Of a stretch of DNA of 30,448 bases, positions 1 through 30,448 are shown piece after piece. This DNA comes from a virus. Position 1 is the stretch's first letter. Each line of letters starts with the position of its first letter. Where the stretch lies: IMG/VR virus record IMGVR_UViG_3300037336_000068, positions 1 to 30,448 of that record; one strand, given 5' to 3'. The translations under genes and the position numbers were made by a program. The notes under the pieces were generated by a model. The model saw only the letters and a program-made list of their open reading frames with translations. It had not been told where the DNA came from and made no database searches.

Positions 1-810
1 CGTGAAACATTAGATAATCCTATTATGGTCACGCCAAGCGCAGACCTTGACGAGAAAGCCGGGCCTGACAGAAGCGGCGTAAATGATTCCTCACTTGAAC
101 AGCTTAGGCAGTTGGGTAAAAGCAAGTTGCTACTAATCGATGAGCAAGAAACAGAAAGGCTAAAATTATTAGTGGCTTTAAACGAAGAAGAGCTTCTTTT
201 AATTGGTGGGTTTGAAAGCGCAAAAGAAAGAATATTATTAGACGCAGAAGAACAAAGAGAGCTTGCAAAAGGATTGGCTGAGGAAAACATTAATAGGATT
301 GAAAAAGACGCAGCAGATAAGCGTATAGCTATTGCAGAGCTTGAAAAGGATATGAAAGAAAAAGCAAATCGAGACCTTTTTTCTAATCTTTCTAGCTTAA
401 TGAATACTGAAAGTAAAAAGCTATTTAAAATTGGTAAAGCGGCTGCCATTGCTAACGCAGTGGTAAAAGGTTACGAATCAGCGGTTGAAGCGTACCTAGG
501 TGGTTTAAAAGTATCAGGCGGTAACCCTGCCGTGGGTGCAGCATACGCCGCCGCTTCATTAGCTGCCACTGGCGCTCAAATTGCAAGCATAAGAAGTCAG
601 CAAATTGGTGGTGCAGGAGGTGGCGCAGGTACGTTTAGCGGTGGACAACCCGCAGTAAGAACACAAGAAGCAACGCCTGCACCACCTTCGCGTAATGTTA
701 GCATAAACTTACAAGGCCAAAACTTTAGCGCTGAACAGGTGCGCGGTTTGATTGGTCAGATTAACGAACAGATTGGCGATGGTGTTCCTGTTATGATTGG
801 CGCGGGTTAG
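1..810 (+). CDS. Tape measure protein, C-terminal part (5' end cut by window)
   Basis: The open frame begins at base 1, with no start codon or ribosome site, so this is the 3' part of a longer gene. It matches the last 267 residues of the complete tape measure gene at 28285-30249. The two proteins are nearly the same for the first 30 residues, differ strongly in the charged, probably coiled-coil middle and in the Ala/Gly-rich segment, and share an identical last 41 residues ending VPVMIGAG. The tape measure protein sets tail length inside the tail tube. Gene order supports the call, since the tail-tip genes follow directly. The difference between copies points to two related phages rather than one exact terminal repeat. 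Confidence 0.85.
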   Translation, partial: RETLDNPIMVTPSADLDEKAGPDRSGVNDSSLEQLRQLGKSKLLLIDEQETERLKLLVALNEEELLLIGGFESAKERILLDAEEQRELAKGLAEENINRIEKDAADKRIAIAELEKDMKEKANRDLFSNLSSLMNTESKKLFKIGKAAAIANAVVKGYESAVEAYLGGLKVSGGNPAVGAAYAAASLAATGAQIASIRSQQIGGAGGGAGTFSGGQPAVRTQEATPAPPSRNVSINLQGQNFSAEQVRGLIGQINEQIGDGVPVMIGAG

Positions 811-848
811 TGTTATAATAACCTAACTAAACAAATTAAGGGCTTAAA

Positions 849-1328
849 ATGACAAACCTAGTCGATGATGTAGTATTAGATGGCTTCCCACCTGCGGGAA
901 CTGTTACGCCTGTCAATGTACCAAGCATTGCAGTACCAACCGCATTAAATAGAGTTTCAGCGGGTAGCGTGGCAGTGCCTAAAAACTTAGCGCCAGAAAC
1001 CTTTGTACCGATTAACGTACCTAGAGTATTTAATGCTCTTGATGCAAGTGACATTGCAGTGCCTATTACTTTAACGCCGGAATCGGCAACTGACATTGCC
1101 TTGCCTGTTAACCTTGCAAGGGTTGCGGCTGGTTCGATTGCTTTGCCTTTTAACCTTGAGCGTGTTGCTAGTGGTGAAGTTGCATTACCTAGAAACTTAG
1201 CGAGGGTATCAGCGCCTTCTATTGACATTCCTGTTACTCTTGCAAGAGTATCAGCAGGCTCAATTGCTATACCTGTTGCAATAGGTGCAATTGCCAAGCC
1301 TAGAATCCCAAACGTAGAGCCTTTATAG
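849..1328 (+). CDS. Tail protein built of nine tandem 14-residue repeats
   Basis: This 159-residue protein has a short N-terminal cap (about residues 1-25) followed by nine consecutive repeats of exactly 14 residues (26-151). The consensus is roughly (S/D)-I-A-x-P-x-N-L-A-R-V-S-A-G, with proline at position 5 of all nine. No family was recognised. A short strand plus a turn per repeat would fit a beta-solenoid or elongated rod, but that is inference. It lies between the tape measure and hub genes, so a tail-tip role is likely. AAGGG lies upstream of the ATG. It ends with TAG directly followed, in the same frame, by the ATG of the next gene, whose N-terminus resembles its cap and repeats. Confidence 0.75.
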   Translation: MTNLVDDVVLDGFPPAGTVTPVNVPSIAVPTALNRVSAGSVAVPKNLAPETFVPINVPRVFNALDASDIAVPITLTPESATDIALPVNLARVAAGSIALPFNLERVASGEVALPRNLARVSAPSIDIPVTLARVSAGSIAIPVAIGAIAKPRIPNVEPL

Positions 1329-2246
1329 ATGAGCGTTTTAATTGTTGATAATGCAGTATTAGGTGTTTTACCTGCTTCGGGTACTATTACGCCTATTGAA
1401 TTTAATGACATAAGCGCACCTAAAAACCTAGCGCGTGTCGCATCGGCTAATATTGCAGCGCCTAATGTTTTAAATCCTAAAGACCCGCTAGCGCCGCCTT
1501 ATCCGCTATCACATGCGCGTATTTTATACGATAACCTATTTAACAATGGCATAGTTTCACTACCTGCCGCGCAAGGGATAGCAAATTCAAACACCTATGA
1601 GCGATGGAGACTTACAGGCTCAAATCAAAGTATCATAGTAAGCGCTAACTCAAACCAAACAATCAACGCGATTTGTTTAGGCGCTCACAATTTAGGCGCG
1701 GTCAATGGTACAGTTACAATCGCCACCAGTGCCAGCACAAGCGCGGCATTTATTGACAGGGCAACTATAACGCCCGCGACAAATAACGCTATCATGGTGC
1801 TGTTAACGTCTGATTTAGTCGTAAGAAGAATAAGGCTAACCGTAAACAGTGCAAGCGCTGAAATAGGCATTTTATACGCAGGTCTTGCGCTTGTAATGCC
1901 GCGTCCTATATTTGGCGGTCATGCTCCGATAACTTTACAAAACAAAGTAAATTACATAGACAGCGCAAGTGAAAACGGCCAATGGTTAGGGCGTACAATA
2001 AACAGGCGAGGCTATGCAACATCTTACAAGTGGTCATTTATAACGGATGAATGGTACAGACTAAACTTCTCGCCGTTTATAGAAAGTACAAATTTGTATC
2101 CTTTTTTCATTGCATGGCGACCAGATTTGTATCCTGATGAGGTTGCATATGCTTGGCGTACTAATGATGTTACACCGTCAAACAGAGGTGGCGCAACAAA
2201 ATATATCGACTTTGATTTATCTGTTTTGGGGTACGCAGACAAATGA
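1329..2246 (+). CDS. Tail-tip structural protein, distal-tail-like position
   Basis: The protein has 305 residues. Residues 1-50 repeat the pattern of the preceding gene: a cap, then at least one clear 14-residue repeat (DISAPKNLARVASA, 27-40) and a degenerate one. Residues 60-180 look like a beta-sandwich of alternating strands, perhaps discoidin-like. The C-terminal third is rich in Trp, Tyr and Phe. Position between tape measure and hub matches a distal tail or tail-tip protein, but I do not recognise the family. The start ATG touches the previous stop (TAG-ATG, same frame), so translation may depend on reinitiation or readthrough. The stop overlaps the next start (ATGA). Confidence 0.65.
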   Translation: MSVLIVDNAVLGVLPASGTITPIEFNDISAPKNLARVASANIAAPNVLNPKDPLAPPYPLSHARILYDNLFNNGIVSLPAAQGIANSNTYERWRLTGSNQSIIVSANSNQTINAICLGAHNLGAVNGTVTIATSASTSAAFIDRATITPATNNAIMVLLTSDLVVRRIRLTVNSASAEIGILYAGLALVMPRPIFGGHAPITLQNKVNYIDSASENGQWLGRTINRRGYATSYKWSFITDEWYRLNFSPFIESTNLYPFFIAWRPDLYPDEVAYAWRTNDVTPSNRGGATKYIDFDLSVLGYADK

Positions 2247-4480
2247 GCGAACCATTCAGTAAAGAAAAAATATACATTGTTGAAATTGATGTGCCTGCCT
2301 GCTCTCTTGTTTACGGCGTGGGCGCTTGTACAGCTAATCGGACAGGCGATGCAAAGTGTTTTAATACACTAGCGAGCTGCCAAGTTTTAGGCGCTTACAA
2401 CGAGGTTAAAAAAACATACCGCTATTGTGAGCAGTTAAGTCCTCATCCTGTTGGCCTTGAAGCAGTGCCAAACTTAAACAGTGTAAGCATTAGCCCAGCG
2501 CAAATACAGCTTGATGGTGGTTTAGGTGTACGCTCTAATTTATCTCTATCATTTAACGACCATCCATCAAGCGACTTAGACACAGACCCATATGTGCTAG
2601 AACGCAGTTATGACCCATATTTGCGCGGCACATATTGGGGCAAGTTTAGGGTACGCAACCAATTCTATCAAAATTCACCAACCAGGCTTATCAGTGCATA
2701 CTTATCAAATGGCGCGGTTGACTTAGTTAATGCAGACACTTACCATTTTGTGTTAGAGACTTTAGACGTTAGCGCAGGCAGTGCAAGCATAATAGCGAAA
2801 GACCCGCTTAAACTTGCTGATAATAAGCGATCACAAGCGCCTGTAGTAAGCACAGGTGAGATTGTAACGGCTATTAATGCAAGTGCTACGATTATAAATT
2901 TAAAACCGTCAGGGGTAGGAAATGAAGAATATCCCACAGAGGGAATAATTCGCGTATCTAGTGAGGTAATGAGTTTTACACGTACCGCAGACGAGTTAAC
3001 AATTGTGCGTGGTCAGTTTAATACTACCGCAATCGGCCATAGTGAAGGCGATAAGGTGCAATTGTGCTTGCAGTACTTAGACAGGCTTGACGATATACTC
3101 GCAGATTTGCTTGTTAATTATGCAAATATTAATACTAATTTTATACCTTATGCCTTTTGGACTTCCGAAGTTAATGACAATTTAAGCGGATTAATTCAAA
3201 CTCTTATTACTGAACCAATTGGCGTTACTAAGCTGATAAAAGAATTAGGCGAGCAATTCCCGCACTCTTTATTTTGGGATGAACGCGCACAAAAAATACA
3301 ATTAACGGCGATTAAACCACCACCAGAGGGAGCGAATGTTTACGATGAAAACTCTAATATTATATCAGACTCTTTTAATGTTGCTGATAAGCGTGATTTA
3401 CGTGTATCTACTGTGTTTGTCTATTATGGTCAAATTAACCCAACCGAAAAGTTGGATCAAGCAAATAATTATGCGGGCACTTATGTACGTGCAAATCTTA
3501 ATAGCATTGCCCGCTATGGCGGCAACGAAATTAAGACGATATTTAGCCGGTGGATAAACCGAGACAATAAAGCGCAAGCGTTAAGACTTGCCGCCCGAAT
3601 CGGTCGCAGGTTTGGCACAATACCAAGAGCAATAAATTTTGAGTTAGACGCAAAAGACAAGAGCGTTTGGGCAGGTCAGGTGATCGGCGTTAATCATAAA
3701 TATTTGCCAGATTTTAGCGGCTTACCTAGTACTGTTTTATTTCAAATAATCACAGCACAAGAAACCGATAACTTTAAATATACCGGCATAGAATATATTT
3801 ACGATGCACTATTACCACAAGATGAGGGCGGCGGGGATGATGGTGTTATTACGCTAATTATAGAAGGCGACCGCACCAATTACAATATACGCGATATTTA
3901 CAACACCAGAGGTGAAACGCCTGACGCTACCACTGTGGTTCGTGTTTTAATTGAAGGTAGTGCAAGAGTTGGAAGCACAAGCACAAGCACGTTTAGCTTA
4001 GATACTGGCTTATTCCCAACTGGCGCGACTATTATAATTGAAAATAGAAATCTTATACTAGGTGCAGGTGGTCAAGGTGCTGATGCTTCAGGCGGTAACT
4101 TAAACGGTGGCATCGCTATAAACTTACAGCATCCAATAACACTTAACAATTTAGGTATTATTGGCGGCGGCGGTAGCGGGGGCGGTGCAAATCAAGCGGG
4201 TTCGGTTACTGCTGGAGGTGGTGGCGGTGCTGGTTATCTTGGTGGCGTTAGAGGTATAGGCGATGGTGGTAGAGTACTTGAGCAATCTCAAAACGGAACA
4301 AACTTGCTGGGTGGCGCAGGTGAAGAAAGAGAAGATCCCGAAGATTTTCAAGAGGCAACAGGACAAAGTGGCGGCGACTTAGGTAAAGACGCTAACGGTA
4401 ACAACATATTATCAATACAAAGAAACGGAAACACAATCACCTATACGAATCAAGGTGATATACGTGGTACAATATCATAA
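2243..4480 (+). CDS. Tail hub / host-specificity protein with Cys motif and glycine-rich C-terminus
   Basis: The protein has 745 residues. Near the N-terminus four cysteines (20, 29, 39, 46) sit in a segment reading CSLVYGVGAC then KCFNTLASC. This resembles the four-Cys region of lambda gpL and gene-transfer-agent hub proteins (DUF2163/BR0599-type), where an iron-sulphur cluster can bind. The centre, up to about residue 530, looks like a hub domain. From about 590 to 715 it becomes very glycine-rich (GGGGSGGG, GGGGGAG), like the polyglycine adhesins of some phages. A hub fused to a receptor-binding tip is the best reading. The start overlaps the previous stop. Fe-S binding and receptor binding are inferred, not shown. 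Confidence 0.7.
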   Translation: MSEPFSKEKIYIVEIDVPACSLVYGVGACTANRTGDAKCFNTLASCQVLGAYNEVKKTYRYCEQLSPHPVGLEAVPNLNSVSISPAQIQLDGGLGVRSNLSLSFNDHPSSDLDTDPYVLERSYDPYLRGTYWGKFRVRNQFYQNSPTRLISAYLSNGAVDLVNADTYHFVLETLDVSAGSASIIAKDPLKLADNKRSQAPVVSTGEIVTAINASATIINLKPSGVGNEEYPTEGIIRVSSEVMSFTRTADELTIVRGQFNTTAIGHSEGDKVQLCLQYLDRLDDILADLLVNYANINTNFIPYAFWTSEVNDNLSGLIQTLITEPIGVTKLIKELGEQFPHSLFWDERAQKIQLTAIKPPPEGANVYDENSNIISDSFNVADKRDLRVSTVFVYYGQINPTEKLDQANNYAGTYVRANLNSIARYGGNEIKTIFSRWINRDNKAQALRLAARIGRRFGTIPRAINFELDAKDKSVWAGQVIGVNHKYLPDFSGLPSTVLFQIITAQETDNFKYTGIEYIYDALLPQDEGGGDDGVITLIIEGDRTNYNIRDIYNTRGETPDATTVVRVLIEGSARVGSTSTSTFSLDTGLFPTGATIIIENRNLILGAGGQGADASGGNLNGGIAINLQHPITLNNLGIIGGGGSGGGANQAGSVTAGGGGGAGYLGGVRGIGDGGRVLEQSQNGTNLLGGAGEEREDPEDFQEATGQSGGDLGKDANGNNILSIQRNGNTITYTNQGDIRGTIS

Positions 4481-4498
4481 AATTTAGAGGATTTAATC

Positions 4499-5209
4499 AT
4501 GGCAAGAGCAATTTGGCAAAAAACGGTTACTAATAACACTGGCGCACCAAGTAACGGCGCACAGGTTACGGTAAATATTCAAGACGGTGGCCTAGCGACT
4601 ATATTTAGTTTCCAGGAAGGCGGCAGCGCTAGGAGTAATCCATTCACAACTGGTATAGATGGTATCGCTAGGTTTTACGCAGAGCGCGGATATTACACTG
4701 TGACAGTCTTTAAAGACAATTCTAGTGTTAGCTTCCCATGGAATAACTTGGGCGATAAAAACCTGTTTGATGACCTTGGCACTGCCGCATTTAAGAACGT
4801 CAATAACATGGGAGACATTGGCACAGGTGCAATCACCGCGACTGCTGGTGCGCTTGTAAATGGTAGTGTTCGTTTTCGAGACGCAGGTGTAATCGACGGG
4901 GTGCGTCAAAATGTTGGGGTTGGTGGCACGATGGATCTTAGCTCTGTAAACGAAGGCGGTGGTGGTTATCAAGGGTTTTTGTCTGTAAGTAATGGGTTGA
5001 CCGCTTCCGCTGGAATTAGGACTCAATCAACATTCTCTGTTATGGGTAGGGGATCTAGTGCAACCTTTACACAAATAGCAACGTTGAATAATGGTGGTGG
5101 AGCTTCCTTCACATTATCAATTGCTGGGAACGGTGTTATAAGAATGACTAACACCACAACCAACAATTGTACTATGGCAATGCAATTTTTTGGTGGTGCA
5201 AGTCTTTAA
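4499..5209 (+). CDS. Tail fibre-like protein
   Basis: The 236-residue product begins MARAIWQKTVTNNTGAP and has an N-terminal beta-rich domain (about 1-85) of a type common at the start of phage tail fibres, with GIARFYAERGYYTVTVFKD typical of an Ig/prealbumin-like fold. The rest is Gly/Ser/Thr/Asn-rich with repeated short strands, typical of a fibre or tip domain. No catalytic residues for a depolymerase were seen. It follows the hub gene after an 18-base gap holding AGAGGA as ribosome site. It may attach to the tail tip and contact the cell surface. The C-terminal region was not matched to a known family. Confidence 0.65.
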   Translation: MARAIWQKTVTNNTGAPSNGAQVTVNIQDGGLATIFSFQEGGSARSNPFTTGIDGIARFYAERGYYTVTVFKDNSSVSFPWNNLGDKNLFDDLGTAAFKNVNNMGDIGTGAITATAGALVNGSVRFRDAGVIDGVRQNVGVGGTMDLSSVNEGGGGYQGFLSVSNGLTASAGIRTQSTFSVMGRGSSATFTQIATLNNGGGASFTLSIAGNGVIRMTNTTTNNCTMAMQFFGGASL

Positions 5210-5220
5210 GGGGCGATTAC

Positions 5221-5502
5221 ATGAACATATTAATTTCCAACGTAGAAAGAAAGTCAAAAAACGGTTTTATAATTAAGATAAATTACTCTATTACTAAATC
5301 TCTAGGTAATAAATCCGCTAGTGTTTATGATGCAATTATATACACGCAAAGCAATAATAAGTTTACTCCATTCAACGAACTAACTCAGGACGACTTAAAA
5401 TCTTGGTTAAATAATTCTCTTGATATGGCGGCTATTGAGCAGCGTTTAGATGCTGAAATTGAAGAAAAACCAGAACCCGAAACTTTGACAGGTCTACCAT
5501 AG
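5221..5502 (+). CDS. Small tail-fibre-associated protein of unknown function
   Basis: The chosen start is ATG 5221, preceded by AAGGGGCG 8 bases upstream; a longer reading from 5167 would run into the fibre gene and has no ribosome site. The protein is 93 residues, with Lys-rich N-terminal strands (MNILISNVERKSKNGFIIKI), a middle helix and an acidic, proline-rich C-terminus (EIEEKPEPETLTG). Position directly after the fibre gene would suit a fibre assembly chaperone or a small accessory protein. No motif proves this. Confidence 0.6.
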   Translation: MNILISNVERKSKNGFIIKINYSITKSLGNKSASVYDAIIYTQSNNKFTPFNELTQDDLKSWLNNSLDMAAIEQRLDAEIEEKPEPETLTGLP

Positions 5503-5535
5503 TATCAACACTACTTAACCTAGAAGGTGCATAAC

Positions 5536-5688
5536 ATGGTATATTTACAATACATACCACTACTCGTAATGATTTGTTCAATCATAGCAGCAGCAACACC
5601 AACGCCTAAAGATGATGCGTGGATAGCTAAGTTTTATAAGTTGCTTGACTATTGCGCCATTAACTTCGGCAGAGCTAAGGATAAGTAA
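5536..5688 (+). CDS. Small membrane protein of lysis cassette
   Basis: This 50-residue protein begins MVYLQYIPLLVMICSIIAAA, one hydrophobic segment at about residues 3-20, followed by TPTPKDDAWIAKFYKLLDY. Small proteins of this layout (hydrophobic start, then a TPTPKDD-type stretch) occur next to holin genes in other phages of gammaproteobacteria; that comparison is from memory. AGAAGGTG lies upstream as ribosome site. Its stop overlaps the next start (TAATG), so it is translationally coupled to the XhlA-like gene. A holin or holin-helper role is plausible. Confidence 0.7.
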   Translation: MVYLQYIPLLVMICSIIAAATPTPKDDAWIAKFYKLLDYCAINFGRAKDK

Positions 5689-5951
5689 TGGACGAGAAAA
5701 GGCTAGACAGAATCGAACAGAAGATAGATGATTTAGCCTTAGCGGTTATTGCAATTGTAAGAGTTGAAGAAAAGATAATCGCAAGTAATCACAGGGTAAA
5801 CGCGCTAGAAGTTAGGCTTCAAAGAAGTGAAGCTGACCTGCAAGCTATCGCCATAATGTCACGCAAGAATACTTTGATAATGGCGTTTGCTAACACTGCG
5901 TTTTGGCTTGTGGCAGGTGGTGCTATTGCGTATTTTATTAAGGGTAAATAA
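5688..5951 (+). CDS. XhlA-like holin-associated membrane protein
   Basis: The protein has 87 residues. Residues 1-60 form an amphipathic, probably coiled-coil helix (MDEKRLDRIEQKIDDLALAV) and residues 66-84 form one C-terminal membrane segment ending in KGK. This layout is typical of hemolysin XhlA and related lysis accessory proteins. It overlaps both neighbours by one base (TAATG at each end), so the cassette is translated as a unit. It probably sits in the inner membrane with the coil in the cytoplasm and helps the holin. Confidence 0.65.
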   Translation: MDEKRLDRIEQKIDDLALAVIAIVRVEEKIIASNHRVNALEVRLQRSEADLQAIAIMSRKNTLIMAFANTAFWLVAGGAIAYFIKGK

Positions 5952-6322
5952 TGCTAATTATCAAGCGAGAATACTTTAAGACTTATACTAAAGGTACGTT
6001 AACGTTGCCCGATGGTAGTAAAATATTTTCGCTTGAGTTACCTTGGTTAGATAACAAGCCGTTTTTTTCTTGCATCCCCGAAGATGATTATTTTTTTGTA
6101 CGCGACACGCATGGCCGGCACACTTATTTTAGAGTGTTAAACGTATCCGCTAGAAGCGCCATAGAGTTTCACCCTGCTAATAATACCAGTCAATTGCAAG
6201 GTTGCATTGCGCCATGTATGCAAATCGACAACGGTATAGCCAGAGCTAGTCGCGCCGCATGTGAGAAGATGCTAAGTTTTTACGGTGACGGTGAAGAGAA
6301 ATATTTAATGAGGATATGCTAA
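5951..6322 (+). CDS. DUF5675-like protein, candidate lysis enzyme
   Basis: The protein is 123 residues, about the usual length of DUF5675 proteins. It has YTKGTLTLPDGSKIFSLELP near the N-terminus and IEFHPANN...LQGCIAPC in the second half (about residues 72-90). The HPxN...GCI pattern resembles the His/Cys active site of L,D-transpeptidase-type enzymes, although the fold cannot be confirmed here. It lies where an endolysin would sit, between an XhlA-like gene and a holin-like gene, and I found no lysozyme, amidase or transglycosylase elsewhere. There is no signal peptide. A cell-wall role is inference from context. Confidence 0.6.
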   Translation: MLIIKREYFKTYTKGTLTLPDGSKIFSLELPWLDNKPFFSCIPEDDYFFVRDTHGRHTYFRVLNVSARSAIEFHPANNTSQLQGCIAPCMQIDNGIARASRAACEKMLSFYGDGEEKYLMRIC

Positions 6323-6699
6323 TGCTAAATTTATTAATTCAACCTATTACAAGCCTACTAGATAAATTCATACCCGACAAAGACGCGCGAGACAAGTTGG
6401 CACATGAAATAGCTACCATGTCAGTCAAGCAGGCGCATGAAATCCAAATGGCGCAACTCAAAGTTAACGAGGTGCAAGCTGCACACAAGTCTTTATTCGT
6501 AGCTGGCTCAAGACCTGCAATAATGTGGATATGCGCCCTAGGGCTACTGTACGCTGTTTTCTTACATCCCATACTAGATATATGGTTTACTATGCCAGAG
6601 GTTAACACAGAGGTTTTGACGCCTGTTATGATGGGTTTACTAGGTTTGGGCGGTATGCGCTCATTTGAAAAAGCGAAAGGTGTTGCAAGAGAAAAGTAA
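6316..6699 (+). CDS. Holin-like membrane protein (3TM / GTA-type)
   Basis: The protein has 127 residues. A short N-terminal hydrophobic stretch (MLNLLIQPITSLL) is followed by a charged helix (about 20-60) and two clear hydrophobic segments, near residues 69-90 (AIMWICALGLLYAVFLHP) and 100-115 (VMMGLLGLGGM). It ends SFEKAKGVAREK. This layout fits the 3TM holin family found in gene-transfer agents and many phages. It would form inner-membrane lesions to trigger lysis. The start overlaps the end of the DUF5675-like gene, and a strong terminator follows. Confidence 0.7.
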   Translation: MLMLNLLIQPITSLLDKFIPDKDARDKLAHEIATMSVKQAHEIQMAQLKVNEVQAAHKSLFVAGSRPAIMWICALGLLYAVFLHPILDIWFTMPEVNTEVLTPVMMGLLGLGGMRSFEKAKGVAREK

Positions 6700-6748
6700 A
6701 CGCGCTATATTAATTGCGCAATCATTCTCTCTCGCTTGTACTGCTGTT

Positions 6749-6776
6749 GCCCTAGTTTAATCGCTAGGGCTTTTTT
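6749..6776 (+). terminator. Rho-independent terminator after lysis cassette
   Basis: A 7-base-pair stem, GCCCTAG with CTAGGGC, has an 8-base loop and is followed by TTTTTT. It closes the rightward late operon. The stop codon of the convergent minus-strand gene lies inside its right arm. Confidence 0.9.
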
Positions 6777-7099
6777 ATTTTAAACTCTTTAGATAAGCAC
6801 AATTCAAACCAAGCATTTCCAAACTTCCACTTTGTTGGAAGCTTATCGCGTTCTACTTCTTGCACTGGTAATTCATAAGCGTCATCTATAATCCGTAACA
6901 GTAACGCATCTGCTTTGTATATTTTAAACTTGCGCGGATAGTCGCTAAAGTTATTAATAACCTCGCCTTGCTCAACGCCTGCCTGCCTTAACTCCATTAC
7001 CTGCGCTGCTACACTAGCCAAGTAGATACACGTTATTGCTTGGCCTGCAGTTGCTATATTGGCTAGTGTTAGCAGTAGTATCAGTAAGGTGGTTTTCAT
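6764..7099 (-). CDS. Secreted small protein of unknown function
   Basis: The chosen start is the internal ATG at 7097-7099, because it is preceded by GGGGTGG and opens a typical signal peptide (MKTTLLILLLTLANIATAG, probable cut after Ala18). The longer frame upstream has no ribosome site and overlaps the previous gene. The protein is 111 residues; the mature part has two cysteines (24 and 101) that could form a disulphide in the periplasm, and a DDAYELPV segment. No family was named. It is the last gene of a leftward cassette next to the lysis genes. Superinfection exclusion or control of lysis timing is possible, but speculative. Confidence 0.65.
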   Translation of the reverse strand: MKTTLLILLLTLANIATAGQAITCIYLASVAAQVMELRQAGVEQGEVINNFSDYPRKFKIYKADALLLRIIDDAYELPVQEVERDKLPTKWKFGNAWFELCLSKEFKIKKP

Positions 7100-7209
7100 A
7101 ACCACCCCACTAAAAACGCAAAGTTTAACGCAAGTGATGCGGTAATTACTGCGCCTGCAATGATTAGAAACCAAACCACAAGGCGTTCGATTATTGATAA
7201 CTTATTCAT
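7096..7209 (-). CDS. 37-residue single-helix membrane peptide
   Basis: The translation is MNKLSIIERLVVWFLIIAGA followed by VITASLALNFAFLVGWL: a short amphipathic start and then one long hydrophobic stretch (about 10-36). It overlaps both neighbours by ATGA, which strongly supports it as a real gene despite its size. It would insert in the inner membrane. The partner is probably the secreted protein translated right after it. No family was recognised. Confidence 0.6.
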   Translation of the reverse strand: MNKLSIIERLVVWFLIIAGAVITASLALNFAFLVGWL

Positions 7210-7442
7210 AGTCTTTTGCACTCCCATTCTGTTAATTTGCTGTAATAAGTTCTTAAATAACTTTGTGTAGCTCCATGTGATTTTAGTACTCTAATGTTTG
7301 ATTTAAGAACCATAATGGTATTATCTAAAATCTTATTATTTTCAGCCTTTAACTTCTCGCGTAAATTTCTACGCTTAACCCAAGTACCAGAAACCTTATT
7401 GACTTCCTCTTCTATTTCTTCGGTAGTCCAGAATCTTTCCAT
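7206..7442 (-). CDS. Small charged protein of unknown function
   Basis: The chosen start, the ATG at 7440-7442, has AGAGGA upstream and overlaps the stop of the previous gene (TAATG). The 78-residue product begins MERFWTTEEIEEEVNKVSG and is highly charged and helical, with many Lys, Arg and Glu residues. The N-terminal TTEEIEEEV...SGTWVKRRNLREKL could be a helix-turn-helix, but it is not a clear match. It lies between a helix-turn-helix gene and a membrane peptide gene in a fully overlapping cassette. Confidence 0.6.
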   Translation of the reverse strand: MERFWTTEEIEEEVNKVSGTWVKRRNLREKLKAENNKILDNTIMVLKSNIRVLKSHGATQSYLRTYYSKLTEWECKRL

Positions 7443-7609
7443 TAGTCTGTCCTCTTGTTTAAATAAACACACCCCATTATCACTACATGGAAAAGCTTGG
7501 GCTTATTGTAATACCAGTTGTTAAGTGTCTGCACTGATACACCGCTAAGCTTAGAGACCTGCTCAAGGCTTTTTAGGCCGTTTGACTTTGCTTCGATTGA
7601 CGCGCTCAT
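7442..7609 (-). CDS. Small helix-turn-helix DNA-binding protein
   Basis: The protein is 55 residues. The segment LKSLEQVSKLSGVSVQTLNN (residues 12-31) is a clear helix-turn-helix, followed by WYYNKPKLFHVVIMGC. Small phage and prophage proteins with a WYY-x-KP-x-LF-x-V pattern after the recognition helix are known to me as a recurrent type. AAAGG lies upstream of the ATG. The stop overlaps the next start. It probably regulates its own cassette or a neighbouring promoter; the target is unknown. Confidence 0.7.
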   Translation of the reverse strand: MSASIEAKSNGLKSLEQVSKLSGVSVQTLNNWYYNKPKLFHVVIMGCVYLNKRTD

Positions 7610-7626
7610 ATTTATGCCTTTTGTTT

Positions 7627-7640
7627 AGCCCCGAAGGGCT
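7627..7640. other. Short GC-rich hairpin between two minus-strand genes
   Basis: AGCCC pairs with GGGCT around a 4-base loop; on the minus strand the loop reads TTCG, a very stable tetraloop with C-G closure. There is no long T run on the minus side, so it is more likely an RNA-stabilising or attenuating hairpin than a full terminator. Confidence 0.5.
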
Positions 7641-7648
7641 TTAATTAT

Positions 7649-7840
7649 TTATATTATGATTATTGAGGCGGCTTCGTCATTAAGTTGCTGGTGTGCAAGT
7701 AAAGATTCAACTTCTACTTTAAGGGATGGCATAGAAAATGATTTACATTCAAATCCTATTGAAGCTAAACATTCTTTTATCATGAAAAAATTCATTTTAT
7801 TGTTAATCATTGTTAAAACTTCGTTTAATTGGTTAGTCAT
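7649..7840 (-). CDS. Small protein of unknown function
   Basis: The 63-residue product begins MTNQLNEVLTMINNKMNFF and ends in a run of isoleucines (AASIIII). It looks helical with a hydrophobic end. AAGAGAG lies upstream of the start and a good sigma70-like promoter lies about 40 bases further up, so this is the first gene of the leftward cassette. No homologue is recognised. Confidence 0.55.
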   Translation of the reverse strand: MTNQLNEVLTMINNKMNFFMIKECLASIGFECKSFSMPSLKVEVESLLAHQQLNDEAASIIII

Positions 7841-7876
7841 GTGCTTCTCTCTTTGGTTGTTTGCTTCAGTAGGGTT

Positions 7877-7905
7877 ATAATAGCAAACAGTTTTACACTA
7901 TGCAA
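7877..7905 (-). promoter_or_regulatory. Sigma70-like promoter, leftward
   Basis: Read on the minus strand, TTGCAT is followed by a 17-base spacer and TATTAT. Start of transcription would be near 7869, just upstream of the gene at 7840. It can drive the cassette 7840-6764 apart from the replication operon. Confidence 0.6.
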
Positions 7906-7918
7906 GTACTTTATAAAA

Positions 7919-8104
7919 TTATTTTACATTTACCTCAAAATTATCACAGCTAATATTATCGCACCATGTCAGCTTAGGCGTTTCGTGGTCGCCTTGCTCG
8001 GTTTCTAGTTGCATCTCACAAACTTCGCAGCATGGCTTCTCGCTGTACATTGGTGAACTTGGGTTGCTGCTTGTGCTATGTATCCATTCGGGGTAATTAT
8101 TCAT
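7919..8104 (-). CDS. Small zinc-ribbon-like protein
   Basis: The chosen start is the ATG at 8102-8104 with AAGAGAG upstream; the longer frame runs into the upstream gene. The 61-residue protein contains KPCCEVCEMQLE and later WCDNISCDNF, so two C-x2-C or C-x4-C type pairs separated by about 20 residues. This would suit a zinc ribbon. Zinc binding is inferred. It is the last gene of the leftward replication operon. Confidence 0.6.
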   Translation of the reverse strand: MNNYPEWIHSTSSNPSSPMYSEKPCCEVCEMQLETEQGDHETPKLTWCDNISCDNFEVNVK

Positions 8105-8240
8105 TGCTGTTTCTCTCTTTGTTGTTATATGGCGCAGGCATGAACGCACGCGCTAATTTAATATCCTTGATACTGTCGCCAGTGGGCTTTATGCCGTGCC
8201 GAGTCAGCAGGTCAATTAATCCTTGTGTTGTTTTACTCAT
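8097..8240 (-). CDS. 47-residue protein of unknown function
   Basis: The start is the ATG at 8238-8240, giving MSKTTQGLIDLLTRHGIKPT and a basic, Asn-rich end. It overlaps the stop of the upstream gene and the start of the downstream gene, as expected in this compact operon. The first 40 residues look like a small helical domain. No family was recognised. A longer frame from 8291 lies inside the upstream gene and is not preferred. Confidence 0.55.
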   Translation of the reverse strand: MSKTTQGLIDLLTRHGIKPTGDSIKDIKLARAFMPAPYNNKERNSNE

Positions 8241-8346
8241 AACGTAGCAACTCCAGCGCCTCTTTTTTACGCTCAATAGCTCGTAGCACATTAGCGCGTT
8301 TTGCTATTAGTTTATGGTACTTAAAGTCTGGTAATGTGCGTTTCAT
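8233..8346 (-). CDS. 37-residue basic helical peptide
   Basis: The translation is MKRTLPDFKYHKLIAKRANV then LRAIERKKEALELLRYE, a basic protein likely to be a single long helix. It overlaps the neighbour genes at both ends. Coupling in the operon is the main support. Its function is unknown; a basic helix could bind nucleic acid. Confidence 0.5.
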   Translation of the reverse strand: MKRTLPDFKYHKLIAKRANVLRAIERKKEALELLRYE

Positions 8347-8627
8347 TCTGCACGCCTTGATAATCTTTGCGGTGAGCGCTTGCGGTTGAATGCTTGCGTG
8401 TTGTGTTTAGCAGCCCAGCGATTATGATTGATGGGATATATTGCAAGATTAAAATTCGTGATACTTTTGTAAATATCTTCGCTCATGGCTCTTATGCCGT
8501 TATAAGCAAAAATAGAGGCTTCCATAAAATCTTTGTCCTGTATATCAAGGCGCTTATTGTTGCTAAAAAGACACTGTATTAAAATACGCGCCTGTCTGCG
8601 CTTGCTTGTATATTCTGCTCTAGTCAT
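8343..8627 (-). CDS. Basic protein of unknown function
   Basis: The chosen start is the ATG at 8625-8627, with AGGAGAG 5 bases upstream, one of the best ribosome sites in the window. The 94-residue product begins MTRAEYTSKRRQARILIQC and is rich in Arg, Lys and Asn, ending NRKRSPQRLSRRAE. This suggests a nucleic-acid-binding protein. It follows the helicase gene in the same operon after a short gap. No family was recognised. Confidence 0.6.
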   Translation of the reverse strand: MTRAEYTSKRRQARILIQCLFSNNKRLDIQDKDFMEASIFAYNGIRAMSEDIYKSITNFNLAIYPINHNRWAAKHNTQAFNRKRSPQRLSRRAE

Positions 8628-8670
8628 GTTGCTCTCCTGTTTGATTAGCTTGTAGCTTACCATCGTTTTG

Positions 8671-10023
8671 CTAATCAAGTACTCCGACCAGTTTGGCTTT
8701 TAAGGCGTATAGTAAATCGCTTTGGGTAACATCCTTTGATGCAAGCACATCCATTACGCGCTCATCCATGCAATCTTTTGCAACTATGTGAATAATTCTA
8801 ACTGGTTTAGTTTGCCCCTGTCTGTGTAGCCTACCGTTGAATTGTTGGTATAACTCAAGCGACCAGTTAAGGCCAAACCATACGATTAAAGACCCACCTT
8901 TTTGTAAATTTAAACCATGCCCGGCACTTGCTGGATGCGCTAATAATATTTTTATTTTGCCATCGTTCCAATCATCAATGGTGCTTTGCTTTTTATCTAG
9001 CGCGACCGCATGAGGGAATAACTTTTTCAGGCGTACCAAATCGGTTTTATAGTTGTACGCCACTAGCATCGGCTCATCGTTGCAGTCTGCTATTTCTTCA
9101 ATGGCTTTTAGCTTTTCATCATGTAGGGTTATCCAGTTTTTATTTGCATCGGTGTAAATCGCACCGTTTGACCATTGCAATAATTTGTTTGCTAGTACTG
9201 CTGCGCTTGGTGCTTCAATCTCATCGTCACCAACTACAAGCAATAACTCTTTTTCAAATTGCGAATAGTCGGCCTTTTGTTTTGGCGTAAGTTGTACGCT
9301 AATAACTTGATCTAACCTGTCGGGTAATTCTAAATAATCAGCAGCAGACATTGATAACGTAAACGGTTTTATTAATTCATGTATCTTGGTATCAGACCCC
9401 TTTTTCGGCTCATATTTAAAGCCCATATAATCAGACTCAAAAAAGCGTCGTTTATAATCAGTCATTGTGCGACCTAATGATAAACCAAAATCTACTAAGT
9501 AAACCTGTGACCACAAATCTAAAAGGCCGTTAGGGCTAGGTGTGCCAGTTAAACCTATAACATAGTCAGTCATTGGTAATATTTTTTTTAGGGCTTTAAA
9601 GCGCTGTGAAGCGCTACTTTTAAAACTGCTAGACTCATCAATTATCACGCAATCAAAAGGCCAATCTTTTTTATAATAATCGACTAGCCATTTTATGTTC
9701 TCGCGGTTTATGCAAACAATGTCGCATGATGAGTTTAACGCGCTTATACGTTTCTTTTCGCTACCAGTGGCAACATTCACACGTAAATGTTGCAGGTGTT
9801 CCCACAAAAAAACCTCATTAGGCCAAACGCTATTGGCTACACGTAGCGGAGCAATCACCAGAACACGCGAAATGGTAAAGCTGTCAATTAGGTCGCTTAT
9901 CGCGGTAAGTGTTGTCACAGTTTTGCCTAAGCCCATATCAAGGAACAACAAAGCGCGTTTTTGCTCTAGTATAAACTCAACGCCTTTGCGCTGGTAATTG
10001 TGTAAATCATTACGACATAACAT
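8671..10023 (-). CDS. SNF2-type DEAD/DEAH-box helicase
   Basis: The 450-residue protein shows the superfamily 2 motif series: Q-like HNYQRKGVEFIL (8-19), Walker A DMGLGKT (29-35), DEXX-type VIIDESSSFKS (about 125), LTGTPSPNGLLDLWSQ (motif III region), and in the C-terminal half AGHGLNLQ, then QQFNGRLHRQGQTKPV (motif VI). It is a Swi2/Snf2 ATPase without accessory domains. Such proteins translocate on DNA or RNA using ATP. It overlaps the VRR-NUC gene, and both sit beside a DNA polymerase, so a role in phage replication or recombination is likely. Its exact substrate is not known. Confidence 0.9.
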   Translation of the reverse strand: MLCRNDLHNYQRKGVEFILEQKRALLFLDMGLGKTVTTLTAISDLIDSFTISRVLVIAPLRVANSVWPNEVFLWEHLQHLRVNVATGSEKKRISALNSSCDIVCINRENIKWLVDYYKKDWPFDCVIIDESSSFKSSASQRFKALKKILPMTDYVIGLTGTPSPNGLLDLWSQVYLVDFGLSLGRTMTDYKRRFFESDYMGFKYEPKKGSDTKIHELIKPFTLSMSAADYLELPDRLDQVISVQLTPKQKADYSQFEKELLLVVGDDEIEAPSAAVLANKLLQWSNGAIYTDANKNWITLHDEKLKAIEEIADCNDEPMLVAYNYKTDLVRLKKLFPHAVALDKKQSTIDDWNDGKIKILLAHPASAGHGLNLQKGGSLIVWFGLNWSLELYQQFNGRLHRQGQTKPVRIIHIVAKDCMDERVMDVLASKDVTQSDLLYALKAKLVGVLD

Positions 10024-10273
10024 AAATAAAAGCCTCTATGTTGTCAATAATGTGAACAATAGCGCCTTTGCTTTGCATTTTTGTAATAGTGTGCTGCTGA
10101 TAAACACTAGGCTTTTTACCCAAAGCTTTAAACTCAACGAAAACAACCGATCCGTTTTTAATGTAAAGCCTGTCGGGTACGCCCCTTTGTGAAGGGCTAG
10201 AAAACTTATAGCCTAGCCAACCGTTATCCTTCGCCCATTTACTGCAACTTCTTTCAATAGTAGATTCACGCAT
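10010..10273 (-). CDS. VRR-NUC domain nuclease
   Basis: The 87-residue protein is a minimal VRR-NUC domain of the PD-(D/E)xK superfamily: GVPDRLYI (D34), VFVEFKALGKKP (E47, K49) and YQQHTI (Q59/Q60). The acidic residues and the lysine form the metal-dependent nuclease site. Related phage proteins cleave branched DNA such as Holliday junctions. It overlaps the helicase gene downstream and the polymerase gene upstream, so it is part of the replication and recombination module. Confidence 0.9.
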   Translation of the reverse strand: MRESTIERSCSKWAKDNGWLGYKFSSPSQRGVPDRLYIKNGSVVFVEFKALGKKPSVYQQHTITKMQSKGAIVHIIDNIEAFIYVMS

Positions 10274-12053
10274 TAAAACCGACCCCTTTTAACAAATCGT
10301 TTGCATAATCTATATAGCGATCATAATTAACATCATCGGGGAACACCGCTGGCAATGTCATCAATGGTTTTCCACCGTTTGACTTTGGGACTTTGTTGCC
10401 GTTTTTTATATATTCAATGTTTATATTATCATCAACTTTAGCGCTGTAATAAAACCGCACCGCTTTGCCTAAAAACTCACCTTGCCACTTTGCGCCACCA
10501 GTAACCTTTCTCAGCGTAACAAACTGGCGTATGTCATTGCACTCGCGTATGGTTTTAGCAATAGGTGTTTGGTTCGCTAAAAACTCAGAAACAGCGGTAA
10601 AACATATATTGCAATCAGGGTTTTTAGATAAGCCACCGTTTGCAAAAGTGCCTTTTCTTTTAACCTGATTATCAGTTGTAACCGCTAAGTAATTATTTAC
10701 ATCACGACTCGCTAATAATTTGTAATGTGTTTCTTCTAGCTCGTAAGAAGTATCAAGCATCCAATCAAAACAAATATTTCTTAATTCATCTAGTTCATCT
10801 TTTTTACACTTAACTACGATGCCGTCAGTGTTAGCGCTGTACACTGTAAAGCCTGCGCCTTCAAACTGTTCAATTAACATCAACAGACATAGTTGCCCGG
10901 TAATTGTTGTCTGTAATAATAAATCAGGCGCGTAAAGTGCCGACCATTTAGAGCCTAATTTGCCGAAGCTGCCGTTAACGCATATTTTAAGCGTATCTGC
11001 TGTGACTTTATCGCCTGCTCGTTTTGCTTGTATGCGCCTATCAACAATTGATTGATACACTCTTAAAAAAGGCAAGCCCATGCTCTTGGGCGCAAGTGAC
11101 TGCTGTAGTATTATGTTTGGGTAATAACTAGCAACGTCAACCTCTAGCAAGCACTCACCGCTATTCACGCGCACTAGTTGGGACTTCTCACAGCTATGCA
11201 GGCCACCAATACCCATTTGATACTCAGCCCCACCAATTTTAATCTTAGTATCTGCTAACTCTTTAGGCATTTTAACCGCACCATTTAAGCCCAAAGAAAA
11301 GCGCATTTTTAGCAAGGTATCAAATATTGATGTTAGTTGCTGACTTTTAAAAGATACAATTTTAGGGTTCTGATACTTAAATTGCATACCATGAGGCACA
11401 TCTGGCTTTTTGTAAGTTTTGCCGGTTTCTTTTTGTAGTTCTGATTTAATCACCGTCTCGGCTATTTGTGCGTCAGACTTGCTGCGTAAATCCATGCCGT
11501 ACTGCTCAGACATTGAGACACGCAAAGCGATTTGTTTTGATAATGAGTCAAACAATTCTTTTGTAGTAGTTAAATCATTAACGCAATAATCGCGCAAGTC
11601 TTTGTGTTGCTCTGGTGTTATTGTCGCGCTTGGCTCAATAGGTAGGTCTTGAATGGTTTTAGAGTTGAGCCGGCCACCGTATATTTTTAAACTTGATTGA
11701 CCGGGCGCGACTTCTATAATGTCGATGTGATCCCAATCATCAGGTACACGCAAATCCATATCTTTAGTAATAGCCCAGCTTGGCTGATTACTTGTAATTA
11801 TTTTATCGCATAAGTCTTTTAATTTATCAACAGGCCAACCCTTTAACGCGGCCGCAATAATAGGTAAATCAAAACTATTACCGTTAAAACTAACGGTTGT
11901 TTGCGTAGACATTAACCGAAGTAATGTTTTTTTATCGAGTGGCTTACCTTCGTAAAATTCAAAATGTTTGACTTTATTAGTGGAAGTACTTAAAGCAGAA
12001 AGCAGGAAGTAATTTTTATAAATTTCAACGTCTATTATGTATTGTGTTTTCAT
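10266..12053 (-). CDS. Compact family B DNA polymerase with 3'-5' exonuclease
   Basis: The 595-residue protein has all three exonuclease motifs: D8-V-E10, N57...D62 in SFNGNSFDLP, and Y156...D160 in YCVNDLTTTKEL. The polymerase domain has motif A EVDVASYYPNII (D306), motif B KICVNGSFGKLG (K356, N360) and motif C YSANTDGI (N408-T-D410). This is family B, not family A. Motif C keeps the second, essential aspartate, but the first is Asn. At 595 residues it is short for the family. A TPR2 insertion typical of protein-primed enzymes is not obvious. It is the replicative polymerase of this phage, next to an SNF2 helicase, VRR-NUC, DUF2815 and DUF2800 proteins. Confidence 0.85.
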   Translation of the reverse strand: MKTQYIIDVEIYKNYFLLSALSTSTNKVKHFEFYEGKPLDKKTLLRLMSTQTTVSFNGNSFDLPIIAAALKGWPVDKLKDLCDKIITSNQPSWAITKDMDLRVPDDWDHIDIIEVAPGQSSLKIYGGRLNSKTIQDLPIEPSATITPEQHKDLRDYCVNDLTTTKELFDSLSKQIALRVSMSEQYGMDLRSKSDAQIAETVIKSELQKETGKTYKKPDVPHGMQFKYQNPKIVSFKSQQLTSIFDTLLKMRFSLGLNGAVKMPKELADTKIKIGGAEYQMGIGGLHSCEKSQLVRVNSGECLLEVDVASYYPNIILQQSLAPKSMGLPFLRVYQSIVDRRIQAKRAGDKVTADTLKICVNGSFGKLGSKWSALYAPDLLLQTTITGQLCLLMLIEQFEGAGFTVYSANTDGIVVKCKKDELDELRNICFDWMLDTSYELEETHYKLLASRDVNNYLAVTTDNQVKRKGTFANGGLSKNPDCNICFTAVSEFLANQTPIAKTIRECNDIRQFVTLRKVTGGAKWQGEFLGKAVRFYYSAKVDDNINIEYIKNGNKVPKSNGGKPLMTLPAVFPDDVNYDRYIDYANDLLKGVGFNA

Positions 12054-12075
12054 TACAGGGGTGTCCTGTTTAAAT

Positions 12076-12100
12076 TAAAAAAGCCGCCATAAAAGGCGGC
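12076..12100 (-). terminator. Rho-independent terminator inside leftward operon
   Basis: On the minus strand GCCGCC, a 6-base loop and GGCGGC are followed by TTTTTTAATTT. It lies after the DUF2815 gene and before the polymerase gene, so it probably limits how much transcript reaches the polymerase. Confidence 0.8.
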
Positions 12101-12117
12101 ATAAATATTAAAATGCT

Positions 12118-12648
12118 TTAGTTCATAAAGCCATCATCTTCATCATCTTCAAACATTTCAAAGTCATTATTGCTTGCAGTAGCGCCATCGCCAAACGGTG
12201 TGCCATCTTTTAGAAACTGTACACCTAACAGATTAGCATTAACGCGCTTACCGAAGTTATTATTCTGATACCAAAGTTCAACAACAGCATTCACATAACA
12301 GCCTGCATAAGGTTTATTGTCATCTTCTGTTAGTGGTGACTTGTCTTTGTCGATAATCATCGGGCGCTTATTGTTTGACGCTTTGAACGACATATGGTCA
12401 GCATAACCATCGTAATCAAACTCATCACCATCTTTAAAACAAATTTTATCAGATGGTATCTTAGAGCCTTTCAAGTTGTCAGTAATGCCGCTTTTTACTC
12501 GCGCGTTAATCTGCTTAATCAAATCAGCGTGGGCGCTTTTACAAAGTAAAAAGGTAGCTTCAAACTTACCTGACTCACCTTGAAAGCTTGCGCGTTGAAA
12601 AAGAGAAGGGAACGAAAGACGTACATTATTTAATTTAATTTTTGACAT
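12118..12648 (-). CDS. DUF2815 protein, putative single-stranded DNA-binding protein
   Basis: The 176-residue protein begins MSKIKLNNVRLSFPSLFQRA, the typical start of DUF2815 proteins, and continues with FEATFLLCKSAH and AGCYVNAVVELWYQNNNFGKRVNANLLGVQF. The C-terminus is very acidic (NNDFEMFEDDEDDGFMN), like the tail of single-stranded DNA-binding proteins that recruit partners. The family is often found beside phage polymerases and DUF2800 nucleases. Strand-binding is a family-level inference. A 34-base leader identical to that of the gene at 14203 carries its ribosome site (AAAGG). Confidence 0.85.
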   Translation of the reverse strand: MSKIKLNNVRLSFPSLFQRASFQGESGKFEATFLLCKSAHADLIKQINARVKSGITDNLKGSKIPSDKICFKDGDEFDYDGYADHMSFKASNNKRPMIIDKDKSPLTEDDNKPYAGCYVNAVVELWYQNNNFGKRVNANLLGVQFLKDGTPFGDGATASNNDFEMFEDDEDDGFMN

Positions 12649-12676
12649 TTTATTTACCTTTTATATTGTTTAATTT
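12643..12676 (-). repeat. 34-base leader repeat, copy 1
   Basis: The 34 bases around and upstream of the DUF2815 start are identical to 14198-14231, which hold the start of the next operon gene. Each copy contains AAAGG and the ATG. Two genes therefore share an exact translation-initiation region. Confidence 0.9.
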
Positions 12677-12680
12677 CATT

Positions 12681-12713
12681 GTTCAAATTTGAACGGTTTA
12701 AGCATAGCTTAAA
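12681..12713. promoter_or_regulatory. Two adjacent palindromes upstream of DUF2815 gene
   Basis: GTTCAAATTTGAAC (12681-12694) is a perfect 14-base palindrome. TTTAAGC-ATA-GCTTAAA (12697-12713) is a perfect 7+3+7 inverted repeat. On the minus strand TTGCTA, 17 bases, TATGCT gives a promoter overlapping the second palindrome. A regulator binding here is likely; the Cro-like protein at 14285 is a candidate. Confidence 0.6.
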
Positions 12714-12722
12714 GATTATTGT

Positions 12723-13853
12723 TTAGCAAGCATCAAAGTCATCTTTGTTGATATTAATTGCAGGCCGTTTGTCATCGTGCTTTACAAGGGTTGGTTTACC
12801 GCTGGGCTTAACAATTAAACCGTCTAATTGTTTAATGTTCTTTTTACCTAGTAGCTTTTGGGCTTGGGTTACTGATATGAAAAACTTCTTATAAAGTTGC
12901 TCATCGGTGTAATGTTTAGTGAGTAACTCTGCTGCGTCTTTTTCATCGCCCCATTTGCGTAAGCTCCTACCCTCGACAATTTTAAAGCCTTCAAAGCTTA
13001 CACCAGACTCTAAGCGCTCAACCACTAAACTTTCAACAGCGTCTAACCATCCAGCTATCAGCTTTTTATTATCAAGCGCAAAGCGTAATTGCTCATCGCT
13101 TAAAGTGTCGGCTGGCTTTATTGTGGTGGGCGTTAAGTCATCAAACATTGTGATTAACGTTTGCTCAGTTAAGGATTTTAAAGCCGGGCAAGTCGCCTTT
13201 GCTTTACACCATTGGCATTGTTTATCGCCAGGTGTGCGCGGTGCATCATCTTCAAAGCATTCTTCTGCTTTGCGTTTAACGTATTCGCCCCACTCTAATA
13301 AATCGCTTACGCTTATTTCCCACTCGCTTACGTGGTCAAGTCTTGGCTGGTGTATCGTTATCTTAATAACATTTATGTCGTATATATGCGCGTAATCTTC
13401 ATACGCGCCCAAAGCGTAAAGCATCGCTTGTGTATTTTGTTCAGCGTCTACCATTATGCCTTGCCCATACTTCAAATCAATAACGCGCAATACCCCATTG
13501 TCTTGTATTATCATCGCATCACAAGTGCCGAACCCTTCGCGCACCCAAGGCGAAAAATCAACGCGCACCTCATACATATGGTGGCCGCTAAACTGTTTAA
13601 CGTAATCAACATACGATTGCACAAACTCAGACATGTAATTCGTGACTTCATAACCTTCAAAGATTTGCCCTATTAAGCTGTCTGGTGATACCCCTTCAAC
13701 TAAACAGTGTTCAGCTACCGCATGTGCTGCCGTACCTTCGGCAGCAAAGCTTGAACCTCTCTGTATAACACCGTCTTCGGCTTTAACACTACCAGAGCAT
13801 CTAAGCCACCTCTCAGAACCAGATGCGCTTAGTTTTGCGTGTAAGGCGCTCAT
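12723..13853 (-). CDS. DUF2800 protein, Cas4/RecB-like nuclease
   Basis: The 376-residue protein has RecB-family motifs: HAVAEHCLVEG near residue 45, GFGTCDAMII and VIDLKYGQGI (catalytic Asp and Asp-x-Lys, about 115-135), and Gln in the following helix. Four cysteines, one in WLRCSGS near residue 19 and three in CQWCKAKATC near residue 213, match the iron-sulphur cluster of AddB and Cas4 enzymes. It would be a 5'-3' exonuclease preparing ends for recombination. It pairs with the DUF2815 protein next to it, as in many phages. Cluster binding is inferred from the Cys spacing. Confidence 0.85.
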   Translation of the reverse strand: MSALHAKLSASGSERWLRCSGSVKAEDGVIQRGSSFAAEGTAAHAVAEHCLVEGVSPDSLIGQIFEGYEVTNYMSEFVQSYVDYVKQFSGHHMYEVRVDFSPWVREGFGTCDAMIIQDNGVLRVIDLKYGQGIMVDAEQNTQAMLYALGAYEDYAHIYDINVIKITIHQPRLDHVSEWEISVSDLLEWGEYVKRKAEECFEDDAPRTPGDKQCQWCKAKATCPALKSLTEQTLITMFDDLTPTTIKPADTLSDEQLRFALDNKKLIAGWLDAVESLVVERLESGVSFEGFKIVEGRSLRKWGDEKDAAELLTKHYTDEQLYKKFFISVTQAQKLLGKKNIKQLDGLIVKPSGKPTLVKHDDKRPAININKDDFDAC

Positions 13854-14203
13854 AACATTTCTACTTTTGCTTTAAACTCCGAAAGTCTAGCCACATCAAT
13901 GTCGCTTACCTTCGATGCGGAAAACTCAGAAAGGATGGTTTTTATTTTGCTTTTAAGTTTTTGGTCTTTACGCACAAAGCTTAATAAAAAGTCTTGAACA
14001 TCCTTATGCTTCAATTGGCTTTGCTCAGGTTCAGCATTTAAAAGTTCAAAATCAACCACCACAGGTTCAACATCGGCCACAGGATCAGTTACCGGTTCAA
14101 CAAATGAAACAGGCGCGGCCACTTCTTTTGATTGTGCTTTAATCGTTGCGCGTAAAGCGTCTATTGATGCGGTGAGTAATTCGATTTTATTTTCTAATGA
14201 CAT
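13850..14203 (-). CDS. Early protein of unknown function
   Basis: The 117-residue product has an N-terminal coiled-coil-like helix (MSLENKIELLTASIDALRAT), a middle segment rich in Val, Glu and Pro (VEPVTDPVADVEPVV) that looks disordered, and a C-terminal helical part ending SEFKAKVEML. It is the first gene of the leftward replication operon and overlaps the DUF2800 gene by ATGA. A scaffold or partner for replication proteins is possible, but no family was recognised. Confidence 0.65.
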   Translation of the reverse strand: MSLENKIELLTASIDALRATIKAQSKEVAAPVSFVEPVTDPVADVEPVVVDFELLNAEPEQSQLKHKDVQDFLLSFVRKDQKLKSKIKTILSEFSASKVSDIDVARLSEFKAKVEML

Positions 14204-14231
14204 TTTATTTACCTTTTATATTGTTTAATTT
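14198..14231 (-). repeat. 34-base leader repeat, copy 2
   Basis: Identical to 12643-12676. It carries the ribosome site and ATG of the first gene of the leftward operon. The sequence further upstream also shares a GTTTAAGC-like element with copy 1. Confidence 0.9.
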
Positions 14232-14234
14232 ACG

Positions 14235-14263
14235 TTTAGCGTTTAAGCTACACTTAATATAAT
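14235..14263 (+). promoter_or_regulatory. Rightward promoter with overlapping inverted repeat
   Basis: TTTAGC, 17 bases, TATAAT forms a promoter reading toward the Cro-like gene. Its spacer holds TTTAAGC-TAC-ACTTAAT (14242-14258), an imperfect version of the palindrome at 12697. A shared operator that switches between leftward and rightward operons is plausible. Confidence 0.55.
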
Positions 14264-14284
14264 ACAATCACCCGGGGTAAGCAA

Positions 14285-14479
14285 GTGGAAGAAATAATTA
14301 ATTATTTTGGGGGGAAGTCGCAATTAGCTAAAGCGTTAAGTGTTGACCCAGCCGCGGTAAGTCAATGGTTATCGGGTGGATGTATTCCACCTAGGCGAGC
14401 TATTGAAATAGAAATAAAATCAAACGGTAAATTTAAAGCCATAGATACTATAAAAAGGTGCAATTATGCAAACGATTAA
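14285..14479 (+). CDS. Cro/YdaS-like helix-turn-helix regulator
   Basis: The start codon is GTG at 14285, with GGGG 8 bases upstream. The 64-residue protein has MEEIINYFGGKSQLAKALSV then DPAAVSQWLSGGCIPPRRAI, a standard helix-turn-helix with the Ser-Gln-Trp recognition helix typical of Cro and YdaS proteins. It sits at the divergent point between the leftward replication operon and the rightward primase gene, next to inverted repeats that are good operator candidates. No CI-type partner is present. Its end overlaps the primase start. Confidence 0.8.
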   Translation: MEEIINYFGGKSQLAKALSVDPAAVSQWLSGGCIPPRRAIEIEIKSNGKFKAIDTIKRCNYAND

Positions 14480-16832
14480 ATATTTTCCTATCAACCTAGT
14501 TTTTGACTCAGTGAAAAACAAGTGGAATAAAAAGCCAGCTATACCCAAAGGGCAAGACTGGCACACCTACGAAGCAAGTCAACGCGAACTTAATCACGCA
14601 AAAAACATTGGTATCATTATACCGCAAAACATTGTTGTGATTGATGTTGATACGCATAAAGGGGTAACAACAGATGATATTGATGACGCGCTAGGCTGTT
14701 TGCTTGATTGGGAATCATCACAAGTGCAACAAACCCCATCTGGTGGAGCGCATTACGCTTTTACTTTACCCGAAGGGGTTGTTATTCGTCAAGGCTCTGA
14801 CCTATTAGGTTTAACAGGTTTTGACACAAGAACAAGCGGTAAAGGTTGGATTGCCAGCGGTGAGAATTATAAAGATTTAACCCTTATAGGTTTACCTCAT
14901 GCGCTGTGTGATGAGTCTTGGCCGATGCTAAATGCAAACGCTGTAGATTTATTAAGCGATAAAGCAGAAGTTGACGATGACGATAATGATTTGATGAGCC
15001 TTGTTATCTCACAACCCATTAAAGATTTATCAGATGATGAAATACAAACTTACATTGACGCTTTGCCAAGTACTGAGCTTGAAGGTTATGACACATGGCT
15101 AAAAGTGGGTATGGCTTTATTTCATCAATTCAAAGGTAAAAAGCAAGGCTTTGCCCTTTGGTCGGATTGGTCAAAACAAAGCGATAACTACGATTTAAAA
15201 GAACTGCAAACCAAGTGGCGCAGTTTTGCAAAGTCGCGCAGCGCTAACCCGATAACCTTTGCTCATATTATTTATAAAGCCGGTGGTCAACAGGTCATTA
15301 TCAATAAAAAAGTAGAGTCTTTAGAAGATAAGGCTTTGCAAGTATGCGACAAGCAAAGCTACATAGCTTTTAAAGACGAAGTGCTTAGTATTAGCCGCAA
15401 TGTATTGACCGATGATTTACGCGCCATGTTAGCTGACACAGTGGCTAAAAACGCAGGTAAAGAGATAGGGTTAAATAAAACCGAGATAAAAAAGGCATTA
15501 ACGCCAATTAAAAAGGGTGCTAATAAAAACTTTGATGATGAAATAGAAAAACCCAGTTGGGCGAACAACTGGGTTTATATTGAAAAGCAATGCGAATTTG
15601 CCAACACCGAGCTTAATTATAGCATTAAAAGAGAGGCATTTAACGCAAAATTTGACCGCAACATTGAGTGTATTATTGCCGAGAAAAGCGCAGCAACATT
15701 AACCCTTAATGATTATCAAATTCAAACGGTAGTGGATACGATGTTCTGGCCTGGCGCTAATCGTATTTTTGAATATGAAAGAAAAGAGATGCTAAACAAT
15801 TATCACGAAAGCGGTTGTACTCCCTGCGGTGTTCTTGATGATGACGCGCAAAATGTTATTGATTTATTCTTAGCGCATATTGATTTTACATTATCAGATG
15901 AGCGCGAAAAGCTTATATTTTTGGATTGGATGGCCTACATTGTTCAAAACCCTGGTAAGCGCATTAATTGGGCGTTAATGATACAAGGGGCGCAAGGTAC
16001 AGGTAAAAGCTATTTTGTTAATGTTATGCAATTAATACTTGGTGAGAACGTGCGAAACCTTGACCCTATGGCAATAGCTGGGCGCTTCACAGGTTGGGCG
16101 CATGGTTCGCTATTGGTTGCGGTTGAAGAAATACGCATACAAGGCGCGAACAGGTACGAGATACTTGACAGAATGAAGCCGATGATTACCAACGACAGCA
16201 TACAAATAGAGGAAAAAGGCAAAGACCATAAAACAGTGCCAAACTTTACAAATTATTTGTTACTGACTAATCACAAAGACGCTATACCCTTGACCAGTGG
16301 CGACAGGCGCTATTGTGTGATGTTTTCTCGCGTACAGTCAGAGCAACAGCTATTTGTTGAACTAGGTGGCGAGAATGGCGCAAGTAATTACTTTACAAAC
16401 TTGTTTGATGAGTCAAAAAGACGGCCTGATGCTTTGTCTCGATTTTTAAGGGATCACAAAATCAGCGAAGACTTTACCCCACAAGGACGCGCACCAGAAA
16501 CAAATGCGCGCAAGAAAATGATGAACATTTCAATATCACCAGAGCGCTTAATTATTGAGGACGCTATTTCACAACATAACTGCGAAATCATAAATGACAA
16601 TATTGTTGATATAACGCAGCTAAATAACATGATGGTCATGGATGGTGAGGAACTACCAAAGACGCGCACAATGTCTGCAATTTTGTTAGAAATGGGGTAT
16701 GAAAGTATAGACAATCGTAGGGTAAAAATTAAAGAAGATGGTAGGTCTCACTATGTTTGGATCAAGTCAGAACACTTAAATAATGAGCAAGCAAGGGAGA
16801 TTATGAGAGACTATTATTACGAACCATTTTAA
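14466..16832 (+). CDS. Primase-polymerase / superfamily 3 helicase
   Basis: The 788-residue protein joins two enzymes. Residues about 20-170 are a primase-polymerase of the archaeo-eukaryotic type: VIDVDTH (D60, D62), TPSGGAHYAF (H96) and FDTRTSGKGWIASG. Residues about 190-270 match the PriCT linker domain (LEGYDTWLKVGMALFHQF). Residues about 470-700 are a D5/VirE-like helicase with Walker A GAQGTGKS (near 508), Walker B LLVAVEEI and the sensor stretch YLLLTNHKDAIPLTSGDRRY. It makes primers and unwinds DNA for the family B polymerase encoded on the other strand. The gene starts within the end of the Cro-like gene. Confidence 0.9.
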   Translation: MQTIKYFPINLVFDSVKNKWNKKPAIPKGQDWHTYEASQRELNHAKNIGIIIPQNIVVIDVDTHKGVTTDDIDDALGCLLDWESSQVQQTPSGGAHYAFTLPEGVVIRQGSDLLGLTGFDTRTSGKGWIASGENYKDLTLIGLPHALCDESWPMLNANAVDLLSDKAEVDDDDNDLMSLVISQPIKDLSDDEIQTYIDALPSTELEGYDTWLKVGMALFHQFKGKKQGFALWSDWSKQSDNYDLKELQTKWRSFAKSRSANPITFAHIIYKAGGQQVIINKKVESLEDKALQVCDKQSYIAFKDEVLSISRNVLTDDLRAMLADTVAKNAGKEIGLNKTEIKKALTPIKKGANKNFDDEIEKPSWANNWVYIEKQCEFANTELNYSIKREAFNAKFDRNIECIIAEKSAATLTLNDYQIQTVVDTMFWPGANRIFEYERKEMLNNYHESGCTPCGVLDDDAQNVIDLFLAHIDFTLSDEREKLIFLDWMAYIVQNPGKRINWALMIQGAQGTGKSYFVNVMQLILGENVRNLDPMAIAGRFTGWAHGSLLVAVEEIRIQGANRYEILDRMKPMITNDSIQIEEKGKDHKTVPNFTNYLLLTNHKDAIPLTSGDRRYCVMFSRVQSEQQLFVELGGENGASNYFTNLFDESKRRPDALSRFLRDHKISEDFTPQGRAPETNARKKMMNISISPERLIIEDAISQHNCEIINDNIVDITQLNNMMVMDGEELPKTRTMSAILLEMGYESIDNRRVKIKEDGRSHYVWIKSEHLNNEQAREIMRDYYYEPF

Positions 16833-16849
16833 AAAATAAGGGGTGATTT

Positions 16850-16887
16850 GGGGCGCAATGGGTGTTTATCGTTTGCGCCCCTTTTTT
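16850..16887 (+). terminator. Rho-independent terminator after primase gene
   Basis: GGGGCGCAA (16850-16858) pairs with TTGCGCCCC (16873-16881) over 9 bases, with a 14-base loop, followed by TTTTTTG. It ends the primase transcript. Its arms are also two copies of the iterated motif of this region. Confidence 0.85.
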
Positions 16888-17222
16888 GTTTTATGGGAAA
16901 AGGGGAAAAACAGCAAAAAATTATAAAAACAGTAAAACTACAAAAGGGTTCAATCTATTACGCCCTTTTAAACATTGCGCCCCTTATTGCGCCCCTTTTA
17001 ATCCTTTGTTTTTATTATCTTTATTTACTAAAGGGTTCAATAAAGAGTAAATAAGGGGTAAATTGGAAATGGTGAGTAAAATAAATAAATAGATAAAATA
17101 AAAAGTTATTTAGGTAAGCTCAGCAATACATATAAAATTGCGCCCATTTGCTACTTTGCGCCCCTTGCCATTTTTATAGTAATTTTTTAAAATATAAGCA
17201 TTAGCGTGACAAACCAACTTCT

Positions 17223-17251
17223 TTGCATTAAGTGCTTTATAAATATATGAT
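17223..17251 (+). promoter_or_regulatory. Sigma70-like promoter for downstream gene block
   Basis: TTGCAT, 17 bases, TATGAT. The start of transcription would be near 17258, 30 bases before the phosphoesterase gene. It resembles the leftward promoter at 7877 (same -35 hexamer and spacer length). Confidence 0.6.
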
Positions 17252-17289
17252 TAAAAAGTGAATGACTATTTTTTAATCAAGGGGTTTAC

Positions 17290-18507
17290 ATGGCAGCTAG
17301 TAAAATCACACATGAGCAACTACGCGCAGAATTGGAAAACGGTGCTAAGAATAGGGAGATTGCAGAAAAATACGATTTAACTTTGAGGGTAGTTTGCAGG
17401 CGTGTAGCAAAACTAAAAGACACAGGCTATGACCCAGATAATGACCGCTTTCACAAAAACCCAGAAGAACATTCCGTTAAAGGTTATTCAACTCTAGTAA
17501 GAATGAAGAACAAAGACGATGAGTCAACGGGCAAGGTGTTGGAATGGGTAAAGACTAACACAACCATTGAACAGCTTTATTGTGCGCTTAGTGAAGCAAT
17601 CGAATCATTATCTAAGCCGATTAACAATGTCCCGAAACCAAAGCTAAATGAAAAAGCTGACGACTATACCGACATTATACCTTGGTTTAACATCGGTGAC
17701 GGCCATTTAGGTATGATTGCATATGCAAGCGAAGTTGGTCAGGACTTCGACCTAGAAATAGGTGAACGTGAATTATGCGCTGCTATGTGGTCACTTATAG
17801 AATCCAATGGTGGCTATGAGCGATGTGTTATTCAAGACATGGGTGATATGACACACTATGAAAATTTAACAGGAACAACAGAAAACTCAGGGTATAGCCT
17901 AGACTGTGACAATCGCTATAGCAAAATGATTAAAACGTATATTAGAGTAATGCACTTTTTAATTGATAAAGCACTGGCACATTTTAAATATGTAGACGTA
18001 ATAATTAACCAAGGTAACCATTCACGCAAAAATGATATGTGGATGAACGCGCATTTAAAAGTTGTTTACGGTAAAGTCAGCAGAGTTAACATAATTGATA
18101 ACAGTAATGTTTTTATACCTTATCGCATGGGTAATACTTTTGTAATGTCTCATCACTCTGACAAATGCAGGCCGCCTAAGCTTGGCCAAGTTATGATGCA
18201 CGATTACAGGCAGGACTTTGGCGAAACTAAATATCATTACATTGACATAGGCCATATACACCACAACATGGTTCGTAAAGAACATGAGAACATGACAATA
18301 GAATCCTTTAACCAGTTAGCTACGTCTGACGCATATGCGCACGATGGCGGCTGGCGTTCACGTAGTTGTCTAATAGTAATTAAGCGCTCAAAGACGTATG
18401 GTGAAAAGGGCCGCGAAACATTAACGCTAGAGGAGGTAAGAGACAAGCTTGAGAAAGTAAAGCCTGGCACTAACGCGCAGAAACGCACGCAGGTTTATAC
18501 TGTTTAA
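17290..18507 (+). CDS. Helix-turn-helix / calcineurin-like phosphoesterase
   Basis: The 405-residue protein begins with a helix-turn-helix (about 8-45, THEQLRAELENGAKNREIAE). From about residue 130 it has the metallophosphoesterase motifs in order: GDGHLG (D137, H139), GDMTH (185-189), NQGNHSRKND (GNH at 242-244), SHHSDK and DIGHIHH. These bind two metal ions and the phosphate. The family includes DNA nucleases and phosphatases. A DNA-binding end on a phosphoesterase suggests a DNA substrate, but this is inference. GGGG lies upstream of the ATG. It starts the block before the packaging genes, separated from them by two small genes. Confidence 0.8.
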   Translation: MAASKITHEQLRAELENGAKNREIAEKYDLTLRVVCRRVAKLKDTGYDPDNDRFHKNPEEHSVKGYSTLVRMKNKDDESTGKVLEWVKTNTTIEQLYCALSEAIESLSKPINNVPKPKLNEKADDYTDIIPWFNIGDGHLGMIAYASEVGQDFDLEIGERELCAAMWSLIESNGGYERCVIQDMGDMTHYENLTGTTENSGYSLDCDNRYSKMIKTYIRVMHFLIDKALAHFKYVDVIINQGNHSRKNDMWMNAHLKVVYGKVSRVNIIDNSNVFIPYRMGNTFVMSHHSDKCRPPKLGQVMMHDYRQDFGETKYHYIDIGHIHHNMVRKEHENMTIESFNQLATSDAYAHDGGWRSRSCLIVIKRSKTYGEKGRETLTLEEVRDKLEKVKPGTNAQKRTQVYTV

Positions 18508-18519
18508 GTGGTCGGAGCA

Positions 18520-18553
18520 GTAAAACCACAAAAGTAGTATATAGTGGCTTTAC
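18520..18553. other. Imperfect inverted repeat after phosphoesterase gene
   Basis: GTAAAACCAC and GTGGCTTTAC pair over 10 positions with one mismatch, around a 14-base AT-rich loop. There is no T run after it, so it may be an operator or RNA hairpin rather than a terminator. Confidence 0.4.
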
Positions 18554-18576
18554 ATTAACAAGCAAGAGAGAAGATT

Positions 18577-18774
18577 ATGAGCAAGCAAGACGAAGATTTT
18601 ATTAAAACACCCACCTCAATAGTGATTATTATTTTATGCGTTATTGTGATATTTCTCGGTATTTCAAAAATGGACGCGAAAGATAAAGCTGACCAGTATG
18701 ATCACTATTGCGAGATGGTAAACGATGGCCACTGGCCTAATTATAAAAAAATAGAATGTTTAGCAGGAGAATAG
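18577..18774 (+). CDS. Small single-span membrane protein
   Basis: The 65-residue protein has a polar N-terminus, one membrane segment at about 12-30 (TSIVIIILCVIVIFLGIS), and a charged C-terminal part with two cysteines (YDHYCEMVNDGHWPNYKKIEC). If the C-terminus faces the periplasm the cysteines could pair. AAGAGAGAAG precedes the start. No family was recognised. It lies between the phosphoesterase and the AlpA-like regulator. Confidence 0.6.
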   Translation: MSKQDEDFIKTPTSIVIIILCVIVIFLGISKMDAKDKADQYDHYCEMVNDGHWPNYKKIECLAGE

Positions 18775-18778
18775 AGAC

Positions 18779-19276
18779 ATGAACCACTACCACCAGCAAT
18801 ACCTAGACGACATAAGCGAACCAGAGGGCTATGAGCCATCACAGGACGACATTACAACTTGTGTTGATGCGCTACTATCAAATAAAGAATTGCACTTCGG
18901 TACGTTGATTATAGAGCTTTCTGATGTAGACGAGGTTATGCAAGAAAGTGATGGTAAAATTATATTGGAATACACTTTACCTTCATTTTCAAACCAAAAA
19001 GATAAAGCAAAATTGTCATTACAAGAAAAACAAGTCTCATTTGCTACCGACTTAGTTATAAAATACATGCAGCAAAAACAAATGATGCCAGAGGTTAGGA
19101 GTGTAGAATTATCAGTGAAATCATTAGCACATCGCTACGACATTGCCGTTTCAACAGTATGGTTGCGCGTAAGGCAGGGAAAACTACCCAAGCCTATCAA
19201 GCTTCATGGAACTTCAACACGTTGGAAACTGGAAGATTTAGAAGAACATGAAACGCTTAATAGTGTAGGGGTGTAG
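18779..19276 (+). CDS. AlpA/excisionase-like DNA-binding protein with novel N-terminus
   Basis: The 165-residue protein has an N-terminal part of about 100 residues with no recognised family, acidic and strand-rich (IIELSDVDEVMQESDGKIIL). The C-terminal part (about 108-160) is a winged helix-turn-helix of AlpA/MerR type: SVKSLAHRYDIAVSTVWLRV then RQGKLPKPIKLHGTSTRWKL. AGGAG lies upstream of the ATG. It sits just before the terminator and the promoter of the packaging genes, so it may act as regulator of the late operon. No integrase is present, so an excisionase role is unlikely. Confidence 0.7.
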   Translation: MNHYHQQYLDDISEPEGYEPSQDDITTCVDALLSNKELHFGTLIIELSDVDEVMQESDGKIILEYTLPSFSNQKDKAKLSLQEKQVSFATDLVIKYMQQKQMMPEVRSVELSVKSLAHRYDIAVSTVWLRVRQGKLPKPIKLHGTSTRWKLEDLEEHETLNSVGV

Positions 19277-19296
19277 AAGATGAAAGATGATTAATC

Positions 19297-19319
19297 AAGC
19301 CCGCCATGGGCTTTTTTTT
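19297..19319 (+). terminator. Rho-independent terminator before packaging genes
   Basis: AAGCCC and GGGCTT form a stem with a 5-base loop, followed by a run of eight T. Flanking TTAATCA and TGATTAA extend the inverted repeat, so it may also act on the other strand. Confidence 0.9.
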
Positions 19320-19335
19320 GATTAAAAATATGACA

Positions 19336-19469
19336 CATGACACTTCATGACAGGTGTTTTGAGATATCGCTAAGCTAAAAAAATATACTTTTATTGAAAC
19401 ATTGAAACTTTGTTTTTTATCATATAGAGGATATGGGGGTAAACCCGTCATGATCTGTCATGTGTCATG
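19336..19469. repeat. Inverted array of CATGACA motifs
   Basis: CATGACA occurs at 19336-19342 and 19346-19352. Its reverse complement TGTCATG occurs at 19456-19462 and 19463-19469, with a partial GTCATG at 19447-19452. The groups face each other across about 100 AT-rich bases that also hold a tandem ATTGAAAC pair (19393-19408). They lie upstream of the terminase promoter: candidate operator, packaging site or origin. Confidence 0.6.
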
Positions 19470-19486
19470 TGTAATTTAAAAGGTCT

Positions 19487-19516
19487 TTGTTAAACTCTTG
19501 ACAAGTAGTGTATAAT
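19487..19516 (+). promoter_or_regulatory. Promoter of packaging/structural operon
   Basis: TTGTTA, 18 bases, TATAAT (19511-19516). A perfect TTGACA is also present at 19498-19503, but only 7 bases before the -10, too close for normal use. The start would be about 40 bases before the terminase small subunit gene. Confidence 0.55.
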
Positions 19517-19557
19517 AATTACCAGTTATACAAGTTATATAAAAATAAGGCTAAAAC

Positions 19558-19968
19558 ATGGCGGTAGTAAACAAGGGTTACTTGGGATTTGTCACCACTT
19601 ACAACGCTGATACGCTAAGTAATGCAGTGCATTATGTAGGCGGTCTATACGCAGAGCTAGGTCAAGAAGTACCAACCACAGCAGGGTTAGCAAGGTACTT
19701 AAAATGTTGCCGGGCTACGCTTAACGCATGGAGAAAAGTGCATCCGCCTTTCAATGATATAATGGAAGAAATGAGCGCAGAGCAAGAAGTTAAACTAATT
19801 AACGGTGGGCTAAGTAGCAAATACAATTACGCTATTACTAAGCTTATGTTAGCGCGTCATGGGTATCACGATAAGGTTGATAGCGACCTTACAAGTGGCG
19901 GTGAGACTATAACCAAAATACAAATAGTGGCATTAGATGACAGTAGCGCAGATAAAACTACCACCTAA
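19558..19968 (+). CDS. Terminase small subunit
   Basis: The 136-residue protein has a helix-turn-helix in the N-terminal half (TAGLARYLKCCRATLNAWRK) and a C-terminal helical part (LINGGLSSKYNYAITKLMLA) followed by HGYHDKVDSD, typical of phage small terminase subunits. It binds the packaging site of the phage DNA and recruits the large subunit. Its gene overlaps the large subunit gene by 32 bases. AAGG lies upstream of the ATG. Confidence 0.85.
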   Translation: MAVVNKGYLGFVTTYNADTLSNAVHYVGGLYAELGQEVPTTAGLARYLKCCRATLNAWRKVHPPFNDIMEEMSAEQEVKLINGGLSSKYNYAITKLMLARHGYHDKVDSDLTSGGETITKIQIVALDDSSADKTTT

Positions 19969-21145
19969 GATGATACCAGTGTTCGCCAAACCTAGAGGCG
20001 CATTAAGATTTCGCGGTGCATACGGTGGACGTGGTAGCGGTAAGAGCTATTCGTTCGCACTAATGGCGGCGGTGTGGGGATATTGTGATCCTATGCGTAT
20101 ATTGTGTACAAGAGAGCTGCAGGTCAGCATAAAAGAATCAATGTTTGCAGAGCTTGCCAACGCAATTAAATCATTGCCTTGGTTGAATGCACATTATGAA
20201 GTCGGTGAAAGTTTTATACGTGGCAAGAATGGCACAGAGTTTGTATTCAAAGGATTGCGCCACAATATATCAAGCATTAAATCAATGGCGCAGATTGACC
20301 TATGTATTATCGAAGAAGCCGAAGATATGCCAGCACATAGCTGGATAGATTTAGAGCCTACTGTAAGAGCACCGCGTTCTGAGATATGGATAATATACAA
20401 TCCAAAGGTCGAGAACAGCACAGCCGACAAGATATGCCGTAAACAGGTTGCACCGCGCTCTCACTTTGTACAGATGAATTACTATGATAACCCTATGTTG
20501 CCCGAAGTATTAAAAGAACAGCGTATTACAGCGCAAGAACGCATGGACTCAAACATGTATGCTTGGATATGGGAAGGTGCGTATCTTACTAACAGCGATG
20601 CTCAGGTGTTTGCGGGTAAAGTTAAGATTGACAGTTTTGAGCCAAGCCAAGATTGGCAGGTGCTGCACGGTATGGACTTTGGATTTAGCCAAGACCCTAC
20701 AACAGCAAACAGATGTTATGTTGCTAACGGTAATTTATACATAAGCCATGAAGCGAACAAAGTGGGGCTTGAGCTTGATGACACAAGCCATTTTATAAAG
20801 TCAAAGATACCCGGTATTGAAAATTATGTGATACGCGCAGACTGTGCGAGGCCAGAGTCAATTAGTTATTTAAAACGCAACGGATTACCTAATATACAAT
20901 CAGTCAAAAAGTGGGCAGGCAGTGTTGAAGATGGTGTCCAGCATATGCGTAGTTATAAAAATATTATTGTCCATCCTAGATGTGAGCGTACAATAGAAGA
21001 GTTTAGGTTATACAGTTACAAGGTTGATCGCATAACAGGTGATATACTTCCGACAATTGTAGACGATATCAACCACCACATGGACGGCATACGATACGCA
21101 TTACAGCCGTTAATTAAACAAACTAACTTTATAATGGCGTGCTAA
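19937..21145 (+). CDS. Terminase large subunit
   Basis: The 402-residue protein has Walker A GGRGSGKS (30-37), the coupling segment CTRELQVSIKESM, Walker B LCIIEEAED (about 122-130) and, in the C-terminal half, MDFGFSQDPT as first nuclease aspartate region, with later acidic residues (RADCARPESI, VDDINHHMDG). It belongs to the PBSX-like group. It is the ATP-driven motor that packages DNA into the prohead and cuts it. The gene order small subunit, large subunit, portal is standard. Confidence 0.95.
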   Translation: MTVAQIKLPPKMIPVFAKPRGALRFRGAYGGRGSGKSYSFALMAAVWGYCDPMRILCTRELQVSIKESMFAELANAIKSLPWLNAHYEVGESFIRGKNGTEFVFKGLRHNISSIKSMAQIDLCIIEEAEDMPAHSWIDLEPTVRAPRSEIWIIYNPKVENSTADKICRKQVAPRSHFVQMNYYDNPMLPEVLKEQRITAQERMDSNMYAWIWEGAYLTNSDAQVFAGKVKIDSFEPSQDWQVLHGMDFGFSQDPTTANRCYVANGNLYISHEANKVGLELDDTSHFIKSKIPGIENYVIRADCARPESISYLKRNGLPNIQSVKKWAGSVEDGVQHMRSYKNIIVHPRCERTIEEFRLYSYKVDRITGDILPTIVDDINHHMDGIRYALQPLIKQTNFIMAC

Positions 21146-21147
21146 CT

Positions 21148-21321
21148 ATGGGTAGAAAATCAGAATTAAGAGCGATGCGAAAGAAGGCCAGAGACGCAAC
21201 AGAAGGGCTTGACCTAATTAACCATAGATTTGTTAACCCACGCACAAAGACACTTGGCGAATGCACTAAAGGCGCTTACAAAGCATTAAAAAAGGGGAAG
21301 GTTGATGTTCGGACTGTTTAA
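21148..21321 (+). CDS. Small basic protein between terminase and portal
   Basis: The chosen start is ATG 21148, just after the terminase stop. The 57-residue product (MGRKSELRAMRKKARDATEG) is strongly basic. It overlaps the portal start by a few bases. It may bind DNA or support packaging; no family was recognised. Confidence 0.55.
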   Translation: MGRKSELRAMRKKARDATEGLDLINHRFVNPRTKTLGECTKGAYKALKKGKVDVRTV

Positions 21322-22540
21322 AAAGAAATTAAAGCTTGATAAAAGGGCCGAGCCATATCCTTTTGAATTAAAATCATTCACGCTACCACAGCTTACCGCT
21401 AACTGGCGCTTATACGGTCAGGGTCACGTAAATTGGGACGCTAAAAAAGCAGTAACAGAAGGCTATCAATCAAGCGCTGTAGTGTACGCCTGTGTTGAGA
21501 AACGCGCAAAGCTAATATCAAGCGTGCCGTTGATTGTAAAAATTAACGGTAAATTAGCGCCTATTGATCACCCGCTTGTAAGATTACTTAATCGGCCTAA
21601 TTCAGACCAAAGCCTACATGAGTTTTTATACTCTATAAGTCAAACGCTAGACCTAACAGGAAACTGCTTTATAACTGAATTTAGAGCAGGCGCAGAAAAT
21701 AAGCCTGTTCAATTATGGCAAGTTGAAACCGACAGAGTAAAGATACATCGTGGCAATATTAACCTAGTTGACAAATATACTTACAACAGCGAATCAGCAT
21801 ACAAAGACATACCAGCCAAAGATATGATACAAATTAGAATGCCTAACCCACAGTCACCTATTTGGGGAATGCCTGTATTGATGGGTGCGTCAATTGCTAC
21901 TGATATAGACAGAGAAGGCGCGGCGTTCCAAAAAGTTAGCTTCCAAAATCGCGGCCTAAGTGATTTGATGGTTGAACTACCCGAAGGAGCAACACAAGAG
22001 CAGGCTGATTACACACGCGATAAGCTAAAAGAAAGGCAGAACGGCCCAGCCAATGCACGCGCACCAATTGTAACCACCGGCAAAGTATCACAGCTTAACC
22101 AGACAGCCGCAGAAATGGACTTTGTTAATTCACGTAAAAGCGTATGGACCGAAATTTCAGCAGCTTTCGGCGTGCCATTGTCTGCAGTAGGTTTTACTGA
22201 AAACGTAAACCTTGCTAATGCCGATGCGATGAACAAACAGCTTTGGGAGTCAACTATTATCCCACAGCTTGACCTTATTATGTGCCAGTTAAATAGTCAA
22301 TTAGCCGTTGAATTTGGCGATAATGTAATGATAGTTTATGACCTATCAAACATAACAGCATTACAGGAGGCTTACGATAAAAAGCTAACGAATGCCAAGT
22401 TATTGTTTGATATGGGTTTACCTTTTGACGTAATAAACAAACGTTTAGAATTAGGATTTGAATCATTTGCAGGTAGTGATACTGGTTATTTATCATCTTC
22501 TTTATTACCTAGTGGAATTGACTTGGATAGCGAGATTTGA
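21305..22540 (+). CDS. Portal protein (HK97 type)
   Basis: The chosen start is ATG 21305 with AAGGGGAAGG upstream; a TTG one codon earlier is possible. The protein of 411 residues shows the HK97-type portal pattern: SSAVVYACVEKRAKLISSVP near the N-terminus, DLTGNCFITEFR, then QVETDRVKIHRG and the C-terminal SAVGFTENVNLANADAMNKQ. It forms the ring through which DNA enters and leaves the head. It lies between terminase and head morphogenesis genes. Confidence 0.9.
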   Translation: MFGLFKKKLKLDKRAEPYPFELKSFTLPQLTANWRLYGQGHVNWDAKKAVTEGYQSSAVVYACVEKRAKLISSVPLIVKINGKLAPIDHPLVRLLNRPNSDQSLHEFLYSISQTLDLTGNCFITEFRAGAENKPVQLWQVETDRVKIHRGNINLVDKYTYNSESAYKDIPAKDMIQIRMPNPQSPIWGMPVLMGASIATDIDREGAAFQKVSFQNRGLSDLMVELPEGATQEQADYTRDKLKERQNGPANARAPIVTTGKVSQLNQTAAEMDFVNSRKSVWTEISAAFGVPLSAVGFTENVNLANADAMNKQLWESTIIPQLDLIMCQLNSQLAVEFGDNVMIVYDLSNITALQEAYDKKLTNAKLLFDMGLPFDVINKRLELGFESFAGSDTGYLSSSLLPSGIDLDSEI

Positions 22541-23331
22541 AAACATTATCAGGTAGCTCATTAGCGCGCGAGAGGGCTATTCAGTTGCGGCTATTAGCGA
22601 CTATTGAGCGCAAGTATGAGCGACAGTATAGGCTTGAAATAAAACGCGCTACATTGGCTCTTATTGAAGCATCAACAGGTCAAGAGGTTAACGCGGCACA
22701 AGAGACGCACCGCGAAAACATAAAGCGCATTCTCATGGGTAACTGGAACACAACATTTAATCGTTTTGGTGAGCGCATAATTAAACCGAACGAGAAGTCA
22801 ATTTGGCGCAACTTAGAAACTAAAGATTTTATGCTTGACCCTGCTACAGCCTACAGGCTTGCAAGTGAAAGGTGGGCGGCTAAGTATGGCGCTGCAAGAC
22901 TCACTGAGGTCGTGGGGACTACAGCAGAAAATGCAAAGGATATTGTGAGACGAGCGACAGCACAAGCGGTTAGGGATAACTTAGCAGAGCGTGAAGCAGG
23001 GTTATATATTCAATCACAAATAGGTTCAAAATCTTCATCAATAAGCAGATTAAGAAGTAGAGTAATAGCACGCACAGAAACACACACAGCGAGTCAATCA
23101 GCATCGTATGAAGCGGCCAAAGCCACAGGCATAACAGTCAATAAACAATGGGCATCAAGTGGTGGAGATAGAACAAGAGAAACACACGAAGCAGCGGACG
23201 GCCAAACAGTTGGTATAGATGATTTTTTTGATGTAGGTGGTGAATCTATGCTTTATCCAGGCGACCCAGACGGCAGCGCAGAAAATGTAATAAACTGCCG
23301 ATGTATCAATTTAATCGTACCAGTAGAATAA
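22537..23331 (+). CDS. Minor head protein (SPP1 gp7 / Mu gpF family)
   Basis: The start is TTG at 22537, overlapping the portal stop (TTTGA), with GGATAGCGAG upstream. The 264-residue protein has IARTETHTASQSASYEAAKA and the C-terminal pattern KQWASSGGDRTRETHEAADG then YPGDPDGSAENVINCRC, which are typical of this family. It is an internal head protein that helps head assembly and DNA ejection. The position directly after the portal gene is standard. Confidence 0.9.
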   Translation: MKTLSGSSLARERAIQLRLLATIERKYERQYRLEIKRATLALIEASTGQEVNAAQETHRENIKRILMGNWNTTFNRFGERIIKPNEKSIWRNLETKDFMLDPATAYRLASERWAAKYGAARLTEVVGTTAENAKDIVRRATAQAVRDNLAEREAGLYIQSQIGSKSSSISRLRSRVIARTETHTASQSASYEAAKATGITVNKQWASSGGDRTRETHEAADGQTVGIDDFFDVGGESMLYPGDPDGSAENVINCRCINLIVPVE

Positions 23332-23401
23332 ACAAACTAATTAGTGGTATAATGCGCTAATACTTGGTCAAATTAACCAATTACTCATTTAAGGCTAGAT
23401 T

Positions 23402-24019
23402 ATGGAATACAAGCACGTAGCGTTTAAGATGGACGAAGTAAGCGAGGAAGCCAATGTATTTAAGGGCTACGCTTCTACTTACGACCTAGACAGAGGCGGT
23501 GACATAATTGTGCGCGGTGCATTCGATAAAACACTGGCAGAAAATGCAAGCCAAGTAAAAATACTATACATGCACAAGCAGGATTCACCCATAGGTAAAC
23601 CGATGCTTATGCGCGCTGATGAGAAAGGCTTGTACATCGAAGGCAAGATAAGCGACACCGCGCTTGGCAAGGACGTTAAGATACTTATGCAGGACGGAGT
23701 AATTACGTCCATGAGTATTGGATTTATAACCAAAGAAGTCGATTATAATTCGGACGGTGTTCGCTTAATTAAAGAACTTGACCTTATCGAGTTTAGCCTT
23801 GTAACTTATCCTATGAATGAAAAAGCTATTATTACTCAAGTTAAAAACGCACTTGACCCGCGTGAACTTGAACATATTCTGCGCGAGGCAGGGTATACAA
23901 AATCGCAGGCCGCTAAAATGGCTTGTGTATCTGTTAAGAGTTTGCGCGAGGCAGAACTTAACGATGTGGAAACCCTAGAAACCCTTAAAATGCAGTTAAA
24001 CAAATTTTTAAAAAGGTAA
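23402..24019 (+). CDS. Prohead protease (HK97 S78 type)
   Basis: The 205-residue protein has the S78 pattern: VFKGYASTYDLDRGGDII, ILYMHKQDSPIGKP (His near residue 58) and GVITSMSIGF (Ser near 104), then LIEFSLVTYPMNEKA. It cleaves the scaffold part of the major capsid protein during maturation. The C-terminal 60 residues (LEHILREAGYTKSQAAKMAC) form an extra small helical domain also seen in other such proteases. The major capsid gene follows 6 bases later. A 70-base gap before it holds a TATAAT box that might be a weak internal promoter. Confidence 0.9.
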   Translation: MEYKHVAFKMDEVSEEANVFKGYASTYDLDRGGDIIVRGAFDKTLAENASQVKILYMHKQDSPIGKPMLMRADEKGLYIEGKISDTALGKDVKILMQDGVITSMSIGFITKEVDYNSDGVRLIKELDLIEFSLVTYPMNEKAIITQVKNALDPRELEHILREAGYTKSQAAKMACVSVKSLREAELNDVETLETLKMQLNKFLKR

Positions 24020-24025
24020 CATATT

Positions 24026-25258
24026 ATGGAAATTAAAGAACTATCAACATTGTTTGCAGACGCGACCGCTGAGTTTAAATCAGCACAAGACAAGCACGAT
24101 GCAGAAATTAAAGCCGCAGGTGTTGTATCTACTGAACTTAAGGCAGCACTTACACTTGCTGAAACTAAGCTTACTGACCAATTTGCTGCACTTGATGCCA
24201 AGCTTATTGCAATGGAAGTAGGCCAGAAGCGCAAGTTTGATTTGTCACCTAAAAGCCGTAAGTCTTTGGGCGCTCAATTCGTAGAACATGCTTTGTATAA
24301 CGAGGAAATTAAAAACGGCTATGGCTTTGGTAAGTCTGTTGAGCTTAAAGACATTAGCAACTTGGCATCAAGTGCCGGTGGTCTAGTATCTGAGTTTCGT
24401 GACCCAGAAGTTTACCGCACAGTTGGTGGGATGCGTCAACTACGTGTTCGTGATTTAATACCTACCGTACCCGCGTCTGGTAATGCCGTTGTTGTTATGC
24501 GTCAAACCACAGCGACCAATGAAGCAAAGCCACAAGGTACCACCGCAGGTGTTGGCGCTGGTGAATTTGCCGCTAAGTCACAAAGTTCATATGTTTGGAC
24601 AGAAGTTACTGTGCCAATTCGCACAATCGCTCACTTTGTACCCGCTTCTCGTCAGATTCTCTCTGATGCGCCACAGGTTCAAAGCTTGATTGACACCGAA
24701 TTGTCATACGGCTTACAACTTGAGTCAGACGACCAGATACTTAACGGTGACGGCACAGGTCAGAACCTTACAGGTATCTTAGGTGATAGCGCGATAAACG
24801 ATGTTGGTCAACTTGCAAGCGGTACTACTGATGCACAAAGACCAGCAGCAATGATTGAGCATATCCGCGCCGCTGTTACTGAGTGCCAGAAGTTTGAGTA
24901 CTACAACATTAACGGCTTATTGCTTAACCCTGTTGATTTCCAAACGCTTGAAACAGCTAAAGCAACTGACGGTCATTACCTGTTAGTAGCATTTGCTGCG
25001 ACAAGCGGTGAGACTCCACAGATTTGGCGTGTACCTGTAATCGTATCTAACGCGATTGCTGTTGGTAACTTCTTAATCGGTGATTGGACGTTGGGCGCTA
25101 AGATTTATCAGCGCGAAGGTGTAAGCATTCGTGTATCTGAGTCTGACGGTACTGACTTCATTAAGAACGCTGTTAAGGTTCTTGCAGAAGAGCGTATGTG
25201 CCTAGCAGTTAACAGACCTAAAGCATATTGCAAGGGCTTGTTCACAATAGCAGCATAG
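24026..25258 (+). CDS. Major capsid protein (HK97 fold)
   Basis: The 410-residue protein has a charged coiled-coil N-terminus (about 1-85; delta-domain scaffold likely to be removed by the protease) and then the HK97-fold body with LRVRDLIPTVPASGNAVVVM, YVWTEVTVPIRTIAHFVPAS, DDQILNGDGTGQNLTGIL and the final FIKNAVKVLAEERMCLAVNR. It forms the capsid shell. A terminator follows, as for many highly expressed capsid genes. Confidence 0.95.
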   Translation: MEIKELSTLFADATAEFKSAQDKHDAEIKAAGVVSTELKAALTLAETKLTDQFAALDAKLIAMEVGQKRKFDLSPKSRKSLGAQFVEHALYNEEIKNGYGFGKSVELKDISNLASSAGGLVSEFRDPEVYRTVGGMRQLRVRDLIPTVPASGNAVVVMRQTTATNEAKPQGTTAGVGAGEFAAKSQSSYVWTEVTVPIRTIAHFVPASRQILSDAPQVQSLIDTELSYGLQLESDDQILNGDGTGQNLTGILGDSAINDVGQLASGTTDAQRPAAMIEHIRAAVTECQKFEYYNINGLLLNPVDFQTLETAKATDGHYLLVAFAATSGETPQIWRVPVIVSNAIAVGNFLIGDWTLGAKIYQREGVSIRVSESDGTDFIKNAVKVLAEERMCLAVNRPKAYCKGLFTIAA

Positions 25259-25264
25259 TAATAA

Positions 25265-25289
25265 AGCGGGGTTAATAGCCCCGCTATTT
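25265..25289 (+). terminator. Terminator/attenuator after capsid gene
   Basis: AGCGGGG and CCCCGCT pair over 7 bases with a 7-base loop, then ATTTT. The T run is short, so it probably lets part of the transcript continue into the connector genes. Confidence 0.7.
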
Positions 25290-25299
25290 TAAGGTATAT

Positions 25300-25467
25300 A
25301 TGACTAATTTTATTGTATACGACATTATTCAAAATTGCTTTATAGGGCGTGAAGGTTTTAAAAAGACGCTTGATCCAAATTGCGAAATGACACAAAAATT
25401 ACTTGACGGCGGTTACATCAAAGCGCCACAAAACAAAATGCGTAAACCCAAAACAGAGAAAAAATAA
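25300..25467 (+). CDS. 55-residue protein after major capsid
   Basis: The translation begins MTNFIVYDIIQNCFIGREGF and ends NKMRKPKTEKK. AAGG lies upstream and the stop overlaps the start of the connector gene (TAATG), which supports it as a real gene. It is basic at the C-terminus. Position suits a small head protein of the HK97 gp5-gp6 interval; its function is unknown. Confidence 0.65.
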   Translation: MTNFIVYDIIQNCFIGREGFKKTLDPNCEMTQKLLDGGYIKAPQNKMRKPKTEKK

Positions 25468-26099
25468 TGACTGTTTTTGATAGCCGGTACTCGTTAGCAT
25501 TTAGCAATAGCCAATCATTTAAAACGGTTGCGACTGGCGCACTAACGCCTGTAATCACTAAATCTGAGCTGGCTGATTATTTACGCTTACCAGATGATGC
25601 AGACCCGCTATTGCAACAAATTTGCAACGCATCAACACAATTTATTATCAACAGATTAAAGACTGAGCTTGTATCACGCGCGCGTATAGTGACTTACCCT
25701 AATTACCCTACTATAGGTAGCACTAGCTCACACAGCTTGTCACGCTCAAGGCAGCAATTAAAAACCGAAATACTACTACCTTACGCCAATGTGATTATCG
25801 TGCAAGAGGTAAAACTTTACGGTGTTGCAATTACTGATTACCAGATTAAACAAACCCAACCAGCCACTATTGAGCTTGATGTTATTGACCTAATTGAAAA
25901 TGATGAGCCTGCAATAGTAATTGAATACACTGCTGGACTAGGTTCAATTGAGGATATACCGGCTGATTTAAAATTCGCTATAACAATGTTCGCGGCTTAT
26001 GTTTATGACAATCGCGGATGCTCAATGGCTGATGCCTTTATGCTTAGTGGCGCTAATGAAATGACGCGCACCTATAACACTATGCCGGTGGTTTTCTAA
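25467..26099 (+). CDS. Head-tail connector protein (gp6-like)
   Basis: The 210-residue protein has VITKSELADYLRLPDDADPL followed by LLQQICNASTQFIINRLKTE, the typical start of gp6-like connectors, a strand-rich centre and the end DLKFAITMFAAYVYDNRGCS. It binds under the portal as first ring of the neck. The start overlaps the 55-residue gene and the stop overlaps the next gene. Confidence 0.85.
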   Translation: MTVFDSRYSLAFSNSQSFKTVATGALTPVITKSELADYLRLPDDADPLLQQICNASTQFIINRLKTELVSRARIVTYPNYPTIGSTSSHSLSRSRQQLKTEILLPYANVIIVQEVKLYGVAITDYQIKQTQPATIELDVIDLIENDEPAIVIEYTAGLGSIEDIPADLKFAITMFAAYVYDNRGCSMADAFMLSGANEMTRTYNTMPVVF

Positions 26100-26437
26100 T
26101 GAAGTGCTGCGAAATTAAAGCCGGTGATTTGCGTAATCAAGTCAGCTTGCAACGTAAACAAATTAATAGTGACGGTGCAGGCGGTACGGTAGTGACATGG
26201 GTAGAGTATGCTACGCCTTGGTGCAAGATAACGCCAAAGACAGGTAGCGAAAAAATTTACCTAGGGCGATTAGATGCACAAGGTTTGTCTAGCGTTACAA
26301 CGCGATACGTGAGCACTATTATAGAAAGCGATAAATTAGTGTTTAAAAATAAAGAGTTTCAAATACGCTCAATAATAAACATAGAAGAACGCAATAAATA
26401 TACAGAAATGCTAATCGAGCGAGGCGTTACGCAATGA
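26099..26437 (+). CDS. Head closure / head-tail joining protein
   Basis: The 112-residue protein has AGDLRNQVSLQRKQINSDGA then GGTVVTWVEYATPWCKITP, the usual pattern of head-closure proteins of the SPP1 gp16 / HK97 type, and ends IINIEERNKYTEMLIERGVT. It forms the second neck ring and closes the DNA exit. It overlaps both neighbours, as expected for this tightly packed operon. Confidence 0.9.
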   Translation: MKCCEIKAGDLRNQVSLQRKQINSDGAGGTVVTWVEYATPWCKITPKTGSEKIYLGRLDAQGLSSVTTRYVSTIIESDKLVFKNKEFQIRSIINIEERNKYTEMLIERGVTQ

Positions 26438-26895
26438 TTAATCTGAAAGTAAACGGCGCTCGGAAAATATTAAAACAGATAAAAAGAGTTTCTGAAAATG
26501 TAGAAAACATTGAAAAAGAAGCTGTTTATCTTACAGCCAATTTAATAAAAAATACAGCTGTAAAAAGTATAAAAAAGGTTTCAATTGGCGAAGTAGTTAG
26601 AAGGAGTAGGCAGGGTAAAGGTACCTTATTACACGTTGCATCTAAAGAAGGCGACGCACCAAACACAGACACTGGCAAACTAGTAAAAAGCATATCAGTA
26701 CAGCCATTGCAACCGCGCAGAAAAATGACCGTAGGGGCTAATGCATTATATGCCGCTGATTTGGAATTTGGCACAAAAAACAATTTGGAAGCAAGGCCAT
26801 TTATGCAGCCTGCAATGGAAGAGCATAAAGACGCGCTTGAAAAGTTTCTTGCTGAAAAATTAAGAGCGCTACTTGCAAAGCCTGAAGCGTCATGA
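26434..26895 (+). CDS. HK97 gp10-like neck/tail completion protein
   Basis: The 153-residue protein begins MINLKVNGARKILKQIKRVS and contains APNTDTGKLVKSISVQPLQP and LEFGTKNNLEARPFMQPAME, which are hallmarks of the HK97 gp10 family. It joins the neck to the tail tube. Start and stop overlap the neighbours. Confidence 0.9.
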   Translation: MINLKVNGARKILKQIKRVSENVENIEKEAVYLTANLIKNTAVKSIKKVSIGEVVRRSRQGKGTLLHVASKEGDAPNTDTGKLVKSISVQPLQPRRKMTVGANALYAADLEFGTKNNLEARPFMQPAMEEHKDALEKFLAEKLRALLAKPEAS

Positions 26896-27317
26896 GTATT
26901 GCTATACAGCAGTTAATTTATGATACACTTATAGAAAGTGGCGAATTAGGCGATTTATTAGCCAGTTTGTCGTATAGTAATGGCGATGTTGTGCCTTGCG
27001 TGTTCAATGATTTACCGCAAACAGATGATGAAAGTGTTTACCCATGTGTCGTAATTGATGCCGTAACAAGCAACCAGAACGATACAGATACCACAAACGG
27101 ATTTGATGCAACGGTTATGATTCACACATGGTCAATTTCGCCAAGTAATGTAATCGTTTCAAATATTCAGGATGTAACATATTCTTTATTGCATAGAAAA
27201 AAAGGCGGTAATGTAAGCGGTATATCATGCGAGTTAAGCGAAATACTACGCGACCCTGACGGCATAAGTCGGCATGGCGTGCAACGGTTTAGAATTTTTT
27301 ACGAAAAGGTGAATTAA
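26892..27317 (+). CDS. Tail terminator protein (DUF3168-like)
   Basis: The 141-residue protein begins MSIAIQQLIYDTLIESGELG, has VYPCVVIDAVTSNQNDTDTT and HTWSISPSNVIVSNIQDVTY, and ends DGISRHGVQRFRIFYEKVN, a typical pattern for DUF3168 tail completion proteins. It caps the tail tube. It overlaps the gp10-like gene and is followed by the tube gene after one base. Confidence 0.85.
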   Translation: MSIAIQQLIYDTLIESGELGDLLASLSYSNGDVVPCVFNDLPQTDDESVYPCVVIDAVTSNQNDTDTTNGFDATVMIHTWSISPSNVIVSNIQDVTYSLLHRKKGGNVSGISCELSEILRDPDGISRHGVQRFRIFYEKVN

Positions 27318-27318
27318 T

Positions 27319-27720
27319 ATGAGTGCAGGAATTGGAATTGTCGGACGTAATGTATTAATGACTATGGCAACACAGACGCTTCTTGGTGTTCGTGTTAAGG
27401 GTTTAACTTTAAACAACGAGCGTTTAGACACTACGGACGACAGCACAGCAGGGTGGGCGGAAGCCTTTGCCGTTGCAGGGCGTAAAAACGTAGAGTTTAG
27501 TGTAAGCGGATTGGTGAAAAACCTTGAGCTTGTACGCGCTTACTTTGCTAGTGAATCGCAAATCTTTGCAGTGTTGCTAACTTACCCGGACGGCTCTACC
27601 GTTGCCGGTGATTTCTTTTACGACTCAATGAATCCAACTGGCGAAGAAAATACACTGGTTACTTTTGACGCTTCGTTTAGCTCAAGCGGTCCGGTTGTGT
27701 TTACGGCTGGTGTTGCTTAA
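27319..27720 (+). CDS. Major tail tube protein (TP901-1 type)
   Basis: The 133-residue protein has RVKGLTLNNERLDTTDDSTA, VSGLVKNLELVRAYF and DFFYDSMNPTGEENTLVTFD, a small beta-barrel pattern typical of siphophage tube proteins of the TP901-1 group. The segment NNERLDTTDDSTAGW is typical of the strand that stacks tube rings. No sheath gene was seen, so the tail is not contractile. The stop overlaps the start of the chaperone gene. Confidence 0.85.
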   Translation: MSAGIGIVGRNVLMTMATQTLLGVRVKGLTLNNERLDTTDDSTAGWAEAFAVAGRKNVEFSVSGLVKNLELVRAYFASESQIFAVLLTYPDGSTVAGDFFYDSMNPTGEENTLVTFDASFSSSGPVVFTAGVA

Positions 27721-28076
27721 TGTCAGCAATTAACAAAACGCTAAAGATTAAGTTTAAAGGCGTAGACCATAGCATAAAAATGTCAATGGCTATTATTGAC
27801 GCGGTTGAAGATGAAATGAACCTTGTTGCATTTATCAACCGCTTAAATAAGGGCGATGTGCGGCTTAGTCATGCGGCTAAATTATTTGCTATCATCTTGA
27901 TACAGTCAGGCGTAAAGACTTCACAAGAAGACGTTTACACCGCTATGTTTACAGGTGAGGATGACAACGTTAAGGGCGTAATAGAGGCATGTAGCGCAAT
28001 CATAAGCGCAATATTCCCTCAGTCAGAAGTTACAAACGTTGCAAAAAAAAAGCCAGTGACGGCGCGAAAGCGGTAG
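27720..28076 (+). CDS. Tail assembly chaperone, upstream frame (G-like)
   Basis: The 118-residue protein begins MSAINKTLKIKFKGVDHSIK and contains AIIDAVEDEMNLVAFINRLN and LFAIILIQSGVKTSQEDVYT, matching gene-transfer-agent gp11-like tail chaperones (TAC_11 type). It ends AKKKPVTARKR. Near its end lies A AAA AAG in the correct frame, so ribosomes that slip back make a 189-residue fusion with the next frame. It lies between tube and tape measure genes, the standard place for the lambda G/GT pair. Confidence 0.85.
   Translation: MSAINKTLKIKFKGVDHSIKMSMAIIDAVEDEMNLVAFINRLNKGDVRLSHAAKLFAIILIQSGVKTSQEDVYTAMFTGEDDNVKGVIEACSAIISAIFPQSEVTNVAKKKPVTARKR
28046..28052 (+). promoter_or_regulatory. Probable -1 ribosomal frameshift site (A AAA AAG)
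   Basis: Nine A lie at 28043-28051, followed by G. In the zero frame this reads AAA AAA AAG, so the heptamer is A AAA AAG, the same slippery site as in E. coli dnaX. After a slip back by one base the frame stays open through 28288. A short CGC-GAAA-GCG hairpin follows at about 28063-28072. No strong upstream Shine-Dalgarno-like stimulator is obvious. Confidence 0.85.
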
Positions 28077-28288
28077 AAGATTATGATTGGGCGATGCTAT
28101 ACAAAACAATAGTTGTAAAGTGTAACATTGCCCCATCTGAATATTGGCAAATGTCACCCGCTGAATGTTGGCATATTATAGACGCAAATACGCCTGAAAA
28201 AACATACGGCAATCTTAGACAGTCAGAGCTAGACGACATGATGGAATTTAGGCAATCACTTTTAGATCAGGGGTATGAATTAGCATGA
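28052..28288 (+). CDS. Tail assembly chaperone, downstream frame (T-like, made by frameshift)
   Basis: This is the -1 frame read after the slippery site: residues begin ASDGAKAVEDYDWAMLYKTI, then SEYWQMSPAECWHIIDA and LDDMMEFRQSLLDQGYELA. The SPAEcWhI pattern resembles the DUF2376/TAC_6 chaperones. An internal ATG at 28094 has no good ribosome site, so the fusion is the preferred product: 111 residues of the upstream frame plus 78 here. It would bind the tape measure protein in assembly. The stop overlaps the tape measure start (ATGA). Confidence 0.75.
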   Translation, partial: ASDGAKAVEDYDWAMLYKTIVVKCNIAPSEYWQMSPAECWHIIDANTPEKTYGNLRQSELDDMMEFRQSLLDQGYELA

Positions 28289-30249
28289 AGCTTGGTCAGT
28301 TAGAAGTTGAGGTTACAGCAGACGATACAAAACTTAGACGCGGCTTAAAAAGTGCCGACAATTCTATTGCTAATACAGCTAAAAAAGTAGGCGCATTGGC
28401 TGCGGGCTTTGCTAAGTTTGCCGCTGTTGCCGTAACTGCTGGCGCTGCTATAGGTGTTGCTGTAGTTAGAAGCCAGTTACAGCAGATTGACGCACTCGCT
28501 AAAACATCTGCATTATTAAACGTCACCATCCAAGACTTACAAGGCTTACGCTTTGCTGCTGAACAATCAGGTGCAAGCGCGGGCGTACTTGATAAGGCAT
28601 TAGAGCGATTAACTAGAAACATCGGCGAAGTACAAGGCGGCACAGGCGAGGCTAAGAAAGCATTTGACGCGCTAGGTTTGTCAGCGGTTGAACTTGCAAA
28701 GATTAGCCCTGCTGATGCGCTAGGGACGGTTGCAACGGCATTACAAGGTGTAGAAAGCAACTCACAGCGCGTAAACTTTGCTTATCAAATACTAGGTCGC
28801 TCAGGCACGCAGCTTGTAAACATGCTTGCTAATGGTGAAGCAGGATTAAACGCATTTAAACAAGAGGCGCTTGATTTAGGTTTAACACTTGACGAGGTTG
28901 ATGCGGCTAAAGTTGAAGCGGCAAACGATGCACTAAACAGAATACAAAAAGTAATTCAAGGCGCTTTGCAACAAGCCACCGTTGAACTTGCGCCATTCAT
29001 TGAGGATATAGCGGCACGCTTTGCAGATGTTGCTAAAGAGTCGGGCGGCATGGGTCATGTTGTGGTTGGTGTTATGGAAAGTATTGGTAAGGCAATTGCA
29101 TTTGTTGCGGATGCTGTTGGCAGTATTGGTATTGCGTTTAAAGGTATTCAGATTGTTATTAAAGGCTTTGAGGTTTTTGTTACTGGTGCGATGCTTCGAG
29201 CAGCAACAGCAGTTGAGGGCGTAATTGAAGGCATTTTAAAAGGTGTCAACCTTGCTATATCAGGATTGAATAAATTACCAAAGATTGATATCGCGCCAAT
29301 TAATGAAAATGTTTCAATTGGTGTTGATAAGCTAACAAAGTCATTTGATGAATCTAGCTTGGCACTATTTAGGTTAAGCCAAGAAATAATTGAAGCGGGC
29401 AACGCTGAGCCATTAGGCGATAAAGTAGCGGCGTGGGCTAAAGGTATACGTGAAACACTAGACAATCCTATTGTAGTTACACCAAACGCAGACCTTGACG
29501 AGCAAGCCGGCCCTGATAGAACAGGCGTAAATGATGCTTCACTTGAACAGCTTAGGCAGTTAGGTAAAAGTAAACTTATATTAATACAAGAGCAGGAAGA
29601 TGAACGGCTCGCATTATTAGAAGTATTAAACGAAGAAGAATTAGAAAGAATTGGTGGTTTTGAAAGCGCAAAAAACAGAATAATATTAGACGCAGAAGAG
29701 CAACGTAAGCTTGAAAAAGAGTTAAGTGAAGATGAAATTACACGAATTGAAAGGGAAGCGGCAAAAGAAAGAGAAGAAATAGCATTTGCAGAGCAACAAG
29801 GGAAAATACGAGCCGTAGGTGATGCATTTGGTCAACTTGCTAGCATAATGAACACTGGTAGTCGTAAGTTATTTAAGATTGGAAAGATTGCAGCTAAAGC
29901 TGGCGCTATTGTTGACGGTTTTGCAGCAGTACAAGGCGCCATTAAAGCAGGTAACAAAGTTGGTGGACCAATAGTAGGAGCTGCTTTTGGTGCAGCTGCG
30001 GCAATTCAAACAGCGGTGCAAGTTAGAAACATAAACCAAGCACAATTTGGTGGCGGAGGGGGCAATGCAACATCCTTCAGCGGTGGACAGCCTGCCGTAA
30101 GAACACAAGAAGCAGCGCCGGCACCATCGCGTAATGTTAGCATAAACTTACAAGGCCAAAACTTTAGCGCTGAACAGGTTCGCGGCTTGATAGGTCAGAT
30201 TAACGAACAGATTGGCGACGGTGTACCTGTTATGATTGGCGCAGGTTAG
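28285..30249 (+). CDS. Tape measure protein
   Basis: The 654-residue protein begins MKLGQLEVEVTADDTKLRRG, the common N-terminus of siphophage tape measures. An Ala-rich region follows (AKFAAVAVTAGAAIGVAVV), then LQDL/LGRSGTQLVNMLANGE segments, a hydrophobic stretch near 265-310, a long charged helix (about 395-510) and a Gly/Ser-rich end. By the known rule of about 0.15 nm per residue, the tail would be about 100 nm (inference). Its last 267 residues are the counterpart of the fragment at 1-810. The start overlaps the chaperone stop. Confidence 0.9.
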   Translation: MKLGQLEVEVTADDTKLRRGLKSADNSIANTAKKVGALAAGFAKFAAVAVTAGAAIGVAVVRSQLQQIDALAKTSALLNVTIQDLQGLRFAAEQSGASAGVLDKALERLTRNIGEVQGGTGEAKKAFDALGLSAVELAKISPADALGTVATALQGVESNSQRVNFAYQILGRSGTQLVNMLANGEAGLNAFKQEALDLGLTLDEVDAAKVEAANDALNRIQKVIQGALQQATVELAPFIEDIAARFADVAKESGGMGHVVVGVMESIGKAIAFVADAVGSIGIAFKGIQIVIKGFEVFVTGAMLRAATAVEGVIEGILKGVNLAISGLNKLPKIDIAPINENVSIGVDKLTKSFDESSLALFRLSQEIIEAGNAEPLGDKVAAWAKGIRETLDNPIVVTPNADLDEQAGPDRTGVNDASLEQLRQLGKSKLILIQEQEDERLALLEVLNEEELERIGGFESAKNRIILDAEEQRKLEKELSEDEITRIEREAAKEREEIAFAEQQGKIRAVGDAFGQLASIMNTGSRKLFKIGKIAAKAGAIVDGFAAVQGAIKAGNKVGGPIVGAAFGAAAAIQTAVQVRNINQAQFGGGGGNATSFSGGQPAVRTQEAAPAPSRNVSINLQGQNFSAEQVRGLIGQINEQIGDGVPVMIGAG

Positions 30250-30448
30250 TGCTATAATAATGCAGCAAAACAAATTAAGGGCTTAAAATGACAAACCTAG
30301 TCGATGACATAGTATTAAATGGCGTCCCACCGGCGGGGACTGTTACGCCTGTAGATGTACAAAGCATTGCAGTACCAACCGCATTAAATAGAGTTTCAGC
30401 GGGTAGCGTGGCAGTGCCTAAAAACTTAGCGCCAGAAACCTTTGTACC
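29449..30448 (+). repeat. Diverged terminal repeat, right copy (left copy 1-1009)
   Basis: Matches 1-1009 with many substitutions and a 9-base net length difference. Homologous points are 29448 bases apart at the left end and 29439 at the right end. Identity is high at both borders and low in the middle of the tape measure part. Confidence 0.9.
30288..30448 (+). CDS. 14-residue-repeat tail protein, second copy (3' end cut by window)
   Basis: The translation begins MTNLVDDIVLNGVPPAGTVT and is the counterpart of the gene at 849-1328. The first 24 codons differ at several positions, and from 30362 to the end all 87 bases are identical to 923-1009. AAGGG precedes the ATG in both copies. The frame is open at the window end, so the full length is not known. 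Confidence 0.8.
   Translation, partial: MTNLVDDIVLNGVPPAGTVTPVDVQSIAVPTALNRVSAGSVAVPKNLAPETFV

Follow-up and report, generated by a model that had tools for sequence, protein, structure and literature searches.

Directly between its major tail protein gene (5') and its tape measure gene (3'), the virus studied here carries two short reading frames that overlap, and the question is how the second of them is expressed. The DNA analysed, referred to below as the window, consists of one virus record, 30,448 bases in length. We find that a G/GT-type programmed -1 ribosomal frameshift on A_AAA_AAG is the probable source of both products (probability roughly 0.93), judging from comparison of the sequences, and that two tail assembly chaperones would thereby share a single start. 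The majority of ribosomes would terminate at 28076 and release a 118-residue G-like protein, and a minority would slip back by one base and make a 189-residue GT-like fusion that includes a TAC_6 domain. On the model of lambda, the part shared by both products would coat the tape measure protein and the rarer TAC_6 part would recruit subunits of the major tail protein, after which both chaperones would leave. The product ratio and the role in tail assembly are what we infer from lambda.

The slip site and the proteins it would join

The features of the locus are collected in Table 1. The run of nine A's (A9) spans 28043-28051 and is followed by a G at 28052. The zero-frame codons here are GCA (28041), AAA (28044), AAA (28047) and AAG (28050), followed by CCA and onward to TAG at 28074-28076, such that ORF1 ends in GCA AAA AAA AAG CCA GTG ACG GCG CGA AAG CGG TAG. 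A_AAA_AAG lies in the zero-frame phase required for tandem slippage, 21 bases 5' of the ORF1 stop codon. A second heptamer, A_AAA_AAA (28043-28049), overlaps it, and a slip at either one yields the identical fusion. Between 27995 and its TGA at 28286-28288 the -1 frame has no stop, and that TGA overlaps the tape measure ATG as ATGA. These positions agree with a preliminary description of the locus, which had correctly placed an in-frame AAA AAA AAG at 28044-28052 and a -1 frame open to 28288. When all in-phase X_XXY_YYZ heptamers in the genes of the window were counted, 64 were found, and the one at 28046-28052 is the only one that opens a long new -1 frame; at T_TTG_GGG (2225), for example, the -1 frame just enters the next gene. 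A screen of the window for a phage tRNA gene bearing on Lys decoding found none.

Table 1. Features of the tail chaperone locus in the window.
Feature	Position	Strand	Basis or remark
Major tail (tube) protein gene	27319..27720	+	PF06199, E 6e-12; PHROG 1407 major tail protein
ORF1, short tail assembly chaperone (G-like), Phage_TAC_11 / GTA-gp10 type, 118 aa	27720..28076	+	PF11836
Predicted frameshift fusion protein (GT-like), 189 aa	27720..28288	+	Conceptual translation
Slippery heptamer A_AAA_AAG	28046-28052	+	Sequence; inside A9G (28043-28052)
-1 frame extension (T-like), Phage_TAC_6 domain, 78 aa	28052..28288	+	PF09550
Predicted RNA hairpin 3' of the slip	28085..28137	+	z-score -2.99, 88-nt fold; function not supported
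In-frame ATG of the -1 frame, rival start	28094..28096	+	Judged not a real start
Tape measure protein gene	28285..30249	+	PHROG 9483 tape measure, E 1.4e-143

Both halves of the predicted fusion resemble tail chaperone families, each with a score just under the curated cut-off. ORF1 matches Phage_TAC_11 with an E-value of 3.3e-6 and 27.5 bits (cut-off 27.8), as well as the tail protein family PHROG 2115, and the extension matches Phage_TAC_6 with an E-value of 1.2e-4 and 22.8 bits (cut-off 23.4). At an E-value of 0.01 or better the two models are matched by 16 and 30 of 31 family members, respectively. We predict that the TAC_6 extension is produced solely in fusion with ORF1, and by conceptual translation the junction reads ...VAKKK-ASDGAKAVEDYDWAM... 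in that product. In the predicted structures the slip falls in a low-confidence linker between two helical domains (ORF1 residues 102-118), which is predicted to be disordered, and the first TAC_6 helix begins at residue 13 of the -1 frame. Searches of solved structures by sequence and by fold matched no tail chaperone; given that the models have a pLDDT of about 76, this result is uninformative.

Two other observations concern the window as a whole. Its ends, 1-1009 and 29449-30448, are two copies of one region, covering the end of the tape measure gene together with the gene after it. The copies are about 76% identical in DNA, and the alignment of these terminal repeats of about 1 kb reaches each end of the contig exactly. 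Such repeats point either to a circularly permuted genome of about 29.4 kb, assembled across two strains, or to a tandem pair. On the minus strand, 10266-12053 encodes a 595-residue phage DNA polymerase (PHROG 1252, E 8.5e-191), which matches the Pfam family B polymerase model very weakly.

Conservation among viral relatives

Relatives were gathered from viral contigs, searched with the protein, with an alignment of the fusion and with the TAC_6 part, and four GenBank phages were added, which gave about 65 distinct loci in 37 clusters at 70% identity. The search pattern behind most of these loci was restricted to TAC_6, and the presence of a slippery site thus gave a locus no advantage in the search. 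Included in the clusters are the isolated phages Oceanospirillum phage vB_OliS_GJ44, Idiomarinaceae phage 1N2-2, Alteromonas phage PB15 and Vibrio phage 1.144.O, at 22-27% identity to the window protein. Vibrio phages K303 and GH32, reached via the tape measure protein, have no recognisable TAC_6 motif and were left out of the set.

The layout of the locus is the same throughout this set. Relative to ORF1, TAC_6 is always shifted by -1 and never by +1 (37 of 37 clusters), and every cluster has an in-phase X_XXY_YYZ heptamer within the overlap. Synonymous-codon shuffles of the overlaps would lead us to expect such a heptamer in 12.3 of the 37, and the log10 P of finding it in all of them is about -21, an approximation in that the clusters are taken as independent. 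The density of heptamers is 0.063 per codon in the overlap and 0.0048 in the rest of ORF1, a 13-fold difference. The preliminary description had asked whether A_AAA_AAG itself is conserved, and this turns out to be only partly so: it is the commonest heptamer (19 clusters), but the remainder use other in-phase heptamers, namely G_GGA_AAG (7), A_AAA_AAA (5), C_CCA_AAG (2), G_GGA_AAA (2), A_AAA_AAC (1) and G_GGA_AAC (1). Closer to the window the site is fixed. GCA AAA AAA AAG is invariant in the window's clade, against variation in all eight codons just 5' of it; of the 9 other Lys codons in ORF1, 6 vary while A9G does not.

With a slippery site in all 37 clusters and TAC families on both sides of it, the making of G and GT chaperones by frameshifting at this tail locus, as the preliminary description had proposed, is the best explanation. 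Separately, in one viral contig (L048, 1432-3081) the TAC_6 frame has no stop and apparently continues into the next gene, possibly a natural fusion or an assembly error.

Other routes to the second product

The fusion could also arise by slippage of RNA polymerase on A9 (transcriptional realignment), with or without a share from the ribosome, and we regard this as unlikely. Runs of nine A's do slip in bacterial transcription (PMC5009743), A9 is the only A or T run of at least nine bases in the window, and several other clusters have at least eight A's. Against this, 14 of the 25 A-type clusters have merely six or seven A's before the last base of the heptamer, 12 of the 37 clusters use G_GGA_AAN or C_CCA_AAG, and what unites them all is the phasing of X_XXY_YYZ, a rule of ribosomal slippage. 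Because many relatives have short A-runs or none, polymerase slippage is rejected as the general mechanism, and the comparison argues strongly that the ribosome is what slips. In the phage studied here, polymerase slippage may make some additional contribution.

A second possibility is that the -1 frame is a separate gene, translated from the ATG at 28094 or by ribosomes that re-initiate once past the ORF1 stop, which would give free TAC_6 and no fusion. There is an in-frame ATG 17 bases past the ORF1 stop, annotators have drawn separate genes in the GenBank records of GJ44, PB15 and 1.144.O, and in several alphaproteobacterial GTA-like loci TAC_6 begins at an ATG overlapping the ORF1 stop. 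However, when every ATG, GTG and TTG was counted, none of the 37 viral clusters had a start at least 17 residues ahead of the conserved PSEFW motif, and 11 had no start at all before it. In the window the ATG is residue 15 of the -1 frame, two residues inside the first predicted TAC_6 helix, with no Shine-Dalgarno match close 5' of it, and a separate start would leave the universal heptamer unexplained. With no start preceding the TAC_6 core in any cluster, and none whatever in 11 of them, independent initiation of TAC_6 is very unlikely to be the general rule. For the window we give it only a slight chance, and the start at 28094 is rejected on the grounds that starts are missing family-wide. 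The product from this ATG that the preliminary description had set against the fusion is accordingly not a general option in the family.

The cellular relatives show where a separate start may apply. Our sample consisted of 20 chromosomal loci from alphaproteobacteria, one Hyphomicrobiales MAG and one Bordetella locus, and the upstream ORF in them is named by its g10 position. As in alphaproteobacterial GTA g10 / g10.1, TAC_6 follows the g10-position ORF in the same order as in the window, usually in the -1 register. In about 10 of the 20 loci TAC_6 begins at an ATG of its own, mostly one that overlaps the ORF1 stop as ATGA, and there is no slippery site; about 6 have an in-phase heptamer (C_CCT_TTY, G_GGA_AAA or G_GGA_AAC) and no close start, and 4 are unclear. 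The pair of TAC_11-position ORF and TAC_6 can, it seems, be expressed without slippage in GTA-like lineages, since about half of the cellular loci provide that ATG, but not in the viral set examined. Relatives that keep both frames and lack the slippery site, which the preliminary description had named as one observation that would refute frameshifting, are absent from the 37 viral clusters but do occur among these remote alphaproteobacterial loci. These GTA-like loci do not overturn the case for the phages. Within the alphaproteobacteria, loci with the ATGA overlap (L082, L083, L088, L091, L094, L096 and L100) stand beside loci with C_CCT_TTY and no close start (L086, L087, L089 and L093), a split which hints that the frameshift was lost or replaced.

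That the overlap is a coincidence, or one gene split by a homopolymer indel in sequencing or assembly, is hardly credible: homopolymers are prone to indel errors and the contig ends look chimeric, but the identical two-frame layout in independent contigs and in four isolate genomes, with differing heptamers and run lengths, refutes it.

Comparison with known systems

The heptamer of the window is that of dnaX, where it is assisted by an upstream Shine-Dalgarno stimulator. The dnaX site also has a downstream stem-loop and reaches about 50% frameshifting (PMC5009743). Neither stimulator is conserved at the window site. No upstream Shine-Dalgarno-like motif is conserved across the relatives, and no downstream structure shared by them was seen. 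The hairpin predicted in the window folds better than shuffled sequences, buries the ATG at 28094 and is largely retained in the window's clade. Its covariation across five sequences is no better than in shuffles (311/500), and we reject it as a stimulator on this ground and because it lies about 36 nt downstream of the slip. The dnaX-type cassette of Shine-Dalgarno and stem-loop is thus not found here, and the site is dnaX-like in its heptamer only. This bears out the preliminary description, which had seen no obvious stimulator. Its statement that the heptamer is the most efficient known is fair for E. coli (PMC5009743), but the rating is that of E. coli and may not be that of the host.

Tail chaperones of HK97-like phages, taken from a survey of A-rich heptamers, gave 6-7% frameshifting in reporters (PMC3711429), and a survey of RcGTA-related phages found such a frameshift to be usual in tail chaperone genes (PMC8601537). 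A_AAA_AAG within A9 may raise the share of fusion far above the few per cent known from tail chaperones, perhaps with both ribosome and polymerase slipping there. This lineage would then build its tails at a different G:GT ratio, and frameshifting may have been given up by some domesticated GTA relatives, with TAC_6 becoming a gene of its own. We offer this idea tentatively and think it rather doubtful. The natural series of heptamers, together with GTA-like relatives that seemingly swap slippage for a start codon, could serve as a test of how important the G:GT ratio is.

Isolated phages have the layout of the window, with A_AAA_AAG in GJ44, 1N2-2 and 1.144.O and with C_CCA_AAG in PB15, where a TAC_11-position ORF is likewise followed by TAC_6 in the -1 frame. 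None of the GenBank records examined for these TAC_11/TAC_6 phages shows a fusion; in that of 1N2-2 the TAC_6 frame has no gene, and the paper on GJ44 nowhere mentions a frameshift. In genomes of this type, gene-calling programs will overlook the fusion and give a truncated TAC_6.

One of the closest parallels is the G/GT pair of lambda, which slips by -1 on G_GGA_AAG, a heptamer also used by some TAC_11/TAC_6 relatives. Its product ratio of 30:1 and the roles of both products have been reviewed (PMC5009743). The window is like lambda (PMC5009743) in the order of major tail protein, chaperone and tape measure, in the -1 direction, in a slip close to the end of the first gene and in a C-terminal domain that appears only as a fusion, and unlike it in its protein families (TAC_11/TAC_6) and in its slip site (A_AAA_AAG). 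Four sequence traits of a G/GT system are present: an in-phase heptamer shortly before the first gene ends, a conserved slippery site, an overlapping -1 frame without a proper start, and a position between the major tail protein and tape measure genes. Tail chaperone frameshifting is in this way extended to marine and other environmental phages with chaperones of the GTA-type TAC_11/TAC_6 families. By the comparative sequence evidence this appears to be a new and strongly supported case of tail chaperone frameshifting, ordinary in kind and an instance of a well-known phage trick.
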